Shown piece by piece: positions 1 to 64,000 of a stretch of DNA of 64,000 bases; positions within the stretch are counted from its first letter, which is position 1; each line of letters starts with the position of its first letter. Under the pieces are notes generated by a model. That model did no database searches, had not been told where the DNA came from, and saw nothing but the letters and a program-made list of their open reading frames with translations. The translations under genes were made by a program, and so were the position numbers. Source of the stretch: Crocinitomicaceae bacterium (GTDB lineage: Bacteria > Bacteroidota > Bacteroidia > Flavobacteriales_D > Crocinitomicaceae); NCBI GenBank assembly GCA_029254025.1, contig JAQWYK010000032.1, positions 1 to 64,000 of the forward strand, written 5' to 3'.

Positions 1-37
1 AGCATGCTCCCACTCTTTTTTTATGTATGAATAGAGA

Positions 38-1348
38 TTAATAACGGTAATGTTCTGGCTTATAAGGTCCTTCTACAGTTACACCGATATACTCAGCTTG
101 ATCATTCGATAATGTTTCCAATTCTACTCCGATTTTCACTAAATGAAGTTTTGCTACTTTCTCATCTAAATGTTTCGGCAGCATATATACTTCGTTCTTA
201 TAATTCACAGAATTATTCCACAATTCAATTTGCGCCAATGTTTGGTTCGTAAATGAATTAGACATTACAAATGATGGGTGACCTGTAGCACAACCAAGGT
301 TTACCAAGCGACCTTCCGCCAAAAGAATGATTTCCTTACCGCCCAACTCGTATAGATCTACTTGTGGTTTGATCTCTGTTTTGTTTTGAGCATTGTTGTT
401 CAGCCAAGAAACGTCAATCTCATTATCAAAGTGGCCGATATTACAAACGATTGTTTTGTCTTTCATTGCTTTGAAATGACGATCCACAACGATGTCTTTG
501 TTTCCAGTAGTTGTTACTACGATGTCAACTCTTCCAACAACTGTATCTAGTTTCTTCACTTCAAAACCGTCCATTGCAGCTTGAAGTGCACAAATTGGGT
601 CGATTTCAGTAACGATTACACGCGCACCCGCCCCTCTCAACGAAGCAGCAGAACCTTTTCCAACATCTCCGTATCCGCAAACAACAGCAACTTTACCAGC
701 CATCATTGTATCAGTAGCACGACGAATAGAATCTACAAGCGATTCTTTACATCCATATTTGTTATCAAATTTTGATTTAGTTACTGAGTCATTAACGTTG
801 ATTGCAGGCATTACCAGTGTTCCATTCTTCATACGTTCGTACAAACGGTGAACACCTGTGGTTGTCTCTTCAGATAATCCTTTGATGTCTTTTGTCAATT
901 CTGGGTAACGGTCAAAAACCATGTTTGTTAAGTCACCACCATCATCTAAAATCATGTTTAATGGTTGACCATCTTTAAATGCAAATAATGTTTGCTCGAT
1001 ACACCAGTCAAACTCTTCTTCGTTCATTCCTTTCCATGCATAAACTGGAATTCCAGCAGCAGCAATAGCAGCAGCAGCATGATCTTGGGTTGAGAAAATG
1101 TTACATGACGACCAAGTTACGTCTGCTCCTAATTCAACCAATGTTTCGATTAACACAGCTGTCTGAATGGTCATATGTAAACAACCAGCGATACGCGCTC
1201 CCTTTAAAGGTTTTGAAGCACCAAACTCTTCGCGCAACGACATTAGGCCTGGCATTTCAGCTTCTGCTAATTTAATTTCTTTTCTTCCATACTCCGCAAG
1301 GCTGATATCTTTTACCTTGTAAGCAAGTCTTTCTTGTGTATTACTCAT
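38..1348 (-). CDS. ahcY: Adenosylhomocysteinase (S-adenosyl-L-homocysteine hydrolase)
   Basis: Cytoplasmic NAD-dependent enzyme that splits S-adenosylhomocysteine into adenosine and homocysteine, clearing the by-product of SAM-dependent methylation. The 436-residue length is normal for the family. Visible hallmarks are DDGGDLT at about 135-141, ETTTGVHRL at about 161-169, the K/D pair near 191-195, the Rossmann glycine motif GYGDVG at about 225-230, and the family's C-terminal end KPEHYRY. It stands alone on the minus strand with its own good promoter (TTTG, 18 bp, TACCTTTG) about 27 bp before the start. The methionine-salvage genes near 21.5-25 kb deal with the other SAM by-product, methylthioadenosine. 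No SAH riboswitch was recognised in the short leader. Identification is secure. Confidence 0.98.
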
Positions 1349-1375
1349 TTAAACTAATTTTCTGTTTATTTTGCG

Positions 1376-1405
1376 CAAAGGTACGCAATTCATCTTATTA
1401 TCAAA
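1376..1405 (-). promoter_or_regulatory. Promoter of ahcY (Bacteroidota type)
   Basis: On the minus strand, TTTG (1405-1402) is followed after 18 bp by TACCTTTG (1383-1376). This matches the known Bacteroidota consensus of TTTG at -33 and TAnnTTTG at -7. It is the only site in the window where I see both halves at the expected spacing. Confidence 0.7.
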
Positions 1406-1445
1406 AACAGAATAGGATGGAAATAGTTTTGCAGATTACGAAGTT

Positions 1446-2162
1446 TTATTTCGCTACAAAATAATATTCTGAGTTGGTCGTGTAAAGTTGAATGAATGCC
1501 TCTTTATTAAGGGCTTCGATGTTGGAAAGGTAATCTTTCAAAACGTAGACACCATAATTTAACTCCTTTAAGAAGTCAAAGAGTTCATTTGGTGTGGTGC
1601 CATAATGTTCGCTGGCTCCCAGGCCGCACTCGAAAAGCAAAACAGGCTTAGCTGCCTTCAGAGTTTGTTCCGCCCCTTTTAAGACACCAAATTCACCACC
1701 TTCTACGTCGATTTTTATGAAATCAGGAAGTGCGTCTTGAGAAACAAGGTCGTCCAAGGGAATCATGTCTACTTCAATTTTTTCAATATCGGGAGTTTCT
1801 ACCGCATAATCACGTTGTTTTAATCCGCTATACGCTGGCGCATTTCTGACAAAATTAAAAGTAGCTTTTCCTTTTGAATCGGATAATGCATGCGGATAAA
1901 TTTTCGCTGTATGTTGGTATTTTGCCTTTAGTGCTTCAAACAATTCGGGTATAGGTTCAAAAGCGAGGTGTTTGCCTTTTGGGGCAAGTCGTAAAATTTC
2001 ATCCAAGATTTCTCCCTTGTGGCACCCTACATCAATGCAATTGGAGTTTTCTGATAAACTTTTCTTTAGCACTAGTTTCGTTAGACGGTCATACTCTAAA
2101 TTCTTAGTTACGTCGAGGTGCAAAAGATTGAGTGTTTTTCTGAAAAACTGTTTAAAACGCAT
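1446..2162 (-). CDS. FkbM-family SAM-dependent methyltransferase
   Basis: Predicted O-methyltransferase of the FkbM family, 238 residues. The SAM-binding fold is seen as SNCIDVGCHKGEILDEIL (about 40-58, motif I) and the family signature FIKIDVEGGEFGVLKGAE (about 149-166). No signal peptide or membrane segment is apparent. FkbM enzymes methylate hydroxyl groups on sugars, polyketides or other small molecules; the substrate cannot be told here. It is a single gene between ahcY and the nadC operon; a TACTTTTG box lies about 32 bp upstream. The family is clear, the function is not. Confidence 0.88.
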   Translation of the reverse strand: MRFKQFFRKTLNLLHLDVTKNLEYDRLTKLVLKKSLSENSNCIDVGCHKGEILDEILRLAPKGKHLAFEPIPELFEALKAKYQHTAKIYPHALSDSKGKATFNFVRNAPAYSGLKQRDYAVETPDIEKIEVDMIPLDDLVSQDALPDFIKIDVEGGEFGVLKGAEQTLKAAKPVLLFECGLGASEHYGTTPNELFDFLKELNYGVYVLKDYLSNIEALNKEAFIQLYTTNSEYYFVAK

Positions 2163-2194
2163 AGTTACGGATTACTTTGTTTGAGTAAGGTCGC

Positions 2195-2202
2195 CAAAAG
2201 TA
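2195..2202 (-). promoter_or_regulatory. Candidate -7 box for the FkbM methyltransferase
   Basis: The minus strand reads TACTTTTG, matching TAnnTTTG, 32 nt before the start codon. No -33 TTTG at the right distance was seen. Confidence 0.4.
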
Positions 2203-2241
2203 AGGAAAATTGTATTTCTCAGAGGATAGTTTGAGGATAAA

Positions 2242-2649
2242 TCACCACGGTTCTCCTGAGATATGCACCGTACCCTTGAATAGTGCCACTGTTTTCTCCG
2301 ATGAATTTTTTACAACTACCTCATAAATACCAAGTGTTTTACCGCGATTCAATTCAGTACAAACCGCAATCAATTCTTGACCGATTTTAATAGGCCGCGT
2401 ATGTGAAATGGATGTTTCAATACTTACACATTTCAAACCATGTGCATTTGCAGCGAAAGCTAATGCGGAATCCGCTAGGCTGTACGTGATTCCTCCATGC
2501 GCGATTGCAAAGCCATTCACCATTTCAGTTGTCACAGTCATTTTTAAGGAACAATTTCCCTTAGAAATATCTTGTACAACAATACCTAGCCATTGCGAAA
2601 AATGATCGCCTTCCATCATTTTATGAACAATCTGACTAGGTGTTTTCAT
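2242..2649 (-). CDS. PaaI-like hotdog-fold thioesterase
   Basis: Small cytoplasmic acyl-CoA thioesterase of 135 residues. The segment NGFAIAHGGITYSLADSALA (about 45-64) carries the HGG and ADSA motifs of the PaaI subgroup, whose catalytic aspartate lies in the ADSA stretch. PaaI proteins hydrolyse ring-hydroxylated phenylacetyl-CoA and related thioesters; no other phenylacetate genes are nearby, so the substrate is open and it may be a general housekeeping thioesterase. It starts 3 nt after the unknown acidic gene and is probably the last gene of the nadC operon. Confidence 0.88.
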   Translation of the reverse strand: MKTPSQIVHKMMEGDHFSQWLGIVVQDISKGNCSLKMTVTTEMVNGFAIAHGGITYSLADSALAFAANAHGLKCVSIETSISHTRPIKIGQELIAVCTELNRGKTLGIYEVVVKNSSEKTVALFKGTVHISGEPW

Positions 2650-2652
2650 GAA

Positions 2653-3132
2653 TTAATTGGCTGCGCGCGAAAACATACTGATGATGGCAGTGCCTACCAA
2701 GAAAAGTTGATCGGCCGTGTCTTCATCCAATGATTCTTCAGGGTTTTCTTCGTCAGGTTGAATTTCCATCAGTAAAAACTCCATTAAAAACTTTTCGTTG
2801 CTAAATGCGAGTATCACATCGAAATCTTCACTTTCTTGATACTCATCTAAAATGGCAAAATACTCTTCTTGAAAAGTATTAATCATCGCTTCATCAATCT
2901 TAGCAATCGTTAATCCTTCTTGAACAAATGCTTCGTGGAAAATGGTGTAATAATACATCAAGTAATTCAACAATTCTTCATTGTCAAATTCAAGGGCTGC
3001 TGACATTGTATAGCCCATAAACTCTTCTTGTCCTAATACAATCGTTTCCGAATAGCGCTCTAATGCATCTTCGTCCATTGCGTCAATCTTGCTGACTGCG
3101 TTTTCAATACTCTTAATTGATACTGGTTTCAT
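2653..3132 (-). CDS. Conserved acidic protein of unknown function
   Basis: A 159-residue protein that I do not recognise. It is rich in Glu and Asp, predicted almost entirely helical, and has no signal peptide, Cys pair or membrane segment. The last third carries a strongly acidic run (QPDEENPEESLDEDTAD) followed by a hydrophobic C-terminal helix (QLFLVGTAIISMFSRAAN). It sits 6 nt downstream of nadC and 3 nt upstream of the PaaI-like thioesterase, so it is co-transcribed with them. The spacing and good codon use support a real gene. It may be a cytoplasmic adaptor or scaffold, but that is a guess. Confidence 0.75.
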   Translation of the reverse strand: MKPVSIKSIENAVSKIDAMDEDALERYSETIVLGQEEFMGYTMSAALEFDNEELLNYLMYYYTIFHEAFVQEGLTIAKIDEAMINTFQEEYFAILDEYQESEDFDVILAFSNEKFLMEFLLMEIQPDEENPEESLDEDTADQLFLVGTAIISMFSRAAN

Positions 3133-3138
3133 TTGTTA

Positions 3139-3975
3139 TTAGTTAAATTCTGCTTTTAAACTCATATCGAGAGATTTAACAGAATGCGTTAAGGCTCCAG
3201 AGGAGATGAAATCAACCCCCGTTTCTGCATATCCGCGGATATTTTCCTTTGTGATGCCTCCAGAGGCTTCGGTCTCGAAATATGAGGGTATTTTTGGTAA
3301 TACGTGTGCAATTTCTTGTGGTGTAAAATTGTCCAACATGATGCGATCTACGTGACCAATTGCAAGTACTTCATCCAGCTCTTTTTCATTCCTCACTTCA
3401 ATTTCAATATTTAGTTTGAGGTTTTTTTCTTTCAGGTATTCTACAGTGCGCAAGATTGCATTTGTTATCCCACCAGCATAGTCAATGTGATTATCTTTGA
3501 TCATCACCATGTCGTACAAGCCAAAGCGGTGATTCACTCCACCCCCTATAGTCACAGCCCATTTTTCTAATGCGCGTATTCCAGGAGTGGTTTTTCGAGT
3601 ATCTAAAAGTTGCGTAGACGTTCCCTCTATCAGATTTACGATGGAGCGAGTTTCTGTAGCGATGCCGCTCATACGTTGCATGAAATTCAAGACCAAACGT
3701 TCTGTAGCGAGAATAGAACGGGATTTTCCAGAAACTTCAAATGCGATATCTCCAGGTTTTACGGATGTCCCATCCAATAGGTGAGTAGTCATCTGCAAAG
3801 ATGGGTCATAGTGGTTGAAAATGCGCTGTGCTAGCTCAACACCAGCCAGTATTCCAGAATCTTTAATGAAGAGCTTAGCCTTACCCGCGGCCGCTTCTGG
3901 CACACAAGAGAGTGAAGTGTGGTCACCTTCTCCTATGTCCTCTTTCAAGGCGAATTGGATTATTGAATCAATCAT
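3139..3975 (-). CDS. nadC: Nicotinate-nucleotide pyrophosphorylase (carboxylating), quinolinate phosphoribosyltransferase
   Basis: Cytoplasmic enzyme of de novo NAD synthesis: quinolinate plus PRPP gives nicotinate mononucleotide, CO2 and pyrophosphate. At 278 residues it has the family length. Motifs include EDIGEGDHTS near the N-terminus, ERLVLNFMQRMSGIAT (about 92-107), LLDTRKTTPGIRALEKWAV (about 118-136), the lysine/histidine stretch MIKDNHI (about 158-164), IEIEVRNEKELDE, and the C-terminal EASGGITKENI and GVDFISSGALTHS. It is the first gene of a minus-strand operon with two small genes. A TAACTTTG box lies only 5 nt before the ATG. Confidence 0.97.
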   Translation of the reverse strand: MIDSIIQFALKEDIGEGDHTSLSCVPEAAAGKAKLFIKDSGILAGVELAQRIFNHYDPSLQMTTHLLDGTSVKPGDIAFEVSGKSRSILATERLVLNFMQRMSGIATETRSIVNLIEGTSTQLLDTRKTTPGIRALEKWAVTIGGGVNHRFGLYDMVMIKDNHIDYAGGITNAILRTVEYLKEKNLKLNIEIEVRNEKELDEVLAIGHVDRIMLDNFTPQEIAHVLPKIPSYFETEASGGITKENIRGYAETGVDFISSGALTHSVKSLDMSLKAEFN

Positions 3976-3980
3976 AGGCG

Positions 3981-3988
3981 CAAAGTTA
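3981..3988 (-). promoter_or_regulatory. Candidate -7 box for nadC
   Basis: The minus strand reads TAACTTTG (matches TAnnTTTG), with 5 nt to the ATG. A transcript from it would start at or next to the start codon. No -33 half was seen. Confidence 0.4.
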
Positions 3989-4132
3989 AAATAAATTGGT
4001 GTACGTGCGCCATGATTTGGTTAGTTGCCCTCGAATCGATAGAAATGCGGGTTTCGCGGAGGTTATTCTGAAAGGTAGGTTACATTGAAACTATTTTCTA
4101 CGTGAATAAAGTCTCCAAAACTAAATTATCCT

Positions 4133-4140
4133 TACTTTTG
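4133..4140 (+). promoter_or_regulatory. Candidate -7 box for the cytochrome oxidase operon
   Basis: TACTTTTG lies 54 nt before the ctaB start codon in the 219-bp gap between divergent nadC and ctaB. It matches TAnnTTTG; the -33 half is not clear. Confidence 0.4.
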
Positions 4141-4194
4141 TTGCAGTGTTTTTCTTGGTTTTCGACCGAGTAATTAAAAGGAATTCAGAACCTG

Positions 4195-5058
4195 ATGAAT
4201 ATAGGTCAAAAAATAAAAAATTACATTCTCTTTACGAAGTTTCGTTTATCTGCACTTGTCATAGTTTCGGCACTTTCGGGTTACCTTTTTGCAGGAGGTA
4301 AAACAGGTGGGGAAATTGCGCTCTTGATGCTAGGTGGGATTCTTGTTACTGCTGCAAGTAATGGGTCTAATCAGATTTGGGAGCGTAAGTTGGACATATT
4401 AATGAATCGCACTCAGAACAGACCTCTACCTCAAGGACAAATGTCTGTTGTGGAGGCAGTTATTGTTGTTTTGATTTGTCTATTAGGCGGTACTTATTTA
4501 TTGTATCAGCTCAATTTCTTCTCTGCGCTTTTAGGATTGATGGCATTTGTTTCATATGTATTTATTTACACACCGATGAAACAATTGACCCCATGGGCGG
4601 TAATTGTAGGTGCATTTCCTGGAGCGATTCCCCCTATGTTGGGTGCTATTGCTCATACAGGAGAGTTTGGCGCATTGCCAGGGGCGTTGTTTTTTGTTCA
4701 ATTTGTATGGCAACTTCCACACTTTTGGGCTATTGCTTGGGTGTGTCATGAAGATTACTCCAAAGGTGGTTTTTATCTTTTGCCCTCACGATCAGGAAAA
4801 ACCAAGTTAACTGCATTCCGAATTATGTTCTCAGCACTCATGCTAATTCCGTTTAGTCTTTTTCCATGGTTACTTGACTTGGTAGGTAATTTTAGCGTTG
4901 TGGTAGCCTCGGTAATTGGACTTGTTTTCTTTTTGTATGCTTACAGACTTTACCTAACACTCGATGATAAAGATGCTCGAAAATTGATGTTTACTTCGTT
5001 TATTTACTTACCGATAATTCAATTTGTTTACGTAGTTGACAAATACTTCTTTATGTAA
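4195..5058 (+). CDS. ctaB: Protoheme IX farnesyltransferase (heme O synthase)
   Basis: Integral membrane UbiA-family prenyltransferase that adds a farnesyl group to heme b to make heme O, the precursor of heme A for cytochrome oxidase. The 287 residues show about eight hydrophobic segments. The first Asp-rich loop is seen as SNQIWERKLDILMNRTQNRP (about 57-76) with the family's N...D...RT..RPLP pattern, and the second conserved loop as HFWAIAWVCHEDYSKGG (about 176-192). It leads the oxidase gene cluster, as in many Flavobacteriales, and supplies its cofactor. Also called cyoE; the link to an aa3/caa3 oxidase here favours ctaB. Confidence 0.96.
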   Translation: MNIGQKIKNYILFTKFRLSALVIVSALSGYLFAGGKTGGEIALLMLGGILVTAASNGSNQIWERKLDILMNRTQNRPLPQGQMSVVEAVIVVLICLLGGTYLLYQLNFFSALLGLMAFVSYVFIYTPMKQLTPWAVIVGAFPGAIPPMLGAIAHTGEFGALPGALFFVQFVWQLPHFWAIAWVCHEDYSKGGFYLLPSRSGKTKLTAFRIMFSALMLIPFSLFPWLLDLVGNFSVVVASVIGLVFFLYAYRLYLTLDDKDARKLMFTSFIYLPIIQFVYVVDKYFFM

Positions 5059-5156
5059 AACCGAACTTTGCAAAGATTGTTATAGTAGTTAATTTAACGC
5101 AGAAATTATTTCGAGCGTACTCAAGAAGAAATAAGAAACACAACAATTTAGAACAT

Positions 5157-6215
5157 ATGAAAAATGACTTTCAAAATGACGATAATCAGGTTGCTGAACA
5201 AAAAGCTAAGAAAAACCTTGTTTGGGTAATCGTTTTCAGCATCACTATGATGTTTGCAGGGTTTACATCTGCTTATATTGTGTCTATGGGAGATAGTTTT
5301 TGGGTGAAGATTGATTTGCCGATTGCTTTCTACTTCAGCACTGCCTTAATTCTGGCGAGCAGTGTAACCTTGTGGCTGGCTACTAAAGCTGTGGGCCAGC
5401 AGGCATTGTCAAAGGTAAAACTGCTGGTTGGAATTACACTAATTTTAGGTATTGGTTTTGGCTATTTTCAATTCAGAGGTTATGGACAATTGGTTGATAA
5501 AGGCGCAATGATGAATACCTGGATTATTGTTAATGATGGTCGTTATGGCGATTATTTTGAAATCAAAAAGAATGATCAATTCGTTGATATTGTAAATAAT
5601 CAATATGCACTCGGAGGTAAAGTGATGACCAAGGAGGAGTTGGAGGACCTAAAAGGTTTTGCCGAAAAGGTGGTAAATGAAACACATGTATCAGACTTAA
5701 CAACTCTGAACTATGGCGCTCCCTATCAGTTATACTATAAAGGAGAGCCACTTTCTATGTTGCAAGGAAAACTTACAAGGGTAAATGGGGAGGCGCTGAA
5801 ACCATTGGAGTTTGAGCGTTTGACCTATCTGGCGCAAAATATTATTGATAATCGTGCTGATTTTTTCATCAAAGGGGAAATGGGGAAGGACTTTACGTTA
5901 TACTACAAAGGAAAACCTTTGGATTATATTGATCGTAAATTATATTACAATGGAAAAGAGTTGAGTAATAACCTTAACAACAAGCTTTTAAGAGGTAATA
6001 AAGATACGAGTACGGCCTACTTTTACATTATCACATTCCTTCATTTGCTTCATGTGATAGCCGGGGTTATTATGCTACTCACCTTATTTAGAAAGAGTAT
6101 AAATGGTGAAATTCTACAGCGAAATGCCTTTTCAATTAAGGCTGGAAGTATTTTTTGGCATTTTTTAGGCGGTTTATGGATATATTTGTTGCTATTTTTA
6201 GTTTTTATTCATTAA
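5157..6215 (+). CDS. Cytochrome c oxidase subunit III with a large inserted repeat domain
   Basis: Membrane subunit of a heme-copper oxidase. Residues about 20-115 give three hydrophobic segments, and about 287-352 give the last two, including FYIITFLHLLHVIAGV and the closing SIFWHFLGGLWIYLLLFLVF that is typical of Cox3. Between them, residues about 120-285 form a hydrophilic insertion that ordinary bacterial Cox3 proteins (about 190-210 residues) lack. The insertion contains three similar units (about 131-175, 188-232, 244-280) sharing the pattern Y-x-LYYKG-x-PL...NG-x-L. It follows ctaB after 98 bp and lies 23 bp before a second Cox3 gene. The Cox3 assignment is firm; the inserted domain is of unknown function. 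Confidence 0.92.
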   Translation: MKNDFQNDDNQVAEQKAKKNLVWVIVFSITMMFAGFTSAYIVSMGDSFWVKIDLPIAFYFSTALILASSVTLWLATKAVGQQALSKVKLLVGITLILGIGFGYFQFRGYGQLVDKGAMMNTWIIVNDGRYGDYFEIKKNDQFVDIVNNQYALGGKVMTKEELEDLKGFAEKVVNETHVSDLTTLNYGAPYQLYYKGEPLSMLQGKLTRVNGEALKPLEFERLTYLAQNIIDNRADFFIKGEMGKDFTLYYKGKPLDYIDRKLYYNGKELSNNLNNKLLRGNKDTSTAYFYIITFLHLLHVIAGVIMLLTLFRKSINGEILQRNAFSIKAGSIFWHFLGGLWIYLLLFLVFIH

Positions 6216-6238
6216 ACTTGCAACAAATTATTTAGAAA

Positions 6239-7318
6239 ATGGCAGGACACGCTACTAACGAAATTGATGGCGCAATACTGTGGGGAGGAAAAGTATCCCC
6301 GTTCAGCGCGAGTTACGGTAAATTAATGATGTGGTTTTTCCTTGTTTCGGATGCCTTGACATTTGGAGGCCTCTTGGTGGCTTATGGATTCTCAAGATAT
6401 GCGTTTGATGGGATGTGGCCAATCGGAGAAGAAACTTTTGAAGCACTTCCATTCTTAGGGAACGGATTTCCTCTAGCTTATGTTGCTTTAATGACTTTCA
6501 TTTTGATTGTAAGTTCAGTGACTATGGTATTGGCTGTTGAGGCTGGTCACCGTATGGATAAAAAAGGTGTTGTGAAGTGGATGTTAGCGACCATTATTGG
6601 TGGTTTTTTCTTCTTGGGTTCGCAAGCTTGGGAATGGAGTCACTTTATTCATGGAACTGAATTTGGTCGTGTTGCCCTAAGTGATGGTTCTTCTGCTGTT
6701 GTAAAAGGTGAATTCGGAAAGATTGAAAGCTTCACGGTTATTGAAGTGGGTCATCATGCACATGGTATGGTTGCGGGTGATGAAATCACAAACGAGAACA
6801 TCGATGCTTCAGAAGTAGATTTGATGCATGCTTTTCAACATGCTGCTTCCGCTGGTCATTTACATGCTACAGCTGATGGTTTAACAATTACGTTGCATGA
6901 CGGTACGAAAGCTAAGGTTAATAAAGAAGCAGACAAGAATTTGGAATTATTGATAAAAGAAGCAGGTTCTAAATACCCAGTGTCACTCCCTTCAGATGCT
7001 TCAACGCGTGTTTCAGGTGAAGAAGCAATCTCCGAATATTACGAAGCATTATCTCATGGTAACGTGATTTACGGAGCTAACTTAGAACAAAATGAATATG
7101 GACCTAAGCAATATGGACAGTTTTTCTTCTTTATTACTGGATTCCATGGTTTTCACGTGTTTTCAGGTGTAATTATCAATATCCTAATTTTCGCTGGTGT
7201 ACTTAAAGGTATTTACCATAAAAGAGGGCACTACGAAATGGTAGAGAAAACTGGACTGTATTGGCACTTTGTCGATTTAGTATGGGTATTTGTATTTACA
7301 TTTTTCTACCTTATCTGA
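6239..7318 (+). CDS. Cytochrome c oxidase subunit III (second paralogue), His-rich insertion
   Basis: Second Cox3 gene of the cluster, 359 residues. Family features are SYGKLMMWFFLVSDALTFGG (about 25-44), LGSQAWEWSHFIHG (about 126-139), FFFFITGFHGFHVFSGV (about 295-311) and the final YWHFVDLVWVFVFTFFY. A hydrophilic stretch at about 141-285 interrupts the fold; it holds several histidines (GHHAHG near 171-176, HAFQH and GHLHA near 197-209). Long insertions at this place are common in Bacteroidota Cox3. The protein is an integral membrane oxidase subunit that associates with the catalytic subunits, which are not encoded in this window. Confidence 0.95.
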   Translation: MAGHATNEIDGAILWGGKVSPFSASYGKLMMWFFLVSDALTFGGLLVAYGFSRYAFDGMWPIGEETFEALPFLGNGFPLAYVALMTFILIVSSVTMVLAVEAGHRMDKKGVVKWMLATIIGGFFFLGSQAWEWSHFIHGTEFGRVALSDGSSAVVKGEFGKIESFTVIEVGHHAHGMVAGDEITNENIDASEVDLMHAFQHAASAGHLHATADGLTITLHDGTKAKVNKEADKNLELLIKEAGSKYPVSLPSDASTRVSGEEAISEYYEALSHGNVIYGANLEQNEYGPKQYGQFFFFITGFHGFHVFSGVIINILIFAGVLKGIYHKRGHYEMVEKTGLYWHFVDLVWVFVFTFFYLI

Positions 7319-7351
7319 TAGTTTGGATTGATTAAATTGAAATTTTAAATT

Positions 7352-7705
7352 ATGGAAAGAGACGACGTAATAGAGTATTCTTTAGACACCCATCACTCGG
7401 AAGAGCAGGGAAAGAAGATTCGTAAGAAAATTTGGATGGTGACGTTATTGCTGACAATTGTGACAGCTTTAGAAGTTGCTCTAGGTGCCATGGTAAAACA
7501 AGGAAGTGATGCTTGGTTCACTGTTAAAATCTTATTCATTTTATTGACTTTATTGAAAGCGGGTTATATTGTACTAACATTTATGCACTTGGGTGATGAG
7601 CGCAAGGTGCTGAAGTGGATGGTATTGCTGCCCTACGCAACATTTATAATTTATTTAATGTTCATTGCATTTACAGAGGGAAGTGCTGTAGCTTTGGCGA
7701 TGTAA
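7352..7705 (+). CDS. Cytochrome c oxidase subunit IV-like membrane protein
   Basis: A 117-residue protein with three hydrophobic segments (about 27-47, 57-78 and 87-110) and the family-like stretch TLLKAGYIVLTFMHLGDERK (about 68-87). It matches the small bacterial subunit IV (CtaF/Cox4_pro type) that follows Cox3 in oxidase operons. The N-terminus is short, charged and has a His pair (LDTHHSEEQ). It lies 33 bp after the second Cox3 gene and 12 bp before the next gene, so it is part of the operon. Confidence 0.88.
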   Translation: MERDDVIEYSLDTHHSEEQGKKIRKKIWMVTLLLTIVTALEVALGAMVKQGSDAWFTVKILFILLTLLKAGYIVLTFMHLGDERKVLKWMVLLPYATFIIYLMFIAFTEGSAVALAM

Positions 7706-7717
7706 ATTGACTATAAA

Positions 7718-8410
7718 GTGGCTATACAAGGATCTAAAGCCGGCCGTCTAAAACCAATACTCATGTTGTTCTTGGTTTTCGGGCCGGCTCTTTTATTAAT
7801 ATTCGTTTCATTAAATAAGTGCGAGCATAAGTTTGAGCAACTACCCGTTTATGGTAAGTTGGATGATTTCAAATTTGTTTCCGCATCCGGTGATGAAATT
7901 ACTCCCGAAACCCAACTAGGTAAGGTAACTTTGTATTCTACCGTTCAAGCGGGTTGTCCTGAGAATTGTGCTATTGACCTGTTGAAATATAATATGATGG
8001 TCTATCAGCATTACCGCAAGTATCAAAAGAAGATGGGGCACATTAAATTTGTTTCTATCGTTACAGATCAAGACGGAAATCCAGTGGATGACTTAACGGA
8101 AGTTGAATTTTTAATGAATGATATTGTTCAGGGCTATGACCCTTCTATCTGGACACTAGTAACGGGTGATCCTAAGCAAATTTATGACATTGAAAACAAT
8201 GATGTTAACCTGGTTACGATGAAAAGTGATACCGCATTCGCAACAAAACCTTATCTCGAAATGTTACTCATTGTAGATAAAGAGAATAATCTCAGGTTGG
8301 TGCGAAAAGGAAACCAAGAAGGACTTATTCGAGACTTTAAGGAACACATTGCATTACTTCAAAAACAGTATGACAAAGCAGCATACAAAGCGCGTAAGGA
8401 AGCAGAATAG
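7718..8410 (+). CDS. SCO-like thioredoxin-fold protein without the copper histidine
   Basis: A 230-residue membrane-anchored protein starting with GTG. It has one N-terminal membrane segment (about 12-31) and then a periplasmic thioredoxin-like domain. A CPENC motif (C80, C84) occupies the place of the SCO CxxxC copper site. The later region TKPYLEMLLIVD aligns with the SCO segment that holds the copper-binding histidine, but no histidine is present there. It is placed between the subunit IV gene and a canonical SCO gene (1 bp gap). It could be a redox partner or chaperone in Cu(A) assembly; a role as a copper carrier by itself is doubtful. The function is inferred. Confidence 0.72.
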   Translation: MAIQGSKAGRLKPILMLFLVFGPALLLIFVSLNKCEHKFEQLPVYGKLDDFKFVSASGDEITPETQLGKVTLYSTVQAGCPENCAIDLLKYNMMVYQHYRKYQKKMGHIKFVSIVTDQDGNPVDDLTEVEFLMNDIVQGYDPSIWTLVTGDPKQIYDIENNDVNLVTMKSDTAFATKPYLEMLLIVDKENNLRLVRKGNQEGLIRDFKEHIALLQKQYDKAAYKARKEAE

Positions 8411-8411
8411 C

Positions 8412-9062
8412 ATGAAATTAGTCAGTTTACTTTTCATTCTTGCAGGAATAGTTGTTTCATGCGAGCAATTAAACGATTCAATGCAGGAAGGATTGCCATA
8501 CATTGGTCATTATGATATTGCCTTTGAAGAAGGCGATGGTTATTCAATCGGAGATACCATATACCATAAAGTTCCGGAGTTTGCATACCTCACACAAGAC
8601 TCAACAGAGTTAAGTTCAGCGGATATTGATGGCAAGGTATGGGTGGCGAAGTTCTTCTTTTCAACTTGTCCTACCATTTGCCCGCCAATGACTTCTTCCA
8701 TGAAGCAATTACGCAATGACATGATGGACTTCAACGATGATTTGGTTTACTTGGCTTTTTCTATCAATCCTGAAAAAGATACTCCCGAACGTCTGCGTGA
8801 ATATATCGCCGAACACGAAATTGATAATACGGAGGATTGGTACTTTTTAACTGGAGTGGATGAAGAGGAGACACATCTTTTGGGGACAGAAGGGTTTAAA
8901 ATTCATGCGATGTTTGATGATAATGCGCCTGGTGGATATGCACACAGTCCCAATTTTATTCTAGTTGATCAAAACAGGCACATTAGAGGTTTATATGATG
9001 GATTAGAACCAGATGACGTAAATCAACTAAAAGAAGACATTAAAAAATTACTGAAGAAATGA
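8412..9062 (+). CDS. SCO1/SenC-family copper chaperone lipoprotein
   Basis: I start this gene at 8412 rather than at an upstream in-frame codon, because that ATG gives a lipoprotein signal (MKLVSLLFILAGIVVSC, Cys17 as lipid site) and follows an AAGGAAG-like sequence. The 216-residue product has the SCO copper site CPTIC (C86, C90) and the conserved histidine in GGYAHSPNFILVD (H178). SCO proteins deliver copper to the Cu(A) centre of oxidase subunit II or keep its cysteines reduced. It acts at the periplasmic face. Its last codons overlap the DUF420 gene by 4 nt. Confidence 0.94.
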   Translation: MKLVSLLFILAGIVVSCEQLNDSMQEGLPYIGHYDIAFEEGDGYSIGDTIYHKVPEFAYLTQDSTELSSADIDGKVWVAKFFFSTCPTICPPMTSSMKQLRNDMMDFNDDLVYLAFSINPEKDTPERLREYIAEHEIDNTEDWYFLTGVDEEETHLLGTEGFKIHAMFDDNAPGGYAHSPNFILVDQNRHIRGLYDGLEPDDVNQLKEDIKKLLKK

Positions 9063-9589
9063 TGGAGTCAAATCACACAGATGCTCAACTAGCGAAGTTT
9101 AGAAAACTTATTATAGCCCTTTCTATTGTTATTCCCCTGGCAGTGGCTGCATTGTTTGGAATTAAAATACCTGGTGTGGATTTTTCTTTTCTACCTCCAA
9201 TTTATGCTGGGATTAACGGATTAACTGCTGTTGTTCTTGTGAGCGCATTAGTCGCGATTAAAACAAAGAATATAAAACTGCATCAACGGTTGATTCAAAC
9301 GGCTTTAGTGCTATCGTTGTTGTTTTTAGTGGCTTATGTAGCGTATCATATCACTTCGGACTCTACAAGTTACGGTGGAGAATTCCCTCGCTTATACTAT
9401 TTCATTCTAATTTCACACATCGTATTGAGTGTTGTAGTGATTCCAATTGTGCTATTTACGTACTTATTCGCATGGCAAGGTAATTTTAAACGTCACAAAA
9501 AATGGACGCGATTTGCTTTTCCGATTTGGTTGTATGTGGCAATTACAGGTGTTGTTGTCTATTCTATGATTTCACCTTTTTACAACTAG
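9059..9589 (+). CDS. DUF420 integral membrane protein
   Basis: A 176-residue membrane protein with five hydrophobic segments, recognised as the DUF420 type that regularly ends oxidase assembly clusters after SCO. Histidines at the ends of helices (KLHQRLIQTAL, AYHITSD, ISHIVLSVV, RHKKWTR) are typical of the group and could bind heme or metal, but no biochemical role is established to my knowledge. It starts inside the end of the SCO gene (ATGA overlap) and is followed after 7 bp by exodeoxyribonuclease III. Confidence 0.85.
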   Translation: MMESNHTDAQLAKFRKLIIALSIVIPLAVAALFGIKIPGVDFSFLPPIYAGINGLTAVVLVSALVAIKTKNIKLHQRLIQTALVLSLLFLVAYVAYHITSDSTSYGGEFPRLYYFILISHIVLSVVVIPIVLFTYLFAWQGNFKRHKKWTRFAFPIWLYVAITGVVVYSMISPFYN

Positions 9590-9596
9590 TGATAAT

Positions 9597-10358
9597 ATGA
9601 AGATAGTTTCTTTCAATGTGAATGGTATTCGGGCAATCTTGAAAAAGGATTTTTTAGCGGATGTTCATCGTCTAAATGCGGATGTGATTTGTTTGCAAGA
9701 AACGAAAGCTCAAGATGATCAAGTCGCTGAGGCGCTGGCTGTACTGGAAGGATATCATATCTATTCTAACTCTGCTGAACGAAAAGGGTACTCAGGCACT
9801 GCAATTCTGACCAAAGAAAAACCTCTTTCAATATCCTTCGATATGGGAATCGAGGAACACGATAAAGAAGGACGTGTGATAGCGGCGGAGTATAACGATT
9901 TCTTTTTGGTGACTGTATATACGCCGAATTCAGGTAGTGAATTACTCCGCCTATCCTACAGACAGGATTGGGATAAACATTTTTTAACCTATTTGAAAGA
10001 ATTAGAAAAGAAAAAACCGGTAGTTGTATGCGGTGATTTGAATGTGGCGCATAAAGATATTGACTTAGCACGTCCCAAAGAAAACTATAACAAAGCGGCA
10101 GGATTCATGCAAGAGGAAATCGATGGGATGGATGCTTATACCAGTAACGGTTTTGTAGATACTTTTAGGGTATTACATCCGGATGGAATTAAATATTCTT
10201 GGTTCAGTTACCGTGGCGGTGCAAGAGAACGAAATGTAGGCTGGAGAATTGATTACTTCTTGGTTAGTGAAGCACTACTTCCACGTGTGAATTCCGCAGA
10301 TATACACAATGAGATATATGGTTCAGATCATTGTCCTGTGAGCGTGGAGTTTAAATAA
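9597..10358 (+). CDS. xth: Exodeoxyribonuclease III (AP endonuclease family)
   Basis: DNA repair enzyme that cleaves at abasic sites and digests 3' ends. The 253 residues contain all motifs of the family: FNVNGIRA (5-12), the metal-binding glutamate in CLQETKAQ (about 31-38), GYSGTAIL, VVCGDLNVAH (about 142-151), WRIDYFLVS (about 219-227) and the final catalytic GSDHCPVSVEF. Length and order are as in ExoA/ExoIII. It follows DUF420 by 7 bp; read-through from the oxidase operon is possible. Convergent with the flippase gene. Confidence 0.96.
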   Translation: MKIVSFNVNGIRAILKKDFLADVHRLNADVICLQETKAQDDQVAEALAVLEGYHIYSNSAERKGYSGTAILTKEKPLSISFDMGIEEHDKEGRVIAAEYNDFFLVTVYTPNSGSELLRLSYRQDWDKHFLTYLKELEKKKPVVVCGDLNVAHKDIDLARPKENYNKAAGFMQEEIDGMDAYTSNGFVDTFRVLHPDGIKYSWFSYRGGARERNVGWRIDYFLVSEALLPRVNSADIHNEIYGSDHCPVSVEFK

Positions 10359-10378
10359 GTTAAGGTTCGGATGACTTT

Positions 10379-11845
10379 TTAGTTTTTTGATTTCTCCATA
10401 AACCAAACCAACCCTACAAATCCAACAATAAAGAAGTTATGTACTATTAGTTGTACTATCCCAAATTCGATGTCAATCGATTGAAAGGCTAAGAAAATGA
10501 GCAATGCCGCACTACTATACAAACCAAATTTCCTTAAACTGTAGGGGATCGGATAGTGTTTTTGACCCAAAAGGTACGAAGCCACCATTTGTCCACCGTA
10601 AACTGCTAGTGTAACCCAAGCACAAGCGATGTAACCTAATGTCGGTATAAAAACCACATTCAATCCAACTGTAAAAATAGCTCCTCCTATTGCTATATAA
10701 GCACCATATTTCGTCTGACCACTTAACTTATACCAGATACTTTGATTGATGTAGATTCCTAGGAATACATTGGCCAATAAAAGTATAGGAACAATTTTCA
10801 ATCCTTCCCAATAATTGGAGTTCGGTATAAAGTGCTTGATGATATCAATGTTTAAACTCACAGCAAGAAAGCATAGGAAAATTGCTCCTATAAAGTAGTT
10901 CATAACCTTTACATAGGTTTTATTGCGGTCTTTGCTTTTCGCTTCAGCGAAGAAAAAAGGTTCTGCAGCATACCGATATGCCTGTAAGAATATAGACACG
11001 AGCATGGCGAGTTTGTAACTTGCACTGTAAATTCCCACTTGTGCCTCGGCAGCTTTTAGTGATGCAATTTCGCCGAGTTCTTTAAGGTTAGCGGAATAGA
11101 TTAGGTGTTTTAAAAGTATTCGGTCGATGGTTTCGTTAATGATAAACGCAAAACCTGCAAGTGCTAACGGAAAACTATATCGGAACATGAGCTTGATGAG
11201 TGTAAAGTCTAATTTAAATTTCAGATTTAGAAAGTCCTTGTAAACGAATACAGGTTTTGCCAATGAAGCAATGATGTTGGCAATTAGAATAAAACGAACA
11301 CCTTGTTCTGGATTTTCTTTATCAAAGAAGAGTAACAACAAGATGAGGTTCAATCCGATGTTAATGGCTATGCTTGATAATTGGATAACAGCAAAGCGTT
11401 TGGCGCGTTCCTCTGCACGTAATTTAGCTAGGGGTAATGCACTAACAGCATCAATAACAACAATAACCCCCAATAATATGATGTATTCAGAATTGTTTGT
11501 GAATAACATGCGATCTGCTATGGATTGATGAAATAACATTATTAATGTTAGAAAACCACCATTGATAATCAGCACGCTGAGTAATGATGAATTGAACACA
11601 TGTTCTTTATCTTCTCGTTCATTTCGGAACTTAAAAAAGGCCGTTTCCATTCCAAAAGTGAGTAGCACCATTAAAAAGGCCACCCAAGCATAAAGTTCGG
11701 ATATAACTCCGTAATCAGCTGGGTCCTTGAATACCAGCGAACTGGTATAGAGAGGTACTAGTAAATAATTTAAGAACCGACCAATAATACTCGATAATCC
11801 ATACACGGCTGTTTGTCCCGCGAGCTTTTTTAGTGGGTTACTCAT
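10379..11845 (-). CDS. Polysaccharide biosynthesis protein / Wzx-like flippase
   Basis: A 488-residue integral membrane protein with about 12-14 hydrophobic segments, of the MOP superfamily (Polysacc_synt). The N-terminal pattern LAGQTAVYGLSSIIGRFLNY is typical of Bacteroidota members. Such proteins flip undecaprenyl-linked oligosaccharides across the inner membrane for O-antigen, exopolysaccharide or glycoprotein assembly. No sugar-transferase cluster surrounds it; the next upstream gene on the same strand is the AsmA-like protein, 27 bp away. The substrate cannot be stated. Confidence 0.9.
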   Translation of the reverse strand: MSNPLKKLAGQTAVYGLSSIIGRFLNYLLVPLYTSSLVFKDPADYGVISELYAWVAFLMVLLTFGMETAFFKFRNEREDKEHVFNSSLLSVLIINGGFLTLIMLFHQSIADRMLFTNNSEYIILLGVIVVIDAVSALPLAKLRAEERAKRFAVIQLSSIAINIGLNLILLLLFFDKENPEQGVRFILIANIIASLAKPVFVYKDFLNLKFKLDFTLIKLMFRYSFPLALAGFAFIINETIDRILLKHLIYSANLKELGEIASLKAAEAQVGIYSASYKLAMLVSIFLQAYRYAAEPFFFAEAKSKDRNKTYVKVMNYFIGAIFLCFLAVSLNIDIIKHFIPNSNYWEGLKIVPILLLANVFLGIYINQSIWYKLSGQTKYGAYIAIGGAIFTVGLNVVFIPTLGYIACAWVTLAVYGGQMVASYLLGQKHYPIPYSLRKFGLYSSAALLIFLAFQSIDIEFGIVQLIVHNFFIVGFVGLVWFMEKSKN

Positions 11846-11872
11846 TTCTACTTTGTGCTGATAAGTGTGTAT

Positions 11873-14539
11873 TTAATTGTCATCTATTTCAAAGGATTCT
11901 TTTTCTTTCTCTTGTTCATTTTCTTTTTTCCAAGTGTCGATCACACTTCCCCATTTAGATTTCTTTTTTGTCTTTTTATCAGGATCGAACTCCAAATTCA
12001 AACTGTCTTTTTCGCGGTTAAAGTCCATAATCAATTGTTCTTGTCTTTTATTCTCTTCAGGAAGTGATAGGATGGTACTGTCTTTTTTATTAATACCGAA
12101 TCCTTCCTTCAAAACACTCTTGAACTCTTCTTTGGCCTCCTCTATTTCCTGCTGCTTATCTGCTTTTTTGGACTCTCGATCCCATTCGAAATTTGGATCA
12201 AACAGATCGCCATACATACGCAGGTATACCCTAAAGCCAGAACCATCATCCACGATGTCTCCAAATTCAGAAGGCGTTCGATTGCTTTTAAGCTCTCTAA
12301 ATCTAAAGTCAAATGAGTAATCGACTTGATTCGTAAAGCTATGATTCCCTGATAATCGAACATCTAATGCATTTGATTTTATTTCCATTTTAGGAATAAA
12401 AAGCACCCCATTTGAAATAGTGATATTGTTTTCAAATGTTTCAAATCGGAGGTTTAATAACTCTTTTTCAAAGGCGTTCATGTTACTTTTTGAAATAACA
12501 AGCTTAGCACTAGATGCTTTAATGCTTTCAGTAATTTCTTTAAAGGTATCGACATTGACAAGAGCACCATCATTAATCCGAATAGCTACCTGCGCCTTAA
12601 ATTGGTCTTTTAAATCTTCACCTGTGTATAAGTTGAACCGTCCCGTAAAGTCTAATCCAATGACTGCCATACCTTTTATGTTTTCTGAGGTGATGGCACT
12701 TTGGTCAAAATTATTCCATTCTTTGAAGACCTTCTCGAAGTAAACATTTTGAGAATTGAGCTTTGTGGTTACTTTAAGTAGCATAGGAAGTGTTTCTTCA
12801 ATGAGTAAGCTTCCTGTAATGTCAGCACCAGCATTCTTTGCGCGCAACGCAGGAAAACGCAGTGCTTTCTCATCGAATTTCATACGTGTCTGAATCGCGC
12901 TGTAAACATGGCCGCCATAATAAACATTTTTCAAGTCCAGTGTTAATTGACCTTCAATGTCATCTGGTAACAGCCAAGTTTTTGTTTTTTCTGATTCGTC
13001 GGTTGTTGAAAGGTCTTCCAAGTACATTGTTGTACTTTCTATTGATGCGTCGACCCAAAGTTTTCCAGATTTTTTAAAATAATTTGCGATTTGATTGATT
13101 GTTCCGTCAATCACGATGTCGGATTGCGCTATGTTGACATGAACAGCCTTAAATCCGGCTTGTTGGTTGCGAAGAACAATTTCTCCGGAAGACACTTTGA
13201 ATATACGATTATCTCCAACTTGTTGTGCTAAAATATTGGATAACTTGAAATTGCTGCGTACATCATATATGGTAAGGTTCAATGGCTCATACTGAGGGTT
13301 GTTGAAACGGAAATCAAATTTTCCATTGAGGTCGATGTCCCCATTCAATTGTGTCATTCCAAACGGGCCTAATAATCGGTGTAACGCTTTCAAATTGATT
13401 CGCCCTTTGGCGTTTCCTTTGAGTCTGGGTTGTTCAAAGTCCGTAACAGTTACATTTCCGCTGAATTCAGTCCCAAGTGTAGATAATGAAAGCGTTTTGA
13501 GGATTAAGGCTTCTTCTGGAGAAGCAATTCCATTGGAATAGTGGCCATCAAGATGGATGTTGTTTAATGAAAATTCATTGTCTTTTAGACTTCCATCCTC
13601 TACGTGAAAATTAGCTTCAATAGAAGGAGAAGAGGTGTTTTCTAATGGTCCAGCAATGGTTACATCCATATTGAATGTTCCAGAACCATTCAATTCATCC
13701 ACAATTCCTAATTCTTTGACTGTGAAATTTTTTGCTACATCAGTGAGCTGTAATTGCTCTCCAGAAACGAAAAAGTCTAAGCTGTCTTTTGTGACTTTTC
13801 CTCGGATAAAAAAGGGAAGGGCATTAATGGCGAGATTAGCAGATTTTATCTCAAATATAGAATTAACTTGATCCATATGAATAGCAATTTCACACGTCGC
13901 TTTTTTATCCGTTATTAACGTCAGAGACTTATTAGCGATGTGTTCAATCGTTAAAGTCATTGCAGCATCCATGAGAAATTCTTCATTGCTGAAATCCCCA
14001 GTTAATTCCAGATCGTCAATGAAACCAGCATAATCCTGACCAGTAGCTTTATTCAAATAGGTGTAATGTGTGCGTTCTAGTTGAATTTGTTCTAGTGAAA
14101 ATGAAAAATTGCTCGGTTCTCCTTCAGCTGGTTTTAAGAAATCATAGTTTACTTTTCCATCCTCTTGAATCTGCATATTTAGTTGTGCATCTAAGACTTC
14201 AATTTTTTTGACGTCATAACTTCCGCTAAAAAAATCGAACGGGTTGAACCTTAAACGCAATTTCTGTGCATAAAACGCTGTGTCAACGGTTTGTAACGTA
14301 TCGAATTTACTGTGTACAAGAACATCATCGAAATCCATTGACATATCTGGGAAAGTACCCCAAATCCTCACGTCTATATAGCCTATATGCACACGTTTGT
14401 TTAGATGTTTATTCGCTTCCTCCAGCGCATAACCTTTTATATCGTCTTTGAAAATTAACAAAAGTGCACTGGTGAATAACATCATTATGATGATACCGCC
14501 AATCACTTTACCACTAATTTTCAAGATTCTCATCCACAT
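11873..14539 (-). CDS. AsmA-like large periplasmic protein
   Basis: An 888-residue protein with one N-terminal membrane helix (about 7-29) and a long beta-rich periplasmic body with repeated short strands, then a charged, lysine-rich C-terminal tail (from about 800). The N-terminal region after the helix (YIDVRIWGTFPDMSMDFDDV, about 53-72) and the C-terminal LNLRFETFENNITISNG region match the AsmA family of Bacteroidota. AsmA/TamB-like proteins are thought to bridge the envelope and move phospholipids to the outer membrane. Two ATGs lie two codons apart; a TAATTTTG box lies 7 nt before the first. Confidence 0.87.
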   Translation of the reverse strand: MWMRILKISGKVIGGIIIMMLFTSALLLIFKDDIKGYALEEANKHLNKRVHIGYIDVRIWGTFPDMSMDFDDVLVHSKFDTLQTVDTAFYAQKLRLRFNPFDFFSGSYDVKKIEVLDAQLNMQIQEDGKVNYDFLKPAEGEPSNFSFSLEQIQLERTHYTYLNKATGQDYAGFIDDLELTGDFSNEEFLMDAAMTLTIEHIANKSLTLITDKKATCEIAIHMDQVNSIFEIKSANLAINALPFFIRGKVTKDSLDFFVSGEQLQLTDVAKNFTVKELGIVDELNGSGTFNMDVTIAGPLENTSSPSIEANFHVEDGSLKDNEFSLNNIHLDGHYSNGIASPEEALILKTLSLSTLGTEFSGNVTVTDFEQPRLKGNAKGRINLKALHRLLGPFGMTQLNGDIDLNGKFDFRFNNPQYEPLNLTIYDVRSNFKLSNILAQQVGDNRIFKVSSGEIVLRNQQAGFKAVHVNIAQSDIVIDGTINQIANYFKKSGKLWVDASIESTTMYLEDLSTTDESEKTKTWLLPDDIEGQLTLDLKNVYYGGHVYSAIQTRMKFDEKALRFPALRAKNAGADITGSLLIEETLPMLLKVTTKLNSQNVYFEKVFKEWNNFDQSAITSENIKGMAVIGLDFTGRFNLYTGEDLKDQFKAQVAIRINDGALVNVDTFKEITESIKASSAKLVISKSNMNAFEKELLNLRFETFENNITISNGVLFIPKMEIKSNALDVRLSGNHSFTNQVDYSFDFRFRELKSNRTPSEFGDIVDDGSGFRVYLRMYGDLFDPNFEWDRESKKADKQQEIEEAKEEFKSVLKEGFGINKKDSTILSLPEENKRQEQLIMDFNREKDSLNLEFDPDKKTKKKSKWGSVIDTWKKENEQEKEKESFEIDDN

Positions 14540-14546
14540 ACTTACA

Positions 14547-14554
14547 CAAAATTA
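14547..14554 (-). promoter_or_regulatory. Candidate -7 box for the AsmA-like gene
   Basis: The minus strand reads TAATTTTG (TAnnTTTG), 7 nt before the first ATG. No clear -33 element. Confidence 0.35.
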
Positions 14555-14693
14555 GGAAACAAATAGTTGGATATTTGGCTGTGCCACATAACTTATTAAC
14601 GGGAGAACGGTTAAAATGATACGAAAGTATTAATTGAAACTTCAGTTTTGGTAGTGGTTACATTTTTTAAAATTAGGACTAAAAATACAATCT

Positions 14694-14832
14694 ATGAAAG
14701 CTACTCTACTTTGTTTCTATCTTATTCATTTTGACTTCTTGTGGATTAGAGGCTCCAGAGGAAGGCACAAATTCCGTTAAGGAAGAGCAGGTGCTAGCCG
14801 AGTTCGCCAAGGATAATATGGCGAAGTTTTAA
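14694..14832 (+). pseudogene. Small lipoprotein gene disrupted by a frameshift at its start
   Basis: Reading from 14698 gives 44 codons to a TAA at 14830-14832. The product has a basic N-terminus, a hydrophobic stretch and a perfect lipobox (ILTSC), followed by a short acidic tail (GLEAPEEGTNSVKEEQ...). The only ATG, at 14694, is out of frame: the text reads ATGAAAG where ATGAAAAAG would restore a normal MKKLL lipoprotein start, so two A residues appear to be missing from an A-tract. It is either a pseudogene, a phase-variable tract or a sequencing error. The rest of the 348-bp gap (14540-14887) holds no other gene that I can see. Confidence 0.6.
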
Positions 14833-14887
14833 TTAATGTGTCCATGAAAATCAATCTAATCTCCTTACGTAAAATCGATTTGGCACA

Positions 14888-15406
14888 TTAACCTTCCCCT
14901 AAAAATAGCGCCTTCAACTCCGTTGCATCCTGCGGTTTCATTTTCCCTGCTAGGATTAGACTTAATTGTTTTCTGCGCAATGCTCCATTAAAACGCTCTT
15001 TTTCTTGCTCAGTTTCAGGAATAAGTTCAGGAACTTTTATTGGACCACCATTTTGGTCGACTGCCACGAAGGTATATATTGCCTCGTTCCGCTTAACGCG
15101 TTTCCCGGATACTTGATTCTCTACATAAACATCAATAAATACTTCCATTGAACTATTAAAAGCCCGTGATACTTTTGCTTCTAATGTGACAATAGACCCT
15201 TCTTTTATTGTTTTACCGAAGGATACATTGTTTACCGAGGCGGTAACAACCACTCTTCTACAGTGGCGTTGTGCTGAAACTGCAGCAGTAACATCCATCC
15301 AGGCTAAAAGCTGACCCCCGAATAAGTTTCCATGCGAATTGGTATCGTTTGGTAACACTACGTTGGTGGAGATGGTAACAGTTTCAGATGCTTTTTTTGC
15401 AGTCAT
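14888..15406 (-). CDS. Acyl-CoA thioesterase (hotdog fold, YciA/BACH-like)
   Basis: A cytoplasmic acyl-CoA hydrolase of 172 residues when started at the ATG giving MTAKKASETV; an ATG six codons upstream is possible but less like the family. The hotdog motif NSHGNLFGGQLLAWMDVTAA (about 21-40) is the classical signature with the catalytic Asp/Asn region. A second family element is VNNVSFGKTIKEGSIVTLEA. It releases free fatty acid and CoA from acyl-CoAs. It is a single gene, divergent from hemJ. Confidence 0.92.
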   Translation of the reverse strand: MTAKKASETVTISTNVVLPNDTNSHGNLFGGQLLAWMDVTAAVSAQRHCRRVVVTASVNNVSFGKTIKEGSIVTLEAKVSRAFNSSMEVFIDVYVENQVSGKRVKRNEAIYTFVAVDQNGGPIKVPELIPETEQEKERFNGALRRKQLSLILAGKMKPQDATELKALFLGEG

Positions 15407-15473
15407 TGGGCGAATTTTGTACAAAACTAATACATTCAGCGGGGATAATTACGAAAGAATATGATAATCCGAT

Positions 15474-15481
15474 TAAATTTG
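15474..15481 (+). promoter_or_regulatory. Candidate -7 box for hemJ
   Basis: TAAATTTG lies 8 nt before the ATG at 15490. This position supports choosing that ATG, since an upstream in-frame start would lie before the promoter. Confidence 0.4.
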
Positions 15482-15489
15482 TCTTCATT

Positions 15490-16023
15490 ATGAGTTTTGT
15501 AGTAATTAAGTCTTTACATATTATTTTCATGGTCAGTTGGTTTGCTGGTCTGTTTTACATTGTTCGATTATTTATCTACCATACTGAAGCTCAGCAACGT
15601 GAAGACGCGGCTCGACAAGTACTAACGGAGCAATTCATAATCATGGAAAAGAAACTGTGGTGGATCATCACGACTCCAGCTATGTTACTCACGCTGTTGT
15701 TTGGAATTTGGATGTTGTTGGAAGTACCTGCATATCTTCAAATGCCTTGGATGCACATTAAGTTGACTTTCGTTGTATTGTTGTTAGTCTATCATTTTAT
15801 TTCCCAGAAAATCCTCTTTGATTTAAAAAACAATAAGTTCAACTGGTCTTCAACAGGATTGAGGATTTGGAATGAAGGCGCTACTTTAGTTTTAGTAGCA
15901 GTGGTGTTTCTCGTTGTGATGCAGGACTCACTCAATTGGATCAAGGGAACTATTGGCTTTTTTGCTGTTGCTATTGGGCTAATGATTGGAATTAAGATGT
16001 ACAAACGTCTTCGAAAAGGGTAG
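15490..16023 (+). CDS. hemJ: Protoporphyrinogen IX oxidase HemJ-like
   Basis: A 177-residue integral membrane protein with four or five hydrophobic helices. The start at 15490 gives MSFVVIKSLHIIFMVSWFAGLFY, the HemJ N-terminus with its conserved histidine (H10) in the first helix; further upstream codons lack the pattern. The next conserved piece is RLFIYHTEAQ. HemJ oxidises protoporphyrinogen IX to protoporphyrin IX in heme synthesis, without oxygen as direct electron acceptor. It fits with heme O synthase in the oxidase cluster. The tatD gene follows after 4 bp. Confidence 0.9.
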   Translation: MSFVVIKSLHIIFMVSWFAGLFYIVRLFIYHTEAQQREDAARQVLTEQFIIMEKKLWWIITTPAMLLTLLFGIWMLLEVPAYLQMPWMHIKLTFVVLLLVYHFISQKILFDLKNNKFNWSSTGLRIWNEGATLVLVAVVFLVVMQDSLNWIKGTIGFFAVAIGLMIGIKMYKRLRKG

Positions 16024-16027
16024 CTTT

Positions 16028-16807
16028 ATGTTTTTTATTGATACACATGCTCACCTATACGCCAAAGAATTCGATGAAGATCGTCAGGAAATAATAGCTC
16101 GTGCAATTCATCTAGGTGTGGAACAATTTCTATTGCCTAATATTGATGAAGATTCAATACTAGGGATGCATCAGTTGGTAAAAGATTACCCGAATCGGTG
16201 TTTTTCTATGATGGGCATTCATCCGAGTTCGGTAGTGAAAGATTGGGAAGAGCAATTAACGCTCATTAAATCTTTTTTCGACCCAACCATTCATATTGCG
16301 ATTGGTGAAATTGGAATCGATTTGTATTGGGATAAATTACTTCAAAAAGAACAAACTTTAGCCTTTGAGCAACAAATAATTTGGGCAAAAGAGGTGGGAT
16401 TACCAATTGTGATACATGCCAGAAATTCGTTTGATGAGATTTTTGAAGTGGTGGATCAGCACAATGATGACTGTCTAACTGGAGTATTTCATTGTTTTAC
16501 GGGTGATCTTTATCAAGCGAAGAAGATTATTGATTATGGTGGATTTAAGTTGGGAATTGGTGGTGTGGCAACGTTCAAAAATGGTGGTTTAGACAAAATT
16601 TTGCCTCAGATTGATTTGCGACATCTTATTCTTGAAACGGACGCTCCCTATTTAGCTCCTGTTCCCCATAGAGGTAAGAGAAATGAGAGCAGTTATATTC
16701 CAATCGTTGCTGAGCGAATAGCTGAGTTTTATGGTTTACCATTAAAAGAAGTTGCAGAGGCAACAACAAACTCAGCAAGGGAATTATTTAACCTGAAATC
16801 AGTATGA
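16028..16807 (+). CDS. tatD: TatD-family metal-dependent deoxyribonuclease
   Basis: A 259-residue TIM-barrel hydrolase. I start at ATG 16028, which places the metal motif FIDTHAHLYAKEFDEDR at residues 3-19; the longer reading adds 14 residues that overlap hemJ. Other metal ligands are seen in MMGIHPS, AIGEIGIDLYWD, IVIHARNS, GVFHCFTGD and ILETDAPYLAP. TatD enzymes are 3'-5' DNases used in DNA repair and turnover. The stop overlaps the asparaginase start by 4 nt (ATGA). Confidence 0.95.
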   Translation: MFFIDTHAHLYAKEFDEDRQEIIARAIHLGVEQFLLPNIDEDSILGMHQLVKDYPNRCFSMMGIHPSSVVKDWEEQLTLIKSFFDPTIHIAIGEIGIDLYWDKLLQKEQTLAFEQQIIWAKEVGLPIVIHARNSFDEIFEVVDQHNDDCLTGVFHCFTGDLYQAKKIIDYGGFKLGIGGVATFKNGGLDKILPQIDLRHLILETDAPYLAPVPHRGKRNESSYIPIVAERIAEFYGLPLKEVAEATTNSARELFNLKSV

Positions 16808-17829
16808 AAAAGTCAACCGTTTTATTAATTTACACAGGAGGTACAATTGGAATGATTAAAGACTCCGAAACCGGTGTTTTGAAAGCGTTCGATTTCGACC
16901 ATTTATACGATCAAATTCCGGAGCTATCCCGTTTAGAGGCAACGTTAAAGGCGATTTCCATGGACCCTGTGGACTCTTCGGATATGACGCCAAAGAAGTG
17001 GCAAGAAATTGCACGAATTATTGAGGAAAACTATGAAGCGTTTGATGGATTTGTAGTATTACACGGATCAGACACCATGGCCTATACCTCAAGTGCGCTC
17101 AGTTTTATGCTTCAAGGATTAAAAAAACCAGTGATTTTAACAGGTTCTCAGTTGCCGATTGGAACCATTCGTACAGATGGAAAAGAAAACTTAATTACAG
17201 CTATTGAGATAGCTGCGCAAAAGAACGACTCTGGTGCCTCAATCATCCAAGAGGTAGCTATTTATTTTGAGTATTCACTTTACCGTGGAAATCGTACAAC
17301 CAAAGTGTCTGCCAATGCTTTTGAAGCATTTAAGTCGCCCAATTACCCGGATTTAGCAGTTGCTGGTGTTCAAATTCAATATAATCACGGTGCCCATTTC
17401 ACCTCCACAAGTAACCAATTGCGGGTATACTATGGGATGAATGAGCAAGTAGCACTTATTAAAATATTTCCTGGGTTTTCTCCAAATGTGTATACAGGAA
17501 TGTTTGATACAACAGCAGTAAAAGGTATTGTTTTAGAGACGTTTGGTTCAGGAAATGCGCCGAAGAATGGAGAGTTTATAGCATTACTAAAGAAATATAT
17601 TGAAGATGGTGGAATCGTCATTAATGTTACCCAATGCGTTTCAGGAGAGGTTGTGCAAGGAAAGTATGCGAATAGTACTTTCTTTAATGAGATTGGTGTA
17701 GTGAGTGGACGTGATTTAACCACTGAGGCGGCGATTACCAAGTTGATGTTTGTGCTATCTAACTTCGAATCAAGAGAGGATATAGAGTACTACCTCTCCC
17801 ATAGTACGGCAGGAGAAATGAGTGTTTGA
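16804..17829 (+). CDS. ansA: Type I (cytoplasmic) L-asparaginase
   Basis: Hydrolyses L-asparagine to aspartate and ammonia. The 341 residues lack a signal peptide, which suits the type I enzyme. The two catalytic threonine motifs are visible: IYTGGTIGMI (about 9-18) and VVLHGSDTMAYTSSALSFML (about 84-103). Further family elements are ILTGSQLPIG and YRGNRTTKVSANAFEAFKSPN. It overlaps tatD by 4 nt and is probably translated with it. Its end faces truB. Confidence 0.95.
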   Translation: MKKSTVLLIYTGGTIGMIKDSETGVLKAFDFDHLYDQIPELSRLEATLKAISMDPVDSSDMTPKKWQEIARIIEENYEAFDGFVVLHGSDTMAYTSSALSFMLQGLKKPVILTGSQLPIGTIRTDGKENLITAIEIAAQKNDSGASIIQEVAIYFEYSLYRGNRTTKVSANAFEAFKSPNYPDLAVAGVQIQYNHGAHFTSTSNQLRVYYGMNEQVALIKIFPGFSPNVYTGMFDTTAVKGIVLETFGSGNAPKNGEFIALLKKYIEDGGIVINVTQCVSGEVVQGKYANSTFFNEIGVVSGRDLTTEAAITKLMFVLSNFESREDIEYYLSHSTAGEMSV

Positions 17830-17868
17830 CCTTAAATTTTCCGGTCCCAGTAAAGCTAGAATATAGGA

Positions 17869-18567
17869 TTACTTGTTGATAGATATATTTTCGATTATAG
17901 CTAACCACTCTTCAACGGATTTCGCATCGTCAATAGAGAAATTGCCGGACTGAGTTCTCCTCAGCGCAATTAATGTTGCACCACTACCTAATTTCTGACC
18001 AAAGTCAAACGCAATAGAACGAATATAGGTGCCTTTTGAACAAGTGATTTTAAAGTCTACCTCAGGAAAACGACTTCCATCAACTTCAAATGAATGAATA
18101 GTAATGGAATTTTGTTTCATTTCAATTTCTTTTCCTGCGCGTGCTGACTCGTATGCTCGTTTTCCATCTATTTTTTTAGCGGAAAAGATGGGTGGTGTTT
18201 GAAGTTGTTCTCCAATAAATGAGGTCGCAACAGTGTCCAATTGCTCTAGCGTGATTTGGTCTGTGGGGAATTCTGCATCGTATAATGTTTCCAAATCATA
18301 GCTGGGTGTTGTTTTTCCGAGTAAAAATGTTCCAGTATATGTTTTTTGCTGAGACATATAGAGCTCACTTTCTTTTGTTTTCTTCCCAGTACAAATAATA
18401 AGCAAACCTGTTGCAAGTGGGTCGAGAGTTCCCGCATGACCTACTTTAAATTTTTTCACATCGTATGATTTACGTAATCTCCAGCGCAGGCGATTAACAA
18501 CATCGAAGGATGTCCACTTCAATGGTTTATCAACTAGAATTACTTCACCTTCTTTAAAATCGAACAC
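17869..18567 (-). CDS. truB: tRNA pseudouridine(55) synthase
   Basis: Makes pseudouridine-55 in the T-loop of tRNAs. The 232-residue length corresponds to the short TruB form without a full PUA domain, common in Bacteroidota. Key motifs are ILVDKPLKWTSFDVVN (about 10-25), the catalytic aspartate in GHAGTLDPLATGLLIICTGK (about 43-62), SYDLETLYD, and IRSIAFDFGQKLGSGATLIALRRTQSG near the end. It is the last gene of the ftsX-DUF3098-uppP-truB series, 10 bp after uppP. Confidence 0.97.
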   Translation of the reverse strand: MFDFKEGEVILVDKPLKWTSFDVVNRLRWRLRKSYDVKKFKVGHAGTLDPLATGLLIICTGKKTKESELYMSQQKTYTGTFLLGKTTPSYDLETLYDAEFPTDQITLEQLDTVATSFIGEQLQTPPIFSAKKIDGKRAYESARAGKEIEMKQNSITIHSFEVDGSRFPEVDFKITCSKGTYIRSIAFDFGQKLGSGATLIALRRTQSGNFSIDDAKSVEEWLAIIENISINK

Positions 18568-18577
18568 GTCGCAGGTT

Positions 18578-19372
18578 TTAAGCCATTAATGCGTAAACAA
18601 TCGCTGCTGCACCAACGGCAAAACAATACAGTGCGAAATAAGTTAATTTACTTTTTTTCACCAGGCTGATCATCCAGCTGCAGGCGACAATACCAGTTAT
18701 AAAAGCAGTTACAAAACCGGCGCCTAGTGCTGTGTAATTGGCTCCCTCAATTACGAAATCGTCGGATAGTAAATCTTTCGCAACTTTTCCAAGAATCAAT
18801 GGGACTACCATCAAAAATGAAAACCGCGCTGCTCTGGGTTTATCAATCCCGAGAATTACGGATGTCCCAATCGTTGCCCCTGACCTCGAAATACCTGGAA
18901 GTATTGCGATGGCTTGCGAAATACCGATAGTTATAGCGTGAAGAAAACTTACCTCTTTGACGGTGTTTTTTGCTCTATCTGCAAGGAATAACAATAAACC
19001 AGTAACTAAAAGCATAGCGCCTACAAGGAGAATTTGTCCATCGAAAAAGGTTTCTAATTCTTCACTAAATACGACACCAACAATTGCTGCAGGAAGCATA
19101 GAAACGATAATTTTCAATGAATAATAAAAGGAATCATTCAGTTTGAATTGGAATAACCCTTTAAAAATTTCTCCTACATCTTTTTTGAATACAACCACAG
19201 TGCTTAATGCTGTAGCAAAATGTAAAACAACCGTAGTGAGCATGCTTTCTTTAGCAATAGCATTACTCCCTTGAAGTTCCTTTACAAGCTCTAAATGACC
19301 ACTACTCGATACGGGGAGGAATTCTGTCAGTCCTTGAATGATTCCGAGAATGATCGCATCAAGAATTCCCAT
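18578..19372 (-). CDS. uppP: Undecaprenyl-diphosphatase (bacitracin-resistance protein)
   Basis: Membrane phosphatase that recycles undecaprenyl pyrophosphate to the phosphate form used as lipid carrier for peptidoglycan and other wall polymers. The 264 residues have about seven or eight hydrophobic segments. Active-site motifs are GLTEFLPVSSSGHLELV (about 15-31) and ISQAIAILPGISRSGATIGTS (about 150-170). It directly abuts DUF3098 upstream (0 bp gap) and precedes truB by 10 bp. Confidence 0.97.
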   Translation of the reverse strand: MGILDAIILGIIQGLTEFLPVSSSGHLELVKELQGSNAIAKESMLTTVVLHFATALSTVVVFKKDVGEIFKGLFQFKLNDSFYYSLKIIVSMLPAAIVGVVFSEELETFFDGQILLVGAMLLVTGLLLFLADRAKNTVKEVSFLHAITIGISQAIAILPGISRSGATIGTSVILGIDKPRAARFSFLMVVPLILGKVAKDLLSDDFVIEGANYTALGAGFVTAFITGIVACSWMISLVKKSKLTYFALYCFAVGAAAIVYALMA

Positions 19373-19633
19373 TTAGTCCAGTTTCTCTTCTTGCGAAGAC
19401 TTATTTTTTTTGATGATTCCGTAGATAATGACGATATAACCAGTCACAATGAGAATTGGCGCTACGGTAATCCGAGTATGTGAAAAGAGTGTTTCTGCAT
19501 TAAACACATCATTGCTCTCTGCCGCACCTCCAACCATCAGGATAAATCCAATAATGTTTAGCGCTAATCCGATGAATAGGAACCGGTAATTTGATTTATC
19601 AAAAACGAACTTGTGACTTTCTTTATTTTCCAT
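19373..19633 (-). CDS. DUF3098 small membrane protein
   Basis: An 86-residue protein with two hydrophobic segments (about 19-37 and 53-74) and a charged C-terminus. The segment FLFIGLALNIIGFILMVGG is characteristic of DUF3098, a Bacteroidota family nearly always found between ftsX and uppP. The function is unknown; the conserved position suggests a link to cell-envelope growth or division. A TAAATTTG box overlapping the end of ftsX lies 4 nt before its ATG. Confidence 0.88.
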   Translation of the reverse strand: MENKESHKFVFDKSNYRFLFIGLALNIIGFILMVGGAAESNDVFNAETLFSHTRITVAPILIVTGYIVIIYGIIKKNKSSQEEKLD

Positions 19634-19637
19634 AGGG

Positions 19638-19645
19638 CAAATTTA
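19638..19645 (-). promoter_or_regulatory. Candidate internal -7 box for DUF3098-uppP-truB
   Basis: The minus strand reads TAAATTTG across the ftsX stop codon, 4 nt before the DUF3098 ATG. It could give a separate, nearly leaderless transcript. Chance occurrence in AT-rich DNA is possible. Confidence 0.3.
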
Positions 19646-20533
19646 ATATAAATCATCCATTCGTTTACGCAAATATTTGTTCAGCGCAAACCATGTTGAA
19701 AGTAGGCTAATAAATATACCTATTCCAACAAGAGATCCCAATAAAAGACCAAATGTCTTTATATCATACGTCAAGGTAATGTCCTCAATATATTTATTCA
19801 AACCATAAAAGACCCCCATTAGCAATGCCATGCCGATTATAGCAGACAAAAGACCTTGCCCGATAGCGCTCCATAAAAAAGGTTTGCGAATGAATCCAGG
19901 TTTTGCACCTACTAATTGCATTGTTTTTATGGTAAATCGTTTTGAGTATAGGGCGAGACGTATAGTGTTATTGATCATTGCAAATGCAATGACTGCTAAT
20001 AGCAGTCCAATGGCGATAAAAATGTAAATCCATCGCAAGAAACCTAGATTAACATCGTTTACGCGATTTTCATCATAGCTAACATCGTCAATTTGATTTG
20101 GGTATTCGGACAATAATTTTGACTTTATTTCTGCGAGTCCTTCTATTGAAACATAGGTGCTTTTAGGATTGAAGGTCACCGAAGATGGAAATGGACTTTC
20201 CCCATCAAAAATGGCTTTTATTTCGTTCAATTGTTGCTCATCATCCTGAAAGACTTCTAACGCACGTTCAGGCGAAACGAACCAAACTGCTTTGATTTCT
20301 TCCCATTGCTTGAGTTCTTGTTCGATTAATTTAATATCCGCTTCGTTTAGCGAGGGATTGAAGAATACATCAATCTCAACATTTTCTTTAGAAGAATTCT
20401 GAAGGTTATCTAACCCAAAATACGCACCGATAACTAATCCCAACATGAAAAGGACTAAGGAAATTCCTACAATAACAGATACATAACCAGTTTGAAGTCC
20501 TCTTTTGTTATATTTTTCTGCTTCACTTGCCAT
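19643..20533 (-). CDS. ftsX: Cell division protein FtsX (permease-like)
   Basis: Membrane part of the FtsEX ABC complex, which controls peptidoglycan hydrolases at the septum. The 296 residues have an N-terminal membrane helix (about 17-40), a periplasmic domain (about 50-165) and three C-terminal helices (about 170-190, 225-245, 260-285), the FtsX layout. Typical pieces are DIDVFF-like text after the first helix, FNPKSTYVSIEGLAEI and NTIRLALYSKRFTIKTMQLVGA. The partner ftsE is not in this window. It is first in the uppP/truB gene series. Confidence 0.94.
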   Translation of the reverse strand: MASEAEKYNKRGLQTGYVSVIVGISLVLFMLGLVIGAYFGLDNLQNSSKENVEIDVFFNPSLNEADIKLIEQELKQWEEIKAVWFVSPERALEVFQDDEQQLNEIKAIFDGESPFPSSVTFNPKSTYVSIEGLAEIKSKLLSEYPNQIDDVSYDENRVNDVNLGFLRWIYIFIAIGLLLAVIAFAMINNTIRLALYSKRFTIKTMQLVGAKPGFIRKPFLWSAIGQGLLSAIIGMALLMGVFYGLNKYIEDITLTYDIKTFGLLLGSLVGIGIFISLLSTWFALNKYLRKRMDDLY

Positions 20534-20665
20534 TTGGTACGAAGGTAAAAAGATTTTTTATACCGCTCGAAATTAATAATTAACAGTGCTTAGTTGAAAC
20601 GATAAGCCATCCGCAGAAAAATGAAATTATTTTCACAAAAATACTTACCAAGGTAAACAATTTTA

Positions 20666-20673
20666 TATCTTTG
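20666..20673 (+). promoter_or_regulatory. Candidate -7 box for the YceI lipoprotein
   Basis: TATCTTTG (TAnnTTTG) lies 35 nt before the start codon. The leader that follows ends in an A-rich run just before the ATG, which is usual for well-expressed Bacteroidota genes. Confidence 0.45.
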
Positions 20674-20708
20674 TTGTTATTATCGTATTAACAACTAAAT
20701 AAAAAAAA

Positions 20709-21350
20709 ATGAAAAAAGCGGTTTATGCATCATTTATGGTTGCAGCATTTGGATTAGCATCATGCGGTGGGTCTGAAGAAACAGTAGAAGAAGTAGTAGA
20801 AGAAGTAACTAGTACAGAGTACGTTCTCAACATGGATGAATCAAAGTTGGAATGGAAAGGTTCATGGGTGGTTCCAACTGAAGATGGTGGTCAAATGGAG
20901 GTTGAGTCTCACAACGGAACAATTGGAATTTCATCAGGAGAAGTAACCGTGAGTGGTGAAGAAACGACAGGTTCTTTCACAGTTGATATGTCTTCAATTG
21001 ATGATCAAGATTTAGCGGAAGATTCTACGCAAAAAGCAAATTTGGAAGGTCACCTTATGGCACCTGATTTCTTTAACGTTGCAGAGTATGCTAATGTTAA
21101 CGTAGCTTTGAACGGTGTGAAAGAGGGAATGGCAATGATTACTGTTGACATCATGGGTAACAAAATGGAGCAATCTGTTCCTGTTACAACTGAAGTTGAA
21201 GGTGATAAAATGATGATGCACGGTGAATTCCCAATGGATTTCACAGCACTTAATTGGAGAATGGCTACGCCAAATCCAGAGAAGCCAGAAGAAGGAAATG
21301 TTAGCCCAGTGGTGAACTTCCATTTACATGCAGTTTTGGATAAGAAATAG
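20709..21350 (+). CDS. YceI-like lipoprotein
   Basis: A 213-residue exported protein. The signal ends in a lipobox (GLASCGG, Cys at about 19) followed by a Glu/Val-rich linker. The body matches the YceI lipocalin-like domain: LNMDESKLEWKGSW (about 40-53), GTIGISSGEVTVSG, TGSFTVDMSSIDDQDL, HLMAPDFFNVAEYANVNVAL (about 115-134). YceI domains bind polyisoprenoids or other amphiphiles; the ligand here is unknown. It has its own promoter-like box and a strong terminator, so it is a single-gene unit. Confidence 0.88.
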   Translation: MKKAVYASFMVAAFGLASCGGSEETVEEVVEEVTSTEYVLNMDESKLEWKGSWVVPTEDGGQMEVESHNGTIGISSGEVTVSGEETTGSFTVDMSSIDDQDLAEDSTQKANLEGHLMAPDFFNVAEYANVNVALNGVKEGMAMITVDIMGNKMEQSVPVTTEVEGDKMMMHGEFPMDFTALNWRMATPNPEKPEEGNVSPVVNFHLHAVLDKK

Positions 21351-21387
21351 GTTTTAGTTTACAAATACCTTTTCATCATACAAGGTA

Positions 21388-21414
21388 AAGGGCTCTTTCG
21401 GGAGCCCTTTTTTT
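21388..21414 (+). terminator. Rho-independent terminator of the YceI lipoprotein gene
   Basis: GGGCTC (21390-21395) and GAGCCC (21402-21407) form a six-base GC-rich stem around a TTTCGG loop, followed by a run of seven T. Confidence 0.88.
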
Positions 21415-21531
21415 ATGAACTCACCCCTCAATAAGGATTGATTAAATCAGATACGCCTCTGCTATCGTGTTAATATTGATATTTCGTAGCTTATTAAACG
21501 ATTGAATGGGGTGTGTTTCAAGTTCGTTTAG

Positions 21532-21539
21532 TAATTTTG
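21532..21539 (+). promoter_or_regulatory. Candidate -7 box for the methionine-salvage operon
   Basis: TAATTTTG lies 5 nt before the mtnB ATG at 21545. A transcript would begin at or just before the start codon. No -33 half at normal spacing. No SAM riboswitch fold was recognised in the gap before it. Confidence 0.35.
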
Positions 21540-21544
21540 TTTTC

Positions 21545-22174
21545 ATGCAGAAGGAAGAAATATCAAACTCTTTAGCGGATCTAATCGTTGCTTTTCATCA
21601 TAAAGGATGGTCGGCAGCTACTGGAACAAATTACTCGTTTCGCCTGTCGGTAGCTGAAGATACTTATTGGGTATCTCAATCTGGAAAGGACAAATCGATC
21701 TTTGAATCTGATGACTTTATGAAGGTTGAATTATCTGGTGATGTTTGCCCAGGCTTCGAACATCTGAAACCGTCAGCCGAAAATTTGCTCCATGCAGTCA
21801 TTTATCAAAACTCAACGGCGCAGGTCATTTTGCATAGTCACTCGGTTTATTCAACTCTACTATCTCAATATGCTGTAGATAAATCGGAGCATTCTTTAAG
21901 GCTTCAAGGGTATGAAGTTCAAAAGGCAATTGCCGGCGTTACGTCACATGATCAGGAAGTTATGATTCCTGTTTTTGAGAACACTCAAAATATGCATTCC
22001 TTAAAAAACAGTATTGAGGATAGGTGGAAGTTTTGTAGTAAGGCGGCCGGCTTTCTGATAGGCAACCACGGTTTATACACTTGGGGTAAGGACTTAGCAA
22101 CAGCGAAGCGCCACATAGAGGCTTACGAGTTTTTACTGGAGTGTTTATACAAGCGCATGTTATTAAATAAGTAG
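21545..22174 (+). CDS. mtnB: Methylthioribulose-1-phosphate dehydratase
   Basis: Class II aldolase-family enzyme of the methionine salvage pathway; dehydrates 5-methylthioribulose-1-phosphate to the diketone. I start at ATG 21545 (209 residues), because the residues before it are not family-like and a TAnnTTTG box lies just upstream. The family start WSAATGTNYSFR (about 22-33), the zinc motif VILHSHSVYSTLL (H97, H99) and GNHGLYTWGKDLATAKRHIE near the end are seen. First gene of a tight operon, 3 bp before mtnD. Confidence 0.93.
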   Translation: MQKEEISNSLADLIVAFHHKGWSAATGTNYSFRLSVAEDTYWVSQSGKDKSIFESDDFMKVELSGDVCPGFEHLKPSAENLLHAVIYQNSTAQVILHSHSVYSTLLSQYAVDKSEHSLRLQGYEVQKAIAGVTSHDQEVMIPVFENTQNMHSLKNSIEDRWKFCSKAAGFLIGNHGLYTWGKDLATAKRHIEAYEFLLECLYKRMLLNK

Positions 22175-22177
22175 AAT

Positions 22178-22693
22178 ATGGCTATTTTAACCATTCCCGA
22201 TGACGGGATACAAATCAACAACGTCGAAGAAATTCGATCTTTTTTGAACGATCGAGGTGTATTTTATGACATTTGGGATACTGTTCATGTCAATAATGAC
22301 GACTCCATGGAGGTAATTCTTGAAAAATATACGCCCTTTTTGAAACCGTATATGGAAAAGAATGGATACCAAGTAGCTGACGTAATTAACATTAATGAAC
22401 AGACTGAGAACTATCAGGCCCTCCGAAATAAATTCTTAGCAGAACACATTCATACGGAAGATGAGGTACGCTATTTTATAGATGGTGAGGGAATTTTTTG
22501 GTTTCATCTTGAAAATGGTGAAGTCTTTAACGTTTTGTGCCAATCAGGTGATTTGATATCTGTTCCGGCTGGAGTTAAACATTGGTTTGATGCCGGGGAA
22601 AAGCCATTCGTTAAAGTAATTCGCATTTTTATTGATATAAGTGGATGGGTGCCACACTATACAGAATCGTCTATCGAAAAGAATTATATTTAA
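22178..22693 (+). CDS. mtnD: Acireductone dioxygenase
   Basis: Cupin-fold metal dioxygenase that converts acireductone and O2 to 2-oxo-4-methylthiobutanoate (iron form) or to an off-pathway product with CO (nickel form). The 171 residues contain all four metal ligands: HIHTEDEVR (H90, H92, E96) and AGVKHWFD (H135). It ends in TAATG, sharing one base with the mtnC start. Confidence 0.95.
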   Translation: MAILTIPDDGIQINNVEEIRSFLNDRGVFYDIWDTVHVNNDDSMEVILEKYTPFLKPYMEKNGYQVADVININEQTENYQALRNKFLAEHIHTEDEVRYFIDGEGIFWFHLENGEVFNVLCQSGDLISVPAGVKHWFDAGEKPFVKVIRIFIDISGWVPHYTESSIEKNYI

Positions 22694-23388
22694 TGCAACA
22701 ACCTAAATTTATTTTGACGGATATTGAGGGTACAACTACTCCAAAAACATTCGTGTTTGATGTTTTATTCCCTTATTTTTTGGCACACCTAGACGAGGTG
22801 CGGATTCACCAAAATGTGGCGGATTTTTCAAAGTGTATATTAGACGTTAAAGAAACGTTGAAGTCGGAAAATGGGCGTACTTCAGTATCATTAGAGGATG
22901 TGCTTGAAACTCTAAAAAACTGGGTTGAGACTGATAGGAAACACCCTGCGTTAAAAACATTACAGGGATTAATCTGGGAAAATGGATATCGCAAAGGTTT
23001 GTTAAAAGGAGTTTTATACGAAGATGTGCCGACTCAATTAAAAAAGTGGTCTAAAGAAGGTATCAAGTTGGGCGTATATTCTTCTGGATCAGTGAAGGCG
23101 CAAAAGCTACTTTTTGGTTTTTCAAATTTTGGAAATTTCTGTACATTATTTCATGCCTATTTTGATACGGGCGTCGGAAATAAAAGAGAAGTTGAGGCAT
23201 ACGACAGAATTGTTCAAGAGCTCGTCATAGATGTTGGGGATATTTTGTTTCTTTCAGACATCGCTGAGGAATTAGACGCAGCAAGTCAAGCAGGAATGCA
23301 GACTATACAGTTAATTCGTGATGAAACAGTATCTCCGGCGATTAACCATTCGCAGGTTAAATCATTTAATGAAATTATATGGAAGTAA
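22693..23388 (+). CDS. mtnC: Enolase-phosphatase E1
   Basis: HAD-superfamily bifunctional enzyme that enolises and dephosphorylates 2,3-diketo-5-methylthiopentyl-1-phosphate to acireductone. The start at 22693 (231 residues) puts the nucleophile motif FILTDIEGTTTPKTFVFDVL at residues 6-25, as in MtnC, where the second acidic residue of the motif is Glu. The second motif VYSSGSVKAQKLLFG and the last ILFLSDIAEELDAASQAGM are present. It overlaps mtnD by 1 nt and mtnA by 10 nt. Confidence 0.95.
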   Translation: MQQPKFILTDIEGTTTPKTFVFDVLFPYFLAHLDEVRIHQNVADFSKCILDVKETLKSENGRTSVSLEDVLETLKNWVETDRKHPALKTLQGLIWENGYRKGLLKGVLYEDVPTQLKKWSKEGIKLGVYSSGSVKAQKLLFGFSNFGNFCTLFHAYFDTGVGNKREVEAYDRIVQELVIDVGDILFLSDIAEELDAASQAGMQTIQLIRDETVSPAINHSQVKSFNEIIWK

Positions 23389-24470
23389 CGATACCGATAC
23401 CGTTAAGAACACTTTGGGAACACGAAGATCATATAGTAGTTATTGATCAACTAAAATTACCGCATCAATTTGTAATCGAGCACGTTAGGTCATTAAGGGC
23501 AGCGGTTTGGGTAATTAAAGAAATGGTGGTTCGTGGGGCTCCGTTAATTGCCTGTACAGGTGCATATGGAGTTTATTTTGGACTTAGAGATGCTCCAAGT
23601 AGTTCTGATTTAAAAAGCATACTTTCTGAACTTAGAAATTCGCGTCCAACTGCAGTCAATCTGTTTAATACAATGGATCGTTTGGAAGAAGAACTCTCTA
23701 AGTGCCAATCACTACAAGAAATGAGAGTGAAATCGCTTGAATTAGCGCGTCAAATTGTTGAGGAGGATGTTGAGATTTGTAGATTGATTGGTGTAAGTGG
23801 ATTACCATTGATAGAAGCCATACATGCAAACAATCCGGAAAGACCAGTTCATATTTTAACGCATTGTAACGCTGGAATGTTAGGCTGTATAGAGTGGGGT
23901 ACAATTAGTTCACCAATATATCAAGCTAACTCCAAAGGCATACCGGTTCATGTTTGGGTTGACGAAACCCGACCGCGTAATCAAGGTGCTAATCTTACTG
24001 CTTGGGAATTGACTCAAAATGGAATAGAACATACCGTAATCGTTGATAACACTGGTGGACACCTAATGCAAAAAGGAATGGTTGACTTGGTAATAGTTGG
24101 GGCTGATCGTGTTACACGTAATGGTGACACAGCAAATAAAATTGGGACTTACCTAAAGGCCTTGGCCGCTAAGGATAATAAGGTTCCATTTTATATCGCA
24201 TTACCCTCAACGTCAGTGGATTGGAAAACATGTGATGGTGTTAAAGAAATAGAAATTGAGGAGCGGAGTCCTGATGAGGTAAAATATGTTTGGGGAAATA
24301 ACGATAAAGGCGAGTTTGAACGAGTATTGATTTGCCCTGAAACGAGCCCTGCTTTGAATATCGGATTTGACGTAACCCCAGCAAGATTAATTAGTGGTCT
24401 GATTACAGATAGGGGTATTTGTGATGCCAGCGAACAGGGGCTGCTTAAATTGTTTCCTGAAAAACATTGA
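23379..24470 (+). CDS. mtnA: S-methyl-5-thioribose-1-phosphate isomerase
   Basis: Converts methylthioribose-1-phosphate to methylthioribulose-1-phosphate. The 363 residues include VRGAPLIACTGAYG (about 52-65), the catalytic cysteine in ILTHCNAGMLGC (C163), WVDETRPRNQGANLTAWEL (about 193-211), and the catalytic aspartate in VIVGADRVTRNGDTANKIGT (D243). It could be confused with eIF2B-like proteins, but these motifs and the neighbours settle it. It overlaps mtnC by 10 nt, indicating translational coupling. Confidence 0.96.
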   Translation: MEVTIPIPLRTLWEHEDHIVVIDQLKLPHQFVIEHVRSLRAAVWVIKEMVVRGAPLIACTGAYGVYFGLRDAPSSSDLKSILSELRNSRPTAVNLFNTMDRLEEELSKCQSLQEMRVKSLELARQIVEEDVEICRLIGVSGLPLIEAIHANNPERPVHILTHCNAGMLGCIEWGTISSPIYQANSKGIPVHVWVDETRPRNQGANLTAWELTQNGIEHTVIVDNTGGHLMQKGMVDLVIVGADRVTRNGDTANKIGTYLKALAAKDNKVPFYIALPSTSVDWKTCDGVKEIEIEERSPDEVKYVWGNNDKGEFERVLICPETSPALNIGFDVTPARLISGLITDRGICDASEQGLLKLFPEKH

Positions 24471-24477
24471 ACTAGTC

Positions 24478-25089
24478 GTGATTAAGAATATTATTTTCGA
24501 TTTGGGAGGTGTAATCTATGACATCGATTATCATAAAACAATAGATGCATTTGGACTGCTTGGAATTGACCAGGCGGAATTCTTATATTCTCAAGCACAG
24601 CAAACACCGCTTTTTGATAATTACGAAATTGGCGCAATCTCTACTGAACAGTTTATTTACGAATTAAAGGCTGCATTGAACAAGGAGATACCAGATTCCT
24701 TAATCATTCAAGCATGGAATGCTTTATTATTAGGTGTTCCGGCACATCGGCTAGATTTTCTGTTACAATTAAAAGAGCAATACGCTACTTATCTTCTTAG
24801 TAATACCAATGAATTACACATACGACAAATTGATCAAGAATTAAGAGAAATGAATGCGGGGTCTTTGAGTAATTATTTCAATGAAGTGTATTTATCGTTT
24901 GAGCTTGGTATGAGAAAGCCTCATAAAGAAACATTTATTGAGGTTGTTGACAGACTCGCGTTAGACCCGAATGAAACACTCTTTATAGATGATAGCTCCC
25001 AACATTTAATTGGTGCTAATCAAGCGGGACTTCACACATACCATCATATTTCTGGTGATATCGTAGATGTATTCCCTAAACTCGTTTAA
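24478..25089 (+). CDS. HAD-superfamily (subfamily IA) hydrolase
   Basis: A 203-residue phosphatase-like protein. I start at GTG 24478, which gives the HAD nucleophile motif IIFDLGGVIYDIDY at residues 4-17. The further motifs LLSNTNELH (about 102-110), GMRKPHKETF (about 141-150) and TLFIDDSSQHLIGANQAG (about 165-182) resemble YihX-type phosphatases. It lies 7 bp after mtnA and ends the operon, so a role in sugar-phosphate removal linked to methionine salvage is possible; the substrate is unknown. Its stop shares four bases (TTAA) with the opposing epimerase gene. Confidence 0.88.
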   Translation: MIKNIIFDLGGVIYDIDYHKTIDAFGLLGIDQAEFLYSQAQQTPLFDNYEIGAISTEQFIYELKAALNKEIPDSLIIQAWNALLLGVPAHRLDFLLQLKEQYATYLLSNTNELHIRQIDQELREMNAGSLSNYFNEVYLSFELGMRKPHKETFIEVVDRLALDPNETLFIDDSSQHLIGANQAGLHTYHHISGDIVDVFPKLV

Positions 25090-25493
25090 TCAGTTGTTTT
25101 TTCCTGACAGAGCTCTATTAGAATACCTTCTGTGGATTTTGGATGGAGAAAAGCGATGAGTTTATTATCGGCACCTGATTTAGGGCTTTGGTGGATTAGT
25201 TCAAATCCATTTTCTGATAATCGCTTTATTTCCAATTCAATATTTTCTACGTCAAAAGCGATATGATGAATGCCTCTCCCTTTTTTAGCGATAAACTTCG
25301 CAATTGCACTAGACTGGTCAGTGGCCTCTAGTAGTTCAATCTTAGATTCCCCCACTTGAAAAAAAGCAGTTTTTACGTGTTCTGAAATAACTTCTTCTAG
25401 TTTATAGCAGGATGTATTGAGCAATATTTCAAATGTTTTGATTGCTTCATCCATATTTTCAACGGCAAGTCCAACGTGTTCAATTTTTCTCAT
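25086..25493 (-). CDS. mce: Methylmalonyl-CoA epimerase
   Basis: VOC-family metalloenzyme that interconverts (R)- and (S)-methylmalonyl-CoA in propionyl-CoA metabolism. The 135 residues begin with IEHVGLAVENMDEAIKTFE, contain KIELLEATDQSSAIAKFIAK, GRGIHHIAFDVENIE (about 73-87) and end with GILIELCQ, the metal ligands H, H and E being in the expected places. The mutase and carboxylase partners are not in this window. It is a single gene. Confidence 0.93.
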   Translation of the reverse strand: MRKIEHVGLAVENMDEAIKTFEILLNTSCYKLEEVISEHVKTAFFQVGESKIELLEATDQSSAIAKFIAKKGRGIHHIAFDVENIELEIKRLSENGFELIHQSPKSGADNKLIAFLHPKSTEGILIELCQEKTTD

Positions 25494-25508
25494 GGGCTAA
25501 AAATAAAA

Positions 25509-25537
25509 AAAATCCTACCCGAAAAGAGTAGGATTAC
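25509..25537 (-). terminator. Rho-independent terminator of the T9SS substrate gene
   Basis: The minus strand reads AATCCTAC (25535-25528), a CTTTTCGG-type loop, GTAGGATT (25518-25511), then a run of T. The eight-base perfect stem lies about 18 bp past the stop of the upstream minus-strand gene. Confidence 0.85.
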
Positions 25538-25554
25538 ATTATGTTTATAATCGA

Positions 25555-26349
25555 TTACCCTTTAATGAATTTCTCATTTTTGTTATCGAAATTAATGTAG
25601 TAAGCGCCTTTTCTTAAATTTTCGCAGTTTACAATCGAAGCATAGCCTTTCTTAACAATATTTCCGTAGGCATCATAAATTTCGTATTTCGTCTCGATCG
25701 CAGCTCCATTTGTTGTGAATTTTATTTCCGATTTCACCTTTTTTGGAGCCATCTCTACCATTGTTAGACTCGATGTAAATGTTTGTTCAGCGGACTTTTT
25801 CTTCGTTCCTGAATTGTCTACCTGAACAACACGTACTTTGTTTTCTCCCGAGTGAGGAATTACCTTATACTCATAATAATTCTCAGTAGGAGTTCCAACA
25901 CCGTCTACTTCACCGGCACTAACCCATTTATTCCATCTGTACTGTTCAATGATGTATGGAAGTTTTCCCTGCTCAGATGTTGTTTTCCATTGAAGTAATC
26001 CGTCGTCGGAGATAGTCATTTCAGTTACTTGAAATGTTGAACGAGGTAATAAAACTTCCGGATTTAAAATTTTTGGGGTACATCCATTGTTGTGTTCAAT
26101 TACTATGAAAACCGGATCTCCAACGTTGATGTTGAATAAGGAGAAGTCAATCTCGAAAGCACTTCTACTTACACCACCAGGCATTACGTCTCCGTTAATA
26201 GTTACTTTGGTGGCGCAAAATCCGAATCCATCCTCGTCTTCAGGATTTTGGACATACAGATTTTTCCCTTGGTAACTTCCTTCAATGGATAAGTCAGCTC
26301 GCGCTATTAAACTTGAAAAAAGTGATAAAGAAATAAAAAATGCCTTCAT
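25555..26349 (-). CDS. Secreted protein with a T9SS type A-like C-terminal domain
   Basis: A 264-residue protein with a typical signal peptide (MKAFFISLSLFSSLIARA) and a beta-rich body that I cannot assign. The middle contains a fibronectin-like region (about 115-190, LLQWKTTSEQGKLPYIIEQY). The C-terminal about 75 residues resemble a T9SS sorting domain: YEIYDAYGNIVKKGYASIV, then LRKGAYYINFDNKNEKFIKG. It is probably exported through the T9SS and exposed or released. Own terminator downstream; no obvious partner genes. Confidence 0.75.
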   Translation of the reverse strand: MKAFFISLSLFSSLIARADLSIEGSYQGKNLYVQNPEDEDGFGFCATKVTINGDVMPGGVSRSAFEIDFSLFNINVGDPVFIVIEHNNGCTPKILNPEVLLPRSTFQVTEMTISDDGLLQWKTTSEQGKLPYIIEQYRWNKWVSAGEVDGVGTPTENYYEYKVIPHSGENKVRVVQVDNSGTKKKSAEQTFTSSLTMVEMAPKKVKSEIKFTTNGAAIETKYEIYDAYGNIVKKGYASIVNCENLRKGAYYINFDNKNEKFIKG

Positions 26350-26556
26350 TTATAGTGTGAGTAAAATTTTACAACTGCAATAATACGCCGTATTTATTAA
26401 AAAAGCAATTGATGTAAATACTTTTTTTCTTCGAATTCTTTTTTTGAACCTATAAACGGCAAAATTCTGTAGATTAACATCCAATCATCTAATATTTCTA
26501 TTATCTTAGTAGCCACTATTGTAAGCGACTATGTGTCTGTAAAACTCTCAGTATTT

Positions 26557-28284
26557 ATGAAAAAGTATCTATATATCATCTTTACGTTAGTCATTCTTTT
26601 TTCGAGTTGTGAAGAGAAAACAAAGACCTTCGAGTATGCTGGTGGAACCTTTACATACGCAACATCACATGAACCTACCACTTTACTCGCTCGTAAGGTG
26701 ACGGATGTATACTCGGCTTCGGTGGTTTATCAGGTCTTAGAAGGTCTTACTTGCCTTAATCCTACCACGCTAGAGCCTCAGCCGAGTTTGGCCGAGTCAT
26801 GGACGATGTCAGAAGATGGTTTAAAAGTTGTGTTTAATATAAAAAAAGATGTTTACTTCCATGCGAATGACATCACAGGTGAGGAGCGACTGCTTACTCC
26901 AGACGACATTGTTTACTCTATTGAATTGGCATGTAAACAAACCATGGGAGAAGAACCGTCAAGTGCGTATTCTGGAATTTATAAAGACTTGATAGAAGGT
27001 GCTGAAGAGTATTACCTTGGGCAAGCTGATCATGTGTCAGGGTTGAAAGTTGAGGGCCATAAATTGACCATTCGACTGCGTAAGCCAGATGCGAGCTTTT
27101 TGGATAAGCTAGCTTCAGCCAATGCTTCAGTTGTATTGAAAGAGGCAGTGGAGGTAGGAAGAGAAACCGATTTGATTGGGACGGGTCCGTTTATATTTAA
27201 GCAATACAGAGATAGAGATGAAAACACTGAAATTGTTTTGGTAAAAAACCCTAGGTACCACCTATATGACGATGCAGGAAATCAGTTGCCTTATTTAGAT
27301 ACGCTTTTGTTTATCGTAGAAAGTAAAAGTTTACGTCAGTTAGAAATGTTTGAAGAAGGAAGAATTCAGCTTATTGAAGGTTTGCCTCCAACACGCATAA
27401 CGAACATGTTAGAAGGTAGGATGAATGATTTTAATTCGTCTCCTCCAAAATTAACATTGAAGAGGAAGCCACTTCTTGCAACACAATATTATGAATTTAA
27501 CTTATTGAATGAGCTTTTCACTGATATACGCGTCCGAAAGGCAATTAACTATGCAGTAGATCGTGAAGATATAATACGAAATGTTCTGAATAACCAAGCT
27601 CATAGTGTTGGGGACGCTGGAATTGTTCCTCCAGCAGCTTTCAGTGGATATAATTCTAAAGAGGTAAGAAAGCATGGATATTCATTCGATCCAGAAAAAG
27701 CGAAAAGGTTGTTGGCGGAAGCAGGTTTTCCGAATGGAGAGGGTTTTCCAACGATTGACTTAAAGTTTAATTTAGGTACAATACATTCTGCTGTTGCCGA
27801 TCAGTTTGCCAAACAAATGAAAAAGTACCTAAACATAAATGTAAATATTGATGGCCTATCATTTGAAGATAAATTGGAGACTCAACGTAATGCTGAGGGT
27901 CAAATAACAAGGACTTCATGGTACGCTGATTATTACAGTCCGGAGACATTTCTAATGAATTTTTATGGAAAATATGTTCCTGAAAATCCGGATGAGCCTT
28001 CGTTGTTGAACTTGTCAAGGTATAAGAATGATGATTTTGATCGCGCCATGGACATGGCAACAACGTCAGATGATCTAGCAGAAAGATATGCATATTTTGT
28101 AGAGGCAGAGAGTATTTTGATGGATGAGGCTCCTATTATAGTGCTTTGGTATGAAGAAACGATAAAGGTAACCTACTCTAAAGTGAGAAACTTGAGGCTA
28201 AATGAGATGAATTTCTATCAATTTAGAGATGTTTATATCAAGGAATGGTCAGAAGAAGAATTCAAAGAAGCGAACGAAAATTAG
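26557..28284 (+). CDS. Peptide/solute-binding lipoprotein (SBP family 5)
   Basis: A 575-residue extracytoplasmic solute-binding protein of the oligopeptide/nickel type. The start at 26557 gives a lipoprotein signal with lipobox VILFSSC. SBP_bac_5 features are the N-terminal DVYSASVVYQVLEGLTCLNP, LAESWTMSEDGLKVVFNIK (about 82-100), the central INYAVDREDIIRNVLNN and the Lys/Ala-rich PEKAKRLLAEAGFPNGEGFP (about 385-405). No permease or ATPase genes are near. Instead a TonB receptor follows after 28 bp, suggesting joint work at the outer membrane or in the periplasm. Confidence 0.88.
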   Translation: MKKYLYIIFTLVILFSSCEEKTKTFEYAGGTFTYATSHEPTTLLARKVTDVYSASVVYQVLEGLTCLNPTTLEPQPSLAESWTMSEDGLKVVFNIKKDVYFHANDITGEERLLTPDDIVYSIELACKQTMGEEPSSAYSGIYKDLIEGAEEYYLGQADHVSGLKVEGHKLTIRLRKPDASFLDKLASANASVVLKEAVEVGRETDLIGTGPFIFKQYRDRDENTEIVLVKNPRYHLYDDAGNQLPYLDTLLFIVESKSLRQLEMFEEGRIQLIEGLPPTRITNMLEGRMNDFNSSPPKLTLKRKPLLATQYYEFNLLNELFTDIRVRKAINYAVDREDIIRNVLNNQAHSVGDAGIVPPAAFSGYNSKEVRKHGYSFDPEKAKRLLAEAGFPNGEGFPTIDLKFNLGTIHSAVADQFAKQMKKYLNINVNIDGLSFEDKLETQRNAEGQITRTSWYADYYSPETFLMNFYGKYVPENPDEPSLLNLSRYKNDDFDRAMDMATTSDDLAERYAYFVEAESILMDEAPIIVLWYEETIKVTYSKVRNLRLNEMNFYQFRDVYIKEWSEEEFKEANEN

Positions 28285-28312
28285 CTTCAATAATTAACCC
28301 CCTACATGAATC

Positions 28313-30760
28313 ATGAAATTCCAACTATTACTCGCTTTTGTGCTTGTTTTTTGTGTATCTATTGTAGGTGCACAGATTACCCAAAATGTACGTGGAACTG
28401 TCGTAGACGTAGAATCTAAATACCCTTTAATTGGAGTAAAAGTACAAATCTACACCTCTGATTCTACCCTATTTCGTGGATTAACTGACGAATATGGAGA
28501 TTTCGAATTACGTAACGTGCCAGTAGGTAAGTATGAAATCACGTTTGATTATAATTTTTATAATTCCTCGAAACAAACGGTTATTGTTCAATCGGGTAAG
28601 GAAAGTATTGTTAACTCGGAGTTGGAAGAAGAAATCATCACCACCGAAGAGGTAGAAATTATTGGTAATGCAAATAAAGATGTTCAAAATGAAATGGCAC
28701 TTGTTTCTGCGCAACAATTTAGTATTGAAGAAACAGAAAGGTATCCTGGTTCTCGAGCAGATCCGGCGAGGATGGCTAGCAATTTTGCTGGTGTTCAAGG
28801 TGCGGATGATACACGAAATGACATTGTAATAAGAGGTAATTCCCCATTGGGATTAATTTATAAAGTAGAAGGAGTTGATATTCCAAATCCAAATCATTTC
28901 GCTATTTCAGGCTCTGCTGGTGGTCCAGTAGCAATTATTAATAATAAGATTTTAGGGAATTCTGACTTTTTTATGTCTGCTTTTCCTGCTGAATATGGAA
29001 ATAGTATTTCTGGGGTGTTTGATTTAAGGTTTCGAAATGGTAATCAAACAAAGCACGAGTTGACAGGTCAATTTGGTTTCTTGGGAACCGAAATCATGGC
29101 GGAAGGACCAATTAACAAAGAAAAAAGATCAAGTTACCTATTTATGGGACGTTACTCTACATTGAGCATGTTTCAAGCGATTGGTATAAGTATCGGTACA
29201 GATGCTGTTCCTGTTTATGGGGATGGTGCATTTAAATTTTCATTTCCACAGAAAAATGGTGGTAATCTATCTTTTTTTGGAATGGGTGGAGCTTCTTCAA
29301 TAGATATTGTAGTTTCTGAACAAACTGAAGTGGTTGAAGAGGCTTTTGGCGAAGGAGATCGAGATCAATACTTCAAAACATCTATGGGTATTTTTGGTGC
29401 TACTTATAAAAAGCCACTAAATGAAAACACGTTTATCAAAACAACCATTGCTACTACGTTTGACACACAAAATGCAAATCATAATTTCTTGATTCGCTCA
29501 TTGGATACAGCTTTGGTTAATGGCGAACAATCTGTGAGTATTCGTACAGATAGCATTTACCCGCTAATGGGGTATCAATTCAAAACCAATCGACTTTCTT
29601 GGTATGGGGCAATTAATCACAAGATTTCCAAACAACATATCATTAAAGCAGGTTTTAATGTGGATGGGTACTTGATGAAAAATATTGATTCAGCGTTAAA
29701 TGCTGCTCATGATCAGTTCCGAATTCGTCATGATTTTGAAGGCATGTCTTTTTTGATTCAACCGTTTGTTCAGTACAAATGGAAAGTTAATCAGCATATG
29801 GATCTTACTGCTGGTATTCATAGCCAATATTTCTCGTTAAGTAATAGCATTAGCTATGCTGAACCAAGATTAGGTTGGCAATACCGTTTGAAAAACAAGC
29901 AAGTATTGAGCGCAGGTGCAGGTTTGCATAGTCAAACACAACCGTTATATCAATACACTTATCAGCGATATGACGCTCAAAGTAATCCAGTGTTACATAA
30001 TAAAAACATGGATTTCACGCGTAGCTTTCATTCTGCTGTTGGTTATGAGAAGACATTTGAGAAATCATTGCGTTTCAAATCAGAGGTTTATTACCAGCAA
30101 CTATATAATATTCCAGTGGATATGAAGCCAAGTGCTTTTAGCTTAATTAATCAAGGTTCAGGTTTTCAAAGATTTTTCCCAGATACTCTGGTAAATAATG
30201 GTACGGCTAGAAATTATGGAATTGAATTAACTGTTCAGAAGTTTTTTGATCAGTCTTTCTTTTATATGATCACTGCTTCCTTCTTTGAATCAAAGTATAA
30301 CGGAAGCGATGGTGTGGAGAGAGATACTGACTTTAATGGGAACTATGCGGCCAATTTTTTGGCCGGAAGGGAATTTAAGATCAAGGACAAAAACGTTCTA
30401 TCCCTAGGATTGAAATTCACTGTCGCGGGCGGTAGAAGATATGGAGATGTTGATGTTCCAGCAACGCTCGAGGAAAATGAGTTGATATTTCAAGATGAAG
30501 GATTTAATTCACGACAATTTGATGATTATTATCGTTTAGACTTCCGAACAACATATAAGATTAATACTAAAAAGTTGACCCACGAGATAGGTCTGGATCT
30601 GGTGAACATTTTGAACACGAGGAACATTCTCGCTTTGTCATACGCACCAAGTTTGTCGGATCCCACGGCTGAACCGATTGCTGAACGTTACCAACTTGGG
30701 TTTTTACCTATTTTCTATTATCGTGTAGATTTTAGGTTGGAAAAGCAAAATAAGAACTAG
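28313..30760 (+). CDS. TonB-dependent outer-membrane receptor
   Basis: An 815-residue outer-membrane transporter. Order: signal peptide (1 to about 20), carboxypeptidase-regulatory-like domain (about 25-105; RGTVVDVESKYPLIGVKV), plug (about 130-240; DIVIRGNSPLGLIYKVEGVDIPNPNHF) and a 22-strand-type beta-barrel to the end. The wording RGNSPLG...PNPNHF matches a TonB receptor group of unknown substrate. It is probably co-transcribed with the peptide-binding lipoprotein. The stop shares CTAG with the opposing HNH gene. Confidence 0.92.
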   Translation: MKFQLLLAFVLVFCVSIVGAQITQNVRGTVVDVESKYPLIGVKVQIYTSDSTLFRGLTDEYGDFELRNVPVGKYEITFDYNFYNSSKQTVIVQSGKESIVNSELEEEIITTEEVEIIGNANKDVQNEMALVSAQQFSIEETERYPGSRADPARMASNFAGVQGADDTRNDIVIRGNSPLGLIYKVEGVDIPNPNHFAISGSAGGPVAIINNKILGNSDFFMSAFPAEYGNSISGVFDLRFRNGNQTKHELTGQFGFLGTEIMAEGPINKEKRSSYLFMGRYSTLSMFQAIGISIGTDAVPVYGDGAFKFSFPQKNGGNLSFFGMGGASSIDIVVSEQTEVVEEAFGEGDRDQYFKTSMGIFGATYKKPLNENTFIKTTIATTFDTQNANHNFLIRSLDTALVNGEQSVSIRTDSIYPLMGYQFKTNRLSWYGAINHKISKQHIIKAGFNVDGYLMKNIDSALNAAHDQFRIRHDFEGMSFLIQPFVQYKWKVNQHMDLTAGIHSQYFSLSNSISYAEPRLGWQYRLKNKQVLSAGAGLHSQTQPLYQYTYQRYDAQSNPVLHNKNMDFTRSFHSAVGYEKTFEKSLRFKSEVYYQQLYNIPVDMKPSAFSLINQGSGFQRFFPDTLVNNGTARNYGIELTVQKFFDQSFFYMITASFFESKYNGSDGVERDTDFNGNYAANFLAGREFKIKDKNVLSLGLKFTVAGGRRYGDVDVPATLEENELIFQDEGFNSRQFDDYYRLDFRTTYKINTKKLTHEIGLDLVNILNTRNILALSYAPSLSDPTAEPIAERYQLGFLPIFYYRVDFRLEKQNKN

Positions 30761-31335
30761 AAAGAAGCACTGGCTTTAAGGGTGTTGTATACATGTGATA
30801 CGCTGCAATTGAATTTATTTGCCAGCTTTTGCATGGTATAACCATCCTTTTCACGGAGACGTTTTATTTCTTTTTTGTCTCTAGTTGTTAAAGGATCTGG
30901 TTTCCCCATTCGTTTTAATGTGCCACTTGGGCCATATTTTTTTCTACGAATGTCCCATAGTTTTTTCATATCTCGTGATGAACTGTCAAATGCAATTTTA
31001 CACGCTTCCTTGTGGCTCGTCCATTTCAGATTACTTTTCTCATTGTTTGATACGTTTCCATCCAAATGAATAACAACTTTATGCTTTCTGGGGTGCTTAT
31101 TGATTACGAATGCTTCACCCACTGCTTTATGAACATATACGGTTCTTAATTTCCCCTTGTCATCGATTAAGTCAGTCATCTGGTAATTATTAGAAGGATG
31201 AACACGTAGTTTCCGATCTTTCGATTTAAAATGCATTGTTCTGCCTGATTTGAAGACTTTTGTTCGTTCTTTTGAACGTATTTCGCCTTTTGAAGAAACT
31301 TCGTAATCACTGAACCCTGGAATAGTTGCCCACAT
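30757..31335 (-). CDS. Free-standing NUMOD4/HNH endonuclease
   Basis: A 192-residue nuclease. I start at the ATG giving MWATIPGFSDYEVSSKGEIR, the NUMOD4 DNA-binding motif; longer readings add only a hydrophobic non-family stretch. The HNH part is VHKAVGEAFV...VIHLDGNVSNNEKSNLKWTS (about 85-125). The C-terminus (about 150-190) looks like a helix-turn-helix: GYTMQKLANKFNCSVSHVYN. Such proteins are homing-type endonucleases or phage nucleases. Neither flanking gene appears interrupted and no intron is seen, so it is a stand-alone copy, probably acquired horizontally. Confidence 0.86.
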   Translation of the reverse strand: MWATIPGFSDYEVSSKGEIRSKERTKVFKSGRTMHFKSKDRKLRVHPSNNYQMTDLIDDKGKLRTVYVHKAVGEAFVINKHPRKHKVVIHLDGNVSNNEKSNLKWTSHKEACKIAFDSSSRDMKKLWDIRRKKYGPSGTLKRMGKPDPLTTRDKKEIKRLREKDGYTMQKLANKFNCSVSHVYNTLKASASF

Positions 31336-31486
31336 CTCAATTAGTTTTGGATTAAAATAAAGAAACAACAGGTCAGGAAAATAGTTCACGTAGAGGGTTT
31401 AATTTCTATGGCTCTCATTGAGGGTACAACAAAAATTAGTGGCATTAATTTCTTTGGTTTTAGCGTGCGTAATTCATAAGATTGTT

Positions 31487-31494
31487 TATTTTTG
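31487..31494 (+). promoter_or_regulatory. Candidate -7 box for the 63-residue membrane protein
   Basis: TATTTTTG (TAnnTTTG) lies 16 nt before ATG 31511. Since it lies inside a longer possible reading frame, it supports the shorter protein start. Confidence 0.4.
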
Positions 31495-31510
31495 TTTCAA
31501 AATAACGTAT

Positions 31511-31702
31511 ATGAGTTCTAAAGTATTTTTTGAAGGTTTAGGTGATTTCATACTGTGGACAACGCAGATTTTATTCGAGAACGTCGGAAACATGATTAAT
31601 ACAGCCGTTATTTTACTTGGTTTTGTAGGCTTATTCTACTGGTTGAATGTTCAGCGCAAGTTCAATAACGAGGCATTGAATAACCCCGATCAATTGAAAT
31701 AA
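31511..31702 (+). CDS. Small single-pass membrane protein (DUF6341-like)
   Basis: A 63-residue protein with an amphipathic N-terminus (MSSKVFFEGLGDFILWTTQI), one hydrophobic helix (about 28-46, NTAVILLGFVGLFYWLN) and a short charged tail (VQRKFNNEALNNPDQLK). Its layout resembles the small Flavobacteria membrane proteins grouped as DUF6341, from memory only. The promoter-like box just upstream and clean termination support expression. It stands alone; the function is unknown. Confidence 0.6.
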   Translation: MSSKVFFEGLGDFILWTTQILFENVGNMINTAVILLGFVGLFYWLNVQRKFNNEALNNPDQLK

Positions 31703-31772
31703 AAATTACAAAAAACAATCTACGGTTGTCTTTTTTTGTCTTACTTCCTTAGTCTATTCTTAATGGATAACT

Positions 31773-32015
31773 TTAGCGGTTGTATTCGTTAAATAAGACG
31801 AGAGAATAATAACCCGGTGTAAATCCTTCAAACGAAACCGTAGCAGTTCCTTGGGACAATCCTTTTTTCACCACCCTTCCTGTTTGGTCAGCAATAAAAA
31901 AATGCCCTTCTTGCGAGGGTGAAGAGCACTCAATGCAAACGTGAGTTTTAGTAATCTCCATGGTAGGAGTAGCACTTATTTCTGTTGTCTTAAAAAATGA
32001 TGTGTTATGCCCCAT
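31773..32015 (-). CDS. Orphan T9SS sorting-domain fragment
   Basis: An 80-codon frame (open as far as 32042) whose product looks like the C-terminal domain of a T9SS type A substrate: about 35 beta-rich residues, then GHFFIADQTGRVVKKGLSQG and FTPGYYSLVLFNEYN. It lacks a signal peptide and any cargo domain, so it cannot be a normal T9SS substrate. I read it as the tail of a degraded larger gene whose upstream part is gone (the histidine kinase region begins about 130 bp away). It may not be expressed. Confidence 0.45.
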   Translation of the reverse strand: MGHNTSFFKTTEISATPTMEITKTHVCIECSSPSQEGHFFIADQTGRVVKKGLSQGTATVSFEGFTPGYYSLVLFNEYNR

Positions 32016-32147
32016 ACATATCTCGAAGATACTGTTAGAACCTTATGAAGTCAACGATATAGGCAGTTTTTCGCTAAGTATTCTTGAATTTCGGACGAAG
32101 GTCACAATTGTTGGGATGGATAGCCAGTGCAGCAAGAACCAAATTGC

Positions 32148-33188
32148 CTAGTTCGCTTTTTCTAGGGTAAATGAAAAGGTACTTCCTATATTTGGGGTGC
32201 TTCTTACATTGATTGTTTGATGGTGTGAATCGATAATGTATTTTACGATCGCGAGGCCAAGTCCTGATCCTCCCTCATTACGGTTTCTACTTTGTTCGAC
32301 TCTATAGAAGCGTTCAAAAATTCTAGGAAGTTCTTTTTCTGATATACCTGGTCCGTTGTCTGACACTTCCGTCATGATAACATCGTCGAGCGAATAAAAA
32401 CGGAGTGTTGTTTTTCCTTGTTCATGGCCATAGTTTATGGAGTTCATGATGAGGTTGGTCAAAACTTGTGCAATTTTAGCACGATCTCCCATGACCATCA
32501 CATCATCATACTCTCTATTAAAACCTAATGATATGTTTTTGTTTTTTGCAGGTATCTCCAATGAATCAATCACTTCACCTGCTAATTCTGCGATATCGAA
32601 AGGTTGAAATGCAATTTCAAAACGGTCAATCTCCATTTTTGTAATCTCATCTAAATCCTCCAATAATGAGGTGATTCTGTCTGTTGCTTTCGACGCTCGT
32701 TCTAAAAATGTTCTATTTACATTTTCATCCTCTAATCCCCCTTCCAATAGCGTGAGGATATATCCTTGAATGCTAAATACGGGTGTTTTTAATTCATGTG
32801 CAAGGTTTCCTAGAAACTCCTTTCTAAATTCTTCTTGCTCCTTCAGTTTTGCAATTTCTTTGCTACGCTCTAGCGCCCACGTTTCTGTCTCCTTCTCCGC
32901 TGCTTCGATTAAGTCTTTTTGCAGCGAGATTGTTATTGGTTCGTGAGTAGTTGTTTTCCCTTTGCGAATAATGCGATACAACAGTTTAATTCTCTTTTCA
33001 ATGTGTTTTTCAATCAGAAAGTAAAAAATGAACAATGCAAGAATCGCGATAAGAACACTGCCAAGGAGCACTAACGGCAGATTATAGGTGTCGAAAACTA
33101 GCTGTAATATTCCCAATAGAAATAGAGAACTACCAAATAAAATGGCACTTCCAATAAAAACGATATGTATAGGTTTTTTATTTTTCAC
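32148..33188 (-). CDS. Sensor histidine kinase, PhoR-like
   Basis: A 346-residue membrane kinase. Two N-terminal hydrophobic helices (about 9-30 and 37-59) with almost no periplasmic loop lead to the dimerisation domain with the phospho-accepting histidine in FLGNLAHELKTPVFSIQGYI (H131) and an ATPase domain with NSINYG (N box), SDNGPGI (G1), FERFYRVEQSRNRNEGGSG and LGLAIVKYIID. It overlaps the response regulator by 4 nt. The missing sensory loop fits PhoR-type kinases that sense through partner proteins. Confidence 0.92.
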   Translation of the reverse strand: MKNKKPIHIVFIGSAILFGSSLFLLGILQLVFDTYNLPLVLLGSVLIAILALFIFYFLIEKHIEKRIKLLYRIIRKGKTTTHEPITISLQKDLIEAAEKETETWALERSKEIAKLKEQEEFRKEFLGNLAHELKTPVFSIQGYILTLLEGGLEDENVNRTFLERASKATDRITSLLEDLDEITKMEIDRFEIAFQPFDIAELAGEVIDSLEIPAKNKNISLGFNREYDDVMVMGDRAKIAQVLTNLIMNSINYGHEQGKTTLRFYSLDDVIMTEVSDNGPGISEKELPRIFERFYRVEQSRNRNEGGSGLGLAIVKYIIDSHHQTINVRSTPNIGSTFSFTLEKAN

Positions 33189-33862
33189 ACTTCATTATAG
33201 GTGTAACCTACACCTTTTATAGTGCGAATGTAATCATCTCCAATCTTTTCTCGTAATTTTCTGATATGAACATCAATAGTTCGTTCACCAACTATAGTGT
33301 CATTTCCCCAAACTTTTCCTAAAATTTCATCGCGTGTAAAGACTTTACCAGGCTTGTTCACAAGTAATTCGAGTAGCTCAAATTCTTTTTTGGGTAATTG
33401 CAAATCAACACCGTCTTTTATTAACAGAAAACGTTCTCGGTCTAAATATAAGGAGGAGTCACTTATTTTCTGAAGTGCAGGCTTCGATTTTCTGCGCAAC
33501 AATGCTTCAATTCGACTAATGAGAACACGAGGACGAATGGGTTTTGTTATATAGTCATCTGCACCCACTTCAAAACCGGCAATTTGAGAGTAATCTTCTG
33601 AGCGGGAGGTGAGAAATGCTATGATTGGTTGTTCAATATTTTTTTCTTCTCTAATTATACTGCATACTTCCATTCCATCCATCTTTGGCATCATTACATC
33701 AATTAGGATTAAATCAGGTTGTGTTGATAGTGCAATTTTTACACCTTCTTCACCATTATCTGCTGTGAACACATGGTAATTCGATTTTTCCAGATTGTAT
33801 TTTAGAAACTCAAGGATATCTGGTTCATCGTCTACTAAAAGTATTTTTTCTTTTACGCGCAT
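33185..33862 (-). CDS. OmpR/PhoB-family response regulator
   Basis: A 225-residue regulator with a receiver domain (DD at 11-12, phospho-accepting D55 in LILIDVMMPKMDGMEV, K near 106) and a winged-helix DNA-binding domain (about 130-225, ending in TIDVHIRKLREKIGDDYIRTIKGVGYTY). It forms a pair with the downstream kinase. Divergent from a beta-helix lipoprotein and a TonB receptor, which are plausible targets. PhoB is the closest well-known type; no pst or phoU genes are visible to confirm a phosphate role. Confidence 0.93.
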   Translation of the reverse strand: MRVKEKILLVDDEPDILEFLKYNLEKSNYHVFTADNGEEGVKIALSTQPDLILIDVMMPKMDGMEVCSIIREEKNIEQPIIAFLTSRSEDYSQIAGFEVGADDYITKPIRPRVLISRIEALLRRKSKPALQKISDSSLYLDRERFLLIKDGVDLQLPKKEFELLELLVNKPGKVFTRDEILGKVWGNDTIVGERTIDVHIRKLREKIGDDYIRTIKGVGYTYNEV

Positions 33863-34172
33863 TATTCGTTGAAATATTGTCGTAAAAATAAGGTAAGAAG
33901 GTGCGTTTCCTGTTTAAGAATATCTTATGTTAAAGTTATCATATCTCACATAAGGTTAGAATAGGATTAATCCAATGTTTCTAAAGTGTTAACATAGGCT
34001 TAAAGCAATGAAAAACAGATGCTTAAAGTATTGAAATTAATTTCGTTCTCGCACAAGTTCTTCCTTAATGTTTTGATAACATACATTTAATTGTTTGATA
34101 AGTTTTAGTTTACAGCCATTCGAAATAACTACCCCATCTTTGCATCATCATTAAAATGTAAATACAAAAAAA
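33863..34172. promoter_or_regulatory. Intergenic control region with 16-bp direct repeats
   Basis: This 310-bp gap between divergent genes holds two near-identical 16-mers, GCTTAAAGCAATGAAA (33998-34013) and GCTTAAAGTATTGAAA (34021-34036), with starts 23 bp apart. Related TTAAAG-like words lie at 33930-33935 and 33981-33986. Direct repeats spaced about two helical turns are how OmpR/PhoB-type regulators bind. A weak -7-like word, CATCTTTG, lies at 34135-34142 before the lipoprotein gene. No gene is seen in the gap. Confidence 0.5.
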
Positions 34173-35441
34173 ATGAAAAAGAGAAATTTAAAATTAGTTT
34201 TGGTTGCAGGAGTACTTGCGGTTACAGCTATATCATGTAAGAAAGAAGGCTGTACAGATGTAAATGCTAATAATTACAATGAAGAAGCAAAGAAAGATGA
34301 TGGTTCTTGTACGTATGATGTAGTAGACGAATCTGTGGTGACAGTTTCTTCTAATATTACGTCAAATACGACTTGGGAAGCATCTAAAGTATATGTTTTG
34401 GCTGGTCGTATCACTGTAACGAGCGGAGCAACCCTAACTATTGAGCCGGGAACAATTATTAAAGGTGAAGTTGGAACAGGGCCTAATGCGACAGCATTAA
34501 TTATCGCCAGAGGTGCTAAATTGATGGCGGAAGGAACAGCTACTTCTCCTATTATCTTTACAACTGTTGCTGACGAGATTCAACCAGGTCAAATTGCTTC
34601 GCCAAACTTAGATCCAACTTTTAATGGTTTGTGGGGAGGTTTGATCGTTTTAGGTAACGCTCCGATTTCTGCGGATGCTGCTGCAGTTCAAATTGAAGGA
34701 ATTCCTGCTTCTGATCAGAATGGTCTTTATGGTGGTGCGGATGCTGCTGATAATTCTGGTGTACTGCGTTACATTTCTATTCGTCACGGTGGTGCAAACA
34801 TTGGAGAAGGAAACGAAATCAATGGATTGACTCTAGGTGGTGTAGGTAGCGGAACAGTGATCGAAAACATCGAAGTAATCGGTAACCAAGATGATGGAAT
34901 CGAATGGTTTGGTGGTACAGTGAATGTAACCAATGCGTTAGTTTGGAATGCTGGTGATGATGCATTAGACACAGACCAAGCTTGGGGAGGTACTTTGGAT
35001 AACTTTATCGTTATCTGTGGAGCTGATACAGATCATGCGTTGGAAATTGATGGTCCTGAAGGTACTTTACTTGCTGGTCACACTTTAAGAAATGGTTCAG
35101 CTAAAGGTGCTACTGCATCTGAGTTGGCTGATTTCAGAGCGTCAGCGAGAGGTACTTTTGAAAACATCTACTTTTTCAATTTCCCAGACCCAGCAACTGA
35201 TGGAAGAGGAGATTTCTCTTTATCAACTGGTTCAGACATCACTTTTGCTGATGGTGATTTAATGTTCTCAGGTCTTGAGGCTACATCTCCTGCAGGAGTT
35301 ATGTTAGCAGACGTATTCAAGGCAGGAACTGATGTTCATGCTTCTGAGGTTGCTGCTGGTGCAAACTCTGTAGGTGCAGACAAATCTGTATTTGCAAACT
35401 GGACTTGGGCAAGTGTAGCTAATGAATTAACTGACTTCTAG
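34173..35441 (+). CDS. Beta-helix-type lipoprotein
   Basis: A 422-residue exported protein. The lipobox is AISCKK (Cys at about 22). After it comes a GCTDVNANNYNEEAKKDDGS-type motif, common in Bacteroidota surface proteins. The body has repeated short hydrophobic strands with Gly/Asn turns (TIEPGTIIKGEVGTG, GLTLGGVGSGTVIENIEVIG, DDGIEWFGGTVNVTNALVWN), as in right-handed beta-helices. It faces the divergent two-component system across a probable operator and precedes a TonB receptor, separated by a terminator. It could bind a ligand at the surface; the ligand is unknown. Confidence 0.75.
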   Translation: MKKRNLKLVLVAGVLAVTAISCKKEGCTDVNANNYNEEAKKDDGSCTYDVVDESVVTVSSNITSNTTWEASKVYVLAGRITVTSGATLTIEPGTIIKGEVGTGPNATALIIARGAKLMAEGTATSPIIFTTVADEIQPGQIASPNLDPTFNGLWGGLIVLGNAPISADAAAVQIEGIPASDQNGLYGGADAADNSGVLRYISIRHGGANIGEGNEINGLTLGGVGSGTVIENIEVIGNQDDGIEWFGGTVNVTNALVWNAGDDALDTDQAWGGTLDNFIVICGADTDHALEIDGPEGTLLAGHTLRNGSAKGATASELADFRASARGTFENIYFFNFPDPATDGRGDFSLSTGSDITFADGDLMFSGLEATSPAGVMLADVFKAGTDVHASEVAAGANSVGADKSVFANWTWASVANELTDF

Positions 35442-35470
35442 TAAGCTAGTTATTATAATAATGTTGATTA

Positions 35471-35502
35471 ATAAACTCGTCACTTTGGTGACGAGTTTTT
35501 AT
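35471..35502 (+). terminator. Rho-independent terminator after the beta-helix lipoprotein
   Basis: AAACTCGTCAC (35473-35483), loop TTTG, GTGACGAGTTT (35488-35498), then more T: an 11-base perfect stem. It lies between the lipoprotein and the TonB receptor start at 35521, so the receptor is reached by read-through or from its own promoter. Confidence 0.85.
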
Positions 35503-35520
35503 GGTTTAAAAATAAAGGTT

Positions 35521-38418
35521 ATGTTTTTACAAAAGATTTTTACCCTCTCTCTACTTTCACTACTCTCTTTTTCAAATTTATACAGTCAAGATGGATTTAT
35601 ACGCGGTGCCATCTTGGATGATGCTACAAATGAATATTTACCTGGGGTTCGGGTTTCTGTAAAGGATCAACCCAAAGGAGCGTATACAGACTTGGACGGT
35701 AAGTTTTCCATTAAAATTTCTCCAGGAACCTACAGCTTAATTATCTCTTTTATTGATTATGATACAGTTGCTATAAATGATGTTGAAGTGATTGCCGGTG
35801 AGGTAAAATTGCTTGACGAAATCAGACTGGGAGAGCAGGTCAATAATTTCGACGGGGTGACCATAACTGCGGAGCGAAAGAGAGATACAGAGAATGCTGT
35901 ACTCTCTTTAAAAATGAAATCACCGAATATGATAGATGGTATTTCTAGTGCTGCGTTCAGAAAAACGGGTGATTCTGATGCTGCTTCTGCTATGAAGCGA
36001 GTTCCTGGTGTTTCCCTTGCTGGAGGAAAGTACGTATATGTTCGAGGACTAGGTGATCGCTACAACAAAACAATTTTAAATGGGTTGGATATTCCAGGTT
36101 TAGATCCCGATCGTAACACATTACAAATGGATATTTTTCCTACAAATGTCATCGAAAACATGATTGTTCACAAATCCTTTAATGGCGATTTACCGGCTGA
36201 TTTTACGGGTGGTTTAATTGATATCGAACTTAAAAGTTTTCCGGATGAACCTGTACGTCAGATTTCACTGCAGGGAGGGTTTAATCCAAATTATCATTTC
36301 AGAAGTGATTATTTGACGTATGCAGGTGGAGGATTGGACTTCTTAGGAATGGATGATGGGACACGTGACATACCTGCAACGGGTAATATTCCATTGTTTG
36401 GAGAAGTGATTGGAAATCCCAATGGAGCCAAGGCAGAACGATATAAGGAAATCTTATCTAATTTTAGTAGTACCCTAGCAGCGCAGCGCAGTAGAAGCTT
36501 AATGGATATTGGATTTGGAGGAACCGTTGGAGACCAATTTAAGAAGGAGAAGGTAACCATAGGATATAACGTTTTAATGTCTTATAAAAACACAACTGAG
36601 TTTTACAAGGAAGCGGAGTACGGACGATACGGTTTATCAGGCGATGCTGACGTGACAGAAATGGAACAGCGGATTGTACAAACGGGTGATTTAGGCGTGA
36701 ACAATGTTATTTGGTCAACGATGGGAGGTGTTGCACTTAAGACGCTAACATCGAAATACCGCTTTAATGTATTGCACATTCAAAATGGACAGTCAAGTGC
36801 CGGTATTTTCGATTTCGTTTCAAGAGACCAAGGGGCTGATTTCGATGCATTTCAACATAATTTGGAATACACGGAACGATCACTTACAAATTTGTTAATT
36901 GCAGGGGCACATAGCTTGTCCGATAACAAATGGAATGTGGATTGGCGATTAGCATCCAATCTCTCCTCAATGGACGACCCTGATGTACGATTTACACGCT
37001 ATAGAATAAATGCTCCAGGGAACTATACCATTGGTACGGAAGCAGGATTTCCTCAGCGCATTTGGCGTTCATTGAGCGAAAGAAATGTTTCTGGAAAGGT
37101 GGATCTAACGCATGACACAAAATTATTTTCGCGCGATGCGGAACTCAAATTTGGTGCTATGAGCACTTGGAAAGAACGGGATTTTAATATTCAAAGTTTT
37201 GCTCTTAACATTCGAAATGTACCATTGACAGGGAATCCAGATGAGTTGTTCTATCCTGAAAATTTATGGCCTCTGAATGGTGACGTAACTTCAGGTACAA
37301 CATACGACGCGAATTTTATTCCTGTTAATCCAAATCAGTTTAACTCGAATGCAATTTATTCGGGTGCATACGTTTCCACCATACTTAGCCCAATTAAGAA
37401 CTTCAAAGCAATTCTAGGATTGAGGACGGAATATTACTCACAGCGTTATACAGGGCAAGATCAATTGGGTACAAATGTGTTGAACAATGATGTTGTTTTG
37501 CAAGAAGTGGACTTGTTTCCTTCCCTGAATTTCGTGTACAGCGTTACTGAAAAACAAAATCTCCGATTATCTGCTACAAAAACAATTGCACGACCATCAT
37601 TCAAAGAACTTTCTTACGCGGAAATATATGATCCGATTACTGGAAGAACATTCATTGGAGGACTTTTTAGAGATGCGAATGATGGAGCTGGGATTGAATA
37701 TTGGGATGGAAACCTACAGAGTACAGATATCTACAATTTTGACTTACGCTGGGAGATCTTCTATGGAGTGGGTCAAACAGTATCTATTAGTGCTTTCTAT
37801 AAATTCTTTAATAATCCAATTGAAATTGTGCAATTTGCTACTCAAGCGGGTTCCTTTCAACCTAGAAACGTTGGAGATGGTCGTGTAGCAGGGACAGAAA
37901 TCGAAGTACGACAAGGGTTTGGTTTTATCAAGGAGTCATGGAGCTCCTTAGGAGTTGTTACCAACATTACAATTACTGATTCACGCATCGATCTCAGCAG
38001 AACTGAATACGATAGTAGAGTGGATAACGCTCGAACGGGCCAGATGGTAAACACGTTTCGTGATATGGCTGGGCAAGCTCCATTGGTAATCAATGCTGGA
38101 TTGGCATATTCGGGTGGAGAAAAAGGCTTCTGGAAAAACTTTGAGGCCGGAGTATACTACAATGTTCAGGGAAGAACATTATTGTATGCTGGAATCGTAG
38201 ATCGTCCGGATATCTATACAGTTCCTTTCCACAGTTTGAATATGAACATCAATAAGAGTTTCGGAGAAGACAAGAAAACCTCGGTAGGCCTTAAGGTTTC
38301 GAACCTGTTAAACGATTACCGAGAAGAAGTTTATCAATCTTTCAATGCGGATGATCAGTATTTTACACGATTGGGCATTGGGACGACGATTCAATTGAAA
38401 TTAACACACAACTTTTAA
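35521..38418 (+). CDS. TonB-dependent outer-membrane receptor
   Basis: A 965-residue outer-membrane transporter. I start at ATG 35521, which gives a signal peptide (MFLQKIFTLSLLSLLSFSNL) and lies after the terminator hairpin; the longer reading would translate through the hairpin. Order: signal, carboxypeptidase-regulatory-like domain (about 25-105), plug (about 130-260; YVYVRGLGDRYNKTILNGLD) and barrel. The RGLGDRY...PGLDPDRNTLQMD plug belongs to a distinct receptor group. Next to a PhoB-like system, so uptake of a phosphate-containing compound is a reasonable but unproven guess. Confidence 0.92.
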   Translation: MFLQKIFTLSLLSLLSFSNLYSQDGFIRGAILDDATNEYLPGVRVSVKDQPKGAYTDLDGKFSIKISPGTYSLIISFIDYDTVAINDVEVIAGEVKLLDEIRLGEQVNNFDGVTITAERKRDTENAVLSLKMKSPNMIDGISSAAFRKTGDSDAASAMKRVPGVSLAGGKYVYVRGLGDRYNKTILNGLDIPGLDPDRNTLQMDIFPTNVIENMIVHKSFNGDLPADFTGGLIDIELKSFPDEPVRQISLQGGFNPNYHFRSDYLTYAGGGLDFLGMDDGTRDIPATGNIPLFGEVIGNPNGAKAERYKEILSNFSSTLAAQRSRSLMDIGFGGTVGDQFKKEKVTIGYNVLMSYKNTTEFYKEAEYGRYGLSGDADVTEMEQRIVQTGDLGVNNVIWSTMGGVALKTLTSKYRFNVLHIQNGQSSAGIFDFVSRDQGADFDAFQHNLEYTERSLTNLLIAGAHSLSDNKWNVDWRLASNLSSMDDPDVRFTRYRINAPGNYTIGTEAGFPQRIWRSLSERNVSGKVDLTHDTKLFSRDAELKFGAMSTWKERDFNIQSFALNIRNVPLTGNPDELFYPENLWPLNGDVTSGTTYDANFIPVNPNQFNSNAIYSGAYVSTILSPIKNFKAILGLRTEYYSQRYTGQDQLGTNVLNNDVVLQEVDLFPSLNFVYSVTEKQNLRLSATKTIARPSFKELSYAEIYDPITGRTFIGGLFRDANDGAGIEYWDGNLQSTDIYNFDLRWEIFYGVGQTVSISAFYKFFNNPIEIVQFATQAGSFQPRNVGDGRVAGTEIEVRQGFGFIKESWSSLGVVTNITITDSRIDLSRTEYDSRVDNARTGQMVNTFRDMAGQAPLVINAGLAYSGGEKGFWKNFEAGVYYNVQGRTLLYAGIVDRPDIYTVPFHSLNMNINKSFGEDKKTSVGLKVSNLLNDYREEVYQSFNADDQYFTRLGIGTTIQLKLTHNF

Positions 38419-38439
38419 CCATAAGGTTAATCAACAGAG

Positions 38440-38472
38440 AAGGGACCGAAGTAGAGAGCGGTCCCTTTTTTA
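38440..38472 (+). terminator. Rho-independent terminator after the TonB receptor
   Basis: GGGACCG (38442-38448) pairs with CGGTCCC (38459-38465) over a 10-nt loop, then a run of six T. It lies 24 bp past the receptor stop and just before the end of the opposing E1 gene. Confidence 0.87.
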
Positions 38473-38473
38473 T

Positions 38474-40567
38474 TTAGTAAAATAGGAGCTTTTCTATTCC
38501 CGCTTTTACCTTTTCCGAATTCGTCAATAAAGCGCTTTCAAGAATACTGTTTAGCGGAATGGCAGGTGTATCCACGGAGCCAATAATTTCAATAGGTGCA
38601 TCTAGATACTCGAAACAATCACGCTGAATACGTCCTGCTAAACCTAAGGTAAAGGATGCTTCGATAGATTCCTCCGTGACAAACATCAATTTTGAGTGAC
38701 GTTTGGCTGTAGCTTCAATAGCTGCACTGTCAAATGGACTCAACGAACGCAAGTCAATGATTTCTATTTGACCTTCAAATGAATTAGCAGCTTCTAAACT
38801 CCAATATACCCCCCTTCCGTAGGTAATGATCCCTAGTGTTTCTCCCTTGTTTCTCCTAGAAGTTTCGGCTGTAAGTACGGTGCGTGCTTTACCAATTGGA
38901 ATTACGTAATCTTCATCTGGTTCCACTGTCATTGCACCTTCTGTTCCCGGTATTTTTGACCAGTATAACCCTTTATGTTCTAAGATTACAACTGGATTCG
39001 GATCATAAAATGCAGCTTTCATCAATCCTTTCAAATCTGCACCATTTGATGGGTACACAACTTTAATTCCACGAATATTAGTAACAATACTTTCAACAGA
39101 AGACGAATGGTAAGGGCCCCCAGAACCGTATGCGCCAATTGGTACACGAATAACAGAACTCACTGGCCACTTTCCATTGGAGAGGTAATAACTTCTCGAT
39201 AATTCAGTAAACAACTGATTTAATCCTGGCCAAATATAGTCTGCAAATTGCACTTCAACAATTGGTTTTAATCCAACAGCGGACATCCCAACAGTACTTC
39301 CAATGATATATGCTTCTTGAATCGGAGTGTTAAATACGCGATTATCTCCAAATTTTTGAGCCAATGTAGCCGCTTCACGGAAAACACCACCTAGTCTGCC
39401 GCCCACATCTTGTCCATACAAAAGCGCTTCTGGGTGTTTTTCCATAATCTCTCGCACTGCAAAAAGGGCACAATCAACCATTACTGTTTTTTTCTTTCCT
39501 GCTGGTTCGCGAACACCTTTTTCTTCAGTAATAGGGGTTGGCGCAAAGATAAAATCCGTAATAGACTCAGGTGTAGGGTCTTCCGCTTTATATGCTTTTT
39601 CATAAACCGCGTCAATCTCTTTTTTTACGTGAATCTCCTTTGTTATTAGATCAGATTCTTCTATTCCTAAGGATCTGGCTAAGTCTTTGATTTTAGGGTA
39701 GGGATCACGTTGTCCGTGTGCTTCAAGGTCATCTCTGTACCATTCTTTGCGGACACCAGATGTATGATGTCCGAGGAGAGGAACTTTTGCATGAACAATG
39801 AAAGGACGACGCTCTTTTCGAATAATTCCTAAGACCTCTTGAATTGTGGAATAAGATGCTTCAAAATCACTTCCATCAATGGTTCTTGTTTCAATACCCT
39901 TGAATCCTTTCGCGTAATGTGTAATGTCTTGAGCACGCGTTTCCTTAGCATTTGCGGAAATATCCCATTCATTGTCTTGAACTAGGTATAAAATTGGATA
40001 TTGCTTTAGTGCGGCCATCTGAAAAGCCTCTGATACCTCTCCTTCCGTGCATGCGGCATCCCCAATAGAACATACTACAACTGGATTTTCTCCACCGAAA
40101 TCAACATTTAACCCTTGGTTTTCTAAGTACTGAATCCCCATTGCTACTCCTGTTGTAGGAATAGCTTGCATACCTGTCGCTGAACTTTGATGAGGAATTT
40201 TTGGTAAATCATCTCTATTCAATGATGGATGAGAATAATACGTTCTTCCGCCAGAAAACGGTTCATCTTTTTTAGCGAAAATATGCAACATTAACTCGTA
40301 AGGAGTAATCCCTATACCAAGAAGAATACTGTCATCCCGATAATAAGGAGCTACCCAGTCTTGTTCCTTCAATTGCATTCCGAGGGCAAGTTGGATCGCC
40401 TCGTGCCCCCTTGAAGTGGCATGAACATATTTGCTTGTTACCTCTTTGTGTGCTTCGTATTTTTCAGCGAGTGTCTTAGCTATACACATTAACTCAAATC
40501 CTCTCCACACGATATCTTTCGATATTTTGGCTTGCTCACTACTTGATTTTAACGCTGTTTTTGACAT
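38474..40567 (-). CDS. Fused E1 component (alpha + beta) of a 2-oxoacid dehydrogenase
   Basis: Thiamine-diphosphate enzyme that decarboxylates branched-chain 2-oxoacids (or a related substrate) for the dehydrogenase complex. The 697 residues start at the ATG giving MSKTALKSSSEQ; the longer reading adds 36 non-family residues. First half is E1-alpha with the TPP motif CSIGDAACTEGEVSEAFQMA and DNEWDIS (about 170-215). Second half is E1-beta with YGQDVGGRLGGVFREA and GLKPIVEVQFADYIWPG. The alpha-beta fusion is usual for Bacteroidota. E2 and E3 genes are elsewhere. Confidence 0.93.
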   Translation of the reverse strand: MSKTALKSSSEQAKISKDIVWRGFELMCIAKTLAEKYEAHKEVTSKYVHATSRGHEAIQLALGMQLKEQDWVAPYYRDDSILLGIGITPYELMLHIFAKKDEPFSGGRTYYSHPSLNRDDLPKIPHQSSATGMQAIPTTGVAMGIQYLENQGLNVDFGGENPVVVCSIGDAACTEGEVSEAFQMAALKQYPILYLVQDNEWDISANAKETRAQDITHYAKGFKGIETRTIDGSDFEASYSTIQEVLGIIRKERRPFIVHAKVPLLGHHTSGVRKEWYRDDLEAHGQRDPYPKIKDLARSLGIEESDLITKEIHVKKEIDAVYEKAYKAEDPTPESITDFIFAPTPITEEKGVREPAGKKKTVMVDCALFAVREIMEKHPEALLYGQDVGGRLGGVFREAATLAQKFGDNRVFNTPIQEAYIIGSTVGMSAVGLKPIVEVQFADYIWPGLNQLFTELSRSYYLSNGKWPVSSVIRVPIGAYGSGGPYHSSSVESIVTNIRGIKVVYPSNGADLKGLMKAAFYDPNPVVILEHKGLYWSKIPGTEGAMTVEPDEDYVIPIGKARTVLTAETSRRNKGETLGIITYGRGVYWSLEAANSFEGQIEIIDLRSLSPFDSAAIEATAKRHSKLMFVTEESIEASFTLGLAGRIQRDCFEYLDAPIEIIGSVDTPAIPLNSILESALLTNSEKVKAGIEKLLFY

Positions 40568-40805
40568 AATTCTCCCAAATTGGAGGACTAAAATAAGAAA
40601 TTCTCGCGATTCCTTCGGTGAAATCCTCAACGAATCGAACGAATGTTGTGTTTTACTTTTAAAAAGGTATCTCATTATCTTTTAACACTATTTTCCGCTC
40701 TACTAAGGCAACTATTTGCAATTTGAATAGTTATCAGTGTAGTGAGGACTGTATGAAGAGGCTAATTCCTTGATTTATTGGTTTCTTAACTTGAAATCTT
40801 TATTG

Positions 40806-40813
40806 TAAATTTG
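40806..40813 (+). promoter_or_regulatory. Candidate -7 box for the type B T9SS protein
   Basis: TAAATTTG lies 4 nt before the ATG at 40818. The predicted transcript would be leaderless. A TTGG about 24 bp upstream is a poor -33 candidate. Confidence 0.35.
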
Positions 40814-40817
40814 ATCT

Positions 40818-43800
40818 ATGCGTGGACTGGTTCTGTTCTTAGTGCTTTTCGTTGTTTTTTTGCCTTGTATAGGGCAAGAACAGGACGAGGTATGGATGCA
40901 TCCGAACAGAGGTCAATGGGATGAACGAATTTTGTATAAAGTGGAGCTCGAAATGGGCGCTATGTACGTTGAAAAAGATGGGTTCACGTTTGATTTGTAT
41001 GACCTTGGCGATGTAGTAGGGCACGATCATGCTGCCCACAATCATGCAGTACACATGGACGAGAAGATCAAGAGACAGACCATATTTATGAAATTTGAAG
41101 AGTCCTCTTGGTCCGGCGGATTTACTGAAAGTCATTTCTCTCCGTTTTATCGGAATTACTTTTTAGGCCAGGATTCTTCGAAATGGGCTTCAGAAGTCAG
41201 AGGGGTTCAACAGGTGCGATTAACCAACTTTTATCCGCTCATTGATTTAATTGTTGAAACAAAGTCCGATGCTGTAAAGTATTCCTTTGAAGTTCATCCA
41301 GGAGGTGATCCAGAACAAATAAAAGCAACTTATTTAGGAGCTGATGATCTTCGTCTTATCTCTTCCTCAGCATTAGAAGTAGGTACTCGATTTGGGCCAA
41401 TTTTCGATCGTAACTTAGAAGTTTGGACAATTTCTGATGAAGGAAAAAAACATCCTGTTGAAAGTCTTTTTGTGGTGGAGGCTAATGAGGTGTCGGTCCA
41501 CTTACGAGAGGGTTATGATTCGACGGAAACACTAGTTATTGACCCTGAATTGACCTTTTCGTCGTTTACGGGTTCTACGATTGATAACTGGGGCTTCACT
41601 GCAGCACCTGATCAAGATGCGAATTTATTTGCAGGTGGAATTGTCTTCGGTGTTGGATACCCTCTCACTGCTGGAGCTTATGATGGTACCTTTAATGGAG
41701 GAGAGGGTACATTTAATATTGATATCGGAATTTCAAAATTTAATGCTCAGGGGACCGCGCTTTTGTACTCTACCTACGTTGGTGGCAATCGAAATGAAAC
41801 GCCAAATTCTATTGTGGCGAACGCTCAAAATGAATTGTATGTGTTGGGTGTTACGAGCTCAACGAATTTCCCGATGGCCGGCACACCTGTTCAAGCTGCT
41901 TTTGCAGGAGGTACACTCACGACTCAAAATGCGTTGCAGTTCACAGGTACGGATATAATTGTGTTTAAATTAAACGCTGGTGGGACTGCGCTTATGTCGA
42001 GCACTTACCTTGGAGGAACAGGAAATGATGGGTTGAATTTAAGTCCGCTGAGTTATAACTATGGAGATCAATTTCGTGGAGAGATTATCGTTGACGATGC
42101 CTCTAATGTTTATATAGCCAGCTCCACACGATCAATTGATTTCCCAGTTATAAATGGATTTGACAATTCACTCGGTGGAGATCAAGATGCTATTGTTGCT
42201 AAGTTTTCACCGAATTTGAATACGTTGTTCTGGTCCACTTATTTTGGCGGGGCATCGGATGATACTGGGTATGCTGTTCAGATTTCGAGTAGTGGGAATG
42301 TCTATTTAACAGGTGGAACAAGTTCCACAACTCTTGGTTTTTCCAATGGACACATCAACAATTTTATTGGAGGCACTGCTGATGGTTATATTGTTCAACT
42401 CAATGGAACCACTTCCTCTCCGATTTCAGGAACCTATGTTGGAACCAACGCTTATGACCAAAACTATTTTGTTCAATTAGATTTAGACGATAATGTGTAT
42501 GTTTTTGGTCAAACTCTCGGGGTTATGCCTATTACACCGGGGCTTTATTCGAATCCAAATTCGGGTCAATTCATTCGTAAATACAATGAAGGATTAGACA
42601 ATGCTGTTTGGAATACCCTTGTAGGAGGAGGGAATAATACAGTCGAAATCTCCCCAACAGCCTTTTTAGTATCCGACTGTTATGAAATTTATTTTTCTGG
42701 TTGGGGAGGACAAACCAATCAATCGAGCCAAGCTACGAGTTCAACAACTACTGGATTTCCAACAACTGCAGACGGTTTTCAGCAGAATACAAATGGGAAT
42801 AATTTTTACGTAGCTGTGTTAGGGGAAGATGCATCAACGCTGAATTATGCTTCTTTCATGGGTGGAGTAACGACAAGTCCAAATCATGTGGACGGCGGAA
42901 CCTCTCGATTTGATAAGAAAGGCAGAATCTATCATGCTGTCTGCGGCGGATGCGGCGGAAACGCCAATGGTTTTACTACAACTTCTGGAGTTGTTTCTCC
43001 CCAGAACCAGAGTAGCAATTGTAATTTGGCCGCATTTAAATTTGATTTAGGGATTATTGAATCAACATTGAGTGTGCCGGATCCATTTGTTTGTATACCA
43101 AATTCGGTTAATTTCATTAATAACTCACAGAATGCTAATGAATTTTTGTGGTTATTCGGAGATGGAAATTCCAGTACTGATTTTGAACCCTCTCATTTTT
43201 ACGCTCAACCGGGAACGTATACAGTGACATTAATTTCTACGGATTCGAGCGGTTGTTACGAAGCGGATTCAAGTTTTGTTGAAGTAGTAATTGGATTGTT
43301 TGAAGGGGCTGTAGTTCAACCGCCCACTCCCGTGTGTCCTGGTGAACCGTATCAATTGGAAGCTTCTGGCGGATCTACCTACGCTTGGGTACCTGCGCAG
43401 TTCTTAGATGATTCTACATCCGCCACTCCTATTGCAACAGTGGATCAATCCACGGTTTTTACGGTCATTGTTTCTGACAGTTGTGGAACGGACACATTAT
43501 CTCTTACGTTGGACACCTATGGAGCCAATGCGAACTCTATTGAGGATTTATCCATGTGCTTTGGAGATACAATTGAACTATGGGCTTCTGGTGGAGGTTC
43601 CTACGCATGGAGTCCTGCCGGAGAAATCCTTTCTGACCCGACCCAATCGACAGTTTGGATAGCCCCGCAACAATCAACAATATACACTGTGGATATCATT
43701 ACTCCTGAAGGATGTGAATTGCAGCGGGAGATTACAGTGGATGTATTTAATGATCTTCCTATTCCAGTTTTAGAGGACACTGTGGGCGTATGTAGAGGAG

Positions 43801-44711
43801 ATGCAGTTATCGTTACGACGAGTGGAGCAAGCCAATATTTATGGTCTCCAGATGTATTTATCGATACTACTTCTGGTCCTACGGTGTCCATTCAATCTGA
43901 CATGGACATAACCTATTATGTAGAGTACATTAATGCTTGTGGGTCTATCTCCGACAGCGTTCGAATTGAACTTATTGATGTTAATGCAGTTGTTGGAAAT
44001 GATACAATTGTTTGTCCAGGTGAAATTGTGAATCTATATGCCTACGGAGGAGTGACATACGCGTGGATTCCGGCAGAAACGGTGTTTAATCCTTTTTCTG
44101 ATACCACTCAGGCTCAGCCAATTTATCCGACTTCGTATACAGTTTTGGTCACAGATGAAAACGGATGTACCGCTGCTGAACAGGTGTTCGTTGATCACTA
44201 TCCACTGCCATTTGTTCAGGCAAGTCCTGATTATTATGGATTTCAAGGTGATGAAGTAGATTTAAGTGCAACGGGTAGCACCACTTTAGGATCTTACACT
44301 TGGTCTCCTACCGAATATTTGAGTTGTGTCAACTGTCAGAGTCCAACATCCTTTGCACCTGCTACGATGACCTATTCCGTTGAGTTTGAAGATGCGAATG
44401 GGTGCACAGCAAGCGACGAGGTGACTATCTATTTTGAGGGGATACTTTATATACCCAACACATTTACCCCGAATGGAGGAAAATATAATGAGACCTTTTT
44501 TGCTCAAGGTGGAAATATTGTAGAGTTTAACATCTTAATTTATAACCGCTGGGGAGAACTGATTTTTGAAGGTAATGATTTCAATGATCATTGGGATGGA
44601 ACCTACAAAGGAAAGCCTTGCCCTGATGGCACGTATGTTTGGAAAGTAAAGTATACTGACGTCATGGAGAATGAAAAGCAACTCGTTGGTCATGTAAACT
44701 TATTGCGCTAA
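40818..44711 (+). CDS. Large surface protein with PKD domain and T9SS type B (CHU_C) tail
   Basis: A 1297-residue secreted protein. Order: signal peptide (1 to about 20); an N-terminal domain (about 25-230, starting DEVWMHPNRGQWDERILYKV) known from Bacteroidota adhesins; a beta-propeller-like repeat section (about 235-740) with recurring STYLGG/STYFGGA-type words (SBBP-like repeats); a PKD domain (about 765-835; EFLWLFGDGNSSTDFEPSHF); further Ig-like repeats with alternating YAW/YLWSP words (about 850-1210); and a CHU_C sorting domain (about 1215-1297; IPNTFTPNGGKYNETFFAQG and YNRWGELIFEGNDFNDHWDG). It is exported by T9SS and probably kept on the surface, where type B tails are linked with gliding or adhesion. 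Confidence 0.9.
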   Translation: MRGLVLFLVLFVVFLPCIGQEQDEVWMHPNRGQWDERILYKVELEMGAMYVEKDGFTFDLYDLGDVVGHDHAAHNHAVHMDEKIKRQTIFMKFEESSWSGGFTESHFSPFYRNYFLGQDSSKWASEVRGVQQVRLTNFYPLIDLIVETKSDAVKYSFEVHPGGDPEQIKATYLGADDLRLISSSALEVGTRFGPIFDRNLEVWTISDEGKKHPVESLFVVEANEVSVHLREGYDSTETLVIDPELTFSSFTGSTIDNWGFTAAPDQDANLFAGGIVFGVGYPLTAGAYDGTFNGGEGTFNIDIGISKFNAQGTALLYSTYVGGNRNETPNSIVANAQNELYVLGVTSSTNFPMAGTPVQAAFAGGTLTTQNALQFTGTDIIVFKLNAGGTALMSSTYLGGTGNDGLNLSPLSYNYGDQFRGEIIVDDASNVYIASSTRSIDFPVINGFDNSLGGDQDAIVAKFSPNLNTLFWSTYFGGASDDTGYAVQISSSGNVYLTGGTSSTTLGFSNGHINNFIGGTADGYIVQLNGTTSSPISGTYVGTNAYDQNYFVQLDLDDNVYVFGQTLGVMPITPGLYSNPNSGQFIRKYNEGLDNAVWNTLVGGGNNTVEISPTAFLVSDCYEIYFSGWGGQTNQSSQATSSTTTGFPTTADGFQQNTNGNNFYVAVLGEDASTLNYASFMGGVTTSPNHVDGGTSRFDKKGRIYHAVCGGCGGNANGFTTTSGVVSPQNQSSNCNLAAFKFDLGIIESTLSVPDPFVCIPNSVNFINNSQNANEFLWLFGDGNSSTDFEPSHFYAQPGTYTVTLISTDSSGCYEADSSFVEVVIGLFEGAVVQPPTPVCPGEPYQLEASGGSTYAWVPAQFLDDSTSATPIATVDQSTVFTVIVSDSCGTDTLSLTLDTYGANANSIEDLSMCFGDTIELWASGGGSYAWSPAGEILSDPTQSTVWIAPQQSTIYTVDIITPEGCELQREITVDVFNDLPIPVLEDTVGVCRGDAVIVTTSGASQYLWSPDVFIDTTSGPTVSIQSDMDITYYVEYINACGSISDSVRIELIDVNAVVGNDTIVCPGEIVNLYAYGGVTYAWIPAETVFNPFSDTTQAQPIYPTSYTVLVTDENGCTAAEQVFVDHYPLPFVQASPDYYGFQGDEVDLSATGSTTLGSYTWSPTEYLSCVNCQSPTSFAPATMTYSVEFEDANGCTASDEVTIYFEGILYIPNTFTPNGGKYNETFFAQGGNIVEFNILIYNRWGELIFEGNDFNDHWDGTYKGKPCPDGTYVWKVKYTDVMENEKQLVGHVNLLR

Positions 44712-45131
44712 TTACTTGATTTCGATAAGTAGTTTTGCGGAGTTTCCATACCTGAAGGATGCACTTTCAAAACTTGGGAGTCCAAAAGTGTTACGAGCAT
44801 TGTTTGAAAACCCATATTTTTCTGTGGGTATTCCTAAGAAATTTTTATCCATTCTAAGGTTGTTGTTGGCGTCATGATAAACAGCAATTACATAGTTCTT
44901 ACCACGTACCAATTCGTTGAGCTCAATAGATTCTATTTTTTTACGCACGGGATGAACAATTTTTTGAATAGCGTACTTATCATTTCCAAATCCTTCTTCT
45001 GCATCAAAGATGGCAATCATCAAGTTTCCTTTTTTTTCCGAAATCCCTGTAATTTGTAAATAAATTGGAGCTTGCTTCATAAAGGATGAAGCACAAAAAA
45101 ACAGCAAAAGAAGCAATCCAAATAACCGCAT
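44712..45131 (-). CDS. DUF2141 secreted protein
   Basis: A 139-residue protein with a signal peptide (MRLFGLLLLLFFCASSFM) and the DUF2141 domain: ITGISEKKGNLMIAIFDAEE, LVRGKNYVIAVYHDANNNLRMDKNFLGIPTEKYGFSNN and a final strand region. The Asp/Asn-rich turn DANNNLRMD may bind calcium. Its stop codon directly abuts that of the large T9SS gene on the other strand. Function unknown; probably periplasmic. Confidence 0.88.
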   Translation of the reverse strand: MRLFGLLLLLFFCASSFMKQAPIYLQITGISEKKGNLMIAIFDAEEGFGNDKYAIQKIVHPVRKKIESIELNELVRGKNYVIAVYHDANNNLRMDKNFLGIPTEKYGFSNNARNTFGLPSFESASFRYGNSAKLLIEIK

Positions 45132-45187
45132 GCCATGTATAACGTAGATTGGCGAAAAATGTTTTTGCCTCAGAGTTCCAACGAAGA

Positions 45188-46876
45188 TTAATCGAGTTCT
45201 AGAATTTGTTTAAGTATTTCAAGCGTTATACCATAGGTAGGTTTTACTCCTGTTAATCCTAACCCACCCGAGGCAAGTGTTTTACCTGTTTCAAGTGGGT
45301 TGTCAGAGGCATAATACGCGTAGCGTAATTCTACGTTTTCTCGTATGTTTTTTCTGATTTTAGCAGCCGCTTGAATCGCTTTTTGGTAGTGAGCGCCTTC
45401 CATTTCTAAACCAACCACTCCCCAGCTTGACTTCTTGAAGTAGGAGAGCATTTCTCTATTTTGGAGGGAAGTACCTAATACGGTAATCATCGTTCCTTCA
45501 ACCGTATTAAATCCTAAATCGTTGAATAATTTTCCCGAAAATTTATTCTTGAATGGGTAGTTATCTGCTGTACCTTCGAATATGTGTGAAGTTGGAATCA
45601 TAATATCGCCTTTATCTCCGGATAAAATTCCTGCTTTCCCCATTATAGAAACAGAGGCAACATCTAACGATAGAGGATTGTTTTTATCTTTCTTATACGG
45701 TTTTAGCAATTCATCAAGTGTTTCAAATGCTTGTTCACCAAATGCGTAATCCATTACAATCAGAACACTTTCATTCGAAATGAGCGCCGATTTCTCCTCA
45801 TGAAGGAAGCAATGATTGAGGTTCACCTTTGATAAATCGAAGAGTTGAACATCGATATTTGTTCCAGAACTATCTTTGATAAAAATCATTCCATTTTTTT
45901 CAGCAAATTCGGATACTTTATTCCTGAGAAGACTGTTTTCAGGCTTACTCAGCAATTCGTAGATGGCATATTCGTCCGTTCCAAACTCACTTGAAAGTAC
46001 TTGTTTCGCAAATAGGCAGTTCATGACACTGTGCATGTTTGCGCTGATGATGTGAATAGTCCGGCCAAGTAGTCGCTGTGATTCGAGTTGTTCTTTTATG
46101 TTGTCTGCCCAAATCTCTCCATGTATATGGTGTCCTAAACGTTCACGTAAGATTGGACTGAATGTAATGCTGCGTTTGTTGACGTCATTGAGTTCATCAA
46201 GTCCGTGCTTAGCGAGCCAGTAAATAATTTTTAAAAATTTCAAGGGATGTTTTTCAGTGGCCAATTGTTCTGAAAAGCCTTTCGTTTCTTCAAAGGTCCT
46301 CCCAATAATATTTGCTGTATGCGCCAGCGCTACATCAATTTCTTGTTGGTTAGGTGAAGGGTTCAATGCTATCTTTTTAACTTTCTCCCAATCGTTACCT
46401 ATTCCCTGCTCTTGCTGTTCCGCGATGCGTTTAGCAATTTTATGGGATTCAATGAAAAGAAAGGTAAGATGGGTTAGTATGTCATATATATCTGAACGAC
46501 CGCGTGTGATTTCTATATTCATTTGGTCTTGGTCAATGCGGTAACAATTCCGCCTTCTTTTTTCAGGAATAATGGGGGAGAAGGAGTCTGAGTTATATCC
46601 CTCACTAGAGGTTAAGTTAATGATAGAGCACTCCTCAATACCAGCGGGTAATCGATCCAATACATACACCATTCCGTTAAGTTCTACCTTCTCTTCGGCC
46701 ATGGTTCCGTATATTTCAGGCTGTAAAGCCAACAAACCCTCTCGGAGAGTAGTTCCCGAAACGCCCATGGGTTTGTAGTACCCACGATTAAATAAATGAC
46801 GCATTGTAATGTAAATCCGCTCTATTGCCATGGTTGCTTCTTGTGCTTTGGTGCGTGGCTTACTTTTTAACTCCAT
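45188..46876 (-). CDS. Conserved protein (DUF6909-like) with nucleoside-phosphorylase-like C-terminal half
   Basis: A 562-residue cytoplasmic protein, started at the ATG giving MELKSKPRTKAQEATMAIER. The N-terminal half is helical and not recognised as any enzyme. The C-terminal half (about 370-562) carries words in the order seen in PNP/MTA phosphorylases: MGKAGILSGDKGDIMIPTSH, EGTMITVLGTSLQNREM, VVGLEMEGAHYQKAIQAA and YYASDNP. This suggests a phosphorylase or nucleosidase fold. I recall the whole-length family as DUF6909 but cannot confirm it. No close operon partners. Confidence 0.65.
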   Translation of the reverse strand: MELKSKPRTKAQEATMAIERIYITMRHLFNRGYYKPMGVSGTTLREGLLALQPEIYGTMAEEKVELNGMVYVLDRLPAGIEECSIINLTSSEGYNSDSFSPIIPEKRRRNCYRIDQDQMNIEITRGRSDIYDILTHLTFLFIESHKIAKRIAEQQEQGIGNDWEKVKKIALNPSPNQQEIDVALAHTANIIGRTFEETKGFSEQLATEKHPLKFLKIIYWLAKHGLDELNDVNKRSITFSPILRERLGHHIHGEIWADNIKEQLESQRLLGRTIHIISANMHSVMNCLFAKQVLSSEFGTDEYAIYELLSKPENSLLRNKVSEFAEKNGMIFIKDSSGTNIDVQLFDLSKVNLNHCFLHEEKSALISNESVLIVMDYAFGEQAFETLDELLKPYKKDKNNPLSLDVASVSIMGKAGILSGDKGDIMIPTSHIFEGTADNYPFKNKFSGKLFNDLGFNTVEGTMITVLGTSLQNREMLSYFKKSSWGVVGLEMEGAHYQKAIQAAAKIRKNIRENVELRYAYYASDNPLETGKTLASGGLGLTGVKPTYGITLEILKQILELD

Positions 46877-47013
46877 ATCTGTTGGTTTTCTACGAATATA
46901 TAAAAGAATCATCTGTTATGACCAGGTATTCTTTTGTTTTCCAGAATAGATGGACTTCAGTTTGCTTCAACTTGAAAAGAATTTATCTTTATGCTTAATT
47001 AAATGGTCTGTGT

Positions 47014-47268
47014 ATGGGATTGATCAATGACAATGGGAAACGATTATCAGAGGAGGAGCGTAGAATACTCAAGGATGAATTAATCCAATTCTTTGAAAAC
47101 GAAAGGGACGAAAAAATAGGGGTTATTGCAGCAGAGGAACTTCTAAATTTTTTCTTACTATCAGCTGGAAAAATGCTCTACAACAAGGGTGTGAATGATG
47201 CAAAGAAGGTAATAGAAACCCGAACGGAAGAGATTAGGTTCGATTTAGACGATTTATTAGAGCTATAA
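47014..47268 (+). CDS. DUF2164 small protein
   Basis: An 84-residue, mostly helical acidic protein. The stretch ELIQFFENERDEKIGVIAAEELLNFFL (in two parts, about 24-50) and the AGKMLYNKGVNDAKKVIETR region are the DUF2164 pattern. No signal peptide or membrane segment. A single gene; function unknown. Confidence 0.8.
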   Translation: MGLINDNGKRLSEEERRILKDELIQFFENERDEKIGVIAAEELLNFFLLSAGKMLYNKGVNDAKKVIETRTEEIRFDLDDLLEL

Positions 47269-47367
47269 AAGAAAACGTTCTGAGTCAAAAGACTGAAGGC
47301 CTTACCTGCAGTAGGGGGCTATTCGATTACCTAATTTCGTTTTTGATTTTAGGTGTTTCTATAAAAC

Positions 47368-47400
47368 AAAAAAGGTAAACAATTTCTTGTTTACCTTTTC
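47368..47400 (-). terminator. Rho-independent terminator of the initiator tRNA (works in both directions)
   Basis: AAAAGGTAAACAA (47370-47382) and its exact complement TTGTTTACCTTTT (47387-47399) form a 13-base perfect stem with a 4-nt loop, 5 bp past the tRNA end. T-rich flanks exist on the minus side. Confidence 0.85.
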
Positions 47401-47404
47401 TTAG

Positions 47405-47477
<73 letters not shown>

Positions 47478-47580
47478 ATATATCATTTACCTAGTATCTT
47501 TTGTGCGATTCGTTTACCGAACTTCCTTTGGTAGGGGAGTGCAAATATAGAGAGTTTTTCAATAAATCCAAGATTATTTC

Positions 47581-49536
47581 TTAAGAAACTTTCGATTCTA
47601 AGTCAATTAATTCATTGTTAAGGTTTTCCCATTCGGTCATGGTTTGATCGAGTTCATGTTTCAGCGCTTCATATTTCGCCAGTTGTTCATTGGCTGGTGC
47701 TTTATCTGAGTAATCCAGTGATGCAATTAAGACATTCATTTTTTCGATTTCATTTTCAAGTCGAGTAATGTTGTCTTCTGCGCGAGAAACTCCGTTTTTT
47801 GTTTTGTTGTGTAATCTTTTCAATTCTTTTTGATCCGCATAACTCAAGGTATTTTTGACAACTTCCTTTTGACGCTCCGCTTCAATCCGTGCTTCTTCTT
47901 TTTGCTTTGGCCCATCCTTCTTGGTAAAGGCATCCGACTTTCGCTTTAAGTACTCTTGAACTGTAAAGTGATGTATTTTGAGGTGTTTATTTTCAATGTC
48001 CCAAATTCTGTTGGTTAATCCATCTAGGAATTCACGGTCGTGAGATACAACGATAAACGTTCCTTCATAATTCTTTAAGGCTTGTTTCAATACTTCCTTA
48101 CTTTGCATGTCGAGGTGGTTCGTAGGCTCATCAAGAATAAGCACATTTGATGGACTTAACAATAACTGACACAATGCTAAGCGTGTGCGCTCTCCTCCAG
48201 ATAAAACACTTACTTTCTTATCCACATCTTGGCCTCCAAATAGGAAAGCGCCGAGAATTGAGCGTAAGTCCTTTCGAATCTCTCCGACGGCCACATCGTC
48301 CACTGTTTCATAAACGGTTTTTTCAGTGCTTAATTTTTCGGCTTGATCCTGAGCGAAATAGGTAACCTCTACATTGTGTCCATAGGTAACGGATCCCTCT
48401 CCCTCCAGAGATTTCATAATTCGCTTGAGAAGGGTAGATTTACCAACGCCATTCGGTCCAAGTAATGCTATTTTCTCTCCTCTTCCTACAGTAATATTTA
48501 CACCTTCAAAAAGCTTATTATCACCATAACTTTTGCCAAGATTATCAATTTCAAGTACCCATTTTCCAGGTTGAACGCTCAGTGGAAATGCTACTTTCAT
48601 TCTAGAAACAGTGTTGGAGTCCACCTCAATCCGTTCGGTTTTATCCAGCTTTTTCATGAGTGACTGCGCAAATGAGGATTTATTGGCTTTTGCGCGGAAT
48701 TTATCAATGAGTTCCTCCGTGCGTTTGATTTCCTTGTCTTGTTGTTTTTTTGCGTCAGTCAAACGTTCTAGCTCCTCCTCCCTTTTTGCCTTATATAGTG
48801 TGTATGGATAAGGAAAATCCAGAATTTTACCATTCACGATTTCCAACGTTCTCTTCGTAACGTTATCCAAGAATAATCGGTCGTGAGAAATCGTTATAAC
48901 GGCTCCAGCAAATTTTTGTAAATACTCTTCTAACCAACTGATGGAAATGATGTCTAGGTGATTCGTGGGCTCATCGAGTAGGATCACTGTGGGCTCATTG
49001 ACAAGGATCTTTGCTAATTCAGCCCGCATTTTCCAACCTCCAGAAAATTCATTGAGCGACTTTGTAAATTCTTCTTCTTTGAACCCTAGTCCTAAAAGTG
49101 CTGAAGTTATTTTTTCTTCCCATTGGTATCCTTCAAAAAGTTGGAACTGTTCATTGGCAAGCGTAAGATCATCCAAAAGCGATAAGTAACTCGCGTTCTC
49201 GTAATCCGTTCTTGTGGTTAATTGAAGGTTGATGTCCTCAATTTGAGCACGCAATTTATTCAATGTTTCATTCGAGAATTTCAGGTAGTCGAAGACGCTT
49301 TTGGTGGTGTCAATTTTAATGTCTTGAGTAAGAAAACCAATTGTCGTTTCTTTACCTCTGTGAATTTTCCCTTCAGAAGGGGTCTCCCAGCCTGCTAATA
49401 ATTTGAGGAGAGTTGACTTCCCAGCACCATTTTTTCCGACTAAACCAATTTTGTCACCCGTATTAATTTGAAGGTTTACATCCTTGAATAAAAATCCTTG
49501 GGGAAGAAAAACACCGAGTTGCTCCAAATTGATCAT
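47581..49536 (-). CDS. ABC-F family ATPase (ribosome-associated type)
   Basis: A 651-residue protein with two ATP-binding cassettes and no membrane domain. Cassette 1: GLVGKNGAGKSTLLK (Walker A, about 32-46), LNEFSGGWKMRAELA (signature), VILLDEPTNHLD (Walker B). Cassette 2: ALLGPNGVGKSTLLKR (about 345-360), VSVLSGGERTRLALCQLL, LILDEPTNHLD. A linker of about 80 residues with charged helices sits between them, and the C-terminus (about 560-651) is a coiled coil, as in Uup/YheS-like ABC-F proteins that act on ribosomes. Single gene with a TAATTTTG box 4 nt before its ATG. Confidence 0.95.
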   Translation of the reverse strand: MINLEQLGVFLPQGFLFKDVNLQINTGDKIGLVGKNGAGKSTLLKLLAGWETPSEGKIHRGKETTIGFLTQDIKIDTTKSVFDYLKFSNETLNKLRAQIEDINLQLTTRTDYENASYLSLLDDLTLANEQFQLFEGYQWEEKITSALLGLGFKEEEFTKSLNEFSGGWKMRAELAKILVNEPTVILLDEPTNHLDIISISWLEEYLQKFAGAVITISHDRLFLDNVTKRTLEIVNGKILDFPYPYTLYKAKREEELERLTDAKKQQDKEIKRTEELIDKFRAKANKSSFAQSLMKKLDKTERIEVDSNTVSRMKVAFPLSVQPGKWVLEIDNLGKSYGDNKLFEGVNITVGRGEKIALLGPNGVGKSTLLKRIMKSLEGEGSVTYGHNVEVTYFAQDQAEKLSTEKTVYETVDDVAVGEIRKDLRSILGAFLFGGQDVDKKVSVLSGGERTRLALCQLLLSPSNVLILDEPTNHLDMQSKEVLKQALKNYEGTFIVVSHDREFLDGLTNRIWDIENKHLKIHHFTVQEYLKRKSDAFTKKDGPKQKEEARIEAERQKEVVKNTLSYADQKELKRLHNKTKNGVSRAEDNITRLENEIEKMNVLIASLDYSDKAPANEQLAKYEALKHELDQTMTEWENLNNELIDLESKVS

Positions 49537-49540
49537 AGCG

Positions 49541-49548
49541 CAAAATTA
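49541..49548 (-). promoter_or_regulatory. Candidate -7 box for the ABC-F gene
   Basis: The minus strand reads TAATTTTG, 4 nt before the ATG. Another candidate for a leaderless transcript; no -33 half seen. Confidence 0.35.
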
Positions 49549-49598
49549 ACCCAAATTCGAAAGAAGAACGTGGAATTATTAAATTGATTCTTGCGTGA

Positions 49599-52214
49599 TT
49601 AAAGCATTAGGTCAATTTTTTCTACTAGTTGCTTCGTTCTGTCTAATTCAAGTTCTTTTTCAGCATCCGGAGTAATTGAAATTTCCTTCGTCAATTCACT
49701 GATTTTTGATTCATTGTGCTTTTTGAGCATCATGATATTCATGGGTAGCACCGCATTGATGTACAGACCACCAGAAGTTTTCAGTGTTTCAAACATCGGA
49801 ATATACTCTAGTTGGACATCCGTCGTTTGTTGCTTGAGTAGGTTGGTGAAATTCCCCATTACTCCGATCGCTTCATACCCGCTCACTTTACCCTCTAATA
49901 AAAGTGTTTTGAAATAAGGCAATTTAGACGCGTCTCCGTAGTTCGCATAAATTTGTGCTACTTGCGCGCGCACTGCTGAAGAAGGTTCGTTCTCTAAAGC
50001 TTCTGAAAGGGATAGTGCTTTTGTCAAATCTTGTTGTTCACCTTTCGTTAAACCACCGAGTGCTCTTGAAACAACAAGGTAAGAACTGTCTCCTTCAATG
50101 CGATTTAATAATAGATTTCTAACGGCTTCAGCATGGGTGTCCTCAAAATATTCCGTGGACAAAAAGCGAATCGCTGCAGCTCTAACACGTGAATTTTTAT
50201 CCGACTCTGCAAGTTTCATGGCTGCATTAAACACATCTTCTGAACGTGCTTTTTGAATCTTCTTCAACTTGCCAATTCCAGCCTCGCGGATTACCCAGAA
50301 CTCATCATTTAAGGCATCTAAGATTAGGTTTTCTCCCACCTCACCTTTTACACGCGACCCAAAGTTCAACCCTTCTTCTCTGTCCTTAAATTTAGGCGCA
50401 TGATAGAATTGATGCACGTAGTATTCTTCTGGTTTCTTGTAAGAAATCGACCCCAAAAGCGCACGTTGCTCATCCACAATGATGTTTTCTGCCACACCTT
50501 TAAAGCGGAAGGTGAATTCATTCACTTTTTTATCGACTACGACGTCATAGGTTGTTTTTGCACCGCTGGCATACACACCAATTTTTAGTGGTAATTTGTA
50601 TAGGGGAGCCTTTTCTAAGTCTTGTTTTTGAATTATTTTAACGGTTACTTGATCCGGAATACTCAAATCTTGCGTTACCTCTAATTCTGGATGGTAGGAT
50701 GATAAAAACCATTGGTCAAAAAACCAGTTTAAATCCTCCCCAGTAATCTCTTCAAATGCCAAGCGCAAGTGATGAATTTCAACAGGCTCATATTGGTTTG
50801 TTTTAAGGTAATGTTGAAGCGATTTAAAGAATGCATCATCGCCTAAATAGAGACGCAGCATGTGTAAGATTCTTCCCCCTTTATTGTAAGAGTGGCCGTC
50901 AAACATGTCTTCTTTTTCATCGTAATCGTACCAGATCATGTCGTGGTGCCCGCGCTGGGCTGCAGATTGATAATATCCATTTGCTTCTTTTTCAGCATTG
51001 TATTCAGCTTCATCCAATCCGTAATAATGCTCATCCCATAGAAATTGAGAGTAGTTTGCAAAGGATTCGTTTAACGGTAGGTTCGCCCAACTTTCGCAGG
51101 TTACTAAATCTCCAAACCAATGGTGAAACAATTCGTGCGCAATAATCGAATGGTCATTTCCGTCAATTAATTCACGTTTCGTTTTGTACACAAAATCGCC
51201 GAAAATAACTGCACCCGTGTTTTCCATCGCGCCTGAAACATAATCTCTTACAACTATTTGGTGGTATTTATCCCAAGGATATTCTACGCCTAAAAGCTCT
51301 GAAAAGAATCCGATCATTTCAGGAGTTTCCCCAAAAATAGCTTGTGCATGTTCTTCCCATTCTGGTTCCACGTAGTAATGAACATCCATTTTACTCCCGT
51401 CTTTGCGCGTGTACGAATCTTTAATCACTTTGAATTCACCTACAGCCATCGCTGCGAGGTAAGGCACGTGCGGCAATTCTTGTTTCCAATGATCTGTTCG
51501 CGTTCCATCTTTGTTGTCTTTCGAAGATACCAAACGGCCGTTTGCCAACGTAGCGTATTTGGAATCCACCGTCATAAAAATTTCTTGCGTCTGTTTTTGA
51601 TTGGGTCTATCAATTGTAGGGAACCACACTGAACTTGCTTCCGTTTCACCTTGTGTCCAAATTTGCGGCATCTTATTCGGTTCTTCACCAGTTGGATTGA
51701 TGAAATAAAGACCTTTATCGCTGGAGATAGCAGCACTTCCTCCTAATTTTTTCTCTTCAGGTTTAGCAGTATACTTAATCACCGCGGTATATTGCTCATC
51801 ACGCGAATATATTCTATCCAGTTTAATGCGCAAGAACATGCCATCATTGTAGACGAAATTCGATTTATTCCCGTTCACAGATACACTATGAATTTCCATC
51901 GCTTTTGCATCCAAAATCAAACTATCAGTGGCATAAAAATAGGGTGAAGCAGTTATGGTCGCAATTCCATTTAGCTCAGACTTCTTCCAATTGAAGCTGA
52001 CCTCTAGTTTTGTATGAATAAGATCTGTTAGTATGGTAGCAGAAGGGTTGTAGTGATCGCGCTCCACCTGTTCGTCACGCATAGGTTTCTCTCCTTTATT
52101 CGCTTCGGCTGAGGTAGTAACAGTCGCTACCTCCGTATTCACCGATTTGTTGGAATTTGTTCCACATGCTGTTAGAAAAACAACACAACCGAAAATATAT
52201 AATTGCTTTATCAT
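49599..52214 (-). CDS. M1-family aminopeptidase lipoprotein
   Basis: An 871-residue zinc metallopeptidase. Lipobox VVFLTACGTN (Cys17). The exopeptidase motif is GAMEN (328-332) and the zinc site is HELFH (360-364) with the third ligand E383 in NESFANY. A C-terminal region (about 630-870) of helical HEAT-like repeats follows the catalytic part (SDKNSRVRAAAIRFLSTEYF and others). It removes N-terminal amino acids from peptides in the periplasm or at the outer membrane, which would fit with peptide uptake. Single gene. Confidence 0.95.
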   Translation of the reverse strand: MIKQLYIFGCVVFLTACGTNSNKSVNTEVATVTTSAEANKGEKPMRDEQVERDHYNPSATILTDLIHTKLEVSFNWKKSELNGIATITASPYFYATDSLILDAKAMEIHSVSVNGNKSNFVYNDGMFLRIKLDRIYSRDEQYTAVIKYTAKPEEKKLGGSAAISSDKGLYFINPTGEEPNKMPQIWTQGETEASSVWFPTIDRPNQKQTQEIFMTVDSKYATLANGRLVSSKDNKDGTRTDHWKQELPHVPYLAAMAVGEFKVIKDSYTRKDGSKMDVHYYVEPEWEEHAQAIFGETPEMIGFFSELLGVEYPWDKYHQIVVRDYVSGAMENTGAVIFGDFVYKTKRELIDGNDHSIIAHELFHHWFGDLVTCESWANLPLNESFANYSQFLWDEHYYGLDEAEYNAEKEANGYYQSAAQRGHHDMIWYDYDEKEDMFDGHSYNKGGRILHMLRLYLGDDAFFKSLQHYLKTNQYEPVEIHHLRLAFEEITGEDLNWFFDQWFLSSYHPELEVTQDLSIPDQVTVKIIQKQDLEKAPLYKLPLKIGVYASGAKTTYDVVVDKKVNEFTFRFKGVAENIIVDEQRALLGSISYKKPEEYYVHQFYHAPKFKDREEGLNFGSRVKGEVGENLILDALNDEFWVIREAGIGKLKKIQKARSEDVFNAAMKLAESDKNSRVRAAAIRFLSTEYFEDTHAEAVRNLLLNRIEGDSSYLVVSRALGGLTKGEQQDLTKALSLSEALENEPSSAVRAQVAQIYANYGDASKLPYFKTLLLEGKVSGYEAIGVMGNFTNLLKQQTTDVQLEYIPMFETLKTSGGLYINAVLPMNIMMLKKHNESKISELTKEISITPDAEKELELDRTKQLVEKIDLML

Positions 52215-52468
52215 GGTATGTAAAAGATATAATTCATTACAAAAATGAGTATTTAATTTGATTTAGCGAATAAACATGGGTTGATTGGTTCACTTTGCGG
52301 TTGAAGTGTAAATTCGAGGGTGTGAGTGTCTTCCTCCGAAAGTTAATCACTCCTTTAGCACGTTCCTGAATACGGATAAGGCCTTATTTTTTCTCCCTTC
52401 CCACCGAGGATAGGTAAAAAAGTGTACTTTTATACGCACTTCTTGAAGTAAGATTTCACATAAATTAA

Positions 52469-52936
52469 GTGGGTATGCACAATTATACAGTAGACGGTAA
52501 ATTAATTGAAAATAAAGGTGACGCAGGTTTGACATGGATAGACAATTCGTTTTTTACCATTGATTACTTAGGAAAGAAATACCACGGTGAAATCATAGAT
52601 TCCTCGATTGAAGATGGAGTTTTTAGAGTAAAAGTGAACCAACGCACATTTTCTGTGCGCCGAAACCATCCATTAGATGACCTTATTAAATCAATGGGTC
52701 TCGACAAGCAAAAAATGAAGAAACTGCATCAATTACAATCCCCGATGCCAGGTAGGATTTTAAGTTATGCAGTAGAGGCAGGCACAGAGGTAGTGCCAGG
52801 TACGCCATTACTTACCTTAGAAGCGATGAAGATGGAAAATGTCATCAAAGCAGAAGGTGAAGGGATTGTTAAGAAGGTTCTTTTTTCGGCAGATGCTGTA
52901 GTTGAGAAAGGGGCTGTATTGATTGAGTTTGAGTAG
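52469..52936 (+). CDS. Biotin/lipoyl carrier protein (BCCP-like)
   Basis: A 155-residue protein. The C-terminal about 70 residues are a biotinyl domain with the modified lysine in LEAMKMEN (K119) and the opening SPMPGRILSYAVEAGTEV (about 89-106). The N-terminal half is a small beta domain. Such carriers serve propionyl-CoA, acetyl-CoA or oxaloacetate-type carboxylases. Here no biotin carboxylase or carboxyltransferase gene adjoins it, which is unusual. It may work with a complex coded elsewhere. Confidence 0.87.
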   Translation: MGMHNYTVDGKLIENKGDAGLTWIDNSFFTIDYLGKKYHGEIIDSSIEDGVFRVKVNQRTFSVRRNHPLDDLIKSMGLDKQKMKKLHQLQSPMPGRILSYAVEAGTEVVPGTPLLTLEAMKMENVIKAEGEGIVKKVLFSADAVVEKGAVLIEFE

Positions 52937-52938
52937 CT

Positions 52939-53787
52939 TTATTTCAGCTTCTCCCCACAAAACTTGCAAAACTCAGCATCCAATTCGTGTCCAGTTTCGG
53001 AACACTTTGGACAGACATGAAGTTGGTACTTCAATTTATCTCCTCTTACGATCTCAGCAGAAACAATTCCAGTAGGAACCGCGATAATCGAATAACCGAT
53101 TAACATGATAATGGAGGCTACGGCTTGTCCAGCTGGAGTCACAGGGGCGATATCACCATAGCCCACAGTGGTAATCGTAATGATTGCCCAATAGATACTT
53201 CTCGGAATACTTGTGAACCCAGCTTCAGGTGACTCGATACTAAACATGATAGCACCGAGTATGATGACAATCGTTAACATACTAATGATGAAAACGCCTA
53301 TTTTATGTCTGCTTTCGTAGAGTGCCTTAATTATTGTATCTGCTCCTTTTGTAAAGTTGGAGAGTTCCAAAATTCTAAAGATTCTTAGAAAACGCAACGC
53401 TCGAATCACTGTGAGCGGTTTTGTTCCCGAAATAAATAAGGTGAGGTAGGTAGGAAGAATGGATACTAAATCAATTAAACCAAAGAAAGAGAACATATAT
53501 CTTAAGGGATGCTTAGTGCTTATAATACGCAGTAGGTATTCTGTGGTAAACAATCCGGTGATAGTAAATTCGATCACGATGAATTCGTGTGCATACAACT
53601 TTTGAATGGAAGGAACGCTTTCGAGCATGATGACAACAATCGATGCTAAAATCATGATGAGCAGCCAGATGTCAAACAGTTTGCCCATACGTGTTTCGGT
53701 ACCTGTAATAACCTCCTGAATTTTTTCTTGCCAAGGTTTCAGTCCGACTTCTTTTTCTCTGAGATTGTTGATTACTTTCTTAGGCAT
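52939..53787 (-). CDS. Voltage-gated potassium channel-like protein with zinc-ribbon tail
   Basis: A 282-residue six-helix channel. The start giving MPKKVINNLREKEVGLKPWQ is used; the longer reading lies before the promoter-like box. S4 is seen as PLTVIRALRFLRIFRILELS with regularly spaced arginines, and the pore has the selectivity filter TITTVGYGDIAP (about 200-211). The C-terminus has CPKCSETGHELDAEFCKFCG, two CxxC pairs, a zinc ribbon that could sense metal or redox state. Potassium selectivity follows from TVGYGD. Confidence 0.92.
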   Translation of the reverse strand: MPKKVINNLREKEVGLKPWQEKIQEVITGTETRMGKLFDIWLLIMILASIVVIMLESVPSIQKLYAHEFIVIEFTITGLFTTEYLLRIISTKHPLRYMFSFFGLIDLVSILPTYLTLFISGTKPLTVIRALRFLRIFRILELSNFTKGADTIIKALYESRHKIGVFIISMLTIVIILGAIMFSIESPEAGFTSIPRSIYWAIITITTVGYGDIAPVTPAGQAVASIIMLIGYSIIAVPTGIVSAEIVRGDKLKYQLHVCPKCSETGHELDAEFCKFCGEKLK

Positions 53788-53793
53788 ATAAGA

Positions 53794-53801
53794 CAAATAT
53801 A
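53794..53801 (-). promoter_or_regulatory. Candidate -7 box for the ion-channel gene
   Basis: The minus strand reads TATATTTG, 6 nt before the ATG at 53787. It supports the shorter start for the channel. No clear -33 half. Confidence 0.35.
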
Positions 53802-53829
53802 CGATTTCCAAGATTCATAGCTAAAAGGT

Positions 53830-55059
53830 TTAGACCTTATTCTTCTCCATAATCCACTTACTGAGATACTTTGTGCTTTTCAACGTTTCGTGTTGTAACA
53901 GTTTTTGTAAAAAGAGGTGCTTTCTATGTTCGTTGGGATTGAATACAATTTGATTCAACCAGGTGGGCAACTCTTTTAACTCTTCTCCTTGAAACCGTGA
54001 AGAAATAATTTGTAATCCTTTTGTTTGGGTAATTGTCCACTGTTCCTCCGAGCAGTACAGCTGAGCAAGTTGATCAATCCATTGGGAATCGCAAACTCCA
54101 ATAACCCCTCCAAAGTCAGTAATGTGACCAATTCCTTCAGCTCCTATTGGCGTAGTGGCAACTGGTGTTCCAGCTCCAAATGATTCCAAGATTTTACTCT
54201 TTAAACCAGCTCCAAATCGCAAAGGAGCGATGAGAACTCTGCTTTGTTCCAGCACTGTCGATAGATTTTCAACCCATCCCAAAACATGAAATCCTTTGGT
54301 AGGATTGTGTAATTGGCGTAACGATTCATCTGCGTAGGCTCCATAAATACGTAGGTTTGCACCAGGAATCAATCGCTTAATTGACGGCCACAAAGTAGTT
54401 AAATAGCACACGGCATCTTTGTTTGGATGATGTAAGAAGTTCCCAGCAAAAATGAAATCTTTTCGTTGCGAAAAATCTAGCTTCATATAATCCCCAGTAG
54501 GTAAAAGGGGAAGGTAATAAAGTTGGGATTCAGGAACTGGGAAATGTTCCTTCAATAGATGTAGCTCGAATTCAGAGATGATGAGGTTGACATCACAGCG
54601 CAAGAGTGCAGCTATTTCTCGATACGTGATGTCCAATTTAAAAACCTCTTCAAGTGTTTGATCCAATGAATAAGGGAATCCAACTTTTTTAAACACGTTT
54701 TCTCGCGCCAACCTTAAGAAATGTAAATCTTCTGTATCAAGAACCCTTAAGGAATCTGGTAGTTCTTCTTCCACTCTCCAACCAAATTGTTCTTCCGTAG
54801 TAAATCGATCAAACAGCACCATGGCTGGTTGAAGTTGCCGGAGAAAAACATTAAAACTATCAGAGTTGAGTTCGATTATGACAGTTTCAACTCCTAGTTT
54901 GGTAAGGTCTTCGGAGTGATCACTTTTTTGAGCGGCACTTGCAAATGTAATGGAGTAACCACTGTTTCTGAAAGAATCTATGAGTTGCATCATACGGACA
55001 CCCGCACCTGTTGTAGTGCTTTCGGGCCAAACTTTTCCAATAATGAGAAGTGAATGCAT
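53830..55059 (-). CDS. Glycosyltransferase (group 1/GT4-like)
   Basis: A 409-residue GT-B-type sugar transferase. The N-terminal domain starts SLLIIGKVWPESTTTGAGVR; the donor-binding C-terminal domain has FIFAGNFLHHPNKDAVCYLT (about 208-227), GWVENLSTVLEQSRVLIAPL and RFGAGLKSKILESFGAGTPV (about 283-302), where the Glu motif of GT4 enzymes lies. It follows panC by 11 bp on the same strand. The acceptor and sugar are unknown. Confidence 0.88.
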   Translation of the reverse strand: MHSLLIIGKVWPESTTTGAGVRMMQLIDSFRNSGYSITFASAAQKSDHSEDLTKLGVETVIIELNSDSFNVFLRQLQPAMVLFDRFTTEEQFGWRVEEELPDSLRVLDTEDLHFLRLARENVFKKVGFPYSLDQTLEEVFKLDITYREIAALLRCDVNLIISEFELHLLKEHFPVPESQLYYLPLLPTGDYMKLDFSQRKDFIFAGNFLHHPNKDAVCYLTTLWPSIKRLIPGANLRIYGAYADESLRQLHNPTKGFHVLGWVENLSTVLEQSRVLIAPLRFGAGLKSKILESFGAGTPVATTPIGAEGIGHITDFGGVIGVCDSQWIDQLAQLYCSEEQWTITQTKGLQIISSRFQGEELKELPTWLNQIVFNPNEHRKHLFLQKLLQHETLKSTKYLSKWIMEKNKV

Positions 55060-55070
55060 GATTCTCCTAG

Positions 55071-55919
55071 TTAACGATACGGTACCAGCTCTAAATTGTC
55101 GATTAAACGAATGTTACCACAGTACGCGACGATGCATGCTGTAGCGCCTTCTACCCATTGATTGGTAAGTTCTGTAAGTAAAACAGGGTCAACAATTTCA
55201 ATGTACTCAAGTTCCATTTTAGACCCTATAAAATAGTTGGTCATTAATGACTTAACTTCAGATGGGGTATGGAGCGCGACTAATTTTTTACCAAAATCAA
55301 GTGTTTCATAGATATGGTATGCTATGTGGATATCTTCTTTCGTCAGTAACAAGTTTCTACTGCTTAATGCAAGGCCACGCTCATCTCGAAGTGTTGGGCA
55401 TTCAATGATATTCACCGGGAAGGAGAGTGCTTTTGTCATTGTTTTAATGACAGCCACTTGTTGAAAATCCTTTCGGCCAAAGTAGGCATTTGTCGGTTGG
55501 ACAATGTCAAATAAGCGCGAAACTACCGTAACGACTCCTTGGAAATGTCTGGGACGGTGTTTTCCTTCCATTACTTTGTCTAGCAGACCTAAGTCTACTG
55601 AAGGTGCGCGAAAATTTGCAGGATAAATGGTATCCACTTCAGGTAGGAATACGATTGAACAAGCACTCGCTTTTAAGCGGTCAATATCTTGTTTTGGCGT
55701 CCTTGGATATCTATCCAAGTCCTCAGGGTTGTTAAACTGCGTAGGATTCACAAATATGCTCGCAACAACAATGTCATTTTCCGTTCCTGCTTTTTGAATT
55801 AAACTTAAGTGACCTTCATGCAATGCTCCCATAGTTGGAACAAATCCTATTTTTTTGGAGGCGTAGCGATATTCTTGAAGGATTTGTTGAAGTGCTTCAA
55901 CTGTCTTGATAACCTGCAC
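55071..55919 (-). CDS. panC: Pantothenate synthetase (pantoate-beta-alanine ligase)
   Basis: Joins pantoate and beta-alanine with ATP to make pantothenate, the CoA precursor. The 282 residues have GFVPTMGALHEGHLSLIQKA (about 25-44), SIFVNPTQFNNPEDLDRYPR (about 55-74), YFGRKDFQQV, and LRDERGLALSSRNLLL (about 182-197), all standard. Divergent from the glycogen-synthase-like gene, an order common in Flavobacteriales. A glycosyltransferase follows. Confidence 0.97.
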   Translation of the reverse strand: MQVIKTVEALQQILQEYRYASKKIGFVPTMGALHEGHLSLIQKAGTENDIVVASIFVNPTQFNNPEDLDRYPRTPKQDIDRLKASACSIVFLPEVDTIYPANFRAPSVDLGLLDKVMEGKHRPRHFQGVVTVVSRLFDIVQPTNAYFGRKDFQQVAVIKTMTKALSFPVNIIECPTLRDERGLALSSRNLLLTKEDIHIAYHIYETLDFGKKLVALHTPSEVKSLMTNYFIGSKMELEYIEIVDPVLLTELTNQWVEGATACIVAYCGNIRLIDNLELVPYR

Positions 55920-55991
55920 GATGGTCGGAGTTTAAAACATGAAAAGGAAACAAATCTATCTTTTTATGGTGAATTAACGGATTTTTTTCTA

Positions 55992-55999
55992 TATTTTTG
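55992..55999 (+). promoter_or_regulatory. Candidate -7 box for the glycogen-synthase-like/DUF4270 unit
   Basis: TATTTTTG (TAnnTTTG) lies 26 nt before the start codon, in the gap between divergent panC and this gene. Confidence 0.45.
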
Positions 56000-56025
56000 T
56001 ACTTCAATTTAGCAAAACAATTTTC

Positions 56026-56847
56026 ATGGAGAAAAAGAGAATTCTTTTCGTGTCGCAGGAGATTACCCCGTTTTTACCAAAATCTGATTTATCCAATATC
56101 GCAAGAAAATTACCCCAAGGAGTTCAAGAGAATGGGAAAGAGATTCGTGTGTTTATGCCAAGATTTGGAGTGATTAATGAAAGAAGACACCAGTTGCATG
56201 AAGTGATCCGTTTGTCTGGGATGAACTTAATCATTGACGATACAGATCACCCGTTGATTATTAAAGTTGCTTCTATTCCTACTGCCCGTATGCAAGTTTA
56301 CTTTATTGATAATGAGGAATACTTTAAGCGTAAATCGGTTTTTATGGATGATTCAGGAGCTGAGCACAATGACAACGACGAACGCGCTATGTTTTTTAGC
56401 AGAGGTGTACTTGAGACAGTGAAGAAATTAGGCTGGAAGCCAGATGTGATTCATTGCCATGGTTGGATGACGTCATTTATGCCAATGTATATTAAAGATA
56501 TTTACAATAACGATCCTCACTTCAGTGATACGAAGGTGGTTTATTCAGTATACGATAATCAGTTTAACGAAAATTGGGATGCACGTTTCGAAGAAAAATT
56601 GAAATTTGAAGGCTTTAACGACGAAATCGTACAAGGTATCAAGGATGGCAATTGCTGCAATTTACATAAAATGGCAATAAAATATTCTGATGGAGTTATT
56701 AAAGGTAATGAAGAATTGAATGATGAGCTGAACACAGCCTTTGATGACTTCACTGGCCATAAATTGGATTTCCACCCGGAAGAGTCATTAGCAAAAGTGT
56801 GTAGCGAATTTTTTGATAAAGTAATTGAAGAAGAAGTACTTATTTAA
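56026..56847 (+). CDS. Glycogen/starch synthase-like protein (N-terminal GT5 domain only)
   Basis: A 273-residue protein matching only the N-terminal catalytic domain of GT5 glycogen synthase: RILFVSQEITPFLPKSDLSN (about 4-23), EIRVFMPRFGVINERRHQLH, VYFIDNEEYF, DNDERAMFFSRGVLE and PDVIHCHGWMTSFMPMYIKD (about 141-160). The C-terminal donor-binding domain is absent and the end is clean, so full synthase activity is doubtful. This short form is common in Bacteroidota before DUF4270 and glmS. It shares one base (TAATG) with the next gene. Confidence 0.87.
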   Translation: MEKKRILFVSQEITPFLPKSDLSNIARKLPQGVQENGKEIRVFMPRFGVINERRHQLHEVIRLSGMNLIIDDTDHPLIIKVASIPTARMQVYFIDNEEYFKRKSVFMDDSGAEHNDNDERAMFFSRGVLETVKKLGWKPDVIHCHGWMTSFMPMYIKDIYNNDPHFSDTKVVYSVYDNQFNENWDARFEEKLKFEGFNDEIVQGIKDGNCCNLHKMAIKYSDGVIKGNEELNDELNTAFDDFTGHKLDFHPEESLAKVCSEFFDKVIEEEVLI

Positions 56848-58169
56848 TGAACATATTAGAACCAAATTCAAATTTGTGGCGGAAAGGAATTATTCTTTCC
56901 GCTACTTTTTTATTCCTTCTTTCAACGGTGGGAACGACCGTTTCTTGTAACAAGAAACAGAAGTCGGTGGGAGAGTCGGCTCTATCTGACGAGGACATTC
57001 TGAATTCTGCGGGTGTAGATACATTCGCGTTGAAAACGTTTTCCATTGTAGAAGATTCTATTTCTTCTAAAAACCCAAAATTCAATATGATTGGGGCGCT
57101 CAATGATCCTGTTTTCGGTACTACAGATGCCAGCTTTTACACACAAATATCACTCTCTGGGTTTTCTCCTGATTTCGGGGTGCTTGCAGATGTTATCATT
57201 GATTCATTTGTTGTTTCATTTCGCTATGGCGGCTATTATGGTGATATCAGTGAACACTTATTTGAAGTGTATGAGCTGGATGAAGATATGCACGCAGACT
57301 CTTCTTACTATGAGTTTTCTACTCTCTTGACAAAACCTGGGAATTTGGTGCCAACGGCAAATAATGAAGGTTTTATACTCCCTCAGCCACTTGTTCCTGC
57401 AGTAGTTGGACAAGATACCGTGTCCCCTCAATTAAGGATTCCTTTAGATACAGTATTCGCACGAAACTTGATGCAATTGGCAGAAACAGTTGCCGACAAC
57501 GAAGAGTTTATTGAAAGTTTTAAAGGATTGTTTTTCACTGTGAATAATGGCGCCGTACCCCTTGGAGAAGGAAATATTCTTTACTTGGAAAGCACAAATC
57601 CAGCATCTAAGCTTACAGTGTATTACCGCCAGGATAATGAACCGAAAGAGTTTGATTTTCTCATCAGTTCAACACTGGTTGATTTTAATCATATGACCAT
57701 TGATAACGGCGGTACGAATGTAGAGTATGTCATTAATGATACGTTAGCTGGACAAAGTGAATATTATGCCCAAGCCTTTAAAACTCGGGCTAAAATACAG
57801 TTTCCAAGTTTTGATGATTTGCCGAAAGATATTGTCATTCATGAAGCTACTTTAGAACTGCCAATAAGTTATTTTTTAGGTGATGGATTATATCCAAGTA
57901 CCATAGTTTCAGCCGCAGCTCGCTTTGAAGCGGATAATGATCAATATTTTTTATTGGATAACAATGTCCAATACAATCAGCAATCTCGTTCTTATATCAT
58001 TAATATGCGTCCGTATCTACAATCCGTAATAAACGGTCAAGCAGTAAACGACGGAATCATTGTTTCTCCGTTATTTTTCAATACCTCTGCTGAACGAATG
58101 ATCTTTAACGGACCAAACTCACTCAACAAATTAAAACCTAAACTGTCAGTAGTTTATACTGAATTTTAG
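56847..58169 (+). CDS. DUF4270 lipoprotein
   Basis: A 440-residue exported protein with a lipoprotein signal (hydrophobic segment about 15-32, lipobox TTVSCNKK). The body has beta-rich DUF4270 features: GALNDPVFGTTDASFYTQIS (about 87-106), IDSFVVSFRYGGYYGD, and INMRPYLQSVINGQAVNDGI near the end. Function unknown; conserved between the glycogen-synthase-like gene and glmS, suggesting an envelope role. It overlaps the preceding gene by 1 nt and is followed by glmS after 29 bp. Confidence 0.88.
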   Translation: MNILEPNSNLWRKGIILSATFLFLLSTVGTTVSCNKKQKSVGESALSDEDILNSAGVDTFALKTFSIVEDSISSKNPKFNMIGALNDPVFGTTDASFYTQISLSGFSPDFGVLADVIIDSFVVSFRYGGYYGDISEHLFEVYELDEDMHADSSYYEFSTLLTKPGNLVPTANNEGFILPQPLVPAVVGQDTVSPQLRIPLDTVFARNLMQLAETVADNEEFIESFKGLFFTVNNGAVPLGEGNILYLESTNPASKLTVYYRQDNEPKEFDFLISSTLVDFNHMTIDNGGTNVEYVINDTLAGQSEYYAQAFKTRAKIQFPSFDDLPKDIVIHEATLELPISYFLGDGLYPSTIVSAAARFEADNDQYFLLDNNVQYNQQSRSYIINMRPYLQSVINGQAVNDGIIVSPLFFNTSAERMIFNGPNSLNKLKPKLSVVYTEF

Positions 58170-58198
58170 TATTTTTCGACAACTTAATCTAGAATTAT

Positions 58199-60043
58199 AT
58201 GTGTGGAATTGTAGCATATATCGGAGACAAAGAAGCGTTTCCAATTGTATTGAAGGGGCTTAAACGCTTGGAATATAGAGGGTATGATAGTGCAGGGATT
58301 GCTTTGATTAACAACGAGGGCATCGCCAACTTTAAGCAAAAAGGGAAAGTATCTTTTTTAGAGGAGTATGCCGAAGATAAGGATTCCTCTGGTACAATAG
58401 GAATTGGTCATACCCGTTGGGCGACTCACGGTTTGCCGAATGATGTGAACGCGCATCCACACCTTTCAGGTGACGGAAAAATAGCATTAATACATAATGG
58501 TATTATTGAGAATTATGACACCCTGCGTGAAGGGCTGAAAGCACGTGGACATGTTTTTCACAGTGAAACAGATACAGAAGTGCTCGTACATCTTATCGAG
58601 GACATTAAAAATAACGAGAAGGTTTCAACGGCTGAGGCAGTTCGACTAGCACTGAATAATGTCATCGGGGCATATGCTATTGTTGTAATGTCGATTGAAA
58701 ATCCAGGACAACTCATTGCCGCTCGAAAAAGTAGTCCCTTGGTAATAGGTATTGGTAAAAGCGGAGATTTTTATTTAGCATCGGATGCTACTCCAATTGT
58801 TGAGTATACGAATGAAGTTGTCTACTTGGATGACGAAGAAATAGCCATTGTCGAACGCAATAAAGGGTTGCGTTTATACAATATACAAAACCAAGAGAAA
58901 ACACCTTATATTCAAGAGCTAGAACTTCAGTTAGAGGCACTTGAAAAAGGAGGTTATGAGCATTTTATGCTGAAAGAAATCCATGAGCAGCCACGATCTA
59001 TTCGTGATTGTTTCCGAGGAAGATTGAATGTAGATAAAGGATGGGTTGGACTCGGTGGTATTAAGGATTACGAGCAGAAACTGGCCAATGCGAACAGAAT
59101 CATCATGGTAGCTTGTGGTACATCCTGGCACGCTGCTTTGGTAGGAGAGTACTTAATCGAAGATTTGACGAGAATCCCGGTTGAAGTTGAATACGCATCG
59201 GAGTTTAGATATAGAAACCCGATCATTTCGGAAAATGATGTTGTTATTGCGATTTCGCAGTCTGGAGAGACAGCTGATACTTTGGCTGCATTAGAGTTGG
59301 CAAAATCGAAAGGAGCTACTATTCTGGGAATTTGTAATGTTGTAGGATCGTCCATTAGCCGTATTACAGATGCTGGTTCCTACACACATGCTGGTCCAGA
59401 AATCGGAGTAGCCTCTACCAAAGCATTTACAGCACAGGTTACAGTTTTAACATTAATGGCGTTGGCGATTGGTCACAGAAAAGGAACAATTAACGAATCC
59501 AAGTTTAGAAGGATTATTTCCGAGTTGGAGTTGATTCCTGATAAAGTGGCTGAAGTACTTCGTGAGAATGATCACATTGAACATATTGCTTCCATTTATA
59601 AGGATGCTGCAAATGCCCTTTATCTAGGACGTGGAAACTCATTTCCAGTCGCATTGGAAGGAGCACTAAAATTAAAAGAGATTTCATACATTCACGCTGA
59701 AGGGTATCCTGCTGCTGAAATGAAGCACGGACCAATTGCGTTGATTGATGAAGAAATGCCCGTATATGTGATTGCAACGAAAGGCACTTCCTATGAAAAG
59801 GTGGTGAGTAATATTCAAGAGGTAAAGGCACGTAAAGGAAAAATTATTGCAGTAGTAACAAAAGGAGATACGCAAGTAAAAGGGATGGCAGATCATGTGA
59901 TTGAAATTCCTGAAACGGATGAGCATTTAGTTCCACTTTTAGCTACAATTCCGTTCCAATTGCTATCCTATCATGTAGCTGTTATGCGCGGGTGTAATGT
60001 AGATCAGCCAAGGAATTTGGCAAAATCTGTTACGGTAGAATAA
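58199..60043 (+). CDS. glmS: Glutamine-fructose-6-phosphate aminotransferase (isomerizing)
   Basis: Makes glucosamine-6-phosphate from fructose-6-phosphate and glutamine, the entry to UDP-GlcNAc. The 614 residues show an N-terminal class II glutaminase domain with Cys2 (MCGIVAYIGDKEA), GIGHTRWATHGLPNDVNAHP (about 68-87), two SIS domains with ACGTSWHAALVGEYLIEDL (about 305-323), SQSGETADTLAAL and the C-terminal DQPRNLAKSVTVE. Leader before it is only 29 bp, so no glmS ribozyme. A 44-codon ORF follows after 2 bp. Confidence 0.98.
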   Translation: MCGIVAYIGDKEAFPIVLKGLKRLEYRGYDSAGIALINNEGIANFKQKGKVSFLEEYAEDKDSSGTIGIGHTRWATHGLPNDVNAHPHLSGDGKIALIHNGIIENYDTLREGLKARGHVFHSETDTEVLVHLIEDIKNNEKVSTAEAVRLALNNVIGAYAIVVMSIENPGQLIAARKSSPLVIGIGKSGDFYLASDATPIVEYTNEVVYLDDEEIAIVERNKGLRLYNIQNQEKTPYIQELELQLEALEKGGYEHFMLKEIHEQPRSIRDCFRGRLNVDKGWVGLGGIKDYEQKLANANRIIMVACGTSWHAALVGEYLIEDLTRIPVEVEYASEFRYRNPIISENDVVIAISQSGETADTLAALELAKSKGATILGICNVVGSSISRITDAGSYTHAGPEIGVASTKAFTAQVTVLTLMALAIGHRKGTINESKFRRIISELELIPDKVAEVLRENDHIEHIASIYKDAANALYLGRGNSFPVALEGALKLKEISYIHAEGYPAAEMKHGPIALIDEEMPVYVIATKGTSYEKVVSNIQEVKARKGKIIAVVTKGDTQVKGMADHVIEIPETDEHLVPLLATIPFQLLSYHVAVMRGCNVDQPRNLAKSVTVE

Positions 60044-60045
60044 CC

Positions 60046-60180
60046 ATGAAAACTATGGAATATTTATTTAGTAATTATGGGATAGAGATTGTCGTTGGAA
60101 TGATAATTTCCGTCCTCTCCTTTCTTCTATCAAGAGTTATATATTTTGGCATCATTATTAAGAACCGAAAAGATTCTTGA
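60046..60180 (+). CDS. Small membrane protein candidate after glmS
   Basis: A 44-codon ORF starting 2 bp after the glmS stop. The product (MKTMEYLFSNYGIEIVVGMI...) has one strong hydrophobic helix (about 12-39) and a short basic end (KNRKDS). The immediate position after glmS and the membrane profile favour a real, co-translated microprotein, but no homologue is recognised and there is a second ATG three codons in. Confidence 0.5.
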   Translation: MKTMEYLFSNYGIEIVVGMIISVLSFLLSRVIYFGIIIKNRKDS

Positions 60181-60265
60181 AATATTTACAGATATTTTTT
60201 GGTCAAACTGATCCAGCGCTTAAAAAGTAAAAAATATAATAAACCAACCTTTTGGAATTTTCTGA

Positions 60266-60418
60266 CGTCTATCGAATGTATTGATTGACGAAGGGGTTCA
60301 ACAATCAAACAAAAATGGCTTCTTGCAGGAGGCCGTTCAGCTGAACAATGATTTCTACCTCAACTATGAGGATCAACATTCAAACATTTTTTCAGTCGAA
60401 TTTAAGGATGAGTCGTAA
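60266..60418 (+). other. Possible gene remnant or small ORF before a terminator
   Basis: An open frame of 50 codons from after a TGA at 60263 to TAA at 60416. It has no ATG; TTG 60281 is the only likely start. The product (LIDEGVQQSNKNGFLQEAVQ...) is acidic and coding-like (polar, Asn/Gln-rich), similar to the C-terminus of an exported protein. It ends inside a terminator hairpin. The upstream part (60181-60265) shows no continuation without frameshifts. The rest of the 60181-60497 gap holds the terminator and the promoter-like box for the next gene. Confidence 0.3.
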
Positions 60419-60437
60419 ATACGGCTCATCTTTTTTT
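60407..60437 (+). terminator. Rho-independent terminator downstream of glmS region
   Basis: GATGAG (60407-60412) pairs with CTCATC (60425-60430), followed by seven T. The loop contains the stop codon of the small open frame before it. It probably ends the glmS transcript. Confidence 0.75.
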
Positions 60438-60474
60438 GTTCCAATTAAGATAGGGCTTCTTTTAAGAATTACAT

Positions 60475-60482
60475 TAAATTTG
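60475..60482 (+). promoter_or_regulatory. Candidate -7 box for the T9SS protein/TonB receptor pair
   Basis: TAAATTTG lies 15 nt before the ATG at 60498, after the glmS-region terminator. No clear -33 half. Confidence 0.4.
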
Positions 60483-60497
60483 TTTTAAAATCGTGTT

Positions 60498-61400
60498 ATG
60501 AGAATATCTTTACTTTTTTTAGCCATGCTATTTGTGGGTGGACTGGGAGCCCAACAACAGTTAGAGAATGGCAATTTTGAAGTGTGGCAAAATGTAGGTG
60601 CAGCAACAGAAGAACCAGAGAATTGGAGTTCCTTGAAGACAGCTGATGCTTTGGCAGGAACCGCTCCTCAAGTACTTTCTCAAGATGCCGGAAGAAACGG
60701 TGGATTTGCAGCTCGTTTGGAGGTAAAATCAGTTTTTGGAATAGCAGCTAATGGACTTATGACCAATGGGCGTGTTCATGCTGATTTTAATCCTGAAAAC
60801 GGATATGTTTTTACGGATGCCAATGATCCTCAATGGCATACTACATTCACTGACAGACCAGATAGTATTGTGGGCTGGTATAAGTATGCTCCACAAAATG
60901 GTGATAAAGGTAAAGTTGAAATTATTCTTCATACTGGCCAAGCTCGCTTACCATTCGACGGATTTCAAGCCAATATTGTAGGGCGCGCAAAAGCAGAGTT
61001 TACGCAAGCTCAAGTTGACTGGGTGCGTTTTTCCGCTCCATTTGTTTACTGGACCGCTGGGACGCCTACTTATATATTAACAACGGTTGCAGCTGGTGAT
61101 AGTACAATATCCAAAAATGGAACTGTGCTTTGGGTAGATGATTTTGAGTTAGTTTACAACGAAACGACAACTGGGATTGCCGAATTTGTTACTAACCCGA
61201 TTGCGATTAATGCATCTAACGGTTATTTATTGTTTGATTCCGGGGTAATCGCTCCGTACAATGTCTATGCATCAACGGGTGCTTTAGTTCAATCCGGTAC
61301 CACATCCCAAAAAGTTCCGTTTGCCCACCAATCTGGAGTTTACTTTATTGAAGTGCGCATTAAGGATGATGTGATTAGAAGGAAATTATACATCCATTAA
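60498..61400 (+). CDS. Secreted T9SS type A protein with jelly-roll-like domain
   Basis: A 300-residue exported protein. Signal peptide MRISLLFLAMLFVGGLGAQ; then a beta-sandwich domain (about 20-225) beginning LENGNFEVWQ and ending TVLWVDDFELVYNE, like the carbohydrate-binding/PCMD-type modules of Bacteroidota; then a T9SS type A tail (about 230-300; GYLLFDSGVIAPYNVYASTG, GVYFIEVRIKDDVIRRKLYI). It precedes a TonB receptor by 9 bp, so the two are co-transcribed. The receptor pairing suggests it binds or presents the transported ligand. Confidence 0.85.
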   Translation: MRISLLFLAMLFVGGLGAQQQLENGNFEVWQNVGAATEEPENWSSLKTADALAGTAPQVLSQDAGRNGGFAARLEVKSVFGIAANGLMTNGRVHADFNPENGYVFTDANDPQWHTTFTDRPDSIVGWYKYAPQNGDKGKVEIILHTGQARLPFDGFQANIVGRAKAEFTQAQVDWVRFSAPFVYWTAGTPTYILTTVAAGDSTISKNGTVLWVDDFELVYNETTTGIAEFVTNPIAINASNGYLLFDSGVIAPYNVYASTGALVQSGTTSQKVPFAHQSGVYFIEVRIKDDVIRRKLYIH

Positions 61401-61409
61401 GCGACAGGT

Positions 61410-63818
61410 TTGTTGAGAATCGCTCTATTTTTACTCTTCTTTTCCACAGTTTGCCAGTCATGGTCTCAGGAGGGAACACTTTTCGGTCGTATTACGGATG
61501 AAAAGGGAGAACCTCTAATTGGCGCTACTATCATCTACAAGGGGGATGTTACGCGAGGAGCCACAGCTGATTTTGATGGGAATTACTCGTTGAAATTGCC
61601 TGTCGGGACCCAACGTCTTCTATGTCGTTTTACGAACAAAGTGACAGATACCTTGAGCGTGGAAATAAGCGAAAATGGGTATATGGAAAGAAATATTGTA
61701 CTCATAGACTTTTCGGATGTTACAGAGTTGGAAGGTATAGATATTCGCATCGGCAAGTTTGATAAACGACCAGAGGATATTACGGTGTCCGTTGAAATAA
61801 TAAAGCCTGAAATTATTGAGAATAAAAATACCAGAAGTGTTGAGACCATTTTGGATCAGACTCCTGGATTAAACATATTAGATGGGGAACCTCAAATTAG
61901 AGGAGGAAGCGGATTTACATTTGGCGTGGGAAGTAAAGTTGCAGTTATTGTTGATGACATGCCAATGCTATCTGGAGATGCTGGTCGACCAGAATGGGGG
62001 TTTATTCCTGTGGAGAATATTAAGCAAATTGAGGTCGTTAAAGGGGCAGGATCTGTTTTATCTGGAAGTTCAGCCTTGTCCGGAGCAATTCATATTCGTA
62101 CGAAATACCCAACCGCAGAACCCTTAACTAAAGTAAATGTGTATTCTGGATTCTATAGCGCTCCGGCTGAGGATCAAGTGTGGTGGACGGATGCCCCATT
62201 GATTGCAGGAACTAATTTTTTACACAGTAGAATTGTTGGACAGTGGGATGTAGTTGTAGGTGGAAATTTGAATTACGATCATGGCTATATTGGTCCACCG
62301 GTTCAAGATCCTTTTATCGAACAATCTTTTCCTGACACAGTGTCTAACTTCTCCAATCGACAAATGAGTTCAAGAAGAGCGCGAATAAACTTCAATTTGC
62401 GCAGGCGATCCGCCAAGAATCGTGGATTATCTTATGGCTTAAATGGTAATTTGATGAAGAACTATTCTCCATTGGTATTTGCATGGCTCAACGATACATC
62501 CGGACTGTTTCAAGGCTATCCTGGTGCTACGTTTTTGCAAGAACAAACCCTGTTTAACTTCGACCCGTTTATACATTTAAATTTAGAGTCGGGTTCAAAA
62601 CACAAGCTGCGCGGTAGATTATTGTCAGCGAACAATCAGATTACAGGGAATCAGTCAAATCAGTCGTTAGTCATGTTTGGAGATTACCAGTTTCAGCGAT
62701 TGTATTCTTCCTTGGCAAATCTTGAATTTATTGGTGGTTTATCTGGCCAATATACTGATTCTTATGCTGAGTTGTACGCAGGATCAGGTAAGCCCGATAA
62801 CACACTGCTTAATGTGTCTGGCTATGCACAGCTGGAAAAGAAGTTTTATAAGATCTTAAATCTTTCCTTAGGCGGGCGAATTGAGTATTTCGCGTTAAAC
62901 GATTCGATAACTGCTATTCAACCTATATTTAGGGCTGGAGGTAGTTTGAAGGTGCATCAAGAGACGTATCTCCGCATGTCTTTTGGTCAAGGTTATCGTT
63001 TTCCAACAATTACGGAACGTTTTATTCAAACGGGAATTGGAAATTTCGGGGTTTTTCCCAATCCCGAATTAAAACCAGAGCTATCTACCAATAGCGAAGT
63101 AGGAATTAAGCAAGGGTTGAAATTCGGTAAAGTATTTGGCTATTTGGACATAGCAGGATTTTGGCAGGAATATGAAAACACAATTGAATATTTATTCGGT
63201 TTTTGGGACTTGACCTCTCCGGTTGGTGCAGGATTCAAATTTTTGAATACAGGTAGATCTAGGGTGATTGGAATCGATATTTCGTTTTCTGGTCAGGCCA
63301 AAATCGATAAGAACAATACCATCAATTTTATTTCTGGATACAATTACATACTTCCCAAAACATTAAATCCTGATTTAATTTATGCTGTTGATAGTCATCC
63401 AGTTAATCCCAGAAGTTACAGTTACAACAGTTCTTCATTGAACCCAGAACGCCAAATTTTAAAGTATCGCTTCTTGCACAATGTGAAGGCAGATGTGGAA
63501 TGGGTGTATAAAAAACGTTTTGCCCTTGGTTTTTCTGCAAAATACTTCAGTAAAATGGAAAATTTAGATGCGGTCATTGAAGAATTTGAAGAAAGTACTG
63601 CTGTAATTAATACCATTCAGAACATCCGGTACATGGATTACTTTAAAGCAAATCAGCAAGGGAATTGGATTTTAGATGCTCGGGTGAGTTACGAGATTAA
63701 TAAAAAGCACAAAGTGGGTTTGATTTCCTCTAACTTATTGAATAATATTTACTCATTAAGACCGCTGAAGATAGAACAACTGCGAACAGTTATGCTTCAA
63801 TATACCTTAAAACTTTAG
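61410..63818 (+). CDS. TonB-dependent outer-membrane receptor (TTG start)
   Basis: An 802-residue receptor. No ATG is available before the signal peptide (LRIALFLLFFSTVCQSWS), so TTG 61410 (or 61413) must be the start. Order: signal; carboxypeptidase-regulatory-like domain (about 22-105; FGRITDEKGEPLIGATIIYK); plug (about 120-235; ETILDQTPGLNILDGEPQIR, SALSGAIHIRT); barrel to the C-terminus (MLQYTLKL). Looks like a siderophore/cobalamin-type small receptor. Pair with the upstream T9SS protein. Its stop shares bases with the opposing partial gene. Confidence 0.9.
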   Translation: MLRIALFLLFFSTVCQSWSQEGTLFGRITDEKGEPLIGATIIYKGDVTRGATADFDGNYSLKLPVGTQRLLCRFTNKVTDTLSVEISENGYMERNIVLIDFSDVTELEGIDIRIGKFDKRPEDITVSVEIIKPEIIENKNTRSVETILDQTPGLNILDGEPQIRGGSGFTFGVGSKVAVIVDDMPMLSGDAGRPEWGFIPVENIKQIEVVKGAGSVLSGSSALSGAIHIRTKYPTAEPLTKVNVYSGFYSAPAEDQVWWTDAPLIAGTNFLHSRIVGQWDVVVGGNLNYDHGYIGPPVQDPFIEQSFPDTVSNFSNRQMSSRRARINFNLRRRSAKNRGLSYGLNGNLMKNYSPLVFAWLNDTSGLFQGYPGATFLQEQTLFNFDPFIHLNLESGSKHKLRGRLLSANNQITGNQSNQSLVMFGDYQFQRLYSSLANLEFIGGLSGQYTDSYAELYAGSGKPDNTLLNVSGYAQLEKKFYKILNLSLGGRIEYFALNDSITAIQPIFRAGGSLKVHQETYLRMSFGQGYRFPTITERFIQTGIGNFGVFPNPELKPELSTNSEVGIKQGLKFGKVFGYLDIAGFWQEYENTIEYLFGFWDLTSPVGAGFKFLNTGRSRVIGIDISFSGQAKIDKNNTINFISGYNYILPKTLNPDLIYAVDSHPVNPRSYSYNSSSLNPERQILKYRFLHNVKADVEWVYKKRFALGFSAKYFSKMENLDAVIEEFEESTAVINTIQNIRYMDYFKANQQGNWILDARVSYEINKKHKVGLISSNLLNNIYSLRPLKIEQLRTVMLQYTLKL

Positions 63819-64000
63819 TCGGAAGGACAATTTTCTTTAAGCTTTAGCATTTCTTCTCCAGACATGAGTTGGAATTCTTCACAAAGAGCGTCTCTGTGTG
63901 CAATTAACGCGTCTAAACTATCTTTTCCCAATACGGAATATTCCCGGTGAAAGAAACTTTCTGACAATTGATTTACGGCATCACCGGCCTCAATGCACGT
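63815..64000 (-). CDS. C-terminal end of an unidentified protein (runs off the window)
   Basis: The minus strand is open from the window edge to TAA at 63817-63815, giving the last 61 residues. They are polar and helical with three cysteines (CIEAGDAVNQLSESFFHREY at the edge, ending LKLKENCPSD). The stop overlaps the TonB receptor stop on the other strand. Codon use is gene-like, but there is too little to name a family. Confidence 0.6.
   Translation of the reverse strand, partial: TCIEAGDAVNQLSESFFHREYSVLGKDSLDALIAHRDALCEEFQLMSGEEMLKLKENCPSD

Follow-up and report, generated by a model that had tools for sequence, protein, structure and literature searches.

What is a long hydrophilic segment doing in the middle of a membrane subunit of a cytochrome oxidase, and how did it come to be there? 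The question is raised by the gene cox3a, which lies in a window of 64,000 nucleotides (the whole stretch of DNA analysed here) in a row of oxidase genes on the forward strand, with the order ctaB-cox3a-cox3b-cox4-SCO-SCO-DUF420 (4195-9589; Table 1). Cox3a is thus encoded beside other oxidase genes, and cox1 and cox2 sit behind act genes on a different contig. For the second of the two SCO1/SenC-like genes, an ATG start was picked inside the open reading frame 8349-9062. Elsewhere in the window, a gene row resembling a methionine salvage cluster occupies positions 21506-24470, with products that we take to be class II aldolase-like, acireductone dioxygenase-like, enolase-phosphatase-like, and MtnA-like, and what is presumably a small NUMOD/HNH-type endonuclease-like open frame lies on the reverse strand (30757-31389) beside a TonB-dependent receptor-like gene.

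Table 1. Features of the oxidase gene row and of the Cox3a insert (positions are those of the window; residues are those of Cox3a)
Feature	Position	Strand	Basis or remarks
UbiA-family prenyltransferase, heme O synthase (CtaB) by context	4195..5058	+	Pfam UbiA 5e-55
Cox3a, five-helix cytochrome c oxidase subunit III, 352 aa	5157..6215	+	ORF, phmmer, Foldseek, Pfam COX3
Cox3a insert, residues 108-286 (179 residues)	5478..6014	+	loop TM3-TM4
Unit 1, residues 126-174	5532..5678	+	strands 134-138, 141-146, 149-152, helix 159-175 (model)
Unit 2, residues 185-232	5709..5852	+	strands 190-194, 200-202, 205-207, helix 216-230 (model)
Unit 3, residues 237-284	5865..6008	+	strands 246-250, 256-258, 261-264, helix 271-280 (model)
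Cox3b, second five-helix Cox3 with its own long loop	6239..7318	+	
Cox4 (prokaryotic subunit IV)	7352..7705	+	Pfam COX4_pro 2.9e-11
SCO1/SenC-like protein, first of tandem pair	7718..8410	+	Pfam 1.7e-5 (weak)
SCO1/SenC-like protein, second of pair	8412..9062	+	Pfam 1.5e-23 (strong)
DUF420 membrane protein	9059..9589	+	Pfam 7.4e-42

Cox3a is a cytochrome c oxidase subunit III by its homology to solved chains, its five-helix membrane fold, and its oxidase gene context. Its best phmmer match is the Paracoccus-type Cox3 9fks_i (E 1.7e-5, residues 286-347). The Pfam COX3 profile (PF00510) reaches 22.3 bits (E 1.4e-4; gathering score 23.8) over residues 287-349 only, behind the insert, which interrupts the profile, and the NCBIfam models matched all stay below their own cut-offs. 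The AlphaFold2 model of the protein, built from 42 sequences (the window protein and named loci), has a mean pLDDT of 92.1 and a pTM of 0.85, with helices at residues 5-46, 56-80, 84-114, 284-315, and 325-350. In a Foldseek search with this model, ranks 1-39 are all oxidase chains, the best E being 1.2e-3 and none reaching 0.001 or below; subunit III of the E. coli bo3 oxidase (7xmc_C) is matched with a TMt of 0.78, a probability of 1.00, and an E of 1.2e-3. The five-helix bacterial type is common to Cox3a, the E. coli bo3 subunit, and CtaE of Mycobacterium. Residues H296, H299, W334, and W341 are invariant in the alignments made here.

The first-pass annotation had described residues 120-285 (5514-6011) as a hydrophilic region interrupting the Cox3 membrane fold, and such a region does separate hydrophobic helices three and four. 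Since residues 288-347 align with residues 196-255 of the bovine chain 1occ_C, the insert sits in the loop preceding the helix equivalent to TM6 of bovine COX3. From the bovine topology, we take the TM3-TM4 loop of Cox3a to be on the outer (periplasmic/intermembrane) side, a placement with which the loop charges agree only loosely. Residues 108-286 contain 24 Lys and Arg, 25 Asp and Glu, a single His, and no Cys. Cys occurs in 12 of 60 three-unit inserts, and no insert position holds a Cys or His conserved in at least 85% of the 60 sequences; by its sequence, the insert has no obvious cofactor site. Its dN/dS was 0.071, 0.072, 0.027, and 0.040 in the four usable pairs out of seven tried (the synonymous distance of the insert was saturated in the other three, which were left out). 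The membrane parts in the same pairs span 0.016-0.112, which takes in all four values, and the insert as a whole is therefore maintained by purifying selection.

The insert contains three homologous units, with borders taken from a 51-position unit profile whose training set included these units. The threefold repeat, which had been proposed from the window alone, is confirmed by hhalign comparisons between unit alignments of 60 three-unit sequences, with E values of 5.4e-10 for units 1 and 2, 2.5e-12 for units 1 and 3, and 3.2e-12 for units 2 and 3. In 200 column permutations, no observed unit-unit score was reached, and two transmembrane control segments were matched by the units with probabilities of only 0.06-2.1%. 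As an independent test, the cut segments were searched with a profile drawn solely from 33 Cox3a proteins of other families that have one unit. It gives 23.3 bits for unit 3 of the window (best of 1000 shuffles, 9.6) and 13.4 bits for unit 2 (best shuffle, 9.4). The 1.9 bits of unit 1 lie inside the shuffle range (best 6.1), so that this unit is recognised via the family alignment and not from the window sequence alone. Among the 60 three-unit proteins, the one-unit profile exceeds 3 bits in 20 for unit 1, 34 for unit 2, and all 60 for unit 3, and its hhalign comparison with the three unit alignments yields E values of 8.4e-9, 7.9e-11, and 9.5e-13, respectively. Over 18 aligned sequences, four of them with one unit, no variation is seen at G240, G243, D245, F246, and L255 of unit 3. 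The repeat in Cox3a is almost certainly real.

Two details of the earlier description had to be revised. The pattern Y-x-LYYKG-x-PL had been assigned to all three units; its core LYYKG-x-PL is present in units 2 and 3, whereas unit 1 reads YFEIKKNDQFV. Similarly, the matching helix described for the first two units is there, but it is not limited to them, as the model also places a short helix in unit 3. According to the AlphaFold2 model, each unit would consist of three strands followed by a helix (134-152/159-175; 190-207/216-230; 246-264/271-280). When the insert was modelled alone, from 25 sequences, the elements were near-identical except for a missing first strand in unit 3 (pLDDT 78.2, pTM 0.72).

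Searches for relatives of this module returned little. Foldseek found no match to the insert in the PDB at E <= 0.001 (best 0.64) and no significant match among viral models, and the best VIA-align result was a Z of 3.3 (Cdc5 polo-box), followed by 2.5 (7cg0_f, and AcrIF13 over unit 3). A predicted fold that lacks a significant solved or viral match would not by itself amount to a new fold. At the sequence level, no Pfam family matched the window insert above its curated cut-off (best E 0.2, 11.9 bits against a cut-off of 25.4), and no NCBIfam family matched it at E up to 1. The other 24 inserts had a best Pfam E of 0.0096, the best PDB sequence matched the insert profile at E 0.19, and the best PHROGs match (E 0.028) was a family of unknown function. 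Among 28 PDB sequences matching Cox3a, the best-matching stretch lies over the units only in a COP9 chain (E 1.1). Within the libraries searched, the repeat is thus without a matching family, and the earlier proposal of a soluble threefold domain on the outer side of Cox3 is supported. A small search of one library found no literature on such a Cox3 insert.

One family deserved a closer look. Toprim_C_rpt (PF13368) shows a weak match in four of 25 inserts (best E 0.028), and the GRYGDY of unit 1 resembles its GRFGPY. In a comparison using repeats from loci of 29 genomes, the own genome included (97 distinct rows), its score was reached by 0 of 100 permutations for unit 1, 1 of 100 for unit 2, 1 of 100 for the one-unit profile, and 20 of 100 for unit 3. 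However, the hhalign alignment covers just 8-11 of the 43 columns, and an origin from topoisomerase repeats was rejected as a short motif match only. Topoisomerase chains are absent from the fold matches of the insert, an absence that shows nothing. A mobile or shared domain was likewise rejected: the insert profile, at E up to 10, matches only Cox3a in its own genome, and the further loci read in the class are Cox3a as well. None of 31 pattern matches in viral contigs was confirmed as a relative of the unit.

The units do have relatives inside Cox3a itself. A total of 136 Cox3a loops were measured between two conserved residues, and units were counted at E <= 0.01 with a combined profile whose training used one-unit and three-unit copies, so that it gives an independent count only for the loops that are unit-free, intermediate, or longest. 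Two fragments at contig ends, in genomes G047 (L057) and G039 (L058), were excluded. The lengths fall into classes: 34 residues (n=34), 57 (n=1; L120), 80-98 (n=33), 135-170 (n=3), 190-204 (n=60), and 259-263 (n=5). All 35 loops shorter than 60 residues have no unit and all 33 loops of 80-98 residues have one, and among the 60 loops of 190-204 residues there are 58 with three units and two with four matches. The five longest loops have three or four matches, with about 70 extra residues only partly recognised. The loop also lengthens without recognisable units, as seen in the three intermediate cases, with one match each. These 136 loops are no random sample, since the 80 named loci were those out of 564 that most resemble the window protein, which favours three-unit relatives. 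The survey nonetheless qualifies the initial claim that ordinary Cox3 proteins lack the domain: this holds for 35 of the 136, but 33 carry one copy in the same loop, and the taxonomic survey of the insertion that had been suggested as a check yields proteins with 0, 1, 3 or more units.

The family to which the window belongs falls in the three-unit class. The members of this family by name include Lishizhenia and Fluviicola, both Crocinitomicaceae, and one of its genomes (G006) shares an identical Cox3a membrane part with Lishizhenia tianjinensis; judging from these sequences, the family is very probably Crocinitomicaceae. A Cox3a match was found in 35 of its 36 genomes, and all 35 are in the three-unit length class. 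Among the 59 relatives, the genome with no Cox3a match (G016) is 79% complete. The 23 other genomes of the order comprise 14 with one unit, three with intermediate loops, three with the longest loops, one with three units (G045), and two with fragments. In a sample of 395 genomes of the phylum, 199 have Cox3a matches, and among the matches listed from outside the order most have open frames that, at 188-212 residues, leave no room for a unit. The insert profile matches 27 of 198 genomes of the class at E <= 0.1, five of the own family and the rest others; seven further matched loci from outside the own order all turned out to be one-unit Cox3a, and the matches in the other 15 genomes are weaker. 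In records of metagenome-assembled genomes titled Chryseobacterium gleum (loci L063, L064, L068, L071), a three-unit Cox3a groups with the own-family genomes, and these titles look unreliable.

The single unit of other Bacteroidia (for example at L043, L048, L087, and L179-L185) occupies the same loop, mostly with a G-x-Y-G-x-D-[YF] start, and its counterpart among the three units of the window protein is unit 3. As one copy exists in many Bacteroidia Cox3a proteins, the repeat reflects a unit that was already there and was multiplied in one lineage, not the arrival of a foreign domain. Most simply, units 1 and 2 would be old extra copies of unit 3, with growth from one to three copies as the presumed direction, and it is very likely that the repeat grew from a single unit. 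In an unrooted tree of the membrane parts (134 rows; bootstrap unsettled, some long branches, fragments L056 and L083 left out), the unit-free rows lie on one side of a branch with support 89/82. On this tree, five changes are required for the three-unit label, while the strongly supported branches are compatible with one origin, and a topology that joins every row of three or more units in one clade was only just not rejected (p-AU 0.062).

Such a history could be explained by a neutral ratchet, in which extra copies are tolerated in the loop although they have no specific task, and persist through co-folding alone. The differences in unit number and loop length between families would fit with this, as would the equally variable and unrelated loops of Cox3b in the same place. 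However, four pairs give an insert dN/dS of 0.03-0.07, the 60 three-unit sequences keep a loop of 190-204 residues, and no loss was found in 35 own-family genomes, which makes the neutral explanation unlikely.

If the units have a job, the nature of the oxidase is of relevance. The own genome (99.9% complete) contains one COX1 match, located in the gene row actA-B-C-D-E-F, cox2, cox1, where ActD was called by Pfam, ActC as NrfD, ActA and ActE by their cytochrome domains, and ActB and ActF by order alone. Because the sole COX1 lies in an act-cox2-cox1 row, the oxidase is an aa3 oxidase linked to alternative complex III (ACIII). ActA contains six CxxCH motifs and an N-terminal cytochrome c domain with a CATCH at residue 44, and no heme motif was found in Cox2. 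From its sequences, the chain looks like the ACIII-aa3 type of Flavobacterium, for which the literature used was PMC8361435, PMC8552683, and PMC5928083. The likeness to the F. johnsoniae aa3 oxidase in its ACIII supercomplex, as described in PMC8361435 and PMC8552683, comprises the type of ACIII operon, a six-heme ActA with an N-terminal domain, and a five-helix subunit III. A second ActA-like protein, 36% identical, is encoded in one relative of the order (G044:C5:83481-84671).

In F. johnsoniae, ACIII and the oxidase touch each other through the five-helix subunit III, and the variability of this subunit may serve different partners (PMC8361435). On this ground, the most likely job for the units would be that of an outer clamp or scaffold. 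Standing above the membrane on its outer side, the units would provide a protein surface free of cofactors that packs against the oxidase and, as the most likely further partner, against the neighbouring ACIII (ActA/ActB/ActE), and would in this way stabilise or orient the ACIII-aa3 supercomplex. ACIII is more likely to lie beside the units than is a soluble cytochrome c, since the oxidase is linked to ACIII and ActA has a cytochrome c domain of its own. Against this, 11 Cox3a loci of the genus Flavobacterium have 34-residue loops without a unit (F. johnsoniae is not among them), yet F. johnsoniae forms the supercomplex, which weakens the putative ACIII contact to a tentative proposal. Moreover, ActA was found in all 59 relatives and Cox2 in 58 of them, whatever the number of units, and the units are therefore not essential for ACIII coupling as such. 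The explanation as a whole, with three tandem units as copies of unit 3 and a putative outer scaffold at the contact of oxidase and ACIII, has about an even chance of being right.

The units may instead pack on the oxidase only (Cox2, Cox3b, or Cox1), stabilising its outer face or its assembly with ACIII uninvolved. Several features of the other subunits point in this direction. Cox4 and two SCO-like genes follow downstream in the cox3a row, and Cox3b carries its own loop, some 150 residues long (about 6650-7114 in the window), in the same place as the Cox3a insert, with nine His and no Cys over residues 140-285. Cox2 is enlarged in its cupredoxin part, and its open frame is also long in the family with the longest Cox3a loops (f3; 445, 515, and 525). 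However, the Cox3b loops span 37-237 residues within the three-unit class, and the Cox2 frames of the own family (395-465) overlap widely, by their ranges, with those of the one-unit families. Packing on the oxidase only is a reasonable possibility, if short of probable. The enlargement of Cox2 (L061:10967-12229) is visible in its match to Pfam COX2, at 17.4 bits against a cut-off of 22 over residues 286-369; the match covers only profile positions 46-117 and begins 137 residues after the transmembrane part, and the genome-wide COX2 search missed the protein. Its open frames are 383-577 long in 55 of 58 genomes, and 1011, 348, and 315 in the others. Neither Cox2 nor Cox3b was retained as a carrier of the unit: the unit profile is silent for both at E up to 10, and for Cox3b the hhalign scores lie within the permutations (3-10 of 60 reach them).

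Docking of a cytochrome c is normally done by Cox2, usually on an acidic face. The module could nevertheless serve for docking the N-terminal cytochrome c domain of ActA, a mobile one, or another cytochrome, and steer it towards the CuA of Cox2. An N-terminal domain of this kind is present in the ActA here, and its mobile counterpart in F. johnsoniae is a proposed shuttle to cytochrome aa3 (PMC8552683). The same domain, however, serves F. johnsoniae, whose genus has unit-free Cox3a (11 loci), and the insert has near-equal charges rather than such an acidic face, so that a docking role is decidedly improbable.

The scaffold or clamp on the outer side, which we prefer, bears on a part of the oxidase that is regarded as conserved: in PMC8361435, the core of subunits I-III is described as conserved and structurally almost identical in mammals, yeast, and many bacteria. 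In Cox3a, a core subunit itself bears a countable outer module, in 0, 1, 3 or more copies. The number of copies might set the hold of the aa3 oxidase on ACIII, with the Crocinitomicaceae having multiplied the module as a lineage-specific supercomplex clamp, an idea that is at present rather doubtful. The natural copy-number series of the units offers a means to ask how ACIII-oxidase supercomplexes hold together.
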